DNA of 64,000 nucleotides. Source: Kocuria sp. (GTDB taxonomy: Bacteria; Actinomycetota; Actinomycetes; Actinomycetales; Micrococcaceae). A model generated the notes under the pieces. It saw nothing but the letters and a program-made list of their open reading frames with translations. It had not been told where the DNA came from and searched no databases. Below, piece by piece: positions 1 through 64,000 of this stretch. The position numbers were made by a program, and so were the translations under genes. Numbering within the stretch: the first letter of the stretch is position 1; every line of letters begins with the position of its first letter. The stretch spans positions 341,250 through 405,249 of the forward strand of contig JAUNHG010000001.1 in the NCBI GenBank assembly GCA_030524035.1. The letters run 5' to 3'.

Positions 1-1
1 T

Positions 2-217
2 TTGCAGCTGGAAAATCAGGTGGCGGCTTTGCAGCAGCGGATCACCGAACTCACGGCTGAACTGGACGCGGCTCGGGAGCAGATGCAGCAAGATCGGAGT
101 GTGTGGGTGGCGTCTCCATCGGGGGATGTGGTGCGTTACCCGCGTGGTTCACGTCCGCCGGGTCCGTCGTTGTCTCGGTCGCGGGAGTTGGTGGTGTACC
201 GTCCGCGTGTGCGGTGA
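2..217 (+). CDS. 3' end of a coiled-coil protein gene (5' truncated by window edge)
   Basis: The frame is open from the first base and ends with TGA at 215-217. The first 33 or so residues have the Leu/Ala/Glu/Gln-rich heptad look of a coiled coil (QLENQVAALQQRITELTAEL), followed by a basic, proline- and arginine-rich tail. The start lies outside the window, so no family can be named. It runs antiparallel over the last 167 bp of the MerR gene. Either the MerR tail or this tail may be an annotation artefact; the coiled-coil part does not look random. Confidence 0.45.
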   Translation: MQLENQVAALQQRITELTAELDAAREQMQQDRSVWVASPSGDVVRYPRGSRPPGPSLSRSRELVVYRPRVR

Positions 218-833
218 CGGATAGGTGTTGCTGTGCTAGTCGACGCAGCACTTTCAGCACCGGGTCCACCAGGAGTGTGCCCACAATAACTTCGTATACA
301 GCGGCTGTGGGGTCAGCGGGTACGGAGTTCACGTCCGCGTGGGCAATGATTTCCGCAGCATCCGCATAGGTGTTCATTTTTTCAGTGTCCAGGGTGAGGC
401 CTGCCTGTTCACAGGCTGCCCAAGCCTGCTCTAACTGATTTGCCCACGGACCGCCCAGGCAGGCATTCCACCCGCGTTTTTCTAACCACGCGTGTGCCCG
501 GAGTTTTCCCCCGTCTGGATCTGCGGGTTTGTTGGGTGTTTCAGATTCTTGCGAGGGTGCACCCCCTAGGGCTCGCTGCGCTGCTCCTAATAACCCGACT
601 CGCTCAACCTGCGGGTCTTCCAAAGTTTTCAGTACGCGTTGTACGGCTTCCAGGGTGAGTCCGCCCACGTCGGTTAGTGCCTTAATGAGCCGGACCCGTT
701 CCACATGAGTGTGATCATAATCGGCCTGAGTTTTGGACAGAGGCCGCCCGGGGGGCAGTAGTCCGTTGCGTAGGTAAAACTTCAGGGTTGGCACGGGGAC
801 GCCGGTGCTGGCAGCCAATGCGGAAATTTTCAT
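51..833 (-). CDS. MerR family transcriptional regulator
   Basis: This 260-residue protein starts with a MerR winged helix-turn-helix (MKISALAASTGVPVPTLKFY, then LLPPGRPLSKTQADY and the ERVRLIKALTDVGGLTLEAV stretch, about residues 1-75). The rest is an unrecognised C-terminal domain and a Pro/Thr-rich tail. ATG 833 was chosen over GTG 839 because AAGAGG lies about 6 bases before it. It is divergent from a DUF4188 gene, with a perfect 10-bp dyad between them, so it probably controls itself and that neighbour. No metal-binding cysteines of the MerR/CueR type are seen, so the effector is unknown. Confidence 0.85.
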   Translation of the reverse strand: MKISALAASTGVPVPTLKFYLRNGLLPPGRPLSKTQADYDHTHVERVRLIKALTDVGGLTLEAVQRVLKTLEDPQVERVGLLGAAQRALGGAPSQESETPNKPADPDGGKLRAHAWLEKRGWNACLGGPWANQLEQAWAACEQAGLTLDTEKMNTYADAAEIIAHADVNSVPADPTAAVYEVIVGTLLVDPVLKVLRRLAQQHLSVTAHADGTPPTPATETTTDPADVNHAGNAPHPPMETPPTHSDLAASAPEPRPVQP

Positions 834-847
834 GATCACCTCTTGAC

Positions 848-891
848 TTAGATAGTTTAGGTTTCCAGTATTGGATACTTCAACTATCTAA
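848..891. promoter_or_regulatory. Divergent promoter region with perfect 10-bp inverted repeat, probable MerR operator
   Basis: TTAGATAGTT at 848-857 is repeated inverted as AACTATCTAA at 882-891, with 24 bases between the arms. On the minus strand a plausible promoter lies inside: TTGAAG (883-878), 18-bp spacer, TAAACT (859-854), leading to the MerR gene. The plus-strand promoter for the DUF4188 gene must overlap the same dyad. MerR proteins bind dyads in long-spacer promoters, which fits. Confidence 0.6.
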
Positions 892-902
892 AGGGGGATG
901 TC

Positions 903-1454
903 GTGGTAGATGCAGTGACTCACGCCCATGAAGGTGGGGTTGTCATATTTCAGATCGGCATGGTGGTACGGAAACCACACCGGGTGGACCTCTGGGTGCC
1001 GGTGGCTGCTGCCATGACCGGAATGCTGCGTGAGCTGAGATGCAATACCGAACAAGCAGCTCGGGGTGAGGCGGAAGATCTGGGATTCATGGGTGGGGTG
1101 AATCTGATGGGTGTAAGGGGCCCGTGGGCGGTGCAGTATTGGCGTACCGTCGAGCATCTTTATGCCTATGCCGTGAATCCGGACAACCGGCACTTGCCCG
1201 CCTGGCGAAAATTTAATCGGGCTGCCCGAGCGAACCCAGGTGTTGTGGGCGTGTGGCATGAAACCTACGTTGTGCCCCCGGGTGGAATCGAAACCTTATA
1301 TGGCAACGGTGCGCTGGTGGGGTTAGGTGCAGTGACGGGCACCGTTCCGATTGAGAAGCGGGGGCTGCGTGCCGCTCAGCGTTTGGGTTCAGCGTTTGGC
1401 GGTGCGTCAGGGGTAGCATGGCTCGGTTCCACTCGGGGGACTTCGCCCGTATAG
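903..1454 (+). CDS. DUF4188 domain protein (monooxygenase-like)
   Basis: The 183-residue protein matches the remembered DUF4188 pattern: a VVIFQIGMVVRK start, the core MTGMLREL, the VQYWRTVEHLYAYA motif (roughly residues 78-91), PAWRKFNRAAR, and VGVWHETYVVPPGGIETLY. The fold resembles dimeric alpha/beta-barrel monooxygenases, but no reaction is established. Translation starts at GTG 903 after AAAGGGGG; the ATG at 898 is closed after three codons. The pairing with a divergent MerR gene recurs in actinobacteria from memory. Its last 79 bp overlap the 3' end of the convergent BCCT gene. Confidence 0.8.
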   Translation: MVDAVTHAHEGGVVIFQIGMVVRKPHRVDLWVPVAAAMTGMLRELRCNTEQAARGEAEDLGFMGGVNLMGVRGPWAVQYWRTVEHLYAYAVNPDNRHLPAWRKFNRAARANPGVVGVWHETYVVPPGGIETLYGNGALVGLGAVTGTVPIEKRGLRAAQRLGSAFGGASGVAWLGSTRGTSPV

Positions 1455-3391
1455 GTGCCGGTTTCGTAGTCGTAGCCCAGCGGGTTGCCGTCTTCATCGG
1501 TGCGTTGGTACCACTGGGTGTATTCGGGGGCGGTGGAGTCAAAATGTGCTGCCGTGGCCCATTTTTCGTTTGCCCCGGAGGCCCGCTGGACGGTCAGCAT
1601 AAAGTCATCACCGTGGTCATCAATGCCATGACGAACTGCTTTATCTAGTGCCCAGTTGGTGTAATGATCCCGCAGAATCAAAGGGTCACTGCGCAGATCC
1701 TTATGTAGGGCAAAAATCATCACGAACATAATTAGTGTGAATGGCAATGCGGTGATGGTGACTAGGTTTTGTAACCCGGTTAGAGCGCTTTGCCCGCCGA
1801 CCAATAGCATTACGGCAGCGATTCCTGCCATACATAAACCCCAAAATACGGTGACTAAGCGTCGCGGTTCGGGGGCGCCACGTTGTGACATCTGGGAAGT
1901 TACAACGGAAGCTGAGTCTGCCGTGGTGATGAAAAAGATGGCTAGCATGACGATGACCAGGATTTCCATAAATCCATCCGACCCTGGCAAAGTGTCGAGG
2001 ACAACAAAGAAGATTTCTTCCGGTGCGGGTAGAGAGTTGATGGTTCCGTCTGGTGCGATTGCCTGATGATCCACCTGGGTGCGAATTGCTGTACCGCCTA
2101 CGATAGTGAAGGCTAAAACCACGATGGTGGACGGAATCAGCAACACGCCAAAAATGAACTGTCGAATGGTGCGCCCCCGTGAAATTTTCGCGACAAAAAT
2201 TCCCACAAACGGTGCCCAGGACACCCACCAGGCCCAGTAGAAGTTTGTCCAGGCTGAGAGAAAAACCTCCATTTCAGGGCCATCAGCCATCGAGGCAGAC
2301 AACATGGTGGGCAGTTCTGCAAAGTATGTGACAACCACAGATGGGATGAAATTTAACAAGAATGCGGTGGGGCCTAAGACAAAGAAAAAAAGGGCAAGAA
2401 ATATGGCCAGGAGCATGTTGATATTTGACAACATCCTGATGCCGCGGGCTACACCAGAGACCGCAGATGCAATGAATCCGGCAGTAAGAATAGTGATGAT
2501 GATCAGCGCTGCTGTGTTACCGCTGGAGTTCCAACCGCTCACGATGTTTACCCCGCGTGCGATCTGCAAAGCACCAATACCTAGTGCGGCAGCGGTGCCA
2601 AAGAGTGTGGCGATGATGGCCAGCATGTCGATAATCCGCCCCGTTAGGGTGTCCGTTTTGCCGTCTCGAAAAAAAGGTGCAAACACGGAGCTCATCAACG
2701 GTACCCGCCCCCGCCGATAAGAGGTGTAGGCTACGGCAAGGCCCACTAATGCATAGATTGCCCATGCATTAAGTCCCCAGTGCAGTGCTGCTTGCGCCGA
2801 AGCCAACTTGACTGCTTCTTGAGTGGCGGGTTCCACTGACCCAGGCCGTGGGGACAGGAAATATGTCATGGGTTCAAACGGACCGAAGAAAATGATGCCG
2901 ATCCCAATCCCGGCCGCGAACAACATCGCCGCCCAGGATGCCGTGGAATATGTGGGTTTATCTTCATCCAATCCCAGCGGAATGCGGCCGTATTTGGACA
3001 ACGCCAGGTACACCAGGTAAATCGGCAAAATGATGGCCAGAGTGCTGAACGCCCACCCAAGATTGCCCATAGTCCAGCTCAGTGCTGCCGACGAAGCAGC
3101 GCTGAGCGTGTCCGTACTGAGCATGCCCCACAGAATGAAACCCAGAATGAGCGCACCGGCCGCCCCGGATACAAAGCGGTCAACGCCGTAGCGGTTTTTT
3201 TGATCATCCACCGTGATTCCCGGCACCAGGGCCGGGTGGATGTTGTGAGGATAGTTGATTTCTTGCAAGAACGACCGCGCAAAGCCGGGCCCATGTGTTG
3301 CCCGCCGTGTGCGTGGCGACTGCGGAAACGACAAACGCTCAGAATTACCTTCGGGCGCCGAAGAATCGGTGTGACTGTGCTCTGCTGGCAT
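1376..3391 (-). CDS. BCCT family betaine/compatible-solute transporter
   Basis: This 671-residue protein has about 65 hydrophilic N-terminal residues, twelve hydrophobic segments and a charged C-terminal tail of about 100 residues. The BCCT glycine stretch AAGIGIGIIFFG is at 159-170 and the tryptophan-rich signature WTNFYWAWWVSWAPF at 381-395, followed by KISRGRTIRQF. These place it with the sodium-coupled BetP/EctP/LcoP carriers, which import betaine, ectoine or proline during osmotic stress. Both terminal extensions are compatible with BetP-type osmosensing. Substrate cannot be read from the sequence. It lies 84 bp downstream of trmB on the same strand. Confidence 0.9.
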   Translation of the reverse strand: MPAEHSHTDSSAPEGNSERLSFPQSPRTRRATHGPGFARSFLQEINYPHNIHPALVPGITVDDQKNRYGVDRFVSGAAGALILGFILWGMLSTDTLSAASSAALSWTMGNLGWAFSTLAIILPIYLVYLALSKYGRIPLGLDEDKPTYSTASWAAMLFAAGIGIGIIFFGPFEPMTYFLSPRPGSVEPATQEAVKLASAQAALHWGLNAWAIYALVGLAVAYTSYRRGRVPLMSSVFAPFFRDGKTDTLTGRIIDMLAIIATLFGTAAALGIGALQIARGVNIVSGWNSSGNTAALIIITILTAGFIASAVSGVARGIRMLSNINMLLAIFLALFFFVLGPTAFLLNFIPSVVVTYFAELPTMLSASMADGPEMEVFLSAWTNFYWAWWVSWAPFVGIFVAKISRGRTIRQFIFGVLLIPSTIVVLAFTIVGGTAIRTQVDHQAIAPDGTINSLPAPEEIFFVVLDTLPGSDGFMEILVIVMLAIFFITTADSASVVTSQMSQRGAPEPRRLVTVFWGLCMAGIAAVMLLVGGQSALTGLQNLVTITALPFTLIMFVMIFALHKDLRSDPLILRDHYTNWALDKAVRHGIDDHGDDFMLTVQRASGANEKWATAAHFDSTAPEYTQWYQRTDEDGNPLGYDYETGTYTGEVPRVEPSHATPDAPPNAEPKR

Positions 3392-3475
3392 GGGATGCTC
3401 AGATCAGTAGACGGCTGGGTCCGTCCAAGGGTAAGCCACAGCTTGCTGATGATCGTGGTAGGCGGGAATATCGGG

Positions 3476-4270
3476 TCAGTCTGGGCGGCGCCGATACGCT
3501 AGATCGCGCGGGACTCGCCCGGCGTCGCGCGCTTTGCGTTCAAAACTGGTGTGAATGCGGCCATCCCAGCGTGGAGCCCAGCCTTGATCCGGTGCGGAAT
3601 CAGTGGCCAGTGGGCCGGGGTAGAGGTTGTCGAATCGGCCGTCGGCCTCAATGACCTGTCGCATTTGGATGGCATACTCCTGCCAGTCTGTGGCCAGCCG
3701 CCATAGCGCCCCGGGCTGAAGAACGTTTGCCACCTGAGCCACAAACTCGGGGGTGACCAGCCGTCGTTTGTGGTGTTTTTTCTTATGCCAGGGGTCTGGG
3801 AAAAATACCCATAGCTCGTGTACAGAGTCAGGTTCCAGGAAATGGTCCAGAACTTCCGGAGCATTGGCCTGGACCGCACGAACATTGTGGACGCCGTTGG
3901 CGGCGGTTTTCATGAGCAGATCGGCGAGGCCAGGGGTGTAGACCTCGACGGCCAGGAAATCGTGTTCCGGTACCTGAGCGGCCCGATAGGCCATAGCTTC
4001 TCCTAAGCCAGAACCGATTTCCACCACCAGCGGAGCCATGCGGCCGTAGGCTTCCACCTGATTGAAATGTGCGTGTTCGGCAACCGAGGTATCCGTAACG
4101 ACGCGGGGTACCTGCAGAATCCGAGTGGGAGCCCATTCTTCCCATGCTTTTTCCCGGCGCGGGGTCAGGCGGTCACCGCGCCGCACAAAAGAAAGAGGCT
4201 TGCGGCGAAATTGCTCCGGGGGTGTTTGCCCCCGTGGGATGTTCGAGCCTGCTGTGCTGTTTTCGTTCAT
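3476..4270 (-). CDS. trmB: tRNA (guanine-N7-)-methyltransferase
   Basis: TrmB places m7G at position 46 in the tRNA variable loop using S-adenosylmethionine. The 264-residue product has the SAM-binding motif VEIGSG (83-88) and the family signature FFPDPWHKKKHHKRR (156-170). The N-terminal 60 residues are basic and variable, as in corynebacterial homologues. ATG 4270 directly follows a TTG codon (4273) in the same frame; either could start translation and no strong ribosome site decides. It is divergent from the Bcr/CflA exporter gene. Confidence 0.95.
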   Translation of the reverse strand: MNENSTAGSNIPRGQTPPEQFRRKPLSFVRRGDRLTPRREKAWEEWAPTRILQVPRVVTDTSVAEHAHFNQVEAYGRMAPLVVEIGSGLGEAMAYRAAQVPEHDFLAVEVYTPGLADLLMKTAANGVHNVRAVQANAPEVLDHFLEPDSVHELWVFFPDPWHKKKHHKRRLVTPEFVAQVANVLQPGALWRLATDWQEYAIQMRQVIEADGRFDNLYPGPLATDSAPDQGWAPRWDGRIHTSFERKARDAGRVPRDLAYRRRPD

Positions 4271-4331
4271 CAACGGTTGAGTCTAGCCAGGGGTAGCCTG
4301 GGAAAGATCCCATTCCCTCACGGAGTAATTC

Positions 4332-5555
4332 ATGCCATTTCCTGCCAGAGTCCATTCAGCCTCCGGCCCGGATCGCATCCTTTTCATCCTTGCGCTGGGG
4401 ACGCTTAGTGCTGTCAGCCCCATGGCCACTGATATGTACTTGGCTTCCATGCCCGCACTGGCTGACTTTTATAGCGTGCCAGTGTCCACTATTCAGCTGA
4501 GTCTGAGTACGTACATGGTGGGCATGGCGGTAGGGCAGTTTTTGTTAGGGCCAGTGTCCGACGTCATGGGGCGCCATCGTTTGTTAGTGGGCGGAACCAC
4601 CCTGTTTTTGTTTTCCAGTTTGGGCGTCGTGTTCTCGACCGACGTGACGATGCTGCTGATATTGCGTGGTGTTCAAGGATTCGCGGGGGCAGCCGGGGTA
4701 GTGATTGCTCGCGCGATTGTGTCTGACATCGCCAGTGGGGTGGAAGCTGCCAAGCTCTACTCTCTGTTGGGCATGATTGTGTCGGTGGCCCCGATCGTGG
4801 CCCCGGTGTTAGGCGGGTTGATTGCCACGTGGGCTCCGTGGCAGGTGGTCTTCTGGGCTTTGACCGGGTTTGGTGCCTTGATGGTGGCCTGTGTGCTGTT
4901 TGTGATCCCCGAAACTTTGCCACCAAGCCTGCGTCGCCAGGATGGCTTATTGGGCAGTGTGCGTTCGGCTGCTGCAGTGGTCCGCAACCGATCATTCATG
5001 CTGTGGGCTCTGACCCTATCCCTGGGTTTTGGCTCCCTGTTTTCCTATATTTCGGCTTCTTCATTCGTCATGCAGAACGTGGTGGGGCTTTCTTCTATGG
5101 GATACAGCATTGCTTTTGCGACGGCGGCCGCGGGGTCGGTGATCGCAGGTCTGGTCAACGTCAGGTTGCTGAACCGGTTCACACCCGCGCAGATCATCAT
5201 GGTGGCATTGAGTACCCAAGCAGCGATAAACGCACTCGGTCTGGTGGGAGTGTTGATGGGTGCTCCGGTGTGGACCATCATGGTGCACACCATAGCTTCC
5301 CAGAGTTGCGTGGGATTCGTGATGGGTAACGCCATCGCTTTAGCGCAGGCGCAGGTGCCTGGGCGGGGTGGTTCCGGGTCTGCGGTTCAAGGGCTTATGC
5401 AGTTTATGGTGGGTGGAATCGTGAGTCCTCTCGCCGGGCTAGGTGGTGAGCACACGGCCGTGCCGATGAGTATTTTGATGTTCGTTCTCACGGTAGGTGC
5501 CTGGGGCACCGCTTTGCTGGCTGTAAGCGGGTCTACGGGGCAACGTTCGGAGTGA
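4332..5555 (+). CDS. MFS exporter, Bcr/CflA family
   Basis: The 407-residue protein has about twelve transmembrane helices. The N-terminal MATDMYLASMP motif (31-41), the loop 2-3 motif A GPVSDVMGRHR (73-83) and the helix 5 antiporter-like motif near GMIVSVAPIVAPVLGG identify the Bcr/CflA branch of drug:proton antiporters (bicyclomycin, chloramphenicol). It starts at ATG 4332 after a GGAG at about 4321-4324. It probably exports a small hydrophobic compound; substrate is unknown. It stands alone between trmB and the alanine symporter gene. Confidence 0.9.
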   Translation: MPFPARVHSASGPDRILFILALGTLSAVSPMATDMYLASMPALADFYSVPVSTIQLSLSTYMVGMAVGQFLLGPVSDVMGRHRLLVGGTTLFLFSSLGVVFSTDVTMLLILRGVQGFAGAAGVVIARAIVSDIASGVEAAKLYSLLGMIVSVAPIVAPVLGGLIATWAPWQVVFWALTGFGALMVACVLFVIPETLPPSLRRQDGLLGSVRSAAAVVRNRSFMLWALTLSLGFGSLFSYISASSFVMQNVVGLSSMGYSIAFATAAAGSVIAGLVNVRLLNRFTPAQIIMVALSTQAAINALGLVGVLMGAPVWTIMVHTIASQSCVGFVMGNAIALAQAQVPGRGGSGSAVQGLMQFMVGGIVSPLAGLGGEHTAVPMSILMFVLTVGAWGTALLAVSGSTGQRSE

Positions 5556-5626
5556 CCCTGATTTGCGAAGGTGTGCTACTGAGACATGGCTGTTGGCAGT
5601 GTGGTTAGATACGCGTTGTGACGAGC

Positions 5627-5642
5627 GTCATAGATATGGGTC
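5627..5642. promoter_or_regulatory. Candidate GlxR/CRP site upstream of the alanine symporter
   Basis: TGTGA-CGAGCG-TCATA matches nine of ten informative positions of the GlxR/CRP consensus TGTGA-N6-TCACA. It lies about 70 bp before the symporter start, and a glxR gene is in this window at 29.2 kb. The match is by eye only. Confidence 0.45.
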
Positions 5643-5710
5643 GCCGCTCGTTGACCGCCTGTACGCAACTCAGGGTTTTCGGTGAAGCGACCCCGGGGAG
5701 GAAGTGAACC

Positions 5711-7222
5711 GTGAATGAGCTGATTCAGAGTCTGATGGACCAGTTCAGTGGAATCGGTACGTACTGCTTTACTGGGCGGCTTGAGGATGCGGAGCACTGC
5801 TTCGGTTCCGCTGGTGGCATCATCTGGGGGCCGTTTGTCCTGATTCCATTGTTGCTGGTGACGGGTATTTACCTCACGATTCGCTTGGGTTTTCTGCAAG
5901 TCGTTAAGATTCTTCCCGCTTTGCGGCTGGCGCTCTTTGACCGGAAAGATGAAGACGCTGCGGGCGGGGATGTTTCCCAATTCCAGGCGTTGACTACGGC
6001 ATTGGCGGCCACAGTTGGCACGGGAAACATTGTGGGAGTTGCCACTGCGATCGGTATTGGCGGCCCGGGCGCATTGTTCTGGATGTGGGTGACGGGCATC
6101 TTTGGTATGGCTTCTAAGTACTCAGAAGCTTTTTTGGGGGTCCGGTACCGCACCAAGGACGCCAAAGGTGAAGTCTCCGGTGGCCCGCAGTACTACCTCA
6201 AACGAGGTATCCCCAACGGTTTTGGCAAGTTTCTGGCCCTCTTTTTCGCGATCGCGGCGGCGCTAGCTTCTTTTGGTATCGGCAATATGACTCAGGGCAA
6301 TTCGATTGCCGGTAACGTCAACTCTTCCTTTAGCATCCCAGAATGGGTGACGGGCATCGTCTTGGCGATTATGACCATGGTGGTGCTAGTGGGTGGGATT
6401 AAGTCCATTGGTAAGGTTACTGCCGGTTTTGTGCCTGTCATGATCCTTTTCTACGTCGGTGGTGCCTTGTGGATTTTGATGGTGAATGTTGTTGATATTC
6501 CTGCGGCGCTGCAACTGATCGTCACGGATGCTTTCACCGGTACTGCAGCGGTGGGTGGTTTTGCGGGCTCTGCTCTGATCATTGCGATTCAGATGGGTGT
6601 AGCCCGCGGCATCTTCTCCAATGAATCCGGCATGGGGTCGGCTGCTATTGCTGCTGCGTCGGCACAAACAACTCACCCGGTGCGCCAGGGTTTAGTGTCG
6701 ATGACTCAGACCTTTATTGACACCATCATTGTGGTCACCTGTACAGGGCTGGTCATTATTACCACCGGTGTGTGGGAGCAGGGCGAGGCTGCAGCAAGCA
6801 CCATGACTGCTGAAGCTTTCACGCATGGTCTTCCCGGAACATGGGGGCATATGATCGTGACCATCGGTCTGGTCATGTTTGCGTATTCGACCATTCTGGG
6901 CTGGGCTTATTACGGCGAGCGGTGTGTGGAGTCCCTCGTGGGGCGCCTTGGGGTGATGCCGTACCGTGTGATCTTTTCCCTGGTGGTTTTTGTGGGGTGC
7001 TGGCTCCCGTTGGCAGCGGTATGGAACCTTGCGGATATTTTGAACGGGTTGATGGCGATTCCGAACCTTATTGGCCTGCTCTTGATGTCCGGCCTGGTGG
7101 CTCGGGAAACGCGGCATTACCTGAAGAATGATCCCAAGCTCAAGGCCGGAAAGGCTGAGATTGATGGTTTCATGCGTGGCCATGACGGTGGAATTGACAC
7201 CTATGAGGTAACTGGCCGCTAG
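5711..7222 (+). CDS. Sodium:alanine/glycine symporter (AGCS family)
   Basis: This 503-residue integral membrane protein is an alanine or glycine:cation symporter. Seen: the family stretch TVGTGNIVGVATAI (101-114), GGPGALFWMW (117-126), SEAFLGVRYR (138-147) and GVARGIFSNESGMGSA near residue 300. About ten to eleven hydrophobic helices follow. GTG 5711 is preceded by GGGGAGGAAG (5695-5703). A candidate GlxR site lies upstream, so import may be carbon-regulated. A stem-loop follows the stop codon, so it is probably a single-gene transcript. Confidence 0.93.
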   Translation: MNELIQSLMDQFSGIGTYCFTGRLEDAEHCFGSAGGIIWGPFVLIPLLLVTGIYLTIRLGFLQVVKILPALRLALFDRKDEDAAGGDVSQFQALTTALAATVGTGNIVGVATAIGIGGPGALFWMWVTGIFGMASKYSEAFLGVRYRTKDAKGEVSGGPQYYLKRGIPNGFGKFLALFFAIAAALASFGIGNMTQGNSIAGNVNSSFSIPEWVTGIVLAIMTMVVLVGGIKSIGKVTAGFVPVMILFYVGGALWILMVNVVDIPAALQLIVTDAFTGTAAVGGFAGSALIIAIQMGVARGIFSNESGMGSAAIAAASAQTTHPVRQGLVSMTQTFIDTIIVVTCTGLVIITTGVWEQGEAAASTMTAEAFTHGLPGTWGHMIVTIGLVMFAYSTILGWAYYGERCVESLVGRLGVMPYRVIFSLVVFVGCWLPLAAVWNLADILNGLMAIPNLIGLLLMSGLVARETRHYLKNDPKLKAGKAEIDGFMRGHDGGIDTYEVTGR

Positions 7223-7243
7223 GCAGCACGTTTGTGCAGCGGG

Positions 7244-7287
7244 TGGCAACTCCCTCAATGCCTTGTGGGTTACTGGGGGAGTTGCCA
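7244..7287 (+). terminator. Stem-loop after the alanine symporter gene
   Basis: TGGCAACTCCC (7244-7254) pairs perfectly with GGGAGTTGCCA (7277-7287), loop 22 bases. There is no T-run, as is common for actinobacterial terminators. Confidence 0.55.
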
Positions 7288-7300
7288 TACCCTGGTGGCT

Positions 7301-8128
7301 ATGACTGCACTGAATTCGCCTCTGACACTGGCTAACAGCTTTGGAACCGCAACCGTGTATGAACAGGGTGCTCATGTTGCCACCTGGACTCCGGCGGGGC
7401 ATGACCCGGTGCTGTTCTTGTCTGAACGCGCGAACTTTCGTCAGGGGGCAGCGATTCGTGGAGGCGTGCCGATTTGTTTCCCGTGGTTCGGGCCGGGACG
7501 TGACGGAGACCGCAGCCCAGCTCACGGGTACGCACGCACCACAGCGTGGCATCTGGTTTCTGCGGACGATTCCGTAGCGGTATTGAGTATGACGCAGAAC
7601 GATTTTGCGCCAGAGGCCCGCGAAGCTTTCCCACAACCATTTTCGTGCGAGTACACGATTTCGGTGGGTGCCGCGTTGAAACTGGAGCTGGCAACCACGA
7701 ACACCGGCGATCACCCTTTAGAGATTGAGGAAGCGCTCCATACGTACATAGCGGTGGGGGATATTCATACTGTCTCGGTGGATGGGCTGGACGGTGTGTC
7801 GTACGTGGACAAAGTATCTGGGGAGGCGGAGGTTACCCAGAACGGTGCTGTGACTTTTACCGGTGAAACTGACCGGGTGTATCGTTCGGGAGCTCCATTG
7901 ACGGTGACGGATCCGACGTTGGGCCGCAGGCTACGCGTTACCACTTTGGGCGCTGCCAACACTGTGGTGTGGAATCCTTGGGATGACAAGGCTCAGAAGA
8001 TGAGCGATTTCGCGGACGATGAGTGGACGCGCATGTTGTGTATTGAAGGTGCCAATGCCTTGGATGACTTTGTGACTATTGCCCCCGGAGAAACCCACGC
8101 CATCACGTATCACCTTGAGGTGGACTGA
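7301..8128 (+). CDS. D-hexose-6-phosphate mutarotase (YeaD family)
   Basis: The 275-residue protein interconverts alpha and beta anomers of hexose 6-phosphates. It carries the family stretch IRGGVPICFPWFG (52-64) and HGYAR (75-79), with the later EEALHTYIAVGDI and VVWNPW segments. The open frame extends upstream to 7232, but that part runs through the symporter terminator, so ATG 7301 is preferred. Size agrees with bacterial YeaD proteins. A strong bidirectional terminator follows. Its role is probably in sugar-phosphate or storage polysaccharide metabolism. Confidence 0.9.
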   Translation: MTALNSPLTLANSFGTATVYEQGAHVATWTPAGHDPVLFLSERANFRQGAAIRGGVPICFPWFGPGRDGDRSPAHGYARTTAWHLVSADDSVAVLSMTQNDFAPEAREAFPQPFSCEYTISVGAALKLELATTNTGDHPLEIEEALHTYIAVGDIHTVSVDGLDGVSYVDKVSGEAEVTQNGAVTFTGETDRVYRSGAPLTVTDPTLGRRLRVTTLGAANTVVWNPWDDKAQKMSDFADDEWTRMLCIEGANALDDFVTIAPGETHAITYHLEVD

Positions 8129-8164
8129 GGGCTGCGCGCTGACTCGGAAATCAGCGCGCAGCCC
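8129..8164. terminator. Bidirectional terminator between mutarotase and DoxX-like gene
   Basis: GGGCTGCGCGCTGA (8129-8142) and TCAGCGCGCAGCCC (8151-8164) form a perfect 14-bp stem with an 8-base loop between convergent genes. TTCTTTTCTT follows on the plus strand. Confidence 0.85.
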
Positions 8165-8181
8165 AGGTCTCAGTTCTTTTC

Positions 8182-8586
8182 TTAGCGCTTCTTGGACTGT
8201 GCCACCAAAGCCAGGCCAATGGCAGCCAACCAGACGTCCTTAGACAAGGAAAGACCTTCCTGGGACGGGCGGAGGCCATCTTCCTGAGTCATCTCGTCAT
8301 TATTGAAGTACATGGTCAACATGCCGGCAGAAAATACGGTGAGGGCAAGGCCAGCCAAGCGCTTTGACACGAAGGGAGTCAGTAGCAATCCGCTGATACC
8401 AACTTCTGAGAGCCACAAGAACTGGCCAAAAGTCTTGGAATCCCATTCTTTAAATTGCGGAATTCCGGTGGCGGCCATGGTTTTTAAGTGGTCGTACACT
8501 TCCACCGGGGCGTCCTTTTTCCCCAAACCAGACTGCAGCAGGTAGGCACCGGAAACACCGCGAAGAATTGCGTTGGACAGTCGCAT
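8182..8586 (-). CDS. DoxX-like small membrane protein
   Basis: The 134-residue protein opens with RLSNAILRGVSGAYLLQSG and has about four hydrophobic stretches (near 5-20, 55-72, 77-95 and 117-130), the size and layout of DoxX-like proteins. From memory it resembles a conserved corynebacterial membrane protein with an N-terminal ILRGVSGAYLLQSGLGK segment. DoxX relatives have been linked to redox and thiol stress, but nothing here proves that. ATG 8586 is supported by AAAGGATC just upstream on the minus strand. Confidence 0.7.
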   Translation of the reverse strand: MRLSNAILRGVSGAYLLQSGLGKKDAPVEVYDHLKTMAATGIPQFKEWDSKTFGQFLWLSEVGISGLLLTPFVSKRLAGLALTVFSAGMLTMYFNNDEMTQEDGLRPSQEGLSLSKDVWLAAIGLALVAQSKKR

Positions 8587-8766
8587 GACTGGGATCCTTT
8601 CACTATTTCAGGGTGGGCCGGGTCGGCCCCGTTTCCTTCACGCTACCAGCTGGTTAGCGCAGGGCTTCAGGAATCCAGAACATGTCATGCCCCCTACCGG
8701 GTTGGGTCTGTATACTCCACGGCTGCACAGGGCACCACACACTGAACATTCCTGAAGGGCCATCTT

Positions 8767-10023
8767 GTGACTACCTTTCTTGACCTCGGCGTCCCCGAGT
8801 CCCTGGCCCATGTTTTGTCCGGCCAGGGCATTACGGAGGCCTTTCCTATCCAGGAGAAAACCCTGCCGGATTCCTTGACTGGCCGTGATGTTTTAGGTCG
8901 TGGTCGCACAGGGTCCGGCAAAACAGTGGCCTTTTCCCTGCCCTTGGTTGCTCGGCTAGCCGGGGTGGGATCAGGGACCGCGCGGACAACACGCCGCCCC
9001 CACCGTCCCACAGGACTGGTGTTAGCACCCACGCGTGAACTCGCAACCCAGATTGATCGCACCATTGCTCCCCTAGCTGAATCTGTGGGACTCAATACCA
9101 CCGTGATTTACGGAGGGGTGTCCCAAAAACACCAAGAACGTGCGTTGAGTGCAGGCGCGGACATTGTGGTCGCTTGCCCCGGACGTCTGGAAGACCTGCT
9201 CAAACAAGGTGTGTTGACTCTTGACGACATCCGAGTAACGGTTATTGACGAAGCCGACCACATGGCAGATATGGGGTTCCTGCCCGTTGTGACCCGCATC
9301 CTGCAGAAAACTCCTGGTGAAGGTCAGCGGCTGTTATTTTCCGCGACTTTGGACGGTGGAGTGGATGTTTTGGTCACAAAGTTTTTGAATCACCCGGTCA
9401 CCCACTCCGTTGATGCTCCCAAGGCAGCCGTAGCCACTATGGATCACCATGTGCTGGTGATTGACCCCGATCACAAACAGCATCTGATCGAAACCTTGGC
9501 CTCCGGCACTGGGCGGCGGGTGATGTTCACACGCACCAAATACCGCGCCAAAAAAATGGCCAAAAAACTTTCCCAAGCTGGTGTGCCTGCGGTGGATCTG
9601 CACGGCAACCTTTCCCAGAACGCTCGTGATCGTAACCTCCACGCGTTTTCCACGGGGGAGGTTCGGGTTCTGGTGGCTACGGATGTTGCGGCCCGTGGGG
9701 TGCACGTGGACGACATCGAACTTGTGGTGCACATTGATCCGCCCGCTGAACACAAGTCCTATCTACATCGTTCCGGCCGCACGGCCCGCGCTGGGGCCAC
9801 TGGGCAAGTGATCACGATCTCCACCACGGAAGAACAGCGTGATGTCCAAAAACTTATGAAAAAGGCCGGTGTCCGCGCTGAACTATCCCGCGTGACCGTG
9901 GATTCGCCGGTGGTGTCTGAACTGGTGGGGGAACGCGCTGAACGGGTGGCTTATGTTCCACCTACCAAGCCAGCGAACAGCAACAGACAGCCCAACCGCG
10001 GTAGACGGCGTCCGCGCAGGTGA
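8767..10023 (+). CDS. DEAD-box ATP-dependent RNA helicase (RhlE-like)
   Basis: The 418-residue protein unwinds RNA with ATP. Motifs in order: Q motif FPIQ (26-29), Walker A GRTGSGKT (46-53), PTREL (88-92), CPGR (137-140), DEAD (161-164), SAT (192-194), then the C-terminal RecA-like domain with TRTKYRAK, ATDVAARGVHV and HRSGRTAR. The end is a short Arg/Asn/Pro-rich basic tail typical of RhlE-like proteins. It starts with GTG 8767. A TATACT hexamer at 8711-8716 could serve as the -10 element. It is convergent with the HAD gene. Confidence 0.93.
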   Translation: MTTFLDLGVPESLAHVLSGQGITEAFPIQEKTLPDSLTGRDVLGRGRTGSGKTVAFSLPLVARLAGVGSGTARTTRRPHRPTGLVLAPTRELATQIDRTIAPLAESVGLNTTVIYGGVSQKHQERALSAGADIVVACPGRLEDLLKQGVLTLDDIRVTVIDEADHMADMGFLPVVTRILQKTPGEGQRLLFSATLDGGVDVLVTKFLNHPVTHSVDAPKAAVATMDHHVLVIDPDHKQHLIETLASGTGRRVMFTRTKYRAKKMAKKLSQAGVPAVDLHGNLSQNARDRNLHAFSTGEVRVLVATDVAARGVHVDDIELVVHIDPPAEHKSYLHRSGRTARAGATGQVITISTTEEQRDVQKLMKKAGVRAELSRVTVDSPVVSELVGERAERVAYVPPTKPANSNRQPNRGRRRPRR

Positions 10024-10063
10024 TGGGTGGTTAGTGTGGTGGCCTGTGCCGGAGAATGACCGG

Positions 10064-11485
10064 TTAAGGCCAGTTGACGTTCAAGATTTCACCAGCCGGG
10101 CGGTAAGAGGTTTCGGCAGGCAAGTCCTCCGTGGTTGCACCGTCAGTCCGGGGCAAATCAGGGACTAACGGCCCGATCTGCCGGATGCGTTCCAACGTCA
10201 CCTCCGTATGTGACTGAACTGGAACGAACCCTGGCTCAGCTTCCACAGGCTTATCACCGGGAACCACAATCACTGGCATACCAGCGGCTACCGCTGACTG
10301 TGCACCGGCTTGGGAATCTTCCACCGCAATGCAATCTTCCGGTGCGCACATCAAACGTTCGGCGGCCATCTTGTACGGTTCAGCGGCAGGCTTGGGGTGT
10401 TCCACATCCTCACGGGAAACTACAGCCCGGATGTTTTCTGGTAGTGCAGCGGCAGTGGTGGCTACGACGGACGCTAGGGCGTTTGTTACCAGTGCAGCGG
10501 GAATCCGTTCTTGCCGCAATTCCTCCAGTAACTGCGGTATGCCCGGCATGAGCGGGACGTCTTCTGAGATGGCTTCCACCACTCTGGCCGCGATTCGCTC
10601 AGTAATCTCCTGGACCTCCCCGGTTGCCCCCCGATCCACCATGATTTGGGCAGAAAACTGAACGGTTTGTCCTAAACTGGCGTGATCATCTGCTGTGGTC
10701 CATTCCAGTCCGTGCTCGGCAGCCACGGCGCGTTTGGCGGCGGCCCATTCAGGTTCAGTGTTGACGGTGGTGCCATCGTGATCTAACAACACTCCCTTGG
10801 GCCAGGAAGAACGTTGTGGGTCCAACCACTGCAATAACGACAACGTGACCTGTCGGTGGTCGGCAACATGGACGGTGCCCTGATCTGGTGGCACCGCAAC
10901 AGCCCCGGGCAGCACCACAACCACCATTCCTGCTGCTTGGGCCGCTGCCACACCGGATGGCGAGTCTTCCAAAGCCACACAGTCAGATGGATCCACCCGT
11001 AGCCGCCGGGCAGCTTCTAAATACCCTTCTGGCGAGGGTTTAGGGGCCACCCCACCTGCAGCTTCCTCGTTGCCAATAATGACGTCGAACATCCCTTCCG
11101 GGGCCAGCGTTGCAGTGTGTTCAGCCATTTCACGGGCGGCATTGGTGACAATTCCCGTGGGAAGCCCCGATTCGGCAATTTCCAGTAATAGTTCGGGCAT
11201 ACCGGGGATGAGCCCTGGTGGTGTGGCCGTGACTTCTTCTGTGGAGACTTTCAGAAGACCATCGGTCAATGTGGCGTCATCCGCCTCTGTAACGCCATTA
11301 GCGCGCAACCGTTCCAGCGTGGCCCGCACGGGCAGTCCGATAGTTTCGAGGGTGTCAACCTCGCTCCAGGTCCCTCCGTTTTCTGTGGCAAACCGTGCTT
11401 TGGCTCTACCCCATATCGGCTCGGTATCCACCAGGGTGCCATCGTGATCAAAAAGGACGGCTTTCGGGAAAGTGCTTGGCGACAT
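10064..11485 (-). CDS. Tandem (two-domain) HAD superfamily hydrolase
   Basis: The 473-residue protein contains two complete HAD phosphatase domains of the beta-phosphoglucomutase/phosphatase branch. Domain 1 (about 9-220) has DHDGT (13-17), VTNAA, PKPSPEGY and EDSPSG. Domain 2 (about 230-440) repeats DHDGT (235-239), VTNAL, HPKPAAEPY and EDSQAG. Most HAD proteins of this type have one domain of 210-240 residues, so this is a duplication and fusion. Both nucleophile aspartates are kept, so both halves may be active. ATG 11485 was chosen because longer frames run into the CDF gene. Substrate unknown. Confidence 0.88.
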   Translation of the reverse strand: MSPSTFPKAVLFDHDGTLVDTEPIWGRAKARFATENGGTWSEVDTLETIGLPVRATLERLRANGVTEADDATLTDGLLKVSTEEVTATPPGLIPGMPELLLEIAESGLPTGIVTNAAREMAEHTATLAPEGMFDVIIGNEEAAGGVAPKPSPEGYLEAARRLRVDPSDCVALEDSPSGVAAAQAAGMVVVVLPGAVAVPPDQGTVHVADHRQVTLSLLQWLDPQRSSWPKGVLLDHDGTTVNTEPEWAAAKRAVAAEHGLEWTTADDHASLGQTVQFSAQIMVDRGATGEVQEITERIAARVVEAISEDVPLMPGIPQLLEELRQERIPAALVTNALASVVATTAAALPENIRAVVSREDVEHPKPAAEPYKMAAERLMCAPEDCIAVEDSQAGAQSAVAAGMPVIVVPGDKPVEAEPGFVPVQSHTEVTLERIRQIGPLVPDLPRTDGATTEDLPAETSYRPAGEILNVNWP

Positions 11486-11513
11486 AATCTTTACCCTATC
11501 TGGCGATATTCCC

Positions 11514-12590
11514 TTACCTTGCATCCGCAGACTGTGGTGCATTCCATGAATTTTTTGCCAAGGGTCCGTGGTCAAGAACTTCGTGGCTCACGTGGCTAAG
11601 GGGTTCCAGCTGGAATGTGGTGTGTTCCACCGGCACCGGGAAATGCTCTGACGCGCAACTTTGCAGAGCGTCCAGAATCAGGGGGGCTTTGCCGTCGTGA
11701 AAAGCACGATCTTCCACGACCACATGTGCAGTCAACACCGGAACACCCGTGGCGACAACAGAAGCGTGGAGGTCATGCACGGTCACCACGTGCTCCACCG
11801 TTTCCAGGTGCGCGGCGACGTCATCCAGGTTCAATCCGCGTGGGGCGGATTCCATCAAAACAGAGCCGGATTCCCGCAAGATACGCCCCGCGCGCGGAAT
11901 GACGAGCAACGCGATGACGATTCCCGCCATGGCGTCGGCTCCCGTCCATTGCGTTAACGTAATCACAACGGCGGCAAGCATGACAGCCACTGAGCCCAGG
12001 GCGTCGTAAAGAACCTCCAGGAAAGCTGCGCGCATATTTAAGGAATGTCCACGGGCGCTAGCGAGCACCGTGAGTGAGGCAAGATTTGCGATGAAACCCA
12101 CCAGCCCGACAATGCCTAGCAACACAGCATTAAAGTCTTCGGCGGGTATTGGGGATAGTAGGCGCCGAGCACCCTCGATGACGGTGTAGATTCCGACCCC
12201 CATGAGTACCGCTGCTTGAAGTCCAGCGGCGATGATTTCAGCCCGCAACCAGCCCCAGCTGCGGCGCGCTGAACGTGGCCGTGCACTCAGCACGGATGCA
12301 CACAGCGCCATGATCAGCCCGATGGAATCCACCGCCATGTGGGCCGAGTCCACCAGCAACGCCAGCGAACCGGTGGCGACAGCTCCCGCAATCTGGGCTA
12401 ACAGCACTGTGGCGGTAATGGTCAATGCTATGGCCAAGCGAGTGCGGGATGAGGCGGCAAAGTCATGCGAATGGCCGTGCTTATGGTCATGGTGCTTGGA
12501 GTCGGAACGCGATGCGTAAGGGCCCATGGTGCAGTTCTGCATACCCCCCGGAGAAAGCGAGGCGTACTGCGAGGACCCCTGACATGACAT
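11514..12590 (-). CDS. Cation diffusion facilitator (zinc-type) exporter
   Basis: The 358-residue CDF protein exports Zn2+ or similar divalent metal in exchange for protons. A histidine-rich stretch (KHHDHKHGH, 33-41) precedes six hydrophobic helices. The first membrane metal site is intact (D81, H84, D88 in LLVDSAHMAVDS). The second site reads LEVLYDALGS, with E192 where many ZitB-type proteins have His, and D196 present. A cytosolic domain of about 100 residues follows. The start is uncertain: ATG 12590 may be leaderless (TATTTT about 6 bases before it), while 12542 and 12527 are alternatives. It is divergent from the next gene. Confidence 0.9.
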   Translation of the reverse strand: MSCQGSSQYASLSPGGMQNCTMGPYASRSDSKHHDHKHGHSHDFAASSRTRLAIALTITATVLLAQIAGAVATGSLALLVDSAHMAVDSIGLIMALCASVLSARPRSARRSWGWLRAEIIAAGLQAAVLMGVGIYTVIEGARRLLSPIPAEDFNAVLLGIVGLVGFIANLASLTVLASARGHSLNMRAAFLEVLYDALGSVAVMLAAVVITLTQWTGADAMAGIVIALLVIPRAGRILRESGSVLMESAPRGLNLDDVAAHLETVEHVVTVHDLHASVVATGVPVLTAHVVVEDRAFHDGKAPLILDALQSCASEHFPVPVEHTTFQLEPLSHVSHEVLDHGPLAKNSWNAPQSADAR

Positions 12591-12645
12591 ATTAGAAAAA
12601 TAGCATATGAATTAGATGGGGACCAGAGGCTTTGTTGTGAGTTCG

Positions 12646-12659
12646 TACACTGAACCCCA
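12646..12659 (+). promoter_or_regulatory. -10 element giving a probable leaderless mRNA
   Basis: TACACT at 12646-12651 ends seven bases before ATG 12659, so transcription would begin at or next to the start codon. No ribosome-binding site is visible. Confidence 0.4.
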
Positions 12660-13240
12660 TGGCAGCCCATGACGCATCCAGCTCCTCCTTGTGCGTGCCG
12701 CACGGCGATCGACATGGTGGAAGATTGCAGAAAATCGTGCCGACACTGGCGCCGTTGATGCCCTGTGTTCTTGTCGCATGGCTGACGCTGGCTTCTGTTC
12801 CCCTGGGGGGTCCCGGTGAGCGCGCCGTGATCTGGTTAGGTGCACTCGCTATTCCGCTGGCTGTGCTGTTGTGGATTGGCGCGGGCTTGATGTTGGTCGA
12901 TCGCGCCGCTTACCCCTCCCGTCGAGCCGGTTTTGTGACGGTGATTTTGACCCTCACTGCGTGGGGAAATTTTGTGTTCCTAGGTTTCCTCCTGCCCGAT
13001 CTGATTGATGGGCAGGACCGTTCCTTGTTGTTGGCTGCTCTGGATTCTGATGCTGTGGGTCTGACAGCGGGGTTCGCCAATACGGTCGGGGTGCTCACCT
13101 TTGTGGCTGCGGGTGGTGCGGTGTTGAGTGCCGCTTTGGACTTGCGAGCTACGCGAGCGCAGCTGCGTGGGGAGGTCGTGGAGTTATCGGTTGAGGATGA
13201 GGACCGTTTGCGCCAGGAGTGGGTGAACTCTTTTCGTTAA
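12659..13240 (+). CDS. Conserved hypothetical four-helix membrane protein
   Basis: The 193-residue protein has four predicted membrane segments (about 27-50, 58-80, 91-115 and 134-160), an N-terminal polar stretch of about 25 residues with Cys and His, and a charged C-terminal cytoplasmic tail ending in DEDRLRQEWVNSFR. No family is recognised. ATG 12659 fits a leaderless start behind a TACACT -10 element. It lies just upstream of clpB in the same direction but separated by about 140 bp with regulatory signals, so it is probably transcribed separately. Confidence 0.7.
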   Translation: MAAHDASSSSLCVPHGDRHGGRLQKIVPTLAPLMPCVLVAWLTLASVPLGGPGERAVIWLGALAIPLAVLLWIGAGLMLVDRAAYPSRRAGFVTVILTLTAWGNFVFLGFLLPDLIDGQDRSLLLAALDSDAVGLTAGFANTVGVLTFVAAGGAVLSAALDLRATRAQLRGEVVELSVEDEDRLRQEWVNSFR

Positions 13241-13307
13241 ATCTGGTCCGCCCGCGAGGTGTTCCCCATGTGATCGATGACAAGCTGAGTATACCTAGCG
13301 AAGAAAA

Positions 13308-13328
13308 GTTGATAGAAGTAGACTCAAG
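13308..13328. promoter_or_regulatory. Degenerate HspR (HAIR) operator upstream of clpB
   Basis: GTTGATA-GAAGTAG-ACTCAAG keeps the 7-7-7 layout of the HAIR consensus CTTGAGT-N7-ACTCAAG: the right arm is perfect and the left arm keeps TTGA. HspR is known to repress clpB and dnaK in actinobacteria. A TATACC hexamer at 13290-13295 may be the -10 element, which would place the operator over the early transcript. Confidence 0.5.
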
Positions 13329-13382
13329 TAAAACGTTTGGTGTGCCGCGGATAACGGCACGCCTCAGATGACAAGGAGCGAC

Positions 13383-15989
<2,607 letters not shown>

Positions 15990-16162
15990 TGCAGCGCGTG
16001 GCTCGGTATCCCTGTTTTCGTGAATAACAGAGGCAAGCGAGTCGAGCCGCGCGCCTTGAGCGTGTACGCTGGGGCCACGACACAGACTGAAAACACACCG
16101 GGGCCGTATTGTGTGCCAAACATACCGCCGACCGGGACCGAGAGACAGAGGGGGTCACGCTC

Positions 16163-16375
16163 ATGGGGCGCGGCCGTCAAAAGGCGAAGGCAACGCGACA
16201 GGCGCGGGAGATGAAATACTTCAGCCCGCAGACCGATTACTCCGCCCTGCAACGGGAGTTGCGGCAGTCCGGTAATAAAGGTTCTGCAGCGCCTGCCTAC
16301 GACGACGATTTTTCTGAGGGTAGCGAGGACTACTCGGTGGAATCGGAGTACGACTCGGATGACGAGTACCGCTGA
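16163..16375 (+). CDS. DUF3073 domain protein
   Basis: A 70-residue soluble protein starting MGRGRQKAKATRQAREMKY with an acidic tyrosine- and serine-rich tail (YDDDFSEGSEDYSVES). This is the DUF3073 family, found next to purM in Mycobacteriales (Rv0810c in M. tuberculosis, from memory). Function is unknown; the basic head and acidic tail are the only visible features. ATG 16163 follows GAGGGGG (16149-16155); an upstream in-frame start at 16109 lacks such a site. It is convergent with purM and shares a terminator with it. Confidence 0.88.
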   Translation: MGRGRQKAKATRQAREMKYFSPQTDYSALQRELRQSGNKGSAAPAYDDDFSEGSEDYSVESEYDSDDEYR

Positions 16376-16386
16376 GTTGTTGTAAC

Positions 16387-16423
16387 GGGAGGGGGCTGAG
16401 TCAAATGGTTCGAGCCCCCTCCC
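16387..16423. terminator. Bidirectional terminator between DUF3073 gene and purM
   Basis: GGGAGGGGGCT (16387-16397) pairs with AGCCCCCTCCC (16413-16423) across a 15-base loop. It lies between two convergent genes. Confidence 0.8.
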
Positions 16424-16476
16424 TACACCTGCGCTGCTGAATCAAGGTGTGGGGTGACCAACAGTGGTCCGTGTTT

Positions 16477-17634
16477 TTAGACGGCGTATTCACCCACCAT
16501 GTGAACTATTCCGCCGTTCACGCCCTTAGAGCCCTGAACCCAATCGGGGCCCTGGGCAACAATATCGGTGTCTGTGACGTCCACTGATCCCAAGATCCAG
16601 GCGGGCACGCCACGGTTTTCCAGGTGCGCCAGGGCGTCATGCGCAACAGACGGGTCGACCACAGCGATCATGCCCACCCCCAGGTTCAGGGTGCGTTCCA
16701 CGTCGGGTAATGGCACGTTGCCCAGCGTGGCGACCAGTTGAAACACCGGCGGCAGCGACCATGTTCCACGCTCGACGGTGGCGGTGAGTCCTTGGGGTAG
16801 CACACGAGCCACGTTAGCGGCGAGTCCACCCCCGGTTACGTGGGTGAAAGCCCGAACACCTTTCCCGGTTTGCCCCGTGGAGTCATTAACAGGGTAAGCC
16901 GCTGCCAGGTCTAGAACATCTGCGGCGTACACCCGGGTAGGTTCTAGCAGCTCCTCACCCAAGGTGCGGCCTAGTTCAGCGACATTACGGTCCAGAGACC
17001 ACCCAGCTACACTGAGCACCTTGCGCACCAGCGAATAGCCATTGGAGTGCAAACCGGATGACGCCATAGCGATCAGAACGTCCCCGGCGCGAACCCGATC
17101 CGCCCCCAAGAGCTCATCGGCTTCTACAACCCCGGTAGCCGCCCCGGCGACGTCGTACTCTTCGGGGCGCAGTAACCCCGGATGTTCAGCTGTTTCTCCA
17201 CCCACTAAAGCCGTTCCTGTTGCTGAGCAGGCTTCGGCAATGCCACGGACGATGTCGGCGATACGTTCGGGCACTACTTTCCCGGTGGCGATGTAATCCG
17301 TCATCAACAGGGGCTTGGCCCCAACGACCACGATGTCGTCAACCACCATGCCCACCAGGTCCCACCCAATGGTGTGGTGGATATCCAGCGCTTGGGCAAT
17401 GGCCACTTTTGTCCCCACGCCGTCCGTGGAAGCTGCCAGGTACGGCTTGCGATAGGCCGTCAGAGCGGAAGCATCAAAAAGCCCGGCAAAGCCTCCTACG
17501 CCTCCCACCACATTGTCGGTGTGCGTTGCCTGAACAGCGGCTTTCATCAGTTCGACGGCGCGATCGCCGGCATGAACATCCACACCGGCGTCGGCGTACG
17601 TGATGGTGTGCGTTGGGGGGCTGGATTCACTCAC
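16477..17634 (-). CDS. purM: Phosphoribosylformylglycinamidine cyclo-ligase
   Basis: PurM (AIR synthetase) closes the imidazole ring in purine synthesis, turning FGAM into AIR with ATP. The 385-residue product shows TYADAGVDVHAGDRAVELMK at the start, STDGVGTK, the GWDLVGMVVDD motif, VGGETAEHPG and the C-terminal LNLGVGM. It carries a longer than usual middle but overall fits the family. Its start codon overlaps the purF stop (ATGA, 17631-17634), so the two are translationally coupled. Confidence 0.97.
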   Translation of the reverse strand: MSESSPPTHTITYADAGVDVHAGDRAVELMKAAVQATHTDNVVGGVGGFAGLFDASALTAYRKPYLAASTDGVGTKVAIAQALDIHHTIGWDLVGMVVDDIVVVGAKPLLMTDYIATGKVVPERIADIVRGIAEACSATGTALVGGETAEHPGLLRPEEYDVAGAATGVVEADELLGADRVRAGDVLIAMASSGLHSNGYSLVRKVLSVAGWSLDRNVAELGRTLGEELLEPTRVYAADVLDLAAAYPVNDSTGQTGKGVRAFTHVTGGGLAANVARVLPQGLTATVERGTWSLPPVFQLVATLGNVPLPDVERTLNLGVGMIAVVDPSVAHDALAHLENRGVPAWILGSVDVTDTDIVAQGPDWVQGSKGVNGGIVHMVGEYAV

Positions 17635-19157
17635 CTGGGGTCCTCGCTGATCTGTTGGGTGGAGGTAAGGCCTGTGATGGCAGGTGCCACGCTGCGGCGG
17701 GATTCCACCACAGACTTCCCCAGGTCCTCAGCATTAGGAAGCATTGTGGGGTAACGGCCAGAAAAACATGCTGTGCACAGTTCGCGAGGGTTTTGCTCAG
17801 TGGCTCGGACCATGCCGTCCTCAGAGATATAGCCCAGGGAGTCCGCGCCCAATGACTCACAGATGTCTTCAACCGCCAAACCATTAGCGATCAATTCGGC
17901 TCGGGAGGCAAAGTCGATGCCGTAAAAGCACGGCCACTTGATGGGGGGTGAGGAGATACGCACATGGATTTGTGCAGCACCGGCCTCACGCAACATACGC
18001 ACCAGCGCACGCTGAGTATTACCGCGCACGATGGAATCATCCACCACCACTAAGCGTTTGCCAGCCACCACGGAACGTAATGGGTTGAGTTTGAGCCTGA
18101 TGCCCAGTTGACGGATGGTGTCTGACGGTTGAATAAAAGTTCTGCCGACGTAAGCGTTTTTCACTAACCCGTTGCCAAACGGGATTCCGGAGGCTTCCGC
18201 GTACCCGATGGCTGCCGGTGTCCCAGATTCGGGGGTGGGCATGACCAAATCCGCTTCCACGGGGTGCTCTTTAGCCAGCTGACGCCCCATTTCCACCCGG
18301 GATTCGTAGACGGAACGTCCGTGGATGGATGTATCTGGTCGGGCCAAATACACGTACTCGAAGATACAGGCGGCCCGGCGGGTTTCGGCAAAACGCTGTG
18401 AGCGTAGCCCGTCTTCGTCAATAGCCAGGAATTCGCCGGGTTCAACCTCCCGCACGAAAGAAGCTCCCACAATATCTAAGGCTGCGGTTTCGGAGGCCAC
18501 TACCCAGCCTCGTTCCAGCCTGCCCAGCACCAAGGGGCGGATACCTTGGGGGTCGCGAGCCGCGTACAGGGTGCGTTCATCCATGAAAGTCAAACAAAAC
18601 GACCCCACCAGCTGGGGTAGCAGCCCCATAATTGCTTCTTCCAGTGACCCGTGGGGATGCTCGGCCAGTAGGGATGTCACCAGTGCTGTATCCGTGGTGT
18701 TCCCCATGGCCAGCTCCCCACGGGACGGGAAGCCAGACTTGTCAATCAGGGAGTCGTAGAGCTTCGCTGAGTTCGTCAGATTGCCGTTGTGGGCGAGGGC
18801 CACGGTACCGTGTGGGGTGCCGCCCAGCGTGGGCTGAGCATTAGCCCAGGTGGACCCTCCAGTCGTCGAATACCGGCAGTGGCCCACGGCGATATGGCCG
18901 CTTAGGGTGTTGAGGGTGGCCTCATCAAAGACTTGGGAAACCAGACCCATGTCTTTATACACATTGATACGGGAGCCGGTGGATGTCGCAATCCCGGCGG
19001 ATTCTTGCCCCCGATGCTGCAAAGCGTAGAGGCCGTAGTACGTCAATTTGGCGACGTCTTCGCCCGGTGCCCAGACTCCAAAGACACCGCATTCATCCTG
19101 CGGTGATTTTTCATCAGGGAAGACGTCAAAACTTAGTTTTCCATCGGGGCGAGCCAC
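17631..19157 (-). CDS. purF: Amidophosphoribosyltransferase
   Basis: PurF makes phosphoribosylamine from PRPP and glutamine, the first committed step of purine synthesis. The 508-residue protein has a 22-residue propeptide before the catalytic Cys23 (ECGVFGVW), the glutaminase residues in ALQHRGQESAG and AHNGNL, and the PRPP loop VVVDDSIVRGNT in the second half. Cysteines near FEYVYLARPD and in the C-terminal CTACFSGRYP could ligate the Fe-S cluster seen in Bacillus-type PurF. Translation probably starts at GTG 19157 close to a weak promoter, perhaps leaderless. It forms an operon with purM. Confidence 0.97.
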   Translation of the reverse strand: MARPDGKLSFDVFPDEKSPQDECGVFGVWAPGEDVAKLTYYGLYALQHRGQESAGIATSTGSRINVYKDMGLVSQVFDEATLNTLSGHIAVGHCRYSTTGGSTWANAQPTLGGTPHGTVALAHNGNLTNSAKLYDSLIDKSGFPSRGELAMGNTTDTALVTSLLAEHPHGSLEEAIMGLLPQLVGSFCLTFMDERTLYAARDPQGIRPLVLGRLERGWVVASETAALDIVGASFVREVEPGEFLAIDEDGLRSQRFAETRRAACIFEYVYLARPDTSIHGRSVYESRVEMGRQLAKEHPVEADLVMPTPESGTPAAIGYAEASGIPFGNGLVKNAYVGRTFIQPSDTIRQLGIRLKLNPLRSVVAGKRLVVVDDSIVRGNTQRALVRMLREAGAAQIHVRISSPPIKWPCFYGIDFASRAELIANGLAVEDICESLGADSLGYISEDGMVRATEQNPRELCTACFSGRYPTMLPNAEDLGKSVVESRRSVAPAITGLTSTQQISEDPR

Positions 19158-19170
19158 GGTGCTTAGTCTC

Positions 19171-19581
19171 TCATGTCAGACCCGAGGTGGGGGCGTCTGT
19201 GTGCATATCGTTCTTTTCCGAATTATCAGAAGTGTGGGTGCCTCTGTGTTGTTCCACACGTGCCTGGAGCTGCTGGGAACGTGCGAGAGACATGCGATCC
19301 AACAGCAGCGCTACGATAGCCCCCACGGAGAACCCCACGAGTGCGAAGATCGCGATCATGTATCCCACCACTTGTCCGGTGGTGAACATGGGATTGCCTG
19401 CTCCCACAACCCCCGCAAATAAACCCACAACCGCGCCAAGGGTGGCACCAAGAGTCAGGAACACCGGCACTTTGGGAGCACGCCGGTACATCAGGGTTTC
19501 TGTGCGTGGGGGGTCGACATGGGTCTCCGCGCGGGGGGCGGGTTCTGCGTTGGGGTCACCGGAGGCGTCAGCATGAACCAT
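19171..19581 (-). CDS. Conserved hypothetical membrane protein with two helices
   Basis: The 136-residue protein has a proline-rich polar head of about 40 residues, two closely spaced hydrophobic helices (about 43-65 and 72-95), then a charged, Gln/Arg-rich cytoplasmic tail. No family is recognised, though a small membrane protein next to purF recurs in corynebacteria from memory. ATG 19581 is preferred: the longer frame would run deep into the sterol-carrier-like gene upstream. It lies between that gene and purF on the same strand. Confidence 0.6.
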   Translation of the reverse strand: MVHADASGDPNAEPAPRAETHVDPPRTETLMYRRAPKVPVFLTLGATLGAVVGLFAGVVGAGNPMFTTGQVVGYMIAIFALVGFSVGAIVALLLDRMSLARSQQLQARVEQHRGTHTSDNSEKNDMHTDAPTSGLT

Positions 19582-19601
19582 GGTTTCCAGCCTAACGTGA
19601 G

Positions 19602-20015
19602 TTACAGCGTAAACAGGGGTAGCAGCTGGCCCAGCTCGGCGCGGGTGCCTGAAGCAATCACAAGCCCCTTGTCTACAGCGTGATCCCACTCCAGTTGTCC
19701 GGTTGCTACGCTTAGCCAGGTATTGGCATCGGTTTCGATCACGTTTGGTGGTGTGCCGCGGGTGTGCCGGGGTCCTTCGATGCACTGGGCAACTCCATAG
19801 GGGGGAACCCGCACTTCCACGCTATTGCCGGGGGCGCGTTCACTGAGTTCCTCTAAGCTAAAACGTACCGCTGTTGCCAGCGTGGCGCGGGCCACGGTGG
19901 GGCATGGGTCAGTCTGGGGGCGCCTTGGCGCGCCGTCATCAGCGGGCTTGGTGTATGTGTGCCAGGTGGTTAGTGCTGCAGTACCGTCCGCAGGTCTGAT
20001 CCGACGCCGTCCCAT
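19602..20015 (-). CDS. Sterol carrier-like (SCP2-fold) family protein
   Basis: A 137-residue soluble protein resembling the sterol-carrier family proteins encoded next to purF in Mycobacteriales (Rv0807 neighbourhood, from memory). The segment VRVPPYGVAQCIEGPRHTRG and the following DANTWLSVATGQLEWDHAV fit the lipid-binding SCP2/MDMPI C-terminal fold. Ligand is unknown and bacterial members often act in small-molecule binding. Its ATG shares a base with the asparaginase stop codon (TGATG at 20015), so translation is coupled. Confidence 0.7.
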   Translation of the reverse strand: MGRRRIRPADGTAALTTWHTYTKPADDGAPRRPQTDPCPTVARATLATAVRFSLEELSERAPGNSVEVRVPPYGVAQCIEGPRHTRGTPPNVIETDANTWLSVATGQLEWDHAVDKGLVIASGTRAELGQLLPLFTL

Positions 20016-21067
20016 CAGCGAGTACGCCCCCGAACAAGTGGACGTTCCGTTTCCAGGGTGTGCACTGCGTGGCGTGCAGACTCCCCGAGTGCGAAGAAAA
20101 CTGAGGGGTCTTGCGCACCAGTGGTTTCTGTCAGACGGCGGATGACCTGGCGTCCAGCGGTGGCGTCCACGGCACCAGAGGCGATGAGAAGCTCCAGCCC
20201 CACCAGGTGATTGGCTCGTCCGCTGCCGTCAAGGGTTTTGATCACTACCGACACTCCACTGCGTGTGGCCAAACACAGCACACCTTCAGCGCCGAATTTC
20301 GAGATAATCCCTAGCTGTTCCATGATCACGGTGTCGGCAGCCCCCGGTGCGTGCACAAACTCTGGGTAGTCGAGCATGGCTGTGGCCACTGTGGCCAGGC
20401 GTGCATCAGCGTGAACGTTGTATGCAGCGCCGCCCAGTGCGGCGTACATTCGCCCGAGGGCTATGAGACTCAGTGCCGGCACGGGTGCACCGCACCCGTC
20501 TAGGCCTACCAGTGCAGGTTCTTCACCGGCTATTTGCGTCACCGTGGAAAGGACTTCACGTTGTAGGGGGTGACGCGCATCCAGGTAACTGGTTGGATCC
20601 CAGTGGCTTTCCTGACATGCGGCCAGGAACGCAGCATGCTTGCCGGAGCATGGGTGGTGCAGAGGGCTGGCTTCTTCCTGTTCACCAGCGTGGCGACGTC
20701 GAACAGCCGGGCACTGTAATGCGGATTCGTCCAGGGCTGACTTGTGAAGGATGCCGCGTACAGAATCCACGTGTTCCGGGGTGGCTTGGTGCGATCCAGC
20801 CGCTACCGCAATCTGCTCCCACTGAATAGGGGCGCCGCAGCTTAAAGACGTTGCGGCCTGAAATGGTTTGAGGGCCGAGCGTGGGAAAACCACACCATGC
20901 CCATGACCCAGGACCGCTAAGGGGTGGCCGTCAGGACCGGTGACTACCGCTGCTCCAAGGTGGCGGGATTCCACCATGGTGCTGCGGTGCACAGTGGCGA
21001 TTTCCACAGTGTCGGCAACCTCAAGCCCAGGATGGGTGGGGGTGTCGGGGAAGGTGCGGGTACTCAT
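20015..21067 (-). CDS. Asparaginase (PF06089 type)
   Basis: The 350-residue product belongs to the thermolabile, non-classical asparaginase family (Rhizobium AnsA type), which releases ammonia from L-asparagine. Diagnostic stretches are RSTMVESRHLG, PRSALKPFQA, the HHPCSGKHAAFL motif with conserved Ser-Gly-Lys, and GLDGCGAPV. ATG 21067 was chosen because the upstream part of the frame crosses the divergent purD promoter. AT-rich sequence lies about 8 bases before the ATG, so a leaderless start is possible. It is the first gene of a run towards purM. Confidence 0.88.
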   Translation of the reverse strand: MSTRTFPDTPTHPGLEVADTVEIATVHRSTMVESRHLGAAVVTGPDGHPLAVLGHGHGVVFPRSALKPFQAATSLSCGAPIQWEQIAVAAGSHQATPEHVDSVRGILHKSALDESALQCPAVRRRHAGEQEEASPLHHPCSGKHAAFLAACQESHWDPTSYLDARHPLQREVLSTVTQIAGEEPALVGLDGCGAPVPALSLIALGRMYAALGGAAYNVHADARLATVATAMLDYPEFVHAPGAADTVIMEQLGIISKFGAEGVLCLATRSGVSVVIKTLDGSGRANHLVGLELLIASGAVDATAGRQVIRRLTETTGAQDPSVFFALGESARHAVHTLETERPLVRGRTR

Positions 21068-21131
21068 GCACCCAGTATTTAGCACGGTTTGGCAACCACG
21101 TGAATTCCTTCGGAGCACTAGGCTATTGCCT

Positions 21132-22427
21132 GTGAAAATTCTGGTGATCGGTACTGGCGGTCGTGAACACGCCATTGTCCGTGCTCTACGACGTGATCCC
21201 GGTGTTGATGAAGTACACGTAGCCCCCGGGAACGCCGGGATCGCTCAGGAAACTACGGTCCATCCCCTGGAGATGAAAGATGCTGATGCCAGTGTGCAAC
21301 TGGCCCGTTCGCTAGGTGTTGATCTGGTGGTGATTGGCCCAGAAGCGCCCCTGGTAGTGGGAGTGGCTGATGCTTTGCGGGCCGCCTCGATCCCAGTGTT
21401 TGGCCCGTCGGCTCGGGCCGCGGTGCTGGAAGGGTCCAAATCGTTTGCGAAAGACGTCATGGCGGCAGCTGGTGTGCCCACCGCCCGTGCACGGACCTGC
21501 GTGACGAACTCTGATGTGGTGGAAGCCTTCCAGGAATTCGGTGCTCCCCACGTAGTGAAGGACGATGGTCTGGCCGCTGGCAAGGGAGTGGTCGTTACAG
21601 AGGACGCCGATTCTGCCTTGGAACATGCTCAGCAGTGCTTTACTGCCGGAAGTCACGTGGTGGTGGAGGAGTTTCTGGACGGCCCGGAGGTTTCCCTGTT
21701 TGTGTTGTGTGACGGCGCCGATGTGGTTCCGCTGTGCCCGGCGCAGGATTTTAAACGCATCTTTGACGATGACCTTGGCCCTAATACCGGTGGTATGGGG
21801 GCCTACACCCCCTTGGATTGGTTGCCCGATGGTTTTGTGGATGAGGTGGTGGAGAGCGTCGCTCGCCCCGTAGTCCAGGAGATGACCCGTCGGGGCACCC
21901 CGTTCAACGGCGTGCTCTACTGCGGCTTGGCCGTGACTGCAGATGGTGTGAAAGTGATCGAATTTAATGTGCGATTTGGTGACCCAGAAACCCAATCTGT
22001 ACTAGCCAGATTGGAGTCTCCGCTGGGCCAGTTGTTGATGGACGCTGCAACCGGCAGGCTTGCTTCTAGCCAGTACCTCCCATTGCAGTGGAACCCGCAG
22101 AGCGCGGTGAACGTTGTGGTGGCCGCTCAGGGATACCCCGGGCAGGTACGTCAGGGGGATGTGATCACCGGAGTTGAACGGGCTGAAGCGTTAGATGGAG
22201 TTGATGTAATCCACGCAGGAACAGCACAGGATGAGCACGGGACATTAATCGCCGCCGGGGGCCGTGTGTTATCTGTGGTGGCTTTAGGGCACACCTTGGA
22301 GCAGGCCCGGCAGGCGGCGTATGAGGGCGTTGACCAGATCCACTTAGAAGGTTCACAGCACCGTCGCGATATCGCGTTGAAAGCTGCTCATGGGCACGTC
22401 ACGGTGCCATCGCAACGACAGGAATGA
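21132..22427 (+). CDS. purD: Phosphoribosylamine-glycine ligase
   Basis: PurD (GAR synthetase) joins glycine to phosphoribosylamine with ATP. The 431-residue ATP-grasp protein begins VKILVIGTGGREHAIVRALR, with VAPGNAGI, the VIGPEAPLV motif, KDDGLAAGKGV in the ATP site and PNTGGMGAY plus EFNVRFGDPETQ. GTG 21132 is the natural start. TAGGCT ends seven bases before it and no ribosome site is visible, so a leaderless transcript is likely. The open frame upstream overlaps the divergent asparaginase gene and is not used. It is followed by purC four bases after the stop. Confidence 0.97.
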   Translation: MKILVIGTGGREHAIVRALRRDPGVDEVHVAPGNAGIAQETTVHPLEMKDADASVQLARSLGVDLVVIGPEAPLVVGVADALRAASIPVFGPSARAAVLEGSKSFAKDVMAAAGVPTARARTCVTNSDVVEAFQEFGAPHVVKDDGLAAGKGVVVTEDADSALEHAQQCFTAGSHVVVEEFLDGPEVSLFVLCDGADVVPLCPAQDFKRIFDDDLGPNTGGMGAYTPLDWLPDGFVDEVVESVARPVVQEMTRRGTPFNGVLYCGLAVTADGVKVIEFNVRFGDPETQSVLARLESPLGQLLMDAATGRLASSQYLPLQWNPQSAVNVVVAAQGYPGQVRQGDVITGVERAEALDGVDVIHAGTAQDEHGTLIAAGGRVLSVVALGHTLEQARQAAYEGVDQIHLEGSQHRRDIALKAAHGHVTVPSQRQE

Positions 22428-22431
22428 CGTC

Positions 22432-23436
22432 ATGACCCCCCCAGGATCCACCAGCGTTACCCCCCACAAGGGTGGGGAACATCCATTGTTTCCCGGGCAC
22501 CCAGCGCCCCCTGAGCTCGACGGCTGGAAACATATTTATTCAGGCAAAGTCCGGGAACTTTACGTCCCGGAAGACGACCGGATGGTGGCTACTGGCTCAT
22601 CGCTGCATGATGACGCCGAATACCGCGCCGGGTGTGTGCTGGTTCTGGCCACCGATCGGCTGTCCGCCTTTGATCAGGTCCTTGCTACGGAGATTCCTGA
22701 CAAAGGAATTGTGCTGACTCAAATGTCCCTGTGGTGGTTCTCGCAACTCACGGAAGTTCCCAACCATGTGCTGAGTACCAACGTTCCTGATTCGGTGCGG
22801 GGCAGAGCCATGGTGTGTAAGAACCTATCCATGTTCCCGGTGGAAGGAATTGTGCGCGGTTATCTGACCGGCTCCGGGCTGAAGGATTACCTCAACACTG
22901 GCCGGGTCTGCGGGATTGAGCTGCCAGATGGTCTGCAAGACGGATCGCGGCTCGATGACCCGATTTTTACACCTACCGGCAAGGCCGAGATTGGTGAACA
23001 CGACGAGCCCATCACGTTTGAAGACATGGTGGATGGCCTGGGGCGCTCGGTTTCTGAGCGGTTGCGCGAGTTGTCGCTGCGGATCTATACCCAGGCGGAA
23101 CAGATTGCGCGGGAGCGCGGCATCATCTTGGCGGACACCAAATTGGAGTACGGGTTGGATTCCTATCGTGGTGCAATCACTTTAGGGGACGAGGTGCTCA
23201 CCCCCGATTCCAGTCGCTTTTGGGCGGTGGAAACGTGGCGGCCAGGTCAGGTTCAGCCATCGTTTGACAAGCAATTTGTCAGGGACTGGCTGCTTTCTGA
23301 CGAATCTTGCTGGGCTGGGGATGGCCCCGCTCCGCAGCTGCCACAACATGTCGTGGAGAAGACTCGGAGTCGTTACATTGAGGGCTATGAGCGCCTGACA
23401 GAGATGATTTTCGACCCTTCTGGTCCGTTTATCTAA
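22432..23436 (+). CDS. purC: Phosphoribosylaminoimidazole-succinocarboxamide synthase
   Basis: PurC (SAICAR synthetase) joins aspartate to CAIR. The 334-residue protein contains the family segments HIYSGKVREL, LATDRLSAFDQVL, IPDKGIVLTQMS, VEGIVRGYLTGSG and LADTKLEYG. ATG 22432 sits four bases after the purD stop with GGA upstream, so both genes form one transcript. The N-terminal 30 residues are polar and variable. A stem-loop follows 24 bases after the stop. Confidence 0.97.
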   Translation: MTPPGSTSVTPHKGGEHPLFPGHPAPPELDGWKHIYSGKVRELYVPEDDRMVATGSSLHDDAEYRAGCVLVLATDRLSAFDQVLATEIPDKGIVLTQMSLWWFSQLTEVPNHVLSTNVPDSVRGRAMVCKNLSMFPVEGIVRGYLTGSGLKDYLNTGRVCGIELPDGLQDGSRLDDPIFTPTGKAEIGEHDEPITFEDMVDGLGRSVSERLRELSLRIYTQAEQIARERGIILADTKLEYGLDSYRGAITLGDEVLTPDSSRFWAVETWRPGQVQPSFDKQFVRDWLLSDESCWAGDGPAPQLPQHVVEKTRSRYIEGYERLTEMIFDPSGPFI

Positions 23437-23460
23437 GGTATTTGGCTGACAGTGGGTGCC

Positions 23461-23505
23461 GTTTGGGGGATTTTTTCAGCGATTTTCCGATAAATTTCCC
23501 CAAAC
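23461..23505 (+). terminator. Stem-loop after purC
   Basis: GTTTGGGG (23461-23468) pairs with CCCCAAAC (23498-23505), with partial pairing of the T-rich and A-rich flanks inside. It is the nearest terminator candidate for purD-purC, though the T-run lies inside the loop rather than after the stem. Confidence 0.4.
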
Positions 23506-23506
23506 C

Positions 23507-23840
23507 TGGACCAAAGTCCATGGTGCGTTCTGCGGACAGGGCCAATACTTCTTATTGAGCGTCGCCCGTAACGACCAGATTCGGGCGAAGCGATTCGGTG
23601 AGGAACATCATGTATCACTGCCGGGGCGTTCCACCCCCCGGAATCACAGTGGGCATGGCGTCCGGATCGTCGAGCTCCGGAAGGGTCTAGGAACTGCTGA
23701 TGCTCTCCCCATCGGCAGCAGGGTTCCCGGAACGCCACGTAAGGCTTGGATCCCCTTACGTGCCGGCGGGTGAACCAGACCATCTGAGGTGGAACGCTGA
23801 GCGGCTCCTTCGGCCCACGAAGGAGCCGCTCCATCTTTTT
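23507..23840 (+). ncRNA. Candidate structured small RNA (unidentified)
   Basis: About 330 bases between purC and tRNA-Pro hold no convincing gene but a chain of stems: TGGAC/GTCCA (23507-23520), CGCCCG/CGGGCG near 23565-23590, CCGGGG/CCCCGG near 23621-23642, TCCGGA/TCCGGA near 23661-23682, a GCTGATG/CATCGGC stem near 23700, and CACGTAAGG/CCTTACGTG (23736-23744 with 23754-23762). A strong terminator with a T-run closes it. It does not show RNase P or tmRNA signature sequences. A long 3' untranslated region of purC is the alternative. Confidence 0.4.
23800..23840 (+). terminator. Strong rho-independent terminator
   Basis: AGCGGCTCCTTCG (23800-23812) and CGAAGGAGCCGCT (23818-23830) form a perfect 13-bp stem with a 5-base loop, followed by CCATCTTTTT. 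It ends the candidate RNA or the purC transcript. Confidence 0.9.
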
Positions 23841-23948
23841 CACCCCACCGGGGCTTATGAAGCGTCTTTTGTCTTTTGGCTAGTCAAATCTTTTGTGCTG
23901 ATTATTTATGCAGGTCGGGATGATATTGGAGGAAGGCCCCTGATCTGC

Positions 23949-23994
23949 AAAAAAATGTGAAATCCCCGAACCCATAAGGTTCAGGGATTTCACA
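23949..23994 (-). terminator. Terminator of the tRNA-Pro gene
   Basis: On the minus strand a 17-bp stem with one mismatch (23994-23978 with 23972-23956, 5-base loop) is followed directly by seven T residues (23955-23949). Confidence 0.85.
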
Positions 23995-24014
23995 TGCTGT
24001 GAGACATCACAGGG

Positions 24015-24088
24015 TCGGGATGACAGGATTTGAACCTGCGACCTCCTCGTCCCGAACGAGGCGCGCTACCAAGCTGCGCCACATCCCG
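24015..24088 (-). tRNA. tRNA-Pro (anticodon CGG)
   Basis: The 74-base cloverleaf has acceptor arms CGGGATG (24088-24082) and CATCCCG (24022-24016) plus discriminator A at 24015. The anticodon stem CCTCG/CGAGG encloses the loop TTCGGGA, giving anticodon CGG for proline CCG codons. The T arm contains GGTTCAAAT. The 3' CCA is not encoded (CCC follows). A strong terminator lies just downstream. Confidence 0.95.
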
Positions 24089-24160
24089 TTGCAGTGCGGT
24101 TATCTAGCCCGCAAGCACCTCGCCATCATACGGTCTGCTCCAGGGGAAGTGAAATCATGG

Positions 24161-25120
24161 TCACGCGGTGTCAGGGCGTGCTGTCAGGGTCATCAACACG
24201 GCTTCCGGCGGGCAAAACAACCGGACGGGAGCGAAACGGGACTCACCCAGCCCTGCCGAAATTTGCACCGGTACGCCACCTTGGGACGTGACACCTTTGC
24301 ACCGGGAAGGTTCAATATCGCAGTTACTGACCAAGGCCCGGCCACCCGGCAAGCAGACCTGCCCACCATGTGTGTGCCCTGCCACCATCAGATCCGCTCC
24401 ATCCTGGGCAAAACGGTTCAGGGTGCGTAAGTATGGCGCATGGGTCAGTCCCAATTTCAGTGAAGCCGCTGTTCCCTCACCGGCTGGGGCAAAACGCCCC
24501 GCACCAGACCCAGATTCTGTGGCAGGCAGAAACCCAGGGTGCTGGTCGTAACCCAAATGGGGATCGTCCACACCGGAGACTTCAATCACGTGCTGCCCTA
24601 GGCGCAAACGGTCGGCACGGTTGATCACTCCCACCCATCCGGCGTCGTCAAAGGCGCGGTGCATATGACGCCAGGGAAGTTCCTGCGCCGCCGCACGGTC
24701 CTCATCCCCGGTGGAACCCTTCCATAAGTACCGGGCGGGGTTCTTGAGCATGGGCGCGAAATAACAATTCGACCCCGGTACGTACAACCCCGGGAAGGCA
24801 AATAGTGGCTCAAGGATGTCCAGTAAGTACGGCAAAGCGTCCATATGGGACAGGTTGTCACCGGTGTCCAAGACTAGATCCGGTTCCAACTCCGTGAGCC
24901 CGTGCACAAACTTCTTTTTCGCTTCCTGCCCAGGCACAGTGTGTAGATCGGAGATCTGTAGAACTTTCAGGTCGGGACTTGCCGGGGCCAGCACGGGCAG
25001 TGTTTCGTGCCGAACGCGGAAACGCCGACGCTCACCGAAGACTGCCCACCCGGTGACGGCCGCCCCGGAAACGGTGGCTGCCATGGCGGCAGCCACCGGG
25101 AGCTTTGCTCTGTAATGCAT
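24161..25120 (-). CDS. Metallophosphoesterase, membrane-anchored
   Basis: This 319-residue protein of the calcineurin-like family has one N-terminal membrane segment (about 8-28) and metal-site motifs ISDLH, DTGDN, LTHAPY and GHTHGGQ. The motif that is usually GNHD or GSND reads GSNCY here, keeping the Asn but with Cys in place of Asp. The same pairing with a class A PBP gene is seen at Rv3682-Rv3683 of M. tuberculosis (from memory). ATG 25120 begins 11 bases after the PBP stop; the longer frame would overlap that gene. Substrate unknown; a cell-envelope role is possible. Confidence 0.88.
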   Translation of the reverse strand: MHYRAKLPVAAAMAATVSGAAVTGWAVFGERRRFRVRHETLPVLAPASPDLKVLQISDLHTVPGQEAKKKFVHGLTELEPDLVLDTGDNLSHMDALPYLLDILEPLFAFPGLYVPGSNCYFAPMLKNPARYLWKGSTGDEDRAAAQELPWRHMHRAFDDAGWVGVINRADRLRLGQHVIEVSGVDDPHLGYDQHPGFLPATESGSGAGRFAPAGEGTAASLKLGLTHAPYLRTLNRFAQDGADLMVAGHTHGGQVCLPGGRALVSNCDIEPSRCKGVTSQGGVPVQISAGLGESRFAPVRLFCPPEAVLMTLTARPDTA

Positions 25121-25130
25121 CAACCAGCCT

Positions 25131-27389
25131 TTAGTCGCTGCTACCACCGGAGCTGGTGTTGTTCCCGCTGCCCGTGGAGTTGTTGTTGGTATTGGAACTA
25201 TTTGACCTGTTGTTGGGGCTGGGGCTGGCGCCGTCACCCGCAGTCATGTCCTCCGGAGGGGCAGGGAAAGCGTCGGTGTTGTAGTTTTCAGCGGTTGCCT
25301 CCATGAACTTTTTCCACTGACCACCGGCATACGTGGAGCCATCCACAAAATCATCGGGATCAGAAGTCCGGGACTTGGGGGTGTCACCACCGATAGATAG
25401 GTCGTTCAAGGAACGCCACTCCAAGTAGTTGCCGACCCAGGATGCCGTGGAAAGACCCTGGGTGTACCCCACCATCCACGTTTGGACGGAGTCATCCGTG
25501 GTGCCGGTTTTACCGGCGGAGGCGTCCGGAAGTCCAATCGGAATCTTGTATCCGGAACCACGGACTAAAACCTGTTCCAGAACGTAGTTCACCGTGCGTG
25601 CATCCGTTTCGCTGATGGCACGTTCACAGGAAGGTTCGGGTATTTCGTACTCACGACCGGTGTGATCAGTGACGGACATGAATGCCCGCGGTTCACACCG
25701 CACACCGTCGTTAGCAAATGTGCCGTAAGCGGTGGCCATGGTTAATGGCGAGATATTGTCATCGGAACCACCCAACAAGGAGGATAACCGTGTGGTGTCC
25801 ACAGGCTTGCCGGTCTGGCCGTTATGGATGCCCAAAGCTTCAGAGAGCTCACCGATCCGGCATAGATCCAGTTCGGACGCCATGGCGTATAGCGCCGAGT
25901 TGATCGAGTTGTACATGCCGAAATCTGCAGCCATATCACGGTTGTAGCCGCGTTCAGCGTTTTGGAAGCTGAATCCGTCTCCATCATTACCGGGCTCAAA
26001 CACGGAGCCACCTTCCACGCAGGAAGCGCGCCACGCGTAATCAGCGGGGTAGGACATGCGCCGTGCGTTGACCTGTTCACCCACGGAGCGACCATCATTT
26101 ACCCAAGCCAGCAGAGTCATGGGTTTGAAGGTGGACCCCACCTGATAACCGCCCGTACCGCCATCCCAGGAGTCGGTGTTGAAGTTGTACACCGTATTGG
26201 ATGGGCCCTCTTCCGACGTGTAGTGGGTATTTTGAGCCATGGCCACAATGTTGCCGCTGTTGGGTTCTACCGAAACGATCGAACTACCGATGCTCTCCGG
26301 ATTATCGTCACGCGACTGGGTGTCGTTCACGGCGTCATTGGCTTCACGTTGGGCGTCAATATCCAGCGTGGTGACGATTTCCAGACCACCCCGCTGCAGG
26401 GTGACCAGGCGTTCTTCGGGGTCTGCCCCAAAGGCGTCAGAGGAAAGCACTTTGTTTTCTACATAATTACAAAAATATGGGGCATCTTCAGATGCAGTAC
26501 ACCCAGCGGATGTGGGGTGTAAGTCCAGTTCCAGCGGTTCGTTGATGGCGTCGTCGTATTCCTGCTGGGTGATTTTGCCTTCTTCCAGCATGGTGTGCAG
26601 CACGACGTTGCGCCGTTGTACAGAGGTTTCAGGGTGTACCGAGGGGTCATAGTGGGTAGGTGCCTGGACCATGCCAGCCAATGTGGCAGACTGCGCAATA
26701 CTCAGCTCGGAGGCTGGAATGCCCCAGTAGTATTGGGCCGCTGATTCCACGCCATAGTTACCTGTACCGAACATGGCGACGTTCAGGTAACCTTCCAGGA
26801 TTTCTTCCTTCGACTTCTGTTCCTCCATGGACAGCGCCAGCTTCACTTCACGTAGTTTGTCCGTGTAACCCTTGTTAGAGCCGAGCGTGGAAGGATCGCG
26901 CCCAGCGCGAACGTCCTGATCAATGATCAGGTTGTTCACGTATTGCTGGGTGATGGTGGACGCTCCCTGACGTCCTTCAGCGTTGAGCAGGTTATTACCG
27001 ATGGCGCGCAGGATGCCCGCAACGGAAACCCCACCGTGGTTGTAAAACTCACGGTCCTCAATGGACAAGATGGCGTCCTGCATGTGCGGGGACATTTGAT
27101 CCAAGGACACCGGTGTGCGTTTTTCCGCGTAGAAAGTCGCCAACTCTGTTTGCCCGTCACGGGCATACACCGTCGAAGAACGCGACAGCGGGCCGTCCTG
27201 GAAGTCGGTAGGCAGTTCCTTGAACCATCCAATGGATCCGTTCGCGGCCATGCCAATTGCTGCCGCTGGGGGAAAGACCAATCCTGTGACCACAACGCCT
27301 GCCAGGAGGCTAGCGACAATAAACGCGATCACGCGGCCCAAGGTGGAGCTGCCGTTCGTCTCAACGGCGGAACTGGAGGATGAAGCCAT
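25131..27389 (-). CDS. Class A penicillin-binding protein (PonA2-like)
   Basis: A bifunctional peptidoglycan synthase of 752 residues. A signal-anchor (about 18-48) is followed by a glycosyltransferase domain with EDREFYNHGG (111-120) and QGASTITQQYVNN (141-153). The transpeptidase domain has STFK (419-422), SIN (495-497) and KTGT (627-630). The tail is a low-complexity Ser/Asn/Gly run without a PASTA domain. It precedes the metallophosphoesterase gene on the same strand. The whiB4 gene that neighbours ponA2 in mycobacteria is absent here. Confidence 0.95.
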   Translation of the reverse strand: MASSSSSAVETNGSSTLGRVIAFIVASLLAGVVVTGLVFPPAAAIGMAANGSIGWFKELPTDFQDGPLSRSSTVYARDGQTELATFYAEKRTPVSLDQMSPHMQDAILSIEDREFYNHGGVSVAGILRAIGNNLLNAEGRQGASTITQQYVNNLIIDQDVRAGRDPSTLGSNKGYTDKLREVKLALSMEEQKSKEEILEGYLNVAMFGTGNYGVESAAQYYWGIPASELSIAQSATLAGMVQAPTHYDPSVHPETSVQRRNVVLHTMLEEGKITQQEYDDAINEPLELDLHPTSAGCTASEDAPYFCNYVENKVLSSDAFGADPEERLVTLQRGGLEIVTTLDIDAQREANDAVNDTQSRDDNPESIGSSIVSVEPNSGNIVAMAQNTHYTSEEGPSNTVYNFNTDSWDGGTGGYQVGSTFKPMTLLAWVNDGRSVGEQVNARRMSYPADYAWRASCVEGGSVFEPGNDGDGFSFQNAERGYNRDMAADFGMYNSINSALYAMASELDLCRIGELSEALGIHNGQTGKPVDTTRLSSLLGGSDDNISPLTMATAYGTFANDGVRCEPRAFMSVTDHTGREYEIPEPSCERAISETDARTVNYVLEQVLVRGSGYKIPIGLPDASAGKTGTTDDSVQTWMVGYTQGLSTASWVGNYLEWRSLNDLSIGGDTPKSRTSDPDDFVDGSTYAGGQWKKFMEATAENYNTDAFPAPPEDMTAGDGASPSPNNRSNSSNTNNNSTGSGNNTSSGGSSD

Positions 27390-27530
27390 TGGGCCAGTTT
27401 ACAAGTCGTACCTGGGAACCCGAACGATTCGTTGTGAGGCCACGCTCGTACGGCTGTTCACCGTGTGGAGTGGTTGAGGTTTCGTCGGCTTTCCTGAGGA
27501 CACACCTCCGTGACCCGATAGTCTGGGGGC

Positions 27531-27728
27531 ATGACTACCTGGGAATATTTGACCGCGCCCATCATGATTCACGCCACTAAGCAGATCTTGGACAACTTTG
27601 GCGCTGAAGGCTGGGAGTTAGTTGCGATTTTGCCTGGCCAGCAACAAGCCACTGTGCCGGATGCGGCTGTCAACGCTCCTGCGCAAACCAATCCCATCGC
27701 GTACTTCAAGCGTCCCAAGGAAGGCTGA
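27531..27728 (+). CDS. DUF4177 domain protein
   Basis: A 65-residue protein with the DUF4177 pattern WEYLTAP at the start and LDNFGAEGWELVAIL in the middle. Small genes of this kind precede a RidA gene in Mycobacteriales (Rv3678A type, from memory). Function unknown. ATG 27531 has TAGTCT (27519-27524) six bases upstream, a leaderless arrangement. It is followed by the RidA gene two bases after the stop, so both form one transcript. Confidence 0.85.
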   Translation: MTTWEYLTAPIMIHATKQILDNFGAEGWELVAILPGQQQATVPDAAVNAPAQTNPIAYFKRPKEG

Positions 27729-27730
27729 AC

Positions 27731-28204
27731 ATGAACTCTGTTGTGGAAGACCGCCTAGCCACTATGGGCTTGAACTTGCCGCAGATTCCCGCCCCTGCCG
27801 GTGTGTACATTCCGGCTGTGGTGAGTGGCACCTACGTGTATACCTCTGGTCAACTGCCGTTTGTTGATGGTCAGTTGCCAGAAACCGGCAGGGTGGGGGA
27901 GGGGCCAGGCTTAGTGCCTGAGCAGCGTGCCCATGAACTGGCTGCCGTGGCTGCCTTGAACGCTTTGGCCGCCGTGAAGGGTGTGATCGGTGACTTGGAT
28001 CGCATCGTGCGAGTTGTCAAAGTCGTGGGTTTTGTATCTAGCGCGGAAGACTTCTATGGACAGCCCGGTGTGCTCAACGGCGCTTCTCAGCTTGTGGGTG
28101 AGGCGTTGGGGGAAGCTGGTGTGCATGCCCGTTCAGCGGTTGGTGTAGCAGCGCTTCCCTTGAATTCGCCCGTTGAGGTTGAACTGATTGCAGAATTCGC
28201 TTGA
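27731..28204 (+). CDS. RidA family protein
   Basis: A 157-residue member of the RidA/YjgF/Rv3678c group. Canonical RidA hydrolyses reactive enamine and imine intermediates from PLP enzymes. Seen: GTYVYTSGQLPFVDG, the long helix with LAAVAALNALAAVKGV, and the C-terminal GVAALPLNSPVEVELIAEF; the usual catalytic Arg region reads GVAALP, so this is a YjgF-like subgroup rather than classic RidA. ATG 27731 follows DUF4177 closely, and its end overlaps the next gene by 17 bp. Confidence 0.88.
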   Translation: MNSVVEDRLATMGLNLPQIPAPAGVYIPAVVSGTYVYTSGQLPFVDGQLPETGRVGEGPGLVPEQRAHELAAVAALNALAAVKGVIGDLDRIVRVVKVVGFVSSAEDFYGQPGVLNGASQLVGEALGEAGVHARSAVGVAALPLNSPVEVELIAEFA

Positions 28205-29108
28205 CCCCACCCGCCGGTTGCGACGCTTTGCGCTACTGCCGCAGTACAGGCAGGCAGCGCAGGTGTGGCAGGAGGCTAACGGGCAGCTTGCTCCCGTGAC
28301 CCCGGTGGATGCGGTAGGTGTGGTGGTGCTACGTGATGGGCCACGCGGAGCTCAGACGTTTTTGTGTGCTCATCCGCCACGATCTCCCTTCGGCCCCCTA
28401 GCCTTTCCCGGCGGCACAGCAGATCCGGTGGATGACGAACCGCTGCCATGGATTGGCCCTTCCGCACGGGATTGGGCGCGGCGTTGGCACGATGACGTTG
28501 GTGCTATTCGGCGTAGCGTGGTTGCAGCAGCCCGGGAGTTATTTGAACGTACCGGAGTTCTTGTGGCGGGATCCGACAAATATTCGACGGTGGTTACCGG
28601 AGATGGTCGGGAGTGGGCGACTGCCCGGGAAAACGTGGCGGACCGTAGTTGGTCTATGCGACATGTGTTGGAGATGCGTCGCCTGAGATTACGCACGGAT
28701 TTATTGTGGCCTATAGCCCGGTGGATTTCCCCGGAGTTTTTACACCGACGTTATGACACTCGATTTTTTGCGGTGATTCTGCCGGAACGTCAGAACATTA
28801 CGGGCCTGCCAGGACAAAGCAAACCTGGGGTATGGGTGGATGTAGACCAGCTCAATCAGCCCCAGAGTTGGGTTCCAGAAGTGTTGGGTCATAGCGCCTC
28901 TGATATTGATCAAGGTCGTTTATTTGCAGCGGCCACCATGGAATTAGTGCAGGATCTGTCTGCGGCGCGTTCGGTAGTGGAAATCATTGCTAAGCCGCGT
29001 GATTTATCCGCACGTATGCCGGTGCTCAGTACGGGGCCGGATGGTGATTTTTGGTTGACGGTTCCACCGCTTGCCAAACGTCGCCGCACATGGGGTGACG
29101 CCCAGTAA
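28188..29108 (+). CDS. NUDIX hydrolase
   Basis: This 306-residue protein has a split NUDIX box: PLAFPGGTADP followed after about 35 residues by AARELFERTGVLV, a pattern of larger actinobacterial NUDIX proteins. The chemistry would be hydrolysis of a nucleoside diphosphate linked to another moiety; substrate unknown. The long C-terminal half has no recognised motif. TTG 28188, overlapping ridA with GAGG about 9 bases before it, is the probable start; GTG 28263 is an alternative. In mycobacteria a metallo-beta-lactamase-fold gene usually sits between this gene and crp/glxR; here it is absent. Confidence 0.83.
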   Translation: MQNSLDPTRRLRRFALLPQYRQAAQVWQEANGQLAPVTPVDAVGVVVLRDGPRGAQTFLCAHPPRSPFGPLAFPGGTADPVDDEPLPWIGPSARDWARRWHDDVGAIRRSVVAAARELFERTGVLVAGSDKYSTVVTGDGREWATARENVADRSWSMRHVLEMRRLRLRTDLLWPIARWISPEFLHRRYDTRFFAVILPERQNITGLPGQSKPGVWVDVDQLNQPQSWVPEVLGHSASDIDQGRLFAAATMELVQDLSAARSVVEIIAKPRDLSARMPVLSTGPDGDFWLTVPPLAKRRRTWGDAQ

Positions 29109-29129
29109 TTTTTTGTTCAGCAAGAGAAA

Positions 29130-29177
29130 ACCGGTGGTTGTCCCAGGTGCCGTCAGGGTCATGGGACAACCACCGGT
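29130..29177. terminator. Bidirectional terminator between NUDIX gene and glxR
   Basis: ACCGGTGGTTGTCCCA (29130-29145) and TGGGACAACCACCGGT (29162-29177) form a perfect 16-bp stem with a 16-base loop between convergent genes. Confidence 0.85.
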
Positions 29178-29203
29178 GTGATTGCGCTGGGGGCCGATGT
29201 TAC

Positions 29204-29881
29204 TCAGCGGGAACGCTGTGTGAGGCGCTGAATATCCAGGATCACCACGGCGCGAGCTTCCAGGCGAATCCAGCCGCGTTGCACAAACTCAGCCAGTGCC
29301 TTGTTAACGGTTTCACGGGAAGCGCCCACCAGTTGAGCGAGTTCTTCCTGGGTGAGTTCGTGGGCAACCAGCACGCCGTCCGTGGTGGGGCGGCCAAAGC
29401 GTTCGGCCAAATCCAGCAAGGCCTTAGCCACGCGGCCGGGAACGTCTGAAAATACTAGGTCCGCAAGGTTTTCATTCGTGCGTCGAAGTCGCCGAGCTAG
29501 CGCTTGCAAGAGTTGTTGGGAAATAGCGGGATTGCGCTCAATGACCTTTTTTAGGTTGTCATGATTCAAGCCCGCCAGGTGGGTTTCAGACACTGCTGTG
29601 GCCGCGGTGGAACGAGGGGAGGGGTCAAAGAGAGCCATCTCCCCGAACAGCTCACCAGGGCCCATAATCGCCACCAAGTTTTCGCGGCCATCGCTGGCGG
29701 TGCGGCCCAATTTGATCTTCCCAGAGATGATGAAATACAGGCGGTCACCCGGGTCACCCTCGTGGAAGAGCGTGGCACCGCGTGGTAATTCCACTTCGGT
29801 GATTTCGTCCGTCAGGGCGGCCAGCGCCTCATCATCAAGGGAAGCGAAAAGCGGCGCGCGGCGTAGGACGTTTGTATCCAT
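29204..29881 (-). CDS. glxR: cAMP-responsive regulator GlxR (CRP/FNR family)
   Basis: The 225-residue protein is a global cAMP-binding regulator. The cyclic-nucleotide domain (about 1-120) contains FGEMALFDPSPRSTAA, with the Arg-Ser-Thr of the cAMP pocket. The C-terminal helix-turn-helix is LTQEELAQLVGASRETVNKAL (about 175-195). Length and sequence fit GlxR of corynebacteria and Crp of mycobacteria. ATG 29881 is preceded by GAGGAGC. In the family GlxR binds TGTGA-N6-TCACA; four candidate sites are listed in this window, one in its own promoter. Confidence 0.95.
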   Translation of the reverse strand: MDTNVLRRAPLFASLDDEALAALTDEITEVELPRGATLFHEGDPGDRLYFIISGKIKLGRTASDGRENLVAIMGPGELFGEMALFDPSPRSTAATAVSETHLAGLNHDNLKKVIERNPAISQQLLQALARRLRRTNENLADLVFSDVPGRVAKALLDLAERFGRPTTDGVLVAHELTQEELAQLVGASRETVNKALAEFVQRGWIRLEARAVVILDIQRLTQRSR

Positions 29882-29921
29882 GATGCTCCTCGTAAATCTG
29901 GTTCAGATCAGCGGTTTCAGG

Positions 29922-29937
29922 TGTGACGCATTCGACA
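29922..29937. promoter_or_regulatory. Weak GlxR-like site in the glxR promoter
   Basis: TGTGA-CGCATT-CGACA has a perfect left half and three of five bases of the right half. It lies 41 bp before the glxR start codon and could be an autoregulatory site. Confidence 0.25.
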
Positions 29938-30095
29938 CCATCGGTACCACCTTAGTTGTCAGTGGCCACTACTGTGGTAGCGGCGTGTCTTAGTTGACCG
30001 AATAAGAACCTCTGAACTGACTGTGGGTTGTCCACGAACTTTGTTGCCTGCCTATTGTGTATGGGGCGGCGTGGGAACACTACAACACTATGCGT

Positions 30096-30111
30096 TGTGA
30101 TGCACATCACC
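30096..30111. promoter_or_regulatory. GlxR/CRP site upstream of marP
   Basis: TGTGA-TGCACA-TCACC matches nine of ten informative positions of the GlxR consensus and lies 72 bp before the marP start. The divergent 301-bp region 29882-30182 between glxR and marP otherwise shows only AT-rich promoter-like stretches. Confidence 0.55.
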
Positions 30112-30182
30112 GTGTGGCATCCAGCGCTGTTATTAACGCGTCTATGACGCTGATGTGTCCGTGCAACTTTTGGGGGAGCACT

Positions 30183-31388
30183 GTGGAATTCGACAATGAT
30201 GTGATTCTTGGACTCAATGTTCTGGATCTGATCATCGTCGCGTTGTTGATGATCTTTGTGCTGCATGGATTCTCCCGTGGCATAGGGCGCACCATTGGTG
30301 GCGCGGCAGGGTTGGTGCTCGGCGTGATCCTGGCACTGTGGCTGTTGCCGCATGTGGAGATAACGGCAATGCAGCGGTGGATTCGACTGGGTGTGGTGGC
30401 CATCGTGCTGCTGCTGTGCATGTTGATCGGTCAAACCCTGGGTGAGCGGCTCTTTGGCCGAGTAGTGGGAACCCCACCCAGAAAATCCTCCGCACTGACC
30501 GTAGTGGACCGCACGGGAGGTGGGGTCATTGGGGCTGCTATTGCAACGGTCGTCGTGCTGTCACTAAGTGGGCTATTGAATCAAGTCCCGCTTCCCTGGC
30601 TCAACGCCCAACTTGAAGGATCCCGAACGTTGGTGCTCATGCAACGGTGGACCCCACAGGGCCTCACCGAAGCGTTAGCGGTGACGCAAGACGAAATCGC
30701 GGGCGCTCCGGCCATGCGTGAGCTTGACGAATTGCTTTTCCCCTCCGTGGAACCTCCCCGCACGGATGTGGACGACCCAGAGGTAATGAAAGCATCGGCA
30801 TCTACGGTGCACGTGTTGGGCACGGCTGCACGGTGTGGCTATAACCAATCTGGATCAGGTTTTGTGACGGACGGTGGTTACGTGGTCACCAACGCCCACG
30901 TAGTCCAGGGCACCGATTCAGTCGCCGTGTTTACCCCTCAAGGGCAGCGCCACAGCGCGGAAGTCGTACACTTTGTGCCCGAATATGACCTGGCCGTGCT
31001 AAACGCGCCGGATGTGGACCTGGAGCCTTTAACCACGACACCTACAGCAAGGTTTGCTGAGGGGACAAACGCGGCATTCATGGGATACCCATTATCTGGG
31101 CCGCTAACGGTTGAACCAGCCACAGTTCAGGGCAGTGCCTACACAGTGATGGGTTCTATGGACGGTTCCGAACCCGTACAGGTACTGCAATTTGCAGGCG
31201 ACGTGCAACAAGGCAACTCTGGTGGGCCACTGGTGGACATGGATGGACACGTGATTGGTGTGGTTTTTGGTAAAGCCGCCGACGAACCTGCCGGATACGC
31301 GGTGAACACCACAACGCTTGAAGGTGTCTTAGCAGATTCCTCCGGGGCCACCGAACCGGTGGACACCGGAGGTTGCCAAAAATCCTAA
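30183..31388 (+). CDS. MarP-type membrane-anchored serine protease
   Basis: The 401-residue protein matches MarP (Rv3671c), a periplasmic protease needed for acid and oxidative stress resistance in mycobacteria. Four N-terminal helices form a CvpA-like domain (about 12-135). The chymotrypsin-fold domain has the triad H239 (TNAHVV), D269 (EYDLAVL) and S346 (GNSGGP). Cys218 and Cys398 correspond to the regulatory disulphide of MarP. GTG 30183 follows GGGGGAG by five bases; upstream in-frame ATGs lack a ribosome site. A GlxR site upstream suggests cAMP control. Confidence 0.92.
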   Translation: MEFDNDVILGLNVLDLIIVALLMIFVLHGFSRGIGRTIGGAAGLVLGVILALWLLPHVEITAMQRWIRLGVVAIVLLLCMLIGQTLGERLFGRVVGTPPRKSSALTVVDRTGGGVIGAAIATVVVLSLSGLLNQVPLPWLNAQLEGSRTLVLMQRWTPQGLTEALAVTQDEIAGAPAMRELDELLFPSVEPPRTDVDDPEVMKASASTVHVLGTAARCGYNQSGSGFVTDGGYVVTNAHVVQGTDSVAVFTPQGQRHSAEVVHFVPEYDLAVLNAPDVDLEPLTTTPTARFAEGTNAAFMGYPLSGPLTVEPATVQGSAYTVMGSMDGSEPVQVLQFAGDVQQGNSGGPLVDMDGHVIGVVFGKAADEPAGYAVNTTTLEGVLADSSGATEPVDTGGCQKS

Positions 31389-31393
31389 CCCTG

Positions 31394-31431
31394 CGTGGGG
31401 GCGCGTGGCCTTGAGTCGGAGCGCCCCCACG
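31394..31431. terminator. Bidirectional terminator between marP and acs
   Basis: CGTGGGGGCGC (31394-31404) and GCGCCCCCACG (31421-31431) form a perfect 11-bp stem between convergent genes. Confidence 0.8.
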
Positions 31432-31436
31432 GTGGG

Positions 31437-33380
31437 TCACTGTTGCAAAGAATCCACAATCTGCTGCATCACGGTTTGATCCGCCAGTGTGGTGACATCG
31501 CCCACCGGGCGGTCCTCCGCAACGTCCTTCAACAGACGGCGCATGATCTTGCCGGACCGCGTCTTGGGCAGCTCTGGCACAATCAGCACACGCTTGGGCT
31601 TAGCAATCGGTGAAATTTCCTGCCCCACGTGAGCACGCAAAGTTTCGCTGAGCTCTGCCTTGTTGTAGCCGCCAGCAGCGGCTTCATCTGTGAGAATCAC
31701 AAACGCCACCACAGCCTGTCCGGTGGTTTCGTCTTCAGCGCCTACCACCGCAGCCTCAGCCACCGTGGGGTGGGATACCAAGGCGGATTCAATTTCCGAC
31801 GTGGACAACCGATGCCCGGAGACATTCATGACGTCATCCACGCGTCCCAGAATCCAAATATCCCCGTCATCATCAAACCGGGCGCCGTCGCCAGCGAAAT
31901 ACATGCCGTCGAAACGTGACCAGTAGGTCTGGACAAAACGGTCATCATCGCCCCAAATGGTGCGCATCATGGACGGCCAGGGTTCGCGAACCACCAAGAA
32001 CCCGGACTGGCCCTTGTCTAAGGGCTGCCCCATGTCGTCCACCACATCTACCTTGACACCAGCCAGCGGACGTTGTGCGGACCCCGGTTTGGCAACCGTG
32101 ACACCCGGCAGCTGGGTGATCATATGCGCCCCGGTCTCCGTCTGCCACCAGGTATCCACGATGGGGCACTTGCCGCCACCAATGACGCGATGGAACCATA
32201 CCCAGGCTTCCGGGTTAATCGCTTCGCCCACGGTGCCCAACAAGCGCAAAGAGGAAAGATCGTACTCAGCCGGAATCTGCTCACCCCACTTCATCATGGT
32301 GCGTATAGCAGTGGGGGAGGTGTACATGATCGTGACCCCGTACTTCTGCACGATCTCCCAGAAACGTCCACGATGTGGGGAATCCGGGGTACCTTCGTAG
32401 ATTACCTGAGTAGCGCCCATGACTAGCGGCCCATACGCCACGTACGAGTGCCCGGTGACCCACCCGACGTCGGCTGTGCACCAATACACATCCGATTCAG
32501 GTTTAAGGTCGAAGGAGTACTTCATAGAGAAAGCACCCTGAGTCAGGTAACCACCCGTGGTGTGCAAAACGCCCTTGGGTTTACCGGTAGTGCCCGAGGT
32601 GTAAAGGATAAACAGTGGGTCTTCAGCGCCCATGTCCTCCGGGGTGTGCTCCGTGGAGGCGGTATCCACAACGTCATGCCACCACACATCCCGACCTTCG
32701 GTCATGGCGACGTCTTCGCCATTGCGCTTAACCACCAGAACATGCTGAACCGACTCCCCACCCTTTTCCAACGCGGCATCCACCGCAGGTTTGAGAGTGG
32801 TGGCCTTACCGCGACGATAAGAACCATCAGCGGTGACCACGAGCTTGGCTTCACCATCTTCCACCCGGGACCGCACAGCTTCTGAGGAGAAACCACCGAA
32901 GACCACAGAGTGGATAGCACCCAGACGGGCGCACGCCAACATGGTGATCACGGCTTGGGGGATCATGGGCATGTATACGGCCACACGGTCGCCCCGGCCG
33001 ATCCCCAACGAAGCAAACCCATTGGCTGCGCGGGAAACCTCGTCCTTAAGCTGGGCGTAAGTGTATGACCGTGAATCCCCGGGCTCACCTTCAAACAACA
33101 AGGCCACACGGTCGCCGTGGCCAGCTTCCACATGACGATCCACCGCGTTGTAGGCAGCATTCAACGTGCCGTCCTCAAACCATTTGGCAAACGGTGGATT
33201 GGACCAGTCCAGTGTGGTGGAAAAGTCTTTGGACCACGTCAGCAGTTCACGCGCCTGTTCGGCCCAGAACTCCGGGCCCTGAGATTCGGCCCGCGCATAC
33301 AGCTCCACTCCAGCGTTGGCCTGGTCAATGAACGCCTGCGGGGGTTCATAAGTGTGCTGCTCGTGGTTGTGCTCGGTCAT
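31437..33380 (-). CDS. acs: Acetyl-CoA synthetase
   Basis: Acs activates acetate to acetyl-CoA through acetyl-AMP. The 647-residue enzyme shows the AMP-binding signature [18 protein letters not shown], the hinge region [10 protein letters not shown] and the acetylatable lysine motif [11 protein letters not shown] near the C-terminus. ATG 33380 was chosen with AAGGAG about ten bases upstream; the frame extends 29 codons further without support. A near-consensus GlxR site lies 73-88 bp upstream, matching the known CRP control of acs in mycobacteria. Confidence 0.97.
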
Positions 33381-33452
33381 CGGCTTCGTGCTCCTTACCA
33401 AGGTACTCGGGCCCGGAGGGGTGAATTCCGGGTATCGAGGACGACGGGCGGT

Positions 33453-33468
33453 TGTGCCCGGCGTCACA
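33453..33468. promoter_or_regulatory. GlxR/CRP site upstream of acs
   Basis: TGTGC-CCGGCG-TCACA matches nine of ten informative positions of the TGTGA-N6-TCACA consensus, 73-88 bp before the acs start codon. Confidence 0.55.
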
Positions 33469-33590
33469 TGTTCTGTTCGAGACTAGAGCACTCGTGGGGT
33501 TGGATTCCACACGACCTACCCATAGCACCCCCTCCATTGCTGCCGTTTGGTCTGGGACGGGCTGCCGCCACACACGTAGCATCGTGACCC

Positions 33591-34520
33591 ATGACAACAA
33601 CACACACCCCTGCGCACTCCACACCCCAGGAAACTGCGCACCCTCTGCACCGCAGGGAAGGTGGCCCCGTGCCGGATCACCTACGGGTGGTAGAACCGGT
33701 TAAGGCACGTTCAGGGGCCGCGCGGCGCTGTGCAAAAGGTGTCCCAGAAACACCTCTTGCACGAACACGGCGGGCACGGAAAATCAACACCATCCTGGGG
33801 CAGACGTACCCGTACGCTGTCGCTGAACTCGACTTTGATTCTCCCTGGCAACTGCTTGTGGCCACCGTATTGTCTGCCCAAACCACTGACGTGCGGGTGA
33901 ATGCTGTGACCCCCAGTCTTTTTGCTCAGTGGCCCACTCCCGCAGCGCTCGCGGAGGCCGAACGCGCAGAGGTTGAACAAATGGTGCGTCCTTTAGGGTT
34001 TTACCGGTCTAAAGCAAAATCTATCCAAGGGTTGGCGCACCGTGTCGAAGATGACTTTGACGGGGTGGTTCCCGGAACGTTAGAAGAGTTGGTGACGTTG
34101 CCGGGAGTGGGGCGTAAGACCGCACACGTGGTGCTGGGCAATGCTTTCCACACCCCCGGAATCACCGTCGATACACATTTTGGCCGTCTGGCCCGCCGCT
34201 TTGGGTGGACTGAACATGACGACCCGGTCACGGTGGAGTATGACGTCATGGCGTTATTCAAGCCGCAGGATTGGACTGCGTTATCCCATCGAGTGGTGTA
34301 CCACGGGCGACGAATTTGCCATGCCCGCAAACCAGCGTGCGGGGTGTGCCCGGTGGCGGATTTATGCCCGTCGTACGGCACAGGACCTACCGAACCCATG
34401 GCGGCTGCCGCGCTGATGTCCTACGAATTGGCCGTCGGACGAGAGGACTTGCTGAGCGGTTACATGCAGGGACTCAACCGTCGTGATCTGCGCACAGCGG
34501 GTCACAGGTTGGAGCCGTGA
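33591..34520 (+). CDS. nth: Endonuclease III
   Basis: Nth is a DNA glycosylase/AP lyase that removes oxidised pyrimidines. The 309-residue protein has the helix-hairpin-helix LPGVGRKTAHVVL with the catalytic Lys, the TVDTHFGRLARR segment with the catalytic Asp, and the 4Fe-4S motif C-x6-C-x2-C-x5-C (CHARKPACGVCPVADLC). It carries an N-terminal extension of about 60 basic residues and an extra C-terminal 45 residues. ATG 33591 has TAGCAT eight bases before it, so the mRNA may be leaderless. It is followed by a NUDIX gene at two bases' distance. Confidence 0.95.
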   Translation: MTTTHTPAHSTPQETAHPLHRREGGPVPDHLRVVEPVKARSGAARRCAKGVPETPLARTRRARKINTILGQTYPYAVAELDFDSPWQLLVATVLSAQTTDVRVNAVTPSLFAQWPTPAALAEAERAEVEQMVRPLGFYRSKAKSIQGLAHRVEDDFDGVVPGTLEELVTLPGVGRKTAHVVLGNAFHTPGITVDTHFGRLARRFGWTEHDDPVTVEYDVMALFKPQDWTALSHRVVYHGRRICHARKPACGVCPVADLCPSYGTGPTEPMAAAALMSYELAVGREDLLSGYMQGLNRRDLRTAGHRLEP

Positions 34521-34521
34521 G

Positions 34522-35259
34522 GTGAACGAGACACACAACCAGGCGCGCACTGATCTGGTCCAGGCTATCCAGGACCTCCGTCATGGCGGCCCGCTACGTC
34601 CACAAGACTTTCCTGTAGGGCCGAACATGCGGGAATCAGCTGTGTTGATGCTCGTGAGCGCGGAGCCGGACCTCCTGCTGGTGCAGCGTGCCGCCACGTT
34701 GCGCGCCCACCCCGGACAAGTAGCTTTCCCGGGTGGCCGTGTAGACCCGGAAGACGGAGATCCCGAGGACCCCCAAGACATCATTCACCTGCCCGCAGGG
34801 CAAGGACAGGCAGCCTACGTCCGTGCCGCGCTGCGGGAAGCCCATGAAGAAACCGGCTTGGACCCATCAGGGGTTGAGATCCTTGGCTTGTTGCCCCGCA
34901 CACCATTAGCGGTATCGCAACACCAAGTCACACCTGTGATTGGGTGGTGGAAGGACCCCGTGGACGTAGGAGTGGTCGATCACGGGGAATCCTCTTTGGT
35001 ATTCCGAACACCCATCCGGGATCTGGTCGAACCCCACCACCGACACTACGCACAAGTGCAGGTCACTGGCCCTAACTTTCCGCGGTTGCATCACCGTTCC
35101 CCCGCGTTCCGCATTCCTCGGTCAATTACCGACCCAGCGGGAGGCAGTGGTGACGTTGTGGTGTGGGGATTCACCGGAATTCTGCTGGATCGTTTGCTGG
35201 CTGCCGCTGGGTGGGCTAAGGAATGGGACACCACGGATGTTCGTCCGGCGCCACAGTAA
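34522..35259 (+). CDS. NUDIX hydrolase, CoA-pyrophosphatase type
   Basis: A 245-residue protein with a NUDIX box in the CoA-specific style: HPGQVAFPGGRVDPEDGDPE followed by AALREAHEETGLDP. The LVQRAATLRAHPGQ motif before the box resembles the UPF0035 signature of CoA pyrophosphatases. It would cleave CoA or oxidised CoA to phosphopantetheine and adenosine phosphate. GTG 34522 starts one base after the nth stop, with GGAG at 34511-34514. The nth-NUDIX-marP grouping is known in Mycobacteriales, though marP here has moved to the other side of acs. Confidence 0.85.
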   Translation: MNETHNQARTDLVQAIQDLRHGGPLRPQDFPVGPNMRESAVLMLVSAEPDLLLVQRAATLRAHPGQVAFPGGRVDPEDGDPEDPQDIIHLPAGQGQAAYVRAALREAHEETGLDPSGVEILGLLPRTPLAVSQHQVTPVIGWWKDPVDVGVVDHGESSLVFRTPIRDLVEPHHRHYAQVQVTGPNFPRLHHRSPAFRIPRSITDPAGGSGDVVVWGFTGILLDRLLAAAGWAKEWDTTDVRPAPQ

Positions 35260-35266
35260 AAAGACA

Positions 35267-37081
35267 CTAGGTCGCCTGATCGTAACTATCCACGGTGACC
35301 ACAGTGACCGGGAACTGAACGGGCACAGGACCAAACACGATGCTGGTGGCTTCCTGCGCGGCCGTTTGGACAATGCGCTCCACCTCAGGGGCGTCAGCGG
35401 CATCGGAATCCACCATGATTTCGTCATGCAAGAAAAACACCAGGTGGGAATCGAGCTGTGCCTGCTGTAATCCAGCACGTAACCGTCCCATCCACGCCAT
35501 AGCCCATTCGGCTGCGGATCCCTGGACCACAAAATTCCTGGTGAAAAGCCCCTGGGTTCGTTTCATGGTGGCCGCTCGGCGCTCGCCGGCTGCAGTGGAG
35601 GTATCTATTGTGGTAGCGAACCACTGGTCGTTCGGACGTGGTGACCACCGTCCCAGCCACGTGCAAACCTGACCGCCGCTTTCCCCCACGTGAGCTGCGT
35701 GTTCCACGTACGCCACGGCCTTGGGAAACATGCGAGTTAACTGCGGCATTAAACGGCCGCTGTCCCCGGTCGTAGCACCGTACATGGCACCTAAGAGCGC
35801 CACTTTGACCTGCGAACGCTGGGTGAGGCCGGATGACTGGGCGCGGCCCTGTTCGGCAATGGACAGATACAGGTCGCGATCGCGGGAGGCTTCCGCTAGA
35901 GCGTCGTCCCTGCCTAGAACAGCCAGAACGCGTGGTTCCAGCTGGGCGGCATCCGCCACCACTAGTTTTCGGCCCGGGCCAGGGCGTACCGCTGAACGTA
36001 CCACCTTGGGGATTTGCAACGCACCGCCACCACGGGCAGACCACCGTCCGGTCACCACACCACCCACCACGTATTCAGGATGAAACCGACCGTTGTGAAC
36101 CCAGCTATCCAGCCAATGCCATCCATTCGCGCTGAGCAGCCGGGACATCTTTTTGTATTCCACCACTGGGGCAATCAGTGCTTCTCGGCGCTGCCGTTCA
36201 GCGGGAGAAGATGACGACGCCGCCTGGACCCAACTGGTTAACCCCCATTGGTTCGTGGAGTTCACCGGAACTCCTGCGGCTCGCAGCCCGCGCAGCAAAG
36301 ATTGTGGTGAGTCTGGGTTAACGGTGGGGTCCGCCAACGCGTCCTGGACTGCCTTGGCCGCCAGCTCCATTTTGACTGGGCGGTGCTGCGTTGTGGGCTC
36401 GGGGCCAAGAGCTTGTTCCAGTAGCCCTCGGTGCACGGTGGTGTCCCAGGCGATACCCACCCGGTTCATATCGGCCGCTAAGAGCGCACCGGTGGATTCT
36501 ACGGCGGCTAATAGCCTCAACTTCTCCGGGGACCGAGCATGGCGGATGGCCTGTTGTTGTGCGGCCAGCTCAGCCAGCACCAACTCCATGGGTGCTGCGC
36601 TCGGGGAGGATTGTGTGCCAGTTGGTGCGGTATCGAAGAGACCCAGCTGTTGTTCCCCGGGGGTGCGCCAAGTAGAGCGCACCGGCCGGGACGGGGCAAT
36701 CCCGGGATGATCGTGCGGTGGTAATGGTGTGAGAACAGGGCGATACCGCACCCCAGAACCTGGGGCTGTGGCGGCGTTGAGCAGGATGGCTTGTACCAGC
36801 CGTACATCATGCAGACGGGTGAGGGGTAGGCGCGGATCCTGAGATAACAGGTGGGGCAGCGTTATCACGCTGCGTTCAAAAACCCATCGTGGGGACCGAT
36901 CAGTGTGTTTGGTGATGTGTGCGTGATGGTGAATGAACCCCAGAAAATCATGCAGGGGTAGCGTCTGGGTGGGCCCCAGGGCAACGGCGCATTGGTCAAC
37001 TTCTTGAATCACAAAAGACGCATCTGTCGAAACCTCTGATGTGTCATGTCCGGCGGAGCCGGTGGGGTGCACGGGGATCAC
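35267..37081 (-). CDS. Family A DNA polymerase (annotated family: bifunctional 3'-5' exonuclease/DNA polymerase)
   Basis: This product of about 604 residues resembles the C-terminal part of DNA polymerase I. Motif A reads VVADAAQLEPRVLAV, the O-helix RSQVKVALLGAMYG carries the conserved Arg and Lys, and motif C is FFLHDEIMVDSD. The N-terminal 180 residues correspond to the exonuclease domain in position, but the DxE and other proofreading carboxylates are not recognisable. There is no 5' nuclease domain. The start is uncertain: GTG 37081 is given, with GGAG about 11 bases before it; GTG 37090 and ATG 37174 are alternatives. It is convergent with the NUDIX gene. Confidence 0.85.
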   Translation of the reverse strand: MIPVHPTGSAGHDTSEVSTDASFVIQEVDQCAVALGPTQTLPLHDFLGFIHHHAHITKHTDRSPRWVFERSVITLPHLLSQDPRLPLTRLHDVRLVQAILLNAATAPGSGVRYRPVLTPLPPHDHPGIAPSRPVRSTWRTPGEQQLGLFDTAPTGTQSSPSAAPMELVLAELAAQQQAIRHARSPEKLRLLAAVESTGALLAADMNRVGIAWDTTVHRGLLEQALGPEPTTQHRPVKMELAAKAVQDALADPTVNPDSPQSLLRGLRAAGVPVNSTNQWGLTSWVQAASSSSPAERQRREALIAPVVEYKKMSRLLSANGWHWLDSWVHNGRFHPEYVVGGVVTGRWSARGGGALQIPKVVRSAVRPGPGRKLVVADAAQLEPRVLAVLGRDDALAEASRDRDLYLSIAEQGRAQSSGLTQRSQVKVALLGAMYGATTGDSGRLMPQLTRMFPKAVAYVEHAAHVGESGGQVCTWLGRWSPRPNDQWFATTIDTSTAAGERRAATMKRTQGLFTRNFVVQGSAAEWAMAWMGRLRAGLQQAQLDSHLVFFLHDEIMVDSDAADAPEVERIVQTAAQEATSIVFGPVPVQFPVTVVTVDSYDQAT

Positions 37082-37254
37082 AACGAACACGGCTCCATTG
37101 TGCCCCGCATGCCACCGCCCCACGCGGTGTGGACCACGAACGCCGGTGTCTTGTGATCCACAGTGGATGCTCAACCGGTATCACCCTGGGGTTTGTGCAC
37201 AGTCGGTACGCCGGTGTGTCCTGCTTCGTTGTGAGCGGAGGCACCGTTAAGGGC

Positions 37255-38433
37255 ATGAACACAGCACCCGCCCCTGAAGCCACTGCTCAGGCCGCATTAG
37301 ACACGCCTGCACTGCCGATATCCACCGTTACTGCAGGATCCGTGGACCGTCCCGATACGGTGATAGACGGCGACGGGTTACGGGTGGGATTGGCGAGTCA
37401 CGATTCCGCGTTACGGGACACGGTGAGTGGAATCTGCGCCTCCGCAGGTGCCTCATTGCAGATGATGACCCCCGGGGTGCTAGCTGCTGGTGTTGATGTT
37501 CACTTGGTGGATGTTCGCACCATGACGGATTATCCGACGGTACGGGGTGGCCACGGTGACCTTGTGTTGTTAGGACGCCCAGAGGACCAAGACGTATGGG
37601 AAGCCGCCGCATTACTGGGTGGGTGCCCTGTAGCGGTACTGCCCGCTGCTGAATCATGGTTGGCTGACCGATTAGCTGCCCGCACGAGTGAACCTGAGAA
37701 CGCCCCTGCTGTGGTTGTGGGAGTTGCCGGTGCGGTGGGTGGAGTAGGAACGTCCACCATGGCTTGTTGGTTGGCTGCAGATGCCGCTGCTGACGGTGCG
37801 CGAGCAGTGTTGGTGGACGCGGATCCAGATGGCTGCGGTGTTGATGTCCTGTTGGGTTTGGAATCTGCGGAGGCCATGCGGTGGCCGGAACTGTGTGGAT
37901 CACGAGGGGTGCTACGCGGGGAACAGCTGCTGCCGTTGCTCCCTCAACATCCTGATCAGCCCGGTTTGCGGTGGTTGTCCTGGGGACATGACCCCGATTC
38001 CCTCCCTACGGCGGAAGCTCCCGGAATTGCCGTGTTGGCTGCGTTACGTTCGGCCGCCCAGGTGGTGATCGTGGACCTGGGACGGGTGAGGCAAAAACAG
38101 GATTCCTTGGCCAGTCAATGCGACGTTGTGGTGTTGGCGATGCCGCGCACTGTTCGTGGCGTTTTGGCCGCCCACCGCGCCGCCGCGCTCCTCAAGCCCA
38201 CTCCGGTGGAGTACGTGCTGTGTGGCATGGATATTGCTGATATTGATGACGCATTGGTGCTGGAAGCCCTGGGCCGTCATCCGCTGGGTGCCATGCGGTT
38301 CGACGGGAGGGTACCCGAGGCCACCGAAAGTGGTCGATTGCTGGAACGAGGGCGCAAACGACACCAGCACGGCGTCGCCACCGTGTGGGACGGCCTCACG
38401 GAACTTTTCGCTAACGCCGGTGGTGAGCGGTGA
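37255..38433 (+). CDS. ssd: Septum site-determining-like/CpaE-type ATPase of the Tad locus
   Basis: The 392-residue protein heads the Tad/Flp operon and matches the actinobacterial CpaE/Ssd group. The N-terminal third resembles a receiver-like domain; the MinD-like ATPase domain follows from about residue 150. Its P-loop region reads GAVGGVGTST, so the signature and catalytic lysines of MinD/ParA are missing, as in Ssd of mycobacteria. The later VLVDADPDGCG motif is the switch I-like segment. ATG 37255 lies after AAGGG; a GTG at 37231 is an alternative. It overlaps tadA by one base. Confidence 0.85.
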   Translation: MNTAPAPEATAQAALDTPALPISTVTAGSVDRPDTVIDGDGLRVGLASHDSALRDTVSGICASAGASLQMMTPGVLAAGVDVHLVDVRTMTDYPTVRGGHGDLVLLGRPEDQDVWEAAALLGGCPVAVLPAAESWLADRLAARTSEPENAPAVVVGVAGAVGGVGTSTMACWLAADAAADGARAVLVDADPDGCGVDVLLGLESAEAMRWPELCGSRGVLRGEQLLPLLPQHPDQPGLRWLSWGHDPDSLPTAEAPGIAVLAALRSAAQVVIVDLGRVRQKQDSLASQCDVVVLAMPRTVRGVLAAHRAAALLKPTPVEYVLCGMDIADIDDALVLEALGRHPLGAMRFDGRVPEATESGRLLERGRKRHQHGVATVWDGLTELFANAGGER

Positions 38434-39614
38434 TGCCCCTGCCCACTTATGATTCCACTCCTGCGGCGTTAGACCCAGACTTGCTGCGTAGTGTGCGCGA
38501 AACCTTGTTGGCAGAAGGTGCCGTCGTCACGGACGAACGCATAGCGCATGCTGTTCGCAGCTCAGGCCACGTGCTGGGGGCAGCTGGCACGTTACAGGCG
38601 GTGCGCAGTATCCGCGCAGAGTTGACCGGATTGGGACCACTGCAGCATATGTTGCCCACTACCGGACTGACTGACGTATGGATTAACGGTCATACGGAGG
38701 TCTGGTGGGAAGCAGGGGACGGACCCACCCGGGTGCCTTCCCCGTTCGCCACGGATGACGACGTCCGCGCTTTAGCGACTCGGCTGATTTCCGCGGCAGG
38801 CCGACGTTTGGATGAAGCGCATCCGTGTGTTGATGTGCAAACCGCTGACGGTATGCGCGTACACGCTGTTCTTCCGCCCATCTCAACCGGCGGAACGTTG
38901 ATATCTGTGCGGTTCCGGCACCGGGAGGTGATCACGGTTGATGACTTGGTGTGCAGTAACACGGTGACCCGCGAGGTGATGGATCTTTTGCTGGGTGCTA
39001 CGGCTGGCGGTGCGAATGTGCTGGTCACAGGTTCGACCGGGGCGGGGAAAACCACGGTGCTTAACGCGTTGCTTTCAGCCTGCCCCAAGGATGAGCGCAT
39101 GGTGTTGATTGAGGACGCTGCTGAGTTACGACCGCTGCATCCCCATGTGGTGGGCATGCAGGCGCGGCATGCAAACGTGGAAGGCGCTGGTGCTATTGAA
39201 CTCGCAGAGTTGGTTCGTCAGTCCTTGCGGATGAGGCCAGACCGCATTGTGGTGGGGGAATGTCGTGGTGCGGAAATTCGTGAATTGCTCACGGCGTTGA
39301 ACACCGGTCACATGGGGGCTGGGACGGTTCACGCGAACTCCGCAGACGCTGTTCCAGCTCGCCTCGCAGCCCTGGGGGCTCTGGGCGGAATGACCAGCGA
39401 AGCCATTGCCTTACAGGCTGGCTCTGCCCTGGACCTGGTAGTGCACCTGGACCGCAGGGGAGCGCGCCGCGTGGTACAGGCGGTCTCGTTGATCGAAGAA
39501 GTCAACGGTGTCTTACGCATGAAAACCGCTTGCGCTTTTCACGGCTCAGGGTACAGCTACGGGCCGGGATGGCAGACCTTCCAAGCCTTGGCGGAGCGGG
39601 GGCGGGGATCATGA
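38433..39614 (+). CDS. tadA: TadA/CpaF-type secretion ATPase
   Basis: A 393-residue type II/IV secretion ATPase that powers pilus assembly. Seen: the N-terminal segment LGPLQHMLPTTGLTDVWING, the Walker A GSTGAGKTT (near residue 200), VLIEDAAEL, the Asp/His-box region, Walker B RIVVGECRG and HMGAGTVHANS. ATG 38433 shares its first base with the ssd stop (TGATG), so translation is coupled. It is the motor of the Flp-like system of this operon. Confidence 0.93.
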   Translation: MPLPTYDSTPAALDPDLLRSVRETLLAEGAVVTDERIAHAVRSSGHVLGAAGTLQAVRSIRAELTGLGPLQHMLPTTGLTDVWINGHTEVWWEAGDGPTRVPSPFATDDDVRALATRLISAAGRRLDEAHPCVDVQTADGMRVHAVLPPISTGGTLISVRFRHREVITVDDLVCSNTVTREVMDLLLGATAGGANVLVTGSTGAGKTTVLNALLSACPKDERMVLIEDAAELRPLHPHVVGMQARHANVEGAGAIELAELVRQSLRMRPDRIVVGECRGAEIRELLTALNTGHMGAGTVHANSADAVPARLAALGALGGMTSEAIALQAGSALDLVVHLDRRGARRVVQAVSLIEEVNGVLRMKTACAFHGSGYSYGPGWQTFQALAERGRGS

Positions 39615-40483
39615 GCTCTGTGGCGATTTCGCTGCAGGGGGTGGCCATGGCGCTGAGCGCTGGGGCGCTCGCAGCCGCAGGAATCGGTCTTCTGGTCACA
39701 CCGATTGGAACCCGTACCCGCGTGGTGGATTCTGTTGTCCGCTCTCCCATGGATCGACAGCATCATTCTGCACGTCAGCGCGTGTTTGACGCTGTTGTTC
39801 GCGTGCTGCCGGTGCGGGGTAGCGCGGTGACAGCTGAAGCTGCCGAGTGGGTGGTGTGGATCCGCCAGTTGGCGGCGCTGCTGCGGGTGGGCCGTACGTC
39901 CGCATCAGCTTTTGAGGTGGCAGCACAATCTCTTGCGGAATCCCCTGAGCCGTCTCGAACGGGTCAGCGGATCGAGTTGGTATGCCACACCGTGGCCCGG
40001 GCCAGTGTGATCGGTAAACCACCATCGGCAACATTGCAGTCGTTGGCACTCACGCCCATGGCACGTGTGCCCGCATTGCGGCGCATAGAGGTCAAGGTGC
40101 TCACTGATCTTGCTCGGTGCTGGGAAGTATCCGAGCAAACCGGTGCCCCGTTGGCTGCGTTACTGGATGGTTTGGCGGAAGCCACGGAAGCAGATTTGGA
40201 TGCCGCAGCCGCCCGCGAAACAGCGTTGGCAGGTTCCCGTGCCACGGTCAATATCCTCACTTGGCTGCCCGTTGCGGCCCTGGGGCTGGGTGTCTTGATT
40301 GGTGCCAACCCGCTTCGGACATTGTTGACCACACCGTGGGGCATAGCCGCCGCAGTAGTCGGCGCGGTGCTGACCGTGATCGGCCGTATGTGGACCGGGC
40401 GGCTGGTCCGGCGTGCTGAACAGGTCACGGAGCGCCCGTATCCGTCGACGTCACGGACCCATACACGGAGGGCGGAGGCATGA
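39611..40483 (+). CDS. tadB: TadB-like inner membrane platform protein
   Basis: A 290-residue protein of the type II secretion system F family. One hydrophobic segment lies near residues 4-28 and two near the C-terminus (about 205-225 and 240-262). The middle carries the conserved GSPF pattern with EVSEQTGAPLAALLDGLAE. It starts at ATG 39611, overlapping the tadA stop as ATGA. In Tad systems TadB and TadC form the membrane platform. Confidence 0.87.
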   Translation: MSSVAISLQGVAMALSAGALAAAGIGLLVTPIGTRTRVVDSVVRSPMDRQHHSARQRVFDAVVRVLPVRGSAVTAEAAEWVVWIRQLAALLRVGRTSASAFEVAAQSLAESPEPSRTGQRIELVCHTVARASVIGKPPSATLQSLALTPMARVPALRRIEVKVLTDLARCWEVSEQTGAPLAALLDGLAEATEADLDAAAARETALAGSRATVNILTWLPVAALGLGVLIGANPLRTLLTTPWGIAAAVVGAVLTVIGRMWTGRLVRRAEQVTERPYPSTSRTHTRRAEA

Positions 40484-41073
40484 CTGCGTTGACGATCATT
40501 ACCACGGGTGCGGTGTTCACCCTGCTGATGGCTACGGGTTTGGGCTTGCTGTGGCTACCCACCCGGCGTAGCTGGGTGCTTTCCGCATCGCGGAAGGCAC
40601 CCACCTTCGACCATGAGAGCAAAAAAGTGGTTGATGTGCCAGTATCCGCCGGGGTTTTGGTGGAACTGGTGGCTTCCATGCTCGATGCCGGTGTTCCTGT
40701 GTCGCGCAGCCTTGCGGTGTTGGGCCAGACCATTGACGGCCCCGCAGGAGCAGCGTTACGCACCGTGGGTTCTGGACTTTCCCTGGGTTTGCCCTGGCGG
40801 CAGGCGTGGGCGGCTGTTCCTGCGCCACCTGTAGCGGTTCAGGATTTGCGTACAGCCCTGACGTTCGCCGCAGTATCTGGAGCGCCATCGGCTTCAGCTT
40901 TGCGTGCAGCATCAGCCCAAGTGCGTCGGGCTGAGCACCGAAGAGCGGAGGCAGCAGCGCAAAAACTCGCCGTTCACTTGGTGGTTCCCCTGGGGCTGTG
41001 CTTTCTGCCCGCTTTTATGGCGTGGGGCATCGTGCCCGTATTGATCGGTCTTGTCCCAGATTTTTTTGGCTAG
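40480..41073 (+). CDS. tadC: TadC-like inner membrane platform protein
   Basis: A 197-residue type II secretion F-domain protein. A hydrophobic N-terminal helix (about 4-26) is followed by the domain LVELVASMLDAGVPVSRSLAVLG, QVRRAEHRRAEAAAQKLAVHL and a hydrophobic C-terminal region VPLGLCFLPAFMAWGIVPV. ATG 40480 overlaps the tadB stop (ATGA). It is shorter than proteobacterial TadC but normal for actinobacterial loci. Confidence 0.87.
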   Translation: MTALTIITTGAVFTLLMATGLGLLWLPTRRSWVLSASRKAPTFDHESKKVVDVPVSAGVLVELVASMLDAGVPVSRSLAVLGQTIDGPAGAALRTVGSGLSLGLPWRQAWAAVPAPPVAVQDLRTALTFAAVSGAPSASALRAASAQVRRAEHRRAEAAAQKLAVHLVVPLGLCFLPAFMAWGIVPVLIGLVPDFFG

Positions 41074-41177
41074 ACCCCGGCGTGCTCGACGAGCCACCGA
41101 TCCGAAGCTCCGGCTGCCACGCCCGTGCAGTCGGTCACCGAACCCCCGTAGAGGGGCCAACAGAAAGAAGAAGAACA

Positions 41178-41414
41178 ATGTCGAACATCAACAACTCTGC
41201 TGCCGTCGCCTCCATTGACGCGTTGGAAGGCGATGTGGTGGCCCCCGGCCATGAACTGATGCCACATGACCCAGATTTGGGTGCTTCCACCGTCGAATAC
41301 GCGATTGTTTTGTTAGCAGCAGCTGCTTTTGGCGGTGTTATGGCGGCAGTGATTGCCTCCGATTCCGTCAGTGAATTGCTCATGGGAATTATTAATAAGG
41401 CCCTGGGCATCTGA
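41178..41414 (+). CDS. Flp-like major pilin precursor (DUF4244)
   Basis: The 78-residue protein has a charged N-terminal leader, then GASTVEYAIVLLAAAAFGGVM, the Glu-Tyr-hydrophobic prepilin signature of DUF4244/Flp subunits (Rv3656c type). Processing before the hydrophobic helix by a prepilin peptidase is expected from the family. ATG 41178 is preceded by AAGAAGAAG. The gene follows tadC after about 100 bp. A perfect 13-bp stem-loop right after its stop suggests that the pilin mRNA is made in excess over the downstream genes. Confidence 0.87.
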   Translation: MSNINNSAAVASIDALEGDVVAPGHELMPHDPDLGASTVEYAIVLLAAAAFGGVMAAVIASDSVSELLMGIINKALGI

Positions 41415-41415
41415 T

Positions 41416-41460
41416 TGTGTTGGGGTCGTCACTGGATCTTTCGGCGGCGACCCCAACACA
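41416..41460 (+). terminator. Stem-loop between pilin gene and tadE-like gene (partial terminator or 3' stabiliser)
   Basis: TGTGTTGGGGTCG (41416-41428) pairs perfectly with CGACCCCAACACA (41448-41460) across a 19-base loop, starting two bases after the pilin stop codon. There is no T-run. Confidence 0.6.
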
Positions 41461-41531
41461 TCCCCTTCGTAACCGTTGTCTTTGGTGGCGGTATCACACG
41501 TTGTCACTACATAATCCCCAGAGGTCACATG

Positions 41532-41969
41532 ATGTTTACAAAACTTTTTCGTTCCTGTGTGGGAACTCTTGATATTGCCGATATGTCGCTAACTTCCGCA
41601 GAAAAATACGTCGACCGTGACGACGGTGCGATTACCGCTGAAACAGCAATTGTTCTGCCCGCTATCGTCCTTTTGTTGGCTGTGGTTCTGGCGGGTGGTG
41701 CTGCAGCAGCCACCCAAGTTCGCTGTGAAGAAGCCGCAGGGGCGGCTGCTCGCGTGGTGGCTCGTGGTGAAACAGAAAATGCAGCCATTGAAGAAGCTCG
41801 ATCCATCGTTGGTGATCGAGCGCAGGTGGACGTGACGATTCGCGACGGGCGTGCTGAGGCTGAAGTGGTGTTGCCTGCACCAGGGATTCTGGGGGACTGG
41901 GGTGCGTTGGATTTGTCCGCATCAGCCTCCACGATTACGGAGGGGGTGGTGGTGGATGAGCGCCCGTGA
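41532..41969 (+). CDS. TadE-like minor pilin
   Basis: The 145-residue protein has a leader of about 40 residues, then DDGAITAETAIVLPAIVLLLAVV, with the conserved Glu of TadE-type pseudopilins, followed by a periplasmic domain with one Cys (VRCEEAAGAAARVVA). It corresponds to Rv3655c. ATG 41532 has AGAGG seven bases upstream; the adjacent ATG 41529 is equally in frame. It overlaps the next gene by 14 bp. Confidence 0.85.
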   Translation: MFTKLFRSCVGTLDIADMSLTSAEKYVDRDDGAITAETAIVLPAIVLLLAVVLAGGAAAATQVRCEEAAGAAARVVARGETENAAIEEARSIVGDRAQVDVTIRDGRAEAEVVLPAPGILGDWGALDLSASASTITEGVVVDERP

Positions 41970-42345
41970 CGACTATGTAGATGACGGATCGGGCACGGTA
42001 TTCGGGCTCACGATTGCCTTGGTAGCGATTTTTCTGCTGGGAGCTGTGCTGTTGGTGGGTCAGGCCGTAATTCTTAAGCACCGTGCTGGAAATGCGGCGG
42101 ATCTTTCTGCGCTGGCTGCAGCGGATGTGGCGCGCGGGCTGCTTCCGGGGGATCCGTGCGAGGCTGCCCGCACTGTGGCGACAGATAACGGAGCCGACCT
42201 TGTGGACTGCACGTTAGTGGAACCTGATATGACCACCGTTGACGTTACGGTGGGAATTGACCTTCCGGGGGTGTTAGCGCCGCTTGGGCAGGCAGAAAGT
42301 GTAAGCCGTGCCGGACCACCGGAGGACAGCCCATTCAATAGGTAA
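41956..42345 (+). CDS. TadE-like protein of the helicase/secretion neighbourhood (Rv3654c type)
   Basis: A 129-residue protein with a short N-terminus DDGSGTVFGLTIALVAIF, a single membrane helix (about 13-38), the motif HRAGNAADLSALAAAD and two Cys (DPCEAA, LVDCTL) in the external domain. This is the last gene of actinobacterial Tad loci. Start ATG 41956 lies inside the preceding gene. The DECH-family helicase gene that normally follows directly is displaced here by a TetR/SDR insert. Confidence 0.83.
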   Translation: MSARDDYVDDGSGTVFGLTIALVAIFLLGAVLLVGQAVILKHRAGNAADLSALAAADVARGLLPGDPCEAARTVATDNGADLVDCTLVEPDMTTVDVTVGIDLPGVLAPLGQAESVSRAGPPEDSPFNR

Positions 42346-42557
42346 TTAAGTATTACGGGCAAGGTTGGGTTTTCTCTGTCTTAATTGGTGAAGGATTAAA
42401 GTAGTGGTGTTCCATGAAAATCCGCATCTATTTGCGCTCTCCTGGGAGGTTAGTGGGCCTATCTATTCCGTGTCGTGAAGTCCATTCTAAGAATGGCTGC
42501 TATTGGAACTATTGTCGTTCAAAGGCTTTCCACGGTCGAGCTAGCGTCATGGTTTCC
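42346..42557. other. Gap between Tad locus and TetR gene; no gene seen
   Basis: The 212 bp are locally A/T-rich (TAATTAAGTATTACGG near 42346-42361) and hold no credible gene or insertion-sequence end. It marks one junction of the TetR/SDR insert. Confidence 0.5.
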
Positions 42558-43112
42558 TCAGGGGGCGCTCACGGCCTCGACTGCTGTCATGATGCTTTTT
42601 CGTCGACGAGCTCGGTCGAGGTCCCCTGAGAGGCTCGGTGACGCCGCAGTGCCAGTGAGGGAGAGCTGGATGACTATGGCCAGGAGCTCGGCAGGTGCCA
42701 GTCGCGCTGACACCATGCCTGTTTCCTGTGCCTCTTTGAGTGCGGCGGTCTTCGCCTCAGTGCTCGCCTGCACAGCGAGTGTGGCGGCAGATTCTGGGCG
42801 TTCGAGCCTGGCCCATACAGACAGACGAAGGACCTGGTCGTGATCGTAATAGTAGTCGAACAAGGCCCCCGCGTACCCAGCAAGGTCGGTCGGATCAAGT
42901 GGAACGTCATCTACGGTCTGCTGGACAAGTTGGTTATAGACCGTTGAAAACAGTTCTTGTTTGTTGCCGAAGTAGCGGAACAGCAGCGCCTCGTTGACTC
43001 CTGCGGAGCGTGCGATCCGTTTGGTACGGGCGCCCGCGATGCCGTGCGCCGCGAACTCTTCAACAGCAGCTGCGAACAGCCGCTGTTTTGTTGTGGTCGA
43101 GGTTCTATCCAT
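42558..43112 (-). CDS. TetR family transcriptional regulator
   Basis: The 184-residue protein begins with a TetR helix-turn-helix: KQRLFAAAVEEFAAHGIAG, TKRIARSAGVNEALLFRYF and GNKQELFSTVYNQL (about 8-60). The C-terminal domain is the variable ligand-binding half. ATG 43112 was used (GTG 43118 is two codons upstream). It is divergent from the SDR gene. Two inverted copies of a 13-bp element lie between them. C-ending codons are more frequent here than in neighbours, which suggests later acquisition. Confidence 0.9.
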   Translation of the reverse strand: MDRTSTTTKQRLFAAAVEEFAAHGIAGARTKRIARSAGVNEALLFRYFGNKQELFSTVYNQLVQQTVDDVPLDPTDLAGYAGALFDYYYDHDQVLRLSVWARLERPESAATLAVQASTEAKTAALKEAQETGMVSARLAPAELLAIVIQLSLTGTAASPSLSGDLDRARRRKSIMTAVEAVSAP

Positions 43113-43131
43113 GTTCACAGGTTAGTTGGTA

Positions 43132-43184
43132 AGTGCATACTTGCACGATGCTTCACCCTCTTCTAGGGTGTGTAAGTAAGCACT
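43132..43184. promoter_or_regulatory. Paired inverted operator elements between TetR and SDR genes
   Basis: AGTGCATACTTGC (43132-43144, plus) and AGTGCTTACTTAC (43184-43172, minus) share 11 of 13 bases and face each other across 27 bp. They lie in the divergent promoter region and are probable binding sites of the adjacent TetR protein. Confidence 0.5.
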
Positions 43185-43203
43185 CAATCTATGCGGAGGA
43201 CTC

Positions 43204-44067
43204 ATGACTAAAACGGTCGTTATCACAGGCACTGCTACCGGCTTCGGGCGCGACAGCGTCAACCTTTTCGCAAGCCTGGGGTGGAATGTTGTCGCTACCG
43301 TCCGCAAGGATGAGGACCTGGGTGTCCATGGTGACCTTGACAACGTCCGCACTCTCCTGCTCGACGTCGATGACGAGGCGGCGGACTCCGAATTTGCGCA
43401 GCTAGCCGTCGAGCAGTTCGGCCGCGTCGATGTCTTGGTCAACAACGCTGGCTACTACCACATGGGTCCGGTGGAAGCCGGAACCATGAAGCAGGTTCAC
43501 GACCAGTTCCAGACCAACGTGTTCGGGCTCATCGCCTTGACCAAGGCGTTCATCCCATTCTTCCGTGAGCAGGGCTCTGGAGTCATTATCAACATCTCCT
43601 CCATCAGCGCTGACCAGGGCTATCCCTACACTGCGGTCTATGCTGCCTCCAAAGCGGCAGTTGTGGCCTTCACCGAGGGCCTCAATATTGAGCTCGCCGA
43701 TTTCGGCGTTTCGGCCAAGGCGATCCTCCCCGGAGCGCACGCGACCCGCATCTTCACTAAGATAGACCAGGCTGACGACGTCCCGGAGGCCTACCAGCCA
43801 GGAATCCAGCGATTCTTCTCCATACAGGGTGGGGGTTCGAAGCCCTCCGTCACCGCACAGGCCATCTACGAGGCCGCGACTGACAACAAGGACAGCAAGG
43901 TCCGCTATTACACCGGCCCTGATGGCACCGCTATTCCGCGCGTCAAGTAGCTCCTCGGAGCCGACTGGTACTGGGATGAATTCCGAGCCGCTGTCACCGG
44001 CAATCCGAGCGACTTGTGGAAGAGCCTCATGCCCCAAGGCACCGAGTCGGTCGAGTTCGACGTCTGA
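43204..44067 (+). pseudogene. Short-chain dehydrogenase/reductase gene with in-frame amber stop
   Basis: The first 248 codons (43204-43947) encode an SDR with the NAD(P) motif TGTATGFG (8-15), NNAG (80-83) and the active-site Y146-x3-K150 (YAASK). A TAG at 43948-43950 ends this frame. Translation beyond it in the same frame reads LLGADWYWDEFRAA, NPSDLWKSLMPQG and ESVEFDV to TGA 44065, which looks like the natural C-terminus. A single base change (CAG to TAG) is the simple explanation. The core enzyme is complete, so a 248-residue product could still be active. GGAGGA precedes ATG 43204. Confidence 0.75.
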
Positions 44068-44127
44068 CACGACCAGCGAGCTGGGAGCGTCGGCGAGCCG
44101 CACCACCGCTCTGTGTACATGGAAGAC

Positions 44128-46467
44128 CTATGCCTGGAAACTCAGCATTGCCCCCAGTAGAGCAACAGCGCCCGCTTTATCCAAGGGGTTATTGCGGTTA
44201 CCGCATTTGGGAGACTGTACGCAGGAGGGGCAGCCATCGTCGCATTCGCAGGATTCAATAGCGGCTTTAGTTGCCGCTAACCACTGGGCAGCCACAGCAT
44301 GCCCACGTTCAGCAAAACCTGCACCACCGGGGTGACCGTCATGCACAAAAATCGTGGGGAGCCCGGTATCGGGGTGTAACGCGGTGGATAAACCCCCCAC
44401 ATCCCAGCGGTCGCACGTGGCCAACAAAGGCAATAGACCGATCATGGCGTGCTCGGCGGCATGCAAGGCACCCGGAACATCCGCCTCCAGAATTCCCGCT
44501 GAACTGAGCACAGGGGCGGGCACCGTGAACCACACAGAAGTAGTGAATAAATCCGTGGGCGGCAACTCCAGGGATTCCTCTCCGATCACCTCATGACCGG
44601 GAATAGCCTTGCGTTGGTAGGAGACCACCCGCGACGTCACCTGCACCTGACCAGAATGCACTGTCACCGGTCCCCAGGACTCACCATGCTGTTCCTGGAT
44701 GATCGTGACGGAGGTGACCTCCCGGGCCTGGGTGTAGTAGTCCGGATGCGCCCGGGTAACCTTCACCACCTGGTGCTCCAGGTCCAGGTTATCTACGACA
44801 TACGTCCGGCCCTGATGCACATATACCGCACCCGGATGGGTCTGCTGGTGAGCCTGTGCCACTCCCACAGAACCCAACACTTGACCCGTGGAGGTTTCAA
44901 TGATGTGCAGCGGTCCACCACCTTCAGCCCGAATGGACACCATGCTTGCTGGATCTTCCGCCCGCGTCCAGAACCACCCGGCAGGGCGTCGTCGTAGCTG
45001 ACCCGACTGCACTAACGTTTCCACAACCTGCGCAGCTGCCGGAGCAAATAACTCCAGATCCTCATCCGTTAAAGGAAGTTCAGCAGCAGCGGCGCACACA
45101 TGAGGAGCCAGAACATACGGGTTACCCGGATCGAAAACAGTGGCTTCCAGTGGTGCATCAAAAATAGCCTGCGGGTGATTTACCAAATAAGTATCCAGGG
45201 GGTCATCTCGGGCAACGAAGATAGCCAAAGATTGCTGACCAGCCCGCCCAGCGCGTCCCACCTGCTGGAAAAACGATGCCCTAGTTCCAGGCCATCCCGC
45301 AACCACCACAGCGTCTAGCCCGGCGATGTCAACCCCCAGCTCCAAGGCAGAAGTGGACGCTAAACCCAGCAAACGGCCATCCCGCAACTGCTCCTCCACC
45401 TCCCGGCGTTCCTCCGGCAAGAACCCCGCACGGTAGGCAGCCACCCGGTGTGCTAGCCCCGGCTCAACCTCCTCCAACTGGTGATGAGCCATCTGCGCCA
45501 CGGCTTCCACCCCGCGCCGCGAACTTACAAATGCCACGGTCCGAACTTGCTGAAGAGTGAGGTCCGTGAGCAAATCCGCTGCCTCAGTCAAAACACTGCG
45601 GCGGGTAGGCGCACCATGTTCACCTTCCCGCCCGGACTGTTCCGGTTCCCACAGCGCCACCGTCACCGGTCCGTGTGGGGAATCATCATGGGTCACCGCC
45701 GTCACGGAATCACTCGGAACCCCCACCAGATCCGCAAATGATTTCTGGGGGGCAGCGGAAGTTGCAGAAGCGCCAATAAACACCGGTTGTGCGCCATACA
45801 CCGCCGCCACTCGGCGTAAACGCCGTAATACATTGGCCACGTGGGATCCAAAAACCCCCCGATACACGTGGGTTTCATCCACAATCACGTACCGCAAACG
45901 CCGCAAAAACCTGGACCACTGTGCGTGGTTCGGTAACACCCCGGCATGGAGCATATCCGGATTGCACAACACCAGGTCAGCGTGATCCCGAACCCAGCGG
46001 CGTTGCTCCACAGGGGTGTCCCCGTCGTACGTGCTCACACGGACGGAAAGATCACGGGCTATGTCCCGTACCGCTGCCAACTGATCCGCGGCAAGAGCTT
46101 TGGTGGGCGCCAAGTACAGCGCAGTAGCTTCCTCCGCATGCTGCAGAACACCGGGAGATGCTTGCGCAATCAACCGGCCTGAGTGGATCGCAGAGAGCGC
46201 CGGGGCTTGATAGCTCATAGTCTTACCCGACGCCGTTCCGGTGGCCACCACCGTATGACCACGGTCGATGGCGGTTATTGCGTCAGCCTGATGTCGGTAC
46301 GGTGCCCGGACCCCCAGACGCTCGTAAGCCGCCACCACATCAGGGTGTACGGAGGAAGGCCATGCAGCGGTGACGGCCTCCCGCCCCGGCATATGCCGAA
46401 GATGTCGAATCTGTTCTGCGGTTTCTGCCACCCCAAGGATAGAAAGCGCGGAGTCGGATGCGGGCAC
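44128..46467 (-). CDS. DEAD/DEAH (DECH-family) helicase with C-terminal zinc-binding DUF1998 domain
   Basis: A 779-residue superfamily 2 helicase (Rv3649 type). Walker A is ATGTASGKT, motif II reads VIVDETHVYRG, SATSA is motif III and QQVGRAGRAGQQ motif VI. The C-terminal part has four cysteines in CECDDGCPSC and SPKCGN. The family is known from the Tad/secretion neighbourhood of actinobacteria, although it resembles Hrq1-like DNA repair helicases. GTG 46467 is the probable start; the upstream frame overlaps trhO's promoter. It is convergent with the SDR gene. Confidence 0.9.
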   Translation of the reverse strand: MPASDSALSILGVAETAEQIRHLRHMPGREAVTAAWPSSVHPDVVAAYERLGVRAPYRHQADAITAIDRGHTVVATGTASGKTMSYQAPALSAIHSGRLIAQASPGVLQHAEEATALYLAPTKALAADQLAAVRDIARDLSVRVSTYDGDTPVEQRRWVRDHADLVLCNPDMLHAGVLPNHAQWSRFLRRLRYVIVDETHVYRGVFGSHVANVLRRLRRVAAVYGAQPVFIGASATSAAPQKSFADLVGVPSDSVTAVTHDDSPHGPVTVALWEPEQSGREGEHGAPTRRSVLTEAADLLTDLTLQQVRTVAFVSSRRGVEAVAQMAHHQLEEVEPGLAHRVAAYRAGFLPEERREVEEQLRDGRLLGLASTSALELGVDIAGLDAVVVAGWPGTRASFFQQVGRAGRAGQQSLAIFVARDDPLDTYLVNHPQAIFDAPLEATVFDPGNPYVLAPHVCAAAAELPLTDEDLELFAPAAAQVVETLVQSGQLRRRPAGWFWTRAEDPASMVSIRAEGGGPLHIIETSTGQVLGSVGVAQAHQQTHPGAVYVHQGRTYVVDNLDLEHQVVKVTRAHPDYYTQAREVTSVTIIQEQHGESWGPVTVHSGQVQVTSRVVSYQRKAIPGHEVIGEESLELPPTDLFTTSVWFTVPAPVLSSAGILEADVPGALHAAEHAMIGLLPLLATCDRWDVGGLSTALHPDTGLPTIFVHDGHPGGAGFAERGHAVAAQWLAATKAAIESCECDDGCPSCVQSPKCGNRNNPLDKAGAVALLGAMLSFQA

Positions 46468-46634
46468 CCGACTATTCTCGCACTCAGGGTGCCAAAATGA
46501 AGGGCTTGAACGCTGCACACACCCTGATTCGACACCCCTGCCAGAGGACAACCAGACACGAGTCAATCCAGTGAATCCCTGGGCGAACAGCGGTGCTGGC
46601 AATACCTCGAAAGCTGCGTGGTTACTCTTGTGGC

Positions 46635-47543
46635 GTGTCCGTGAATCGTATTCTCCTGTACTACAGCCTGACTCCTTTACCCGACCCCCAGGCCATTGCC
46701 TTGTGGCAACGTGAACTGTGTCAGCGTTTGGGGTTGCGGGGGCGGATTCTGGTTTCTCCCCAGGGGCTGAACGGAACTGTGGGCGGAGAGGTCAATGCCC
46801 TGAAACAGTACGGAAAGCTCACCCGTTCCTATCCGGGGTTTCGCGGCATGGAACTGAAATGGTCTGATGGTTCCGCCGAGGATTTCCCCCGGCTTTCCGT
46901 CAAAGTCCGTGACGAATTGGTGGCTTTTGGCGCTCCCGGCCAGGTTCCGGTGAACGCCACAGGGGTGGTGGGTGGTGGGGCGCGTATCAGCCCCCAAGAA
47001 TTGGATCGGATGGCACAAGCCCGCGACGACCTTGTGCTTTTTGATGGCCGCAATGCGTGGGAGGCCCGGATTGGAAAATTCCACGGTGCCGTGGTCCCTG
47101 ATGTCGAAACCACCCACGATTTTGTCAAAGAACTAGATTCCGGCCGGTATGACGACCTCAAAGATAAACCCGTGGTGACCTACTGTACGGGGGGTATCCG
47201 GTGTGAGTTTTTGTCTGCTTTGATGATTCAGCGGGGTTTTCAGGAGGTATACCAGCTCGACGGCGGAATTGTGCGGTATGGGAAGGACCGCCAAGATTCG
47301 GGGCTGTGGCAAGGTTCATTGGCGGTTTTTGATGGTCGGGGAGCCATCGATTTTTCACCGAATGCAGCAGTCATTGGTACATGTGATGCCTGCGGACAGC
47401 CTGCTAAAACTTTCGTGAATTGTTCGGATGTGCGTTGCCACCAGCGCCTTTTACTGTGCGCTCACCACCTGGAGGTCCACGGTGATTCTGGGTTTACATG
47501 CCCGGCGGGGTGCCGTACCGATCATACTGGGGCGCGCGCATGA
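46635..47543 (+). CDS. trhO: tRNA uridine(34) hydroxylase, rhodanese family
   Basis: TrhO (YceA) hydroxylates U34 in tRNA to 5-hydroxyuridine. The 302-residue protein has the N-terminal acylphosphatase-like domain (ILVSPQGLNGTVGG) and a rhodanese domain with the active-site loop TYCTGGIRCE. A C-terminal cysteine/histidine cluster (CDACGQPAK, NCSDVRCHQR) follows, as usual for the family. GTG 46635 has TACTCT (46623-46628) six bases before it, consistent with a leaderless mRNA. It overlaps the next gene (ATGA). Confidence 0.93.
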   Translation: MSVNRILLYYSLTPLPDPQAIALWQRELCQRLGLRGRILVSPQGLNGTVGGEVNALKQYGKLTRSYPGFRGMELKWSDGSAEDFPRLSVKVRDELVAFGAPGQVPVNATGVVGGGARISPQELDRMAQARDDLVLFDGRNAWEARIGKFHGAVVPDVETTHDFVKELDSGRYDDLKDKPVVTYCTGGIRCEFLSALMIQRGFQEVYQLDGGIVRYGKDRQDSGLWQGSLAVFDGRGAIDFSPNAAVIGTCDACGQPAKTFVNCSDVRCHQRLLLCAHHLEVHGDSGFTCPAGCRTDHTGARA

Positions 47544-49153
47544 GCTCTCTGGGTAGTACGCCACCTGTGCGGCAGGTTCCGAATTGTGAGGATATTGGGG
47601 CGATCGACGCGTTCCGCAAAGTGCTGATCTCCACGAATTTCACCAGCGACGGTATTCGCCAGCACCTGGGCGAGGACGCCGTACAGGCGCTGAGCCGCGA
47701 TCAGGCTACGCCCGCATTAAGGGCGTTAGAACATCACCAACGCGCGGGAACATGGACCGGCTTGAGCACCCTGATTCTGTTGTTTATCCTGGCTCGCCCG
47801 GTGCCCGAGGAGTTATTTCAGCGCACCGTGCTGCAGGCCGATCTTGCGCAATGGGTGGCCCTGGGCCTAGTGCAGAATGGCGACGACGGACACATCCAGT
47901 CAACCGTCGATCTTGATCTTCACGCGGCGGATGACGGCCTTGAGCTGTGGGTGGCCGCAGATTTAACGGCTTTCCAGCGTCCTGAGGCTCCGTTGCCGCA
48001 CGATTATGTTTTGGGCATTGGTGGAGCTTCCCTGACGTTAGCTCAGATCACGGAACGTCGACCTGTGCGCCGTGCCGTGGATATCGGGACAGGGTGTGGC
48101 GTCCAAGTGTTTCATCTGCTGGGCCACGCTGACCATGTGGTCGCCACGGATCTATGTCCACGGGCTCTGGCATTTGCTCGCTTCAACTTGCTGCTCAACG
48201 CGCCCATGCTGGGACTGGACCCCCACCATCTGGAGAAGCGTGTGGACCTGCGCCAAGGGTCTCTGTTGGAACCCATAGCCCGGGAAGAATTTGACCTGGT
48301 GGTTACCAACCCTCCGTTTGTGATCACACCCCGGAATGGGGAACAAGCGGAAAACGCCCGGTATACCTACCGGGATGGCGGTCGCTCCGGTGATTTATTG
48401 GTGGCGGAATTGCTGGGGGAACTCGACACCATCATGGCCCCGGGAGCCACAGCACATTTGCTGGCGAATTGGGAAATCCCCCGAAGTCAGGGTACTGATC
48501 GTTGGTCCCACCGGCTTGAGTCGTGGGTATCACCAACGCTGGATGTCTGGGGGATACAACGGGACGTGCAGACTCCGCAGCTGTACGCGGAAACGTGGTT
48601 GCGTGACGCTGCTGAACATCGGGATCGCGCCGCGTATGAAGCCGCATATGCGGCATATTTAGATGATTTTGCAGAACGTGATGTGGAAGCTGTGGGCTTT
48701 GGTTACGTGCGGCTAGAGAAACCCCGGGAGGCTCGGGAACCGCGCCGTGTATGGGAATCACTCGCCCATCCGCTGCAACAGCCTATTGCGCAGGTGACCG
48801 CCGCCACTATGCAACGGTGGGATGTTGTGGATGCCTTGGAACAGCGGTGGGTGGATCTGCACTTGAAAGTTGCTGATGACGTCACGGAAGAGCGCCACCT
48901 GCGCCCTGGTGCGGAAGATCCGTCCCTGATTGTGTTGCGGCAGGGGTCCGGGTTGCAGCGCAGCGTGGTTTTGACCTCAGCCACGGCCGGGTTGGTGGGG
49001 GCGTGTGATGGTGAATTGTCTGTACGGCAGATCGTGGTCGCCTTGGGTGACCTGTTGGGGTGGGTGGGTCCTGCTGAAGAGTCAGAAGAAGGCCAAGCGG
49101 TTCTGAAAGAAACGCGTCATCTACTGATCAACGGTTTTCTGTACGCGCAGTAA
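47540..49153 (+). CDS. Class I SAM-dependent methyltransferase, PrmC-like core with extra domains
   Basis: The 537-residue protein has an N-terminal winged-helix-like region (about 1-165), a methyltransferase core with DIGTGCGVQ (motif I) and VVTNPPFV (the NPPF of N5-glutamine/adenine methyltransferases), and a C-terminal 200 residues with an Asp/Glu-rich helical part and a DUF7782-like end. Actinobacterial members of this size are conserved but their substrate is unknown. ATG 47540 overlaps the trhO stop as ATGA, so the two are co-translated. Confidence 0.82.
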   Translation: MSSLGSTPPVRQVPNCEDIGAIDAFRKVLISTNFTSDGIRQHLGEDAVQALSRDQATPALRALEHHQRAGTWTGLSTLILLFILARPVPEELFQRTVLQADLAQWVALGLVQNGDDGHIQSTVDLDLHAADDGLELWVAADLTAFQRPEAPLPHDYVLGIGGASLTLAQITERRPVRRAVDIGTGCGVQVFHLLGHADHVVATDLCPRALAFARFNLLLNAPMLGLDPHHLEKRVDLRQGSLLEPIAREEFDLVVTNPPFVITPRNGEQAENARYTYRDGGRSGDLLVAELLGELDTIMAPGATAHLLANWEIPRSQGTDRWSHRLESWVSPTLDVWGIQRDVQTPQLYAETWLRDAAEHRDRAAYEAAYAAYLDDFAERDVEAVGFGYVRLEKPREAREPRRVWESLAHPLQQPIAQVTAATMQRWDVVDALEQRWVDLHLKVADDVTEERHLRPGAEDPSLIVLRQGSGLQRSVVLTSATAGLVGACDGELSVRQIVVALGDLLGWVGPAEESEEGQAVLKETRHLLINGFLYAQ

Positions 49154-49200
49154 TCAGGTGATCTGCTGACTGCGCGGATGTGACGTGGGACAATAACCTC

Positions 49201-49656
49201 ATGAAGGCTGAGAACCGATACCGCGAACTGAACCGTGATGAAGTCTGGGAGCTGTTAGATTCTGAGCCTTTTGGGCGGCTGGCTGTGGTGGTTTCCGGTG
49301 TGGTGGATATCTTCCCCGTGAACTTCACAGTGCATCAACGCAAACTTTGGTTTCGCACAGGGCAGGGGTCCAAGTTGGCGTCCTTGGCGATTAACAATCA
49401 CGTGGCTTTTGAAGCTGACCGCAGAGTGCCGTTGAATGATGGTCAGGAGGAAGTAGCCTCCGTAGTGGTTCATGGGCGGGCCAGACGAATTGAAGACGGC
49501 CCGGAATTTTCCCAAGCCGAACAACTGGATCTGCGTCCGTGGACCCAGTCTTTCAAGCCATATTTTGTGGTCATTGAACCGGAAAAAGTTTCGGGCCGGG
49601 CTTTTGTGGTTTCGACTGCCGCGTCTTCTGAGCTGGATGAAGACCAACAGATGTGA
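49201..49656 (+). CDS. Pyridoxamine 5'-phosphate oxidase-like FMN/F420-binding protein
   Basis: A 151-residue split-barrel protein of the PPOX family. Seen: LLDSEPFGRLAVVVSGVVDIFPVNF near the N-terminus, then LWFRTGQGSKLASL and HVAFEADRR, the usual flavin-binding strands. The substrate may be a flavin, F420 or heme; nothing decides. ATG 49201 is preferred over an upstream in-frame start at 49180. It stands between the methyltransferase gene and topA. Confidence 0.8.
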   Translation: MKAENRYRELNRDEVWELLDSEPFGRLAVVVSGVVDIFPVNFTVHQRKLWFRTGQGSKLASLAINNHVAFEADRRVPLNDGQEEVASVVVHGRARRIEDGPEFSQAEQLDLRPWTQSFKPYFVVIEPEKVSGRAFVVSTAASSELDEDQQM

Positions 49657-49708
49657 GTCACGTGCGTGCCGCTACATGATTCCATGTGACGTTCGGCTTG
49701 AGTGGTTA

Positions 49709-49768
49709 TTCGCTGTATGGTGCGAATCATGCCGTTATGGTGTGAGTGCGTGGTGGTTCACTGTATGG
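49709..49768. repeat. Short direct repeat upstream of topA
   Basis: TTCGCTGTATGG (49709-49720) and TTCACTGTATGG (49757-49768) differ by one base and lie 48 bp apart in the topA promoter region, which otherwise holds no gene. They may be promoter or regulator elements. Confidence 0.35.
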
Positions 49769-49879
49769 GTCAGGTTCGCGGGTCAACCGAAGATCTCTGA
49801 TTCGACTTTCCACTGACAATCTGCTCATCGGCGAGCTTCAATCCATGGGGCGTGTGCCCGGAAAGGCTGAGGAGAAACT

Positions 49880-52654
49880 GTGGCCAATAAGAACACGGGA
49901 TCAGGCAAGAGCCTGCTCATCGTGGAGTCTCCGTCGAAGGTCAAAACCATTGCGGGGTACCTGGGTGATGCTTATGAGGTGGATTCTTCTTTGGGGCACA
50001 TCCGTGACCTCCCTCAGCCATCGGACCTTCCCACAGAGATGAAAAAAGGCCCCTATGGCAAGTTTGCCGTGGATGTTGACTCAGGTTTTGATCCTTATTA
50101 CGTGGTCAACCCTGACAAGAAAAAAAAGGTCACAGAACTCAAACGCAAACTCAAAGAATGTGACGCGCTCTACCTGGCCACTGATGGTGACAGGGAAGGT
50201 GAAGCCATTGCATGGCATCTGTATGAGGTTCTTAAACCCAAAGTCCCGGTCTATCGAATGACTTTCCCGGAAATCACTCGGGAAGCCATTGAACGTGCTT
50301 TTGGCGAACTGCGTGAGCTGGATCAGGACTTGGTCGATGCCCAGGAAACTCGACGTGTGTTGGATCGCCTTTACGGCTATGAAATTTCCCCGGTGCTGTG
50401 GCGCAAAGTGTCGTCCGGGTTATCTGCTGGTCGGGTGCAGTCTGTAGCCACGCGCATGGTGGTGCAGCGCGAACGTGAACGTATGGCGTTTGTCTCTGCT
50501 GACTATTGGGACCTTAACGGTCAGTTCACGTGCACCACAGGTCCTGACGCTGGATCGAGTTTTGGTGCTCGTTTGGTCACCGTCGATGGCAAGAAAGTTG
50601 CAGGCGGTAAGGACTTCACGGACTCTGGCGTTCTGAAAAAGCCGGGTTCCGTGACACATCTTGATCAAGCGGACGCTACTTCCTTAGCCGAAGCCCTGGT
50701 TGATGCGCAATTCGCGGTGGTGTCCCAGGAGACGAAGCCGTACGTGTCACGACCCAAGGCTCCGTTTACCACATCCACGTTGCAGCAGGATGCCGCGCGG
50801 AAACTGCATTTCTCGTCCCGTTCCACCATGCAGGTGGCGCAGCGGTTATACGAGAACGGGTACATCACCTACATGCGTACGGACTCTGTGGCGTTGTCTA
50901 CGCAGGCTGTCAACGCTGCTCGTCGTCAGGTTAAGGAATTGTGGGGTGCGGATTACGTTCCAGATTCACCCCGTGCCTACGCTTCTAAGTCTAAGAATGC
51001 CCAGGAAGCCCACGAAGCCATTCGACCCGCCGGTGATTCCTTTCGCACACCTGACCAGGTGCGGGGAGCTTTATCGGCCGACGAATTTAAACTGTATGAA
51101 CTGATCTGGCAGCGCACCGTGGCATCCCAAATGGCCGACGCCAAGGGGGTGACCGCCACTGTACGGTTGGGGGCAACGGCCGCGGACGGGCGTGCGGCAG
51201 AATTCACTGCATCCGGGACCGTCATTACATTCCCCGGGTTCTTGTCTGCGTATCAAGAAGCCAAGGACACCTCAGTCGAATCCGCTGGCCAGGAGGCTGA
51301 TTCCATCAAGTCTTCCGATAAACGCCTGCCGCAGATGCAGGAAGGTGATGCTTTGGAGACTGCCGATATGACGGCTGATGGGCACGCTACGCGCCCACCG
51401 GCGCGATATACGGAAGCATCTTTGGTCGCTGCTATGGATGAGATGGGAATTGGGCGTCCGTCGACGTATGCGGCGGTGATTTCCACGATTGTGGATCGCG
51501 GGTATGTCAAGGTGCGTGGCACGGCTCTGATTCCGTCTTGGACGGCTTTTTCTGTGGTGCGTTTGCTGGAAGAGCACTTTTCGGATTACGTGGACTATGA
51601 CTTCACGGCGGAAATGGAAGAAGGTCTGGACCGTATTTCGCGGGGGGAAGAGGACCGCCAAAAATGGTTGCAGCGCTTTTACTTTGGTGACCAGGGGGCA
51701 GATAACGGGCTGAAACCGATTGTGGAAGACCTAGGCGACATTGATGCTCGGGCGCTGAATTCCATTAAGCTCACCGATGACGTTACTTTGCGGGTGGGTA
51801 AATACGGGCCCTACCTGGAAACAGAAGGAGCGGTTGACGAAAAGACCGGGGAAATCACTGACCCGGTGCGGGCGAATGTTCCAGAGTCTTTAGCCCCGGA
51901 TGAGCTCACACCAGACAAAGTTACTGAACTGATGGAAATCGGGCGAGCCGACGGGCGGGAATTAGGAATAGACCCCCAAACGGGCCGGACAATTGTGGTG
52001 AAAGATGGCCGGTACGGGCCGTATGTCACGGAAGTGATTCCTGAACCTACACAGGAAGAGCTTGATGCCATTCCCACGGAATATTACAAGAATGGCAAAC
52101 CCAAGCCCAAGAAGATCGAACGCCCCAAACCGCGTACGGCGTCTTTATTCCAGTCCATGACCATGCAGGACATGACGTTGGATGATGCGTTGAAGTTGTT
52201 GTCCTTGCCGCGTGCGGTGGGGGAAGACAAAGACGGTGAGGTGATTACCGCCCAGAATGGTCGGTATGGTCCCTACCTGAAAAAGGGCTCCGATTCGCGG
52301 TCTTTGCAGTCCGAAGACCAAATTTTTGGTATCACGTTGGAAGAAGCGCAGCAGATCTATGCGTTGCCCAAACAGCGGGGTCGTGCTGCGGCTAAACCCC
52401 CATTAAAGGATTTGGGAACGGACCCCATTACTGAACGTCCCATGGTTATTAAGGAGGGGCGGTTTGGTGAGTACATCACTGATGGCGAGACGAATGTGAC
52501 CGTGCCGCGGTCGGAAACTGTGGAGCAGATGACCCCGGAACGGGCCAGTCAATTGTTGTCGGAAAAACGCGCCAAGGGTCCGGTGCCTAAGAAAACAGGG
52601 CGGGGCTCGTCACGGACTAAGTCAACGTCCCGTGCGCGTTCTTCGTCCCGGTAA
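49880..52654 (+). CDS. topA: DNA topoisomerase I
   Basis: TopA relaxes negative supercoils by single-strand passage. The 924-residue protein has the Toprim domain with ESPSK (16-20) and DGDREGE (102-108), and the catalytic Tyr331 in YITYMRTDS. The C-terminus has repeated GRYGPYV-type modules and a basic Lys/Ser/Arg tail but no zinc-finger cysteines, as is usual in actinobacteria. GTG 49880 is preceded by GAGGAG. It leads a run with ppx, the isomerase gene and proC. Confidence 0.98.
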   Translation: MANKNTGSGKSLLIVESPSKVKTIAGYLGDAYEVDSSLGHIRDLPQPSDLPTEMKKGPYGKFAVDVDSGFDPYYVVNPDKKKKVTELKRKLKECDALYLATDGDREGEAIAWHLYEVLKPKVPVYRMTFPEITREAIERAFGELRELDQDLVDAQETRRVLDRLYGYEISPVLWRKVSSGLSAGRVQSVATRMVVQRERERMAFVSADYWDLNGQFTCTTGPDAGSSFGARLVTVDGKKVAGGKDFTDSGVLKKPGSVTHLDQADATSLAEALVDAQFAVVSQETKPYVSRPKAPFTTSTLQQDAARKLHFSSRSTMQVAQRLYENGYITYMRTDSVALSTQAVNAARRQVKELWGADYVPDSPRAYASKSKNAQEAHEAIRPAGDSFRTPDQVRGALSADEFKLYELIWQRTVASQMADAKGVTATVRLGATAADGRAAEFTASGTVITFPGFLSAYQEAKDTSVESAGQEADSIKSSDKRLPQMQEGDALETADMTADGHATRPPARYTEASLVAAMDEMGIGRPSTYAAVISTIVDRGYVKVRGTALIPSWTAFSVVRLLEEHFSDYVDYDFTAEMEEGLDRISRGEEDRQKWLQRFYFGDQGADNGLKPIVEDLGDIDARALNSIKLTDDVTLRVGKYGPYLETEGAVDEKTGEITDPVRANVPESLAPDELTPDKVTELMEIGRADGRELGIDPQTGRTIVVKDGRYGPYVTEVIPEPTQEELDAIPTEYYKNGKPKPKKIERPKPRTASLFQSMTMQDMTLDDALKLLSLPRAVGEDKDGEVITAQNGRYGPYLKKGSDSRSLQSEDQIFGITLEEAQQIYALPKQRGRAAAKPPLKDLGTDPITERPMVIKEGRFGEYITDGETNVTVPRSETVEQMTPERASQLLSEKRAKGPVPKKTGRGSSRTKSTSRARSSSR

Positions 52655-52668
52655 AGCGAGGGTGCGGC

Positions 52669-53649
52669 ATGCGTTTGGGAGTTTTGGACGTCGGTTCTAA
52701 CACTGTCCATTTGCTGTTACTTGACGTGTATCCAGGGTCGCAGCCGGTGCCGTATGCCTCGCATAAGACCGACCTGCGGCTGGTGCGTTATCTGAATGCT
52801 GATGGCAATATCAGCGACCAAGGGCAGCAGGCCTTGACGTCCTTTGTGGTGGAGGCTAGGGATTTCGCGGCGGATAACAACGCTGAAGACCTTCTGGCTT
52901 TTGCCACGTCCGCGATTCGGGAGGCAGGTAACGGTCAAGCGGTTTTGGATCATGTGCGCTCCGAATCTGGGGTGAATTTGATGGAAATTTCAGGGGACCA
53001 GGAAGCAGCGGTGACTTTTTCTGCAGTCCGTCGGTGGTTTGGTTGGAGTGCTGGACGCATTGTGGACCTGGACATCGGCGGTGGGTCTTTTGAGATGGCG
53101 ATTGGTGATAACGGATTACCGGATGTGGCGGTATCTGTTCCGTTGGGTGCGGCGCGTTTGACCCGCATGTTTATTGCGGGGGAGGCGGCGTTGCCGTCGG
53201 AAACTACACGGTTACGGCAGCACGTGGAACAGGTGCTGACTCCAGCAGTGGAGACTGTGGCGTCCGTGGGAGCGCCGGATTTAGCGGCGGGGACATCCAA
53301 ATCCTTCCGCTCCTTGGCCCGGATTTGTGGCGCAGCGCCCAAAGCTGAAGGCCCTTATGTGCCCAGGGTGATGCACCTGGAGGATCTGCGGTTGTGGACA
53401 CGGCGTATGGAGGCGATGACCGCCACTGAGCGTGCGGAATTGCCGGGGGTATCCGCGAATCGTGCGGCACAAATGCTGGCGGCTGGAATTGTGGCAGAAG
53501 CGGCGATGTCCATGTTGGGGGTACAGACTGTGCGGATTTGCCCGTGGGCTTTGCGTGAAGGGGTGATTTTGCGCCGTTTGGACCGGTTAAGTGTTGACCC
53601 AGCAACGGTGTTGAACCCACCAGCGAGCATTGTGGGGAAGGGGAGTTAA
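52669..53649 (+). CDS. Exopolyphosphatase/pppGpp phosphatase family protein
   Basis: A 326-residue Ppx/GppA protein. The actin-like ATPase-fold motifs are LGVLDVGSNTVHLLL at the N-terminus and VDLDIGGGSFE in the middle. Mycobacterial homologues (Rv0496, Ppx1) degrade short polyphosphate. It is encoded 15 bp after topA and directly before the sugar-phosphate isomerase and proC genes, an order recalled from M. tuberculosis Rv0496-Rv0500. Confidence 0.92.
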   Translation: MRLGVLDVGSNTVHLLLLDVYPGSQPVPYASHKTDLRLVRYLNADGNISDQGQQALTSFVVEARDFAADNNAEDLLAFATSAIREAGNGQAVLDHVRSESGVNLMEISGDQEAAVTFSAVRRWFGWSAGRIVDLDIGGGSFEMAIGDNGLPDVAVSVPLGAARLTRMFIAGEAALPSETTRLRQHVEQVLTPAVETVASVGAPDLAAGTSKSFRSLARICGAAPKAEGPYVPRVMHLEDLRLWTRRMEAMTATERAELPGVSANRAAQMLAAGIVAEAAMSMLGVQTVRICPWALREGVILRRLDRLSVDPATVLNPPASIVGKGS

Positions 53650-53650
53650 G

Positions 53651-54466
53651 GTGACGAATCCTGCAGTGGGGGCAGCAGCGGTGCCCGATGCGCACGTGGC
53701 CTTGTCAACCAGTTGTTTATTTTTGGCGGAGCCCCCGGAGACCTTTCGGGTGGCTGCTGAGCTGGGGTATGACTCCGTGGAAGTGCTGGTCACTCACCAG
53801 CGTATGACGCAGTTGACTCACCAATTATTGGATGCTTCCCAGAAATATCAGATGCCGATTTCGGCTATTCACGCTCCCACGTTGTTTTTGACGCAGCAAG
53901 TGTGGGGTCGCCCGTGGACCAAGATTCAGATGGCCGCCAAGATGGTGGAACAGGTGGGGGCCGAGGTGGTGGTGGCGCATCCACCGTTTGCCTGGCAAAT
54001 GAAATACGGCCGCTCCTTTGTGGAAGGGGTGCGTAGGGTGTCAGATATGACCGGGGTGCGCATCGCTGTGGAAAACATGTACCCCTGGCGGGTGACCGGG
54101 AAGGAAATGCAGATGTACCGGCCGCATTGGGATCCCCGGAAATTTGACTACGACTGGGTGACCTGGGATTTTTCCCATGCATCAATTGCCCGGGTGGATT
54201 CTTTGGAGGCCGTGAAGGAACTGCGTCCGCGGCTTGGCCATATTCACCTGACGGATGGTAACGACGGCGGGACTTCGGATGAACATCTGTTACCGGGGCA
54301 TGGCCAGCAGCCGGTGGCGCACACCCTGCAATATTTGGCGGAGCATGATTGGAAGGGTGTGCTGGGGGTCGAAGTGAACACGCGTTCCGCGAAGGACGAG
54401 GAACAGCGTGACGCTATGTTGGCGGAGTCTTTGGATTTTGCCCGCACGCATTTTCGGAAGAAGTAG
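53651..54466 (+). CDS. Sugar phosphate isomerase/epimerase (TIM-barrel)
   Basis: A 271-residue AP-endonuclease-2-fold protein. The segments LSTSCLFLAEPPETFRVA, AVENMYPW, TWDFSHASIA and LGHIHLTDGN, with conserved His and Asp metal ligands, fit the xylose-isomerase-like TIM-barrel family. Substrate is unknown. GTG 53651 starts one base after the ppx stop, so the frame upstream is not used. The Rv0498 homologue in M. tuberculosis occupies the same position. Confidence 0.87.
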   Translation: MTNPAVGAAAVPDAHVALSTSCLFLAEPPETFRVAAELGYDSVEVLVTHQRMTQLTHQLLDASQKYQMPISAIHAPTLFLTQQVWGRPWTKIQMAAKMVEQVGAEVVVAHPPFAWQMKYGRSFVEGVRRVSDMTGVRIAVENMYPWRVTGKEMQMYRPHWDPRKFDYDWVTWDFSHASIARVDSLEAVKELRPRLGHIHLTDGNDGGTSDEHLLPGHGQQPVAHTLQYLAEHDWKGVLGVEVNTRSAKDEEQRDAMLAESLDFARTHFRKK

Positions 54467-54471
54467 GGGCC

Positions 54472-55350
54472 ATGAGTAACACTGTCGCCACGGACGCTGA
54501 CAATCCGGTGATTGCTTTCCTAGGGGCGGGTTCGATGAACGGCGCGATCCTCCGGGGCGTTGTGGCTTCGGGTGTGCCGGCGAATAGGGTCCGGGCCACC
54601 ACACAGTCGGAGGAATCTGCACAGAAGTTAACGGACGAAATGGGTGTGCGGGTGTTCGCTGTGGACGTTGATTCTGCGGCTAATGCCCAGGCCATCAGTG
54701 GGGCTGACCTTGTGCTGTTGGGGGTTAAGCCGTACGCCATCCTGGATATGTGCGAGGAGATTGCCGATGCCCTGGCGCCATCCACGGTGGTGGTTTCCGT
54801 GGCTGCCGGTATTACGGTGCAGGCCATGGCTGACCGCTTGCCTGTAGGGCAGCCAGTGGTGCGGACAATGCCGAATACGCCGTCGTCGGTGGGGCGTGGC
54901 GTGATCTCTGTGACCCCGGGGCGGGGGGTAACGCATGAGCAGCTTCAGATGGTGCGGAATGTGTTGGCGCAGGTGGGCACTGTGGTGATGGTGTCGGAGG
55001 ATCAGATACGGGCCGTGACCGGGGTGTCTGGGTCCGGTCCGGCGTATGTGTTTTTGTTGGCGGAAATGATGCAGAAGGCGGGTCAAAAGCTGGGGTTGGA
55101 CCCAGAGGTAGCGCGGGTTTTAGCGAAGGAAACCGTGAGTGGGGCAGGGGTGTTATTGAGTCCGGATGACGCGGATGCTGAGGTGTTGCGGCGGGCTGTG
55201 ACCAGCCCGCGAGGGACCACGGAGCAGGCGATCAGCACTCTTATGGAGGGCGGCATAGAGCGTCTGGTGTCCGATGCAGTAGCGGCGTCAGCGGCACGCG
55301 GCGACCAGATGGAACAAGAATTCTGCGGGGCAGTACAGCGAGATAAGTAG
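54472..55350 (+). CDS. proC: Pyrroline-5-carboxylate reductase
   Basis: ProC makes proline from pyrroline-5-carboxylate with NADPH. The 292-residue protein shows the Rossmann motif AFLGAGSMNGAI (15-26), VRTMPNTPSSVG, GVSGSGPAYVFLLAEMM and the C-terminal SPRGTTEQAISTLMEGG signature. It is the last gene of the topA-ppx run before the A/T-richer island. Starts at ATG 54472, five bases after the previous stop. Confidence 0.96.
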   Translation: MSNTVATDADNPVIAFLGAGSMNGAILRGVVASGVPANRVRATTQSEESAQKLTDEMGVRVFAVDVDSAANAQAISGADLVLLGVKPYAILDMCEEIADALAPSTVVVSVAAGITVQAMADRLPVGQPVVRTMPNTPSSVGRGVISVTPGRGVTHEQLQMVRNVLAQVGTVVMVSEDQIRAVTGVSGSGPAYVFLLAEMMQKAGQKLGLDPEVARVLAKETVSGAGVLLSPDDADAEVLRRAVTSPRGTTEQAISTLMEGGIERLVSDAVAASAARGDQMEQEFCGAVQRDK

Positions 55351-55422
55351 CTGTTTCCGAATTGGCGTTCCATTTTAAGACGTGGCACGGAGATGCGGGT
55401 ACAAAGACCGTAACAGGACACT

Positions 55423-55453
55423 TTGACTAGTAGTTTTACTGCGCACCTATGGT
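55423..55453 (+). promoter_or_regulatory. Possible promoter of the secreted-protein island
   Basis: TTGACT (55423-55428) and TATGGT (55448-55453) are separated by 19 bp, slightly long, 58 bp before the first start codon of the island. Confidence 0.3.
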
Positions 55454-55511
55454 ACCTTGTGATCGTCGCGACAGGTTTAGCCATCACCTCCAGTTGAAAG
55501 GTTCTCGGGTT

Positions 55512-55640
55512 ATGTCTAACGTAGAAAACTCTCGTAGATCGGCGTTAAAAATTTTAGGCGTGGGATTTTCAGTGGGCTTACTGACTCCGATGTTTTCTTC
55601 TTCGGCTGCTTTTGCTTCACCAAAGTCCGTAGTTGTCTGA
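55512..55640 (+). CDS. Tat-like signal peptide encoded alone (N-terminal part of an exported protein)
   Basis: The 42-residue frame is almost only a signal peptide: a polar head with twin arginines (NSRRSALKIL, 6-15), a hydrophobic core GVGFSVGLLTPMF and a signal-peptidase-like site AFA before SPKSVVV. TGA at 55638-55640 would leave a seven-residue mature peptide. The next frame, shifted by +1, begins inside the last codons and continues as a plausible exported protein. Taken together, they look like one gene with a frame change. GAAAGG lies 11 bases before ATG 55512. Confidence 0.6.
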   Translation: MSNVENSRRSALKILGVGFSVGLLTPMFSSSAAFASPKSVVV

Positions 55641-56046
55641 AGATCAACAGTTGAATGAAATTCTAGTGGCTCTTCAAAATTTACCGCCTCATCTGCGGCA
55701 CGCAGACCCTAAGACTTATCCTGATTATGAGGATGAGCTAAAGTCGCACCTGGGTGATATGACTGTAGTGGTTACGAGTCCAGGGCCCTCATCTTCTGGA
55801 ACGAATCCACTCGGTTTCGATTTCTGGAGATGTGCCGGTGAGCTTGCTGGTTTTGTTGCCACTACTGCGATACCTGTTGTAAAAATCATTGACTGGATAC
55901 GCAGGGCGCGTAGAATTTGGGGTAGTATTGCGAATATTCGATACGCGATACGTAGTGGTTCAGCCAGTCGCGAGTTGGGCGCAGAGGCGGTAGCTGTCTT
56001 GGAAGGTGTCCTGGGATTAGGTGGTGTCCGTAAGCACTGCTTTTAG
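55633..56046 (+). CDS. Exported two-cysteine protein (mature part), possible bacteriocin or toxin
   Basis: The 137-codon frame begins at TTG 55633 without a ribosome site, inside the signal-peptide frame. It reads an acidic helical part (EDQQLNEILVALQNLPPHL), a linker with VVVTSPGPSSSG (46-56) and a C-terminal half with WRC (Cys67), a hydrophobic helix LAGFVATTAIPVVKIIDWI (71-89), a basic RRARR patch and a last helix ending in HCF (Cys136). The two cysteines could form a disulphide. No family is recognised. A four-helix membrane protein follows behind a stem-loop, the layout of secreted bacteriocin plus immunity genes. Confidence 0.6.
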   Translation: MSEDQQLNEILVALQNLPPHLRHADPKTYPDYEDELKSHLGDMTVVVTSPGPSSSGTNPLGFDFWRCAGELAGFVATTAIPVVKIIDWIRRARRIWGSIANIRYAIRSGSASRELGAEAVAVLEGVLGLGGVRKHCF

Positions 56047-56060
56047 GGCGGTTTGATGTG

Positions 56061-56101
56061 GGGCTGTGGCGGTGTTGTAGCTCCAGGCGCCGCCACAGCC
56101 C
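56061..56101 (+). terminator. Stem-loop between the exported-protein gene and the membrane gene
   Basis: GGGCTGTGGCGG (56061-56072) and CCGCCACAGCCC (56090-56101) form a perfect 12-bp stem with a 17-base loop, 14 bases after the stop codon. Without a T-run, it may act as an attenuator. Confidence 0.65.
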
Positions 56102-56129
56102 TCGGCTCTAGTATGCGAGGAGATTTCCT

Positions 56130-56678
56130 GTGGTTGAATTTGGTGGGGAGCCGCATTTGAATAGTCGTATAGAATTCGAGGAGCCATGGAGGCCGCCGAG
56201 TTTCGCAGATATATTCTTCAGTCGTGTGATTATTGATGTATTTACGTACGGTTTCCCTTTGGTTATTCTTGCCTTTTTGGTAGAAAATATTTTGCCAGTG
56301 GATCGCCTGGATTTCACGATGATTTTGGGGCTAGTGATAGCTTCTATTTTAATACAGGCGCTAATTGGTTCAGTGGTTTTTGGCTGGTTCGCCCGTGCGC
56401 AAAGTCATCCAAGTCCTGGTAGTTTCTGGTTGCTGTGTAGTGATCTAGCAATAGCGTCGAGTGCTGGATTTTTGGCGGGCGGATTTTTATCCACTCCAGG
56501 TAACTGGAATTTGCCGTGGGCAATCTTCTTAAGTTCTCTGACGTTTTTTGTGGCTGTTGTGCATTCGATTTTCTGGGATAAGCAGTGGAAACAGGGGATG
56601 TCGCACGCAGAGATCCGCCGGAAAGTCGCTCAAACACAGCGGATGACAGACGACATCCTTCGAGATGGCCACAAATAG
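56130..56678 (+). CDS. Hypothetical four-helix membrane protein, candidate immunity partner
   Basis: The 182-residue protein has four membrane helices (about 32-54, 62-88, 98-119 and 128-149), a polar N-terminus of 30 residues and a charged C-terminal tail KQWKQGMSHAEIRRKVAQTQ. GTG 56130 has AGGAG (56118-56122) seven bases upstream. No family is recognised. Its position directly after an exported two-cysteine protein, and their shared A/T-richer composition, suggest a functional pair. It is convergent with the ktrA-like gene. Confidence 0.75.
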   Translation: MVEFGGEPHLNSRIEFEEPWRPPSFADIFFSRVIIDVFTYGFPLVILAFLVENILPVDRLDFTMILGLVIASILIQALIGSVVFGWFARAQSHPSPGSFWLLCSDLAIASSAGFLAGGFLSTPGNWNLPWAIFLSSLTFFVAVVHSIFWDKQWKQGMSHAEIRRKVAQTQRMTDDILRDGHK

Positions 56679-56716
56679 CTGCGTTCCCCCAGCACACCTG
56701 CTCGTGCGGCCGTCCA

Positions 56717-57391
56717 TTAAGGTCGAGCGGCGAAACGTTCGATCAGCTGAGTGTGCCCGGCAACAATCAAAGTGTCTCTGGCGGTCACGATGGTTTCCGG
56801 GGTTGCGTAACTGAAATCTTCACCCGGGGTTTTCACGCCCACCACGGTCACACCATATTTTGCTCGGATATCAGACTCCGCCAGGGTAAACCCTTGCGTT
56901 TCACGCGGCGGATGCATCTTGACGATCGCAAAATCATCGTCAAATTCCATGTAATCCAGTAAACGCCCGGACACCAAATGTGCGGTGCGGCGTCCCGCAT
57001 CCGCTTCCGGGAAAATTACGTGATGCGCCCCGATTCGGGACAAAATTTTGCCGTGCGACTTACTGATCGCCTTCGCCCAGATACGTTCCACCCCCAAATC
57101 CACAAGATTCGCGGTGATCAACACCGACGATTCCACAGAAGTCCCTACACCCACCACCGCATGGCGGAACTCTGCGGCACCCAGCTGGCGTAGCGCATCC
57201 ATGTCCGTGGCCTCAGCCTGAACAATATGCGTCAGATGCCCCGCCAACTTCTGCACTAACGAAGAGTCACGTTCCACGCCCATGACCTCACGCCCCTGGG
57301 ACACCAACTGCAAAGCAGTTGCGGTGCCAAAACGACCCATGCCAATCACCATGACAGGAGCGTTGTGCGATTTGTTCTGACGATCAGCCAA
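56717..57391 (-). CDS. Potassium uptake regulatory subunit, TrkA/KtrA family
   Basis: The 224-residue cytosolic protein binds nucleotides and gates a K+ transporter. The RCK_N Rossmann motif is VIGMGRFGTATA (14-26) followed by the acidic VERDSSLV; the C-terminal RCK_C domain contains GVKTPGEDFSYATPETIV. Size fits KtrA. Its gene overlaps the 3' end of the transporter gene by 8 bp, so the two are co-translated. Confidence 0.93.
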   Translation of the reverse strand: MADRQNKSHNAPVMVIGMGRFGTATALQLVSQGREVMGVERDSSLVQKLAGHLTHIVQAEATDMDALRQLGAAEFRHAVVGVGTSVESSVLITANLVDLGVERIWAKAISKSHGKILSRIGAHHVIFPEADAGRRTAHLVSGRLLDYMEFDDDFAIVKMHPPRETQGFTLAESDIRAKYGVTVVGVKTPGEDFSYATPETIVTARDTLIVAGHTQLIERFAARP

Positions 57392-58811
57392 TGATCGGCC
57401 TTTCTTCCGGGTATTGATACAACCGGCGCCGGGACCTTAGCGCCAACGCGGTGGCCACCGTGGTGGTGCCGATCCGGCCTACCAACATGACCACAATCAA
57501 CACAGTTTTACCCGCCGCACCAAGTTCTGCAGGCAACCCCGTCGATAGCCCGCAGGTGGCGTACGCGGATATCACGTCAAATACCACTCGGTCCATGGGT
57601 TGCCCGGAGATCGCCATCAACATGCCAGACGCCACCAGCACCACCGTGGCCCCCATAGCAATGACGGTCATGGCGATACGCAGCACGGAATCCGGTACGG
57701 CGCGGTGAAAAGCAATCACGTGCTGATCACCACGAGCCTCAGCCAAAATAGCCAAAACCACCACCGCCAGTGTGGTCACCTTAATCCCACCGCCGGTGGA
57801 TGCTGGGGCGCCACCGGCAAACATCAAAGCATCGGTCAGCAGCATGGTCACTGGCTGCATGTCCTGCATATCCACAATGTTGAACCCACCTGAACGCATC
57901 ATGATGGAAGCAAAAAACCCGTGGAAAATCTTGTGGCTGGCGCTTTCCCCCTCAATGGTGGCGGGATTGTTCCACTCAAAAGCGCTCCACAATGCCCACC
58001 CCAGCAACAACAGCACGAATGTGGTGATCACCGTGAGTTTTGTGTTGAGGTTCCACCGTGAAAAAGCCAGCCAGCCCACTTGCCGTAACACCAAAATCAC
58101 CGGGAACCCCAAGGAACCCAGTAACACACCCATGCTGATGGGAAACAGAATCAACCACGTGTGAGCTGTGGTGTCGAAGTACGGCACCAGGCCATCCGAA
58201 TGTGGGGTAAAACCGCCATTATTAAAGGCCGAAACGGAGTAAAAAATCCCGTGCCACAGTGCAGTCAGTGGGCTTTCCCCCGCGACGAGAAACCCACAGG
58301 TCAGGATGATCGCCAGTGTTCCTTCAATCACCACTGAGGTGACAGCCACGGTGCGCAGGAGCGAGCCCACCTCACCCAAACGTCCGACATTGAGGGCTTC
58401 TTGAGTCACCAATTTGGAACGCAGCCCCAGGTGGCGTCCGATCGCCATGGCCAGAATGGAGGTCATGGTTAGGGTGCCCAGGCCACCAATTTGGATAGCG
58501 AACAAAATGATCAGCTGCCCGGTGAAAGACCAATGATCCGCTGTGGGCACCACGGTAAGGCCGGTGACAGTCACCGCAGATGTTGCAGTGAATGCGGCGT
58601 CCATGAACGTTGTGCTTTGCCCGGTGTGGGAAGAAAACGGCAACCACAACAGCATGGTGAACACCACCACCACGGCGGCAAACACTAACACCGCCAAACG
58701 TGCCGGTGACGACTGCGCCAAGCGGTCCACAAGGTCTCGTGTGGCCGCCAGCGTCACATGCAGGCGGGTGGCCTCCGCTGAGGGGGCGCGAGCCCCCAGC
58801 GTTTGTCGCAC
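57384..58811 (-). CDS. Potassium transporter, TrkH/KtrB family
   Basis: A 475-residue membrane protein with four repeated M-P-M units whose selectivity loops contain the key glycines: TVTGL, NNGGFT, RSGGFN and TCGLST. With the adjacent RCK protein it forms a Ktr-type K+ uptake system, probably sodium-dependent. GTG 58811 has AAGGAG five bases upstream. It is divergent from acuC. Confidence 0.94.
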   Translation of the reverse strand: MRQTLGARAPSAEATRLHVTLAATRDLVDRLAQSSPARLAVLVFAAVVVVFTMLLWLPFSSHTGQSTTFMDAAFTATSAVTVTGLTVVPTADHWSFTGQLIILFAIQIGGLGTLTMTSILAMAIGRHLGLRSKLVTQEALNVGRLGEVGSLLRTVAVTSVVIEGTLAIILTCGFLVAGESPLTALWHGIFYSVSAFNNGGFTPHSDGLVPYFDTTAHTWLILFPISMGVLLGSLGFPVILVLRQVGWLAFSRWNLNTKLTVITTFVLLLLGWALWSAFEWNNPATIEGESASHKIFHGFFASIMMRSGGFNIVDMQDMQPVTMLLTDALMFAGGAPASTGGGIKVTTLAVVVLAILAEARGDQHVIAFHRAVPDSVLRIAMTVIAMGATVVLVASGMLMAISGQPMDRVVFDVISAYATCGLSTGLPAELGAAGKTVLIVVMLVGRIGTTTVATALALRSRRRLYQYPEERPIIG

Positions 58812-58894
58812 CTGAACTCCTTGGCCGGATCGTGAAAAGCGGATAAAGATAAATCTGAGTGCAAGGATACGGGCGGCAGTGATCTAATAAAGGT

Positions 58895-60097
58895 GTGACT
58901 CGGACGACAACAGCACCGCAGCCGACGCGACTTTTCTGGAGCCCGCAGTTGCTGAACTATGACTTTGGTGCCCACCACCCCATGCACCCATCCCGCCTGG
59001 AGGCCACATGGCGTCTGGTGCAGGAGTATGGGTTAGACCGCAGAGACGCGGTCACCGTAGAAGTTCCGGAAGTCGCTGAGGATGCCCAGCTGACAGTGGT
59101 TCACACACCGGATTATGTGGCGGCGGTCCGTGAGGTCAGCCAAGACCCTACGGTTTCCCGTCCGGAAAGTGGCTTGGGAACGGAGGACACGCCGGGATAC
59201 GCAGGAATCCATGAAGCCTCAGCACGCTTGGTGGGTGGTTCCGTTCAGGCTGCCCAAGCGATTGTGGATGGCGCTGCTGTGCGCGCCGTAAATTTTGGCG
59301 GCGGTATGCACCACGCTTTTGCGAATAAAGCCAGTGGGTTCTGTGTGTACAACGACTGCGCGGTGGCTATTCGTCACTTGCTGAACAGTGGGGTGCAGCG
59401 GGTGCTGTACCTGGATGTCGACGGACACCACGGGGACGGTACCCAGTCAATTTTTTTTGACACCCCTGAGGTGATGACCATTTCCATCCACGAATCTGGC
59501 GCCACGTTATTTCCCGGGACCGGGTTTGCTAACGAAGTGGGCATTGGTGAGGCCGCAGGTACTGCCGTGAACATCGCCATGCCCCCCACAGCGGAGGATG
59601 CCCAATGGTTGCGGGCTTACCACGCAGTGGTACCCGCCCTGGTGGAGCAGTTCCGCCCGGACGTCATTGTGTCTCAGCACGGGTGTGACTCTCACGTGTC
59701 GGACCCCCTGACTCATCTGCGAGTCAGTATTGATGGACAGCGTGAAATCATGCTGCATGTACGCCAGATGGCGGATCGTTTCTGTGATGGTCGTTGGATT
59801 GCCACCGGCGGCGGTGGTTATGACTGTTATGACGCCGTTCCCCGTTCATGGTCGCACTTGGTGGCCGTGGCCACTGGCGATGCTTTGCCGGTTACTGCAG
59901 CTGTACCAGCCCAGTGGCGGGAATACGTTCAACAGCATTACGGCAGCACACCACCGGAGTTCATGGGTGACCGGGTGGATCTGTGGTGGCGTTCGTGGGA
60001 AATCGGCTTTGACCCGGACGATGATACTGATCGCGCAGTGATGGCTACCCGGCGTGAAATCTTCCCTCGTTGGGGATTGGACCCCTGGTACGACTGA
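58895..60097 (+). CDS. acuC: Acetoin utilisation protein/histone deacetylase family (AcuC)
   Basis: The 400-residue protein belongs to the arginase/deacetylase superfamily. The zinc site and catalytic residues appear in GGGMHHAF, DVDGHHGDGTQ, SIHESG and TGGGGYDCY. In Bacillus AcuC deacetylates and activates acetyl-CoA synthetase, and an acs gene is present here at 31.4 kb, so the same role is plausible. GTG 58895 has TCTAAT (58883-58888) six bases before it, a leaderless pattern. An ArsR gene follows at once. Confidence 0.9.
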   Translation: MTRTTTAPQPTRLFWSPQLLNYDFGAHHPMHPSRLEATWRLVQEYGLDRRDAVTVEVPEVAEDAQLTVVHTPDYVAAVREVSQDPTVSRPESGLGTEDTPGYAGIHEASARLVGGSVQAAQAIVDGAAVRAVNFGGGMHHAFANKASGFCVYNDCAVAIRHLLNSGVQRVLYLDVDGHHGDGTQSIFFDTPEVMTISIHESGATLFPGTGFANEVGIGEAAGTAVNIAMPPTAEDAQWLRAYHAVVPALVEQFRPDVIVSQHGCDSHVSDPLTHLRVSIDGQREIMLHVRQMADRFCDGRWIATGGGGYDCYDAVPRSWSHLVAVATGDALPVTAAVPAQWREYVQQHYGSTPPEFMGDRVDLWWRSWEIGFDPDDDTDRAVMATRREIFPRWGLDPWYD

Positions 60098-60115
60098 ATG
60101 GGTATGGTGCTGAGC

Positions 60116-60448
60116 ATGACTCAGGACCTCTTCGCCGTGCTGGCTGATCCCACCCGTCGGGCTATTTTGGAAGCACTGGTCAAGGGGGAAAGTCCCGTAG
60201 GGGACGTCGTCCAGGCCGTGGGGGCTTCTCAGCCCACTGTGTCCAAGCATTTGCGGGTGTTGCGTAGCGCTGGCCTGGTGCAGCAACGGGCCGATGGGCA
60301 GCGGCGACTGTACAGTATCCAGCCCGAGGGGCTTGACCCGGTGGGGCAATGGATTGATCAGTTTGCGGAACAGGAACCTACCCCGCAGGTCACGCACCCT
60401 CAACGTGGAGGTTTTTTGACGTCGGTTTTTCGGCGTAGACGCCGGTAG
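60116..60448 (+). CDS. ArsR family transcriptional regulator
   Basis: A 110-residue winged helix-turn-helix protein: LADPTRRAILEALVKGESPVG, then ASQPTVSKHLRVLRSAGLV and a beta-hairpin with RADGQRRLYSI. No metal-binding cysteines are seen, so it is of the SdpR-like, non-metal type. In-frame ATGs at 60098 and 60104 are alternatives to 60116. The tail RRRRR is strongly basic. It is likely co-transcribed with acuC. Confidence 0.88.
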   Translation: MTQDLFAVLADPTRRAILEALVKGESPVGDVVQAVGASQPTVSKHLRVLRSAGLVQQRADGQRRLYSIQPEGLDPVGQWIDQFAEQEPTPQVTHPQRGGFLTSVFRRRRR

Positions 60449-60543
60449 CGCGCACGGTACTTCACATGTGGTTAGTGGTTCGGGGTACTCAAAACCGATC
60501 ATGTCTTGCCATGACCGGCTGCCGTTCTGAGAAAATCAGGTGA

Positions 60544-61935
<1,392 letters not shown>

Positions 61936-61963
61936 CCCCTGGGATGGACGTAGGCTACAGGGT

Positions 61964-62920
61964 ATGGCCACGCATAGAAGAGTCCTCCAATGGCTGGAGA
62001 ACGAGCTGTTCGACGGAAACCTGGTACTAGGTCAACAACTCCCGTCGGATAGAGACTTGGCATCCATTTTGGGTGTTAACCGTGGCACCATGCGCGAAGC
62101 TTTGAAGATCCTGGAAGCGCAGGGTGTCTTGCGGCTGTATGAAGGCAGTCGCAAGACCATCCTGCCCATGCTGGTGCGGGAGCCGGCTGCTTCTGCGGGT
62201 CCCGCATTGCAGCTGCACATGGCCACGGCGGATTACCCCCTGCGTGACATCGTGCAAACACGGGTGCTATTAGAAACCTGGGCGTTACGTAACGCCGATC
62301 ATCGTTCTGCTGCCATGGCGGAATTGCGTACCTTGTTGCGGGAAATGGGGCGGGACGATATTTCCTTGAAGGAGTTTCACCACCTCTATGTGAGTTTCCA
62401 CATCGCTCTGGTGAAGTGCTCTAACAACACCCTGGTGGCTGCTTTGATGTCCGCTCTGCGGGATTCGATCTACGAATACACCATGGCATTAGTGGGTCAC
62501 GTGCCCTTATGGTCCAAGACCGTGGACCGTATTCGAGCTGAACATCAAGCGATCTTTTCGGCGGTGCTAGCGGGTGACAACACGTTAGCTGCGCGTCTGG
62601 TGGAAGAACACATCGAATATCAGTACGTGGAAGCTGGGGTGGACCCGGAACGTACCCCGCGTACCGATTCCTTGGAGACCGTCGGCCCCACCACCGGCCC
62701 TTTGGCATCTGGGCGCGTGTGGTCCAACGGTGGGGATTCCGACGATAACACCGCAGGTCACACCCCGGTGAAGGAAGCGGTGGCGTTACAAGTAGCGCGT
62801 AATTCCGGACACGACGTTGATACCACGGACGATGCTGAAGCCGCAGTCGATCCTGCCGTGGGTGAAGACGACATCCCTGAAAACTTCCGCACGGATGAGG
62901 ATGAACGCCGCACAGGATGA
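61964..62920 (+). CDS. GntR/FadR family transcriptional regulator with acidic tail
   Basis: The 318-residue protein has the GntR helix-turn-helix (LPSDRDLASILGVNRGTMREAL, about 26-47) and an all-helical FCD-type ligand domain with LRDIVQTRVLLETWALRNADH and the HxxxH-like metal ligands VSFHIALV and EEHIEYQY. Beyond about residue 225 there is an unusual tail of 90 residues rich in Asp, Glu and Thr. ATG 61964 has TAGGCT (61951-61956) seven bases before it, so the mRNA may be leaderless. It follows gdhA at 28 bp, but has its own promoter signal. Ligand unknown. Confidence 0.88.
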   Translation: MATHRRVLQWLENELFDGNLVLGQQLPSDRDLASILGVNRGTMREALKILEAQGVLRLYEGSRKTILPMLVREPAASAGPALQLHMATADYPLRDIVQTRVLLETWALRNADHRSAAMAELRTLLREMGRDDISLKEFHHLYVSFHIALVKCSNNTLVAALMSALRDSIYEYTMALVGHVPLWSKTVDRIRAEHQAIFSAVLAGDNTLAARLVEEHIEYQYVEAGVDPERTPRTDSLETVGPTTGPLASGRVWSNGGDSDDNTAGHTPVKEAVALQVARNSGHDVDTTDDAEAAVDPAVGEDDIPENFRTDEDERRTG

Positions 62921-63007
62921 GTGGCAACTCACCTCTCGAATAACGCCGTCGTAGTGGAAACAGGTACACTGCCGGGGAGCCAACCACAGATGAAGTGAGG
63001 ATCGTTC

Positions 63008-63106
63008 ATGGGTTCAGTGATTAAGAAGCGCCGCAAGCGTATGTCCAAGAAGAAGCACCGTAAGTTGCTGCGCAAAACTCGCCACCAGCGCCGCAACAAG
63101 AAGTGA
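63008..63106 (+). CDS. Small ribosomal protein bS22 (AURKAIP1/COX24 domain)
   Basis: A 32-codon gene for an extremely basic peptide: [19 protein letters not shown] followed by [13 protein letters not shown]. It matches the bS22 mini-protein found in mycobacterial 30S subunits (Rv0500B type), which sits near the decoding centre. ATG 63008 is preceded by GTGAGGATCG; a TACACT hexamer at 62965-62970 may be the -10 element. A terminator follows the stop by five bases, so it is transcribed alone. Confidence 0.93.
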
Positions 63107-63111
63107 TTATG

Positions 63112-63140
63112 CAGGCAGGCCCCAGCTGTGGGCCTGCCTG
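63112..63140 (+). terminator. Terminator after the bS22 gene
   Basis: CAGGCAGGCCC (63112-63122) and GGGCCTGCCTG (63130-63140) form a perfect 11-bp stem with a 7-base loop, followed by GTGCGTTT. Confidence 0.85.
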
Positions 63141-63166
63141 GTGCGTTTAACCAAGGATTTTCTGTC

Positions 63167-63454
63167 ATGCCATCACAGCCTTCGCCCGGATCGTCACCGG
63201 TGGGTGTGGTGCCCGTGCAGGTGGTGACCACACCGGGGTGCCACTTATGCGCCGACGGTGTGGCCGTGGTCGAACGTGTTGCTGGGGAGTGTGGGATTGA
63301 ATGGGCTGAACTGCCGCTTGCACAAGTACCGGAAGGCCCTGATCGTGATCGCTGGTCAGTGGAAGTCCCCGTGCTCTTGGTTGACGGCATTCCACGAGAT
63401 TTTTGGCAGATCGACCCCCACCGTTTGGCTCGTTTGCTCAGGGAACGCGCCTGA
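63167..63454 (+). CDS. Glutaredoxin-like family protein
   Basis: A 95-residue thioredoxin-fold protein of the DUF836 type (Rv0508 homologue, from memory). The redox motif CHLC sits in VVTTPGCHLCADGV (about 22-35), and VEVPVLLVDG provides the cis-proline region. It probably acts as a disulphide oxidoreductase; a mycothiol link is possible in this order. ATG 63167 is used; an upstream in-frame start lies inside the bS22 terminator. Confidence 0.88.
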   Translation: MPSQPSPGSSPVGVVPVQVVTTPGCHLCADGVAVVERVAGECGIEWAELPLAQVPEGPDRDRWSVEVPVLLVDGIPRDFWQIDPHRLARLLRERA

Positions 63455-63497
63455 ATGGATTCGAGCTAGACGGTGAGGTCTGGGCATAATGCTTCGT

Positions 63498-64000
63498 ATG
63501 TCTTCACACAAAGCTGCGTCCTCGGCAACTGTGCACCTATTGCGTCACGGTCAGGTGTATAACCCTGACCGGATCGTGTACGGACGCCTTCCGGACTTTC
63601 ATCTATCGGACCTTGGCCACCAAATGGCGGAGGTTGCCGGCCAGGTCTTGGCGCAGCGTAAGGATCAAGGGGCCAACCTGGTGTACCTGGCGGCCTCTCC
63701 GCTGACCCGCACAATAGAGACTGCAACTCCCGTTTCCCATGCTTTGGGCCTTGAGATTCACCCCGATGAGCGGTTGATCGAACCCCGGAATCACTTTGAA
63801 GGTCTACACGTCAACGGTCAAGAACTCGCTAACGTGAAGCATTGGCCGTATATGATCAACCCACTGCGGCCATCCTGGGGTGAACCCTACCGCCAGCAAG
63901 TGGCCCGCATGGCTGAGGTGGTGGTGGACGCTGCACAGCGTGCCGTGGAGTTCGCCGGCGACGGCGCAGAGGCCGTGTTGGTGTCCCACCAGTTACCGAT
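63498..64000 (+). CDS. Histidine phosphatase family protein (3' end beyond the window)
   Basis: The frame is open to the last base and encodes at least 167 residues of a phosphoglycerate mutase-like histidine phosphatase. The catalytic RHG motif is in VHLLRHGQV (12-20), with SPLTRTIETA (about 76-85) and the second histidine in VLVSHQLP near the window end. ATG 63498 is preferred: CATAAT (63485-63490) ends seven bases before it, a leaderless pattern; ATG 63489 lies inside that hexamer. The C-terminus and substrate cannot be judged. Confidence 0.85.
   Translation, partial: MSSHKAASSATVHLLRHGQVYNPDRIVYGRLPDFHLSDLGHQMAEVAGQVLAQRKDQGANLVYLAASPLTRTIETATPVSHALGLEIHPDERLIEPRNHFEGLHVNGQELANVKHWPYMINPLRPSWGEPYRQQVARMAEVVVDAAQRAVEFAGDGAEAVLVSHQLP

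Follow-up and report, generated by a model that had tools for sequence, protein, structure and literature searches.

The window analyzed here, a stretch of 64,000 nucleotides of Kocuria sp. (GenBank assembly GCA_030524035.1, contig JAUNHG010000001.1, positions 341,250 to 405,249), belongs to a genome of 2.3 Mb and was found to contain an island of ~1.2 kb with the order proC–A–hairpin–B–ktr, ktr being convergent. A and B denote an exported protein and a membrane protein, respectively. The G+C content of the island is 0.483 compared with a window mean of 0.580, which makes it the most A/T-rich segment of its length (of 629 equal-length segments, a single one, itself overlapping the island, has a G+C content as low). 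The GC3 of the island genes is 0.37–0.47 vs. 0.70 in proC. The A/T-richer island between proC and ktr reported in a preliminary description of this DNA was thus borne out.

The front piece of A is a signal-peptide ORF of 42 aa (55512–55640, plus strand) which starts MSNVENSRRSALKILG, possesses an RR motif and a hydrophobic core and is preceded by a ribosome-binding site, GAAAGG, at 55496–55501. The mature exported protein is encoded by an ORF of 137 aa (55633–56046, plus strand) and consists of a helical N-terminal pro-part, a loose linker and a helical C-terminal part flanked by Cys67 (codon 55831–55833) and Cys136 (codon 56038–56040), with the sequence WIRRARRIWG also present. The twin-arginine-like signal peptide, the two cysteines and the RRARR segment agree in coordinates and ORFs with what had been claimed for them. 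As the signal-peptide and mature ORFs lie in different frames and overlap by 8 bases, the A gene of the window is split; its intact relatives have signal and mature protein in one frame, whose length is 169–230 codons when the first start codon is taken as its beginning. The profile match to the window's A begins at position 34–40, the signal peptide lying in the neighboring frame, and the signal-peptide ORF itself matches the signal part of the profile of 17 A members (A5) very weakly (0.9 bits, E 0.02 in a one-sequence search). The split represents either a broken gene or a sequencing or assembly error, a programmed frameshift being an unlikely explanation. If real, it would be recent, given that the mature frame is open over 137 codons, retains both cysteines and shares 49% identity with its nearest relative (locus L110). 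Lying in two frames, the A gene of the window may yield no toxin.

Gene B (56130–56678, plus strand) has a GTG start with a ribosome-binding site, AGGAG, at 56118–56122, and encodes a 182-aa membrane protein, the proposed immunity protein, whose C-terminal helix is charged. Four hydrophobic stretches were identified in it, and a low-confidence model (pLDDT 67) has four long helices; the four-helix protein with a good ribosome site noted previously was therefore recovered. B proteins from outside Kocuria share only 10–23% identity with that of the window. In Kocuria subflava, where B is an orphan, a CAAX-protease-like membrane protein (assigned by eye; L002:2152–3057, minus strand) adjoins it on the opposite strand. 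CAAX-protease-like proteins are immunity factors in other systems.

Between the two genes lies a stem-loop (56060–56102, plus strand) with arms of 17 bp (56060–56076 and 56086–56102) and a loop of 9 nt. The A–B spacer of the window folds at −40.9 kcal/mol, a value reached by 2 of 200 shuffles (z −2.98). No T-run follows the hairpin and it is not listed by a terminator scan. A clear hairpin was seen in 3 of 11 A–B spacers, namely those of the window, L109 (spacer −33.1 kcal/mol) and L110 (−18.0 kcal/mol), the latter two both from genus g239, and none was clear in the other eight (L072–L076, L078, L081, and L116). The stem-loop is therefore strong in the window as described before, but the attenuation attributed to it is not a family trait. 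It is possible that the hairpin tunes the expression of A and B.

The interval between proC and ktr was compared among 27 genomes of the genus (L016–L042). It measures 19–136 bases in 12 genomes and 0.87–1.37 kb in 11, the window's own among them, while ktr was not seen in the fetched flank of four. On account of this variation in size, the spot seems to take up inserts and to be variable within the genus. Transposase-like ORFs (named by eye) adjoin the A loci L072, L074, and L110. The spread of the two genes in the genus is patchy, with A detected in 1 of 27 genomes and B in 2 of 27 by single-sequence searches.

Beyond the genus, a single-sequence search for A across the order (the grouping of the genome tool, which may be wider than NCBI's order) gave matches in 20 of 396 genomes at E ≤ 0.01 and in 13 of 396 at E ≤ 0.001, the own genome included. 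The weak matches G490, G643, G620, G584, G579, G604, G445, and G795 are counted with their frames unread, G490 (8.3e-4) being one of the 13. By profile search, A was found in 11 of 35 genomes of genus g239 (same family), in 12 of 297 genomes of the order and in 2 of 355 of the class, both from the own family, where the first pass scored at most 10 candidates per genome. No clear member was detected outside the order in the genome samples searched. When the phylum was searched with the single sequence, 12 of 396 genomes gave matches at E ≤ 0.01, namely the own genome and 11 others at E 0.0023–0.00996; these 11 were rejected once their frames had been read, none being A-like and several being other proteins or antisense frames. 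Searches of genome contigs, plasmids and viral contigs did not find A, nor did a search in which the window protein and two other members were compared with 50,697 phage records.

For B, the search of genome contigs gave a match only in Kocuria subflava and that of viral contigs gave none. A two-row profile (window B and Kocuria subflava B) matched 13 of 396 genomes of the order. Five of these matches are the window itself or adjoin A, and the four outside the own genome were found independently of A (G475, 2e-9; G778, 4e-6; G805, 3e-5; G658, 9e-5). The remaining eight (frames of 424–703 codons, unread) were taken as unrelated. An 11-row profile gave matches in 11 of 35 genomes of g239, with G1117 and G1125 looking unrelated on reading; L124 and L125, weak matches of this search, were judged unrelated after reading.

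Both cysteines are present in all 20 A sequences aligned, the window's among them; this count excludes other broken copies, L117 (near-identical to L119), L126, and L127. Their spacing in the window is 69 residues, and the net charge of the last 75 residues, +5 in the window, ranges from −2 to +8 among members. The signal peptides are of RR type in many members (MDRRKF, MHRRSF, MKRRNF, MNRRTA, MDRRTA, and SRRSAL) and look Sec-type in others, as judged by eye in both cases; Tat models match 2–3 of 10 members, weakly. A single-sequence model of A, of low confidence (pLDDT 64), has three N-terminal helices (3–15, 19–23, and 32–42), a loose stretch at 43–62 and further helices between the cysteines (64–78, 82–96, 99–107, 110–115, and 117–126). 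A is under purifying selection, as is B, and one genome (G475) carries four copies of A.

In total 33 A loci were read (L072–L086, L109–L120, L126–L130, and the window), of which L130 (E 5.5e-4) was set aside as a chance match. An open gene for a small membrane protein lies downstream of A in 23 of the remaining 32. In 15 of these it is a four-TM gene, directly downstream and on the same strand (window, L072–L076, L078, L081, L082, L084, L109, L110, and L114–L116), and in eight it is a different, smaller protein. Five of the smaller partners have 84–93 aa (L080, L120, L126, L127, and L128) with one or two hydrophobic stretches and an EYR...SI..A tail; in L128 the tail takes the form KAYRQAH...TIMEAI, and A has a stop while the partner is open. 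The other three (L117–L119) are membrane proteins of 68–92 aa which carry R-EYNI/R-EFNI. In L086 both A and B are broken, and in L129, where A is broken, a 62-aa ORF lies downstream which was counted in neither partner class. No membrane partner was seen downstream of A in seven loci (L077, L079, L083, L085, and L111–L113), where same-strand ORFs of at least 30 aa starting within 700 bases were considered, and for L077 and L079 also ORFs of at least 70 aa on both strands. The A gene is intact in five of the seven (L077, L079, L111, L112, and L113); downstream of A, L083 has no more than an ORF of 53 aa in which a single hydrophobic stretch was seen. The pairing of A and B is therefore real: in the co-occurrence survey, which the preliminary description had made a point of possible refutation, the two genes were found together and in an unchanged order in genera and families beyond the window's own.

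Several further genes were noted at these loci. On the reverse-strand reading of L120, two similar small partner genes lie 3.5 kb apart (5176 and 8729), the second, before which no A was found among ORFs of at least 75 aa, resembling a further orphan immunity gene. Downstream of the A copy in L079, which lacks B, an exported-looking protein of 200 aa is encoded at a distance of ~750 bases (5881–6483, plus strand). Its C-terminal part is hydrophobic, two cysteines lie close to its end, and its gene may be another bacteriocin-like one. Upstream of the A fragment of L086, the reverse-strand reading contains an exported protein with an RR signal (3597–4454) followed by a two-helix membrane protein of 104 aa (4433–4747); only the 104-aa two-helix protein was seen upstream of the A fragment of L084 (4320–4634, reverse-strand reading). 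These upstream genes may belong to a tandem cassette as a second toxin/immunity pair of a different kind.

The type of partner follows the subfamily of A. On a tree of 22 A proteins (without broken copies except the window's and without L117, near-identical to L119, with L126 and L127 included) partner type requires four changes, the minimum being three, compared with a shuffled mean of 10.0 and 0 of 200 shuffles as low, a tree in which 6 of 19 branches were starred, few being strong, with long-branch warnings and with near-copies that help the labels to cluster. The group with the EYR tail forms one clade (100/99), the third partner group is joined at 96/96 and the four-TM group alone needs three changes. 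L111, which has no partner, sits beside the four-TM member L110 (91/86), and may for this reason be a locus that lost B and kept A. The distance matrices of A and B are correlated over 11 pairs (r 0.683; 1 of 20,000 permutations as high), which partly reflects shared descent.

The two genes were found to decay unequally. Open four-TM genes were present in 19 loci, namely the 15 A–B loci together with G022, L121, L122, and L123. A is intact in 10 of them and split, truncated, stopped, reduced to a remnant or absent in nine (window, L082, L084, L114, L115, G022, L121, L122, and L123), a count taken where B is recognizable, so that decayed B is under-counted (L086 has both genes broken). Kocuria subflava (G022) has B without a usable A, L121 has B without A, L122 keeps a remnant of the end of A (E 4e-4), and L123 (G1104) has two B frames in tandem with no usable A and a weak A remnant (E 0.07). 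No broken B was seen beside an intact A among the loci read. Moreover, B genes whose A is broken or absent show purifying selection in four comparisons, for which pN/pS values are 0.25/0.87 (window and Kocuria subflava), 0.24/0.76 (L116 and L082), 0.15/0.72 (L115 and L122), and 0.25/0.82 (L109 and L121), given without a ratio as pS is near saturation. In a close pair of B genes, one of which lies beside a truncated A (L074 and L084), pN is 0.01 and pS 0.02, too few changes to judge.

Profile searches showed that no Pfam or NCBIfam family fits A or B. A matched only TAT signal models (best E 0.0041) besides scattered weak matches, and B gave weak single-member matches, the best being to DUF3382 (E 6.9e-4). 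A match of the exported part to a known family of unrelated function, which had been named earlier as grounds for rejecting the pair, was thus not found in these collections. One subfamily III partner matched PF14019 (DUF4235) at E 2e-4 with 21.7 bits, below the cut-off of 27. Sequence searches of the PDB gave nothing significant, and no paper was recognized in the literature (PMC) as describing the A/B family.

Taken from sequence comparison, the more probable interpretation is that A and B constitute a new family of bacteriocins accompanied by their cognate membrane immunity proteins, and that the window holds the remnant of such a pair. In intact relatives, A would be exported as a pre-pro-protein by a signal peptide that is Tat-like or Sec-like. 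Until a protease cuts in the loose linker, the helical pro-part would keep A harmless, and the C-terminal ~70 residues, mostly cationic and helical, would be closed by a disulfide between the first and last cysteine. Once freed, this part is predicted to act on the membranes of competing, mainly related Gram-positive bacteria, and B, located in the membrane of the producer, would block the toxin there. On unsystematic inspection, neither a processing protease nor a transporter stood out. As A is split between two frames, B has probably been retained in the window genome as an orphan immunity gene, unless the split is a sequencing error. Of the toxin/immunity pair suggested in the preliminary description, the pairing, the conserved cysteines, the decay of A with B kept and the partner types that follow the A subfamilies speak in its favor; the split A of the window and the five intact A genes lacking a partner do not, and killing is put forward as a candidate activity.

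It is unlikely, though worth weighing, that A is a toxin and B a maturation or export helper (a membrane chaperone or processing factor), as might be proposed from the five intact A genes with no adjoining B and from the failure of B to match an immunity family convincingly. Such a helper would be useless in the nine of 19 loci where B is open and A broken or missing, one of which (L123, G1104) has B frames in tandem. On balance, an immunity gene outliving its toxin gene in those nine loci would be the usual signature of a toxin/immunity pair, unlike that of a maturation helper, with the five intact partnerless A genes standing beside it. A signaling or envelope pair, with a secreted ligand, a membrane receptor and no antibacterial action, would suit an exported helical protein encoded beside a membrane protein whose tail is charged, the two being under purifying selection; its patchy spread, the different small membrane partners of diverged A subfamilies, the four A copies in G475 and the frequent decay of A alone make this decidedly improbable. 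Least credible, with very little probability, is a lysis or superinfection cassette derived from a prophage. Subfamily II does match phrog_25631, of unassigned function (L080, 3.4e-11; L120, 2e-10), but the window's A and two other members gave no match in the 50,697 phage records, neither A nor B was found in viral contigs, and the signal peptides of A indicate export. Five of 17 A members match phrog_25631 at E ≤ 0.1 and, unlike subfamily II, the A of the window is not matched.

If the bacteriocin interpretation is true, a family of disulfide-closed antibacterial proteins and its matching protection genes have gone unannotated in Kocuria and its relatives, and some A members might leave by the Tat route. 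Tat export is unusual for bacteriocins. The matched types of toxin subfamily and partner would make the specificity of immunity directly testable by partner swapping.

Among known systems, SdpC/SdpI of Bacillus subtilis pairs an exported toxin precursor, which has two cysteines, with a membrane immunity protein of multiple helices. The cysteine spacing of SdpC differs from that of A, and no SdpC model was among the Pfam/NCBIfam matches of A. Leaderless helical bacteriocins are represented by the enterocin L50/7 type. When the A5 profile was compared with PDB sequences at E up to 10, five matches were listed, the third of which was enterocin JSA (PDB 2m5z, 44 aa), which we take to be a leaderless bacteriocin of that type; the alignment, over toxin part 106–144, is weak and not significant (E 1.4), and A differs in having a signal peptide, a pro-part and two cysteines. 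EntV (enterocin O16, PDB 7ROA) was not named among the five, and no sequence similarity of A to EntV was detected in this way. Fold searches with the low-confidence A model gave nothing usable, and the absence of 7ROA from their matches proves nothing.

The closest likeness in organization is nevertheless to EntV (EF1097) of Enterococcus faecalis, so far as the available parts of its descriptions go. The EntV precursor has 170 aa, of which 136 aa are secreted, and a C-terminal peptide of 68 aa with Cys106–Cys167 (PMC9562342). In its structure three helices belong to the N-terminal part and helices 4–7 to the C-terminal part, and the cleavage site lies in a flexible stretch (PMC9562342, PMC6606811). 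A precursor of ~170 aa with a signal peptide is common to both, intact A frames having 169–230 codons, as are two cysteines that frame the C-terminal part; judging from the low-confidence model, A may also share a helical N-terminal half, a flexible linker and a helical C-terminal part with EntV. The cysteines are 61 residues apart in EntV and 69 in the A of the window. A differs in the Tat-like signal of many members and in the membrane gene which follows in most, no immunity gene being given for EntV in the parts of the two papers available (PMC9562342, PMC6606811). By analogy, and with no claim that A belongs to the EntV type, it is plausible that A works like EntV. The chances appear about even that, in the order of Kocuria, these genes represent a large superfamily, as yet undescribed, of helical bacteriocins that are closed by a disulfide and leave the cell by Tat or Sec. 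It would comprise three or more toxin subfamilies, each coupled with a small membrane immunity protein of its own and apparently distinct type (four-TM; 84–93 aa with EYR...SI..A; 68–92 aa with R-EYNI/R-EFNI), and would be an actinobacterial counterpart of EntV.
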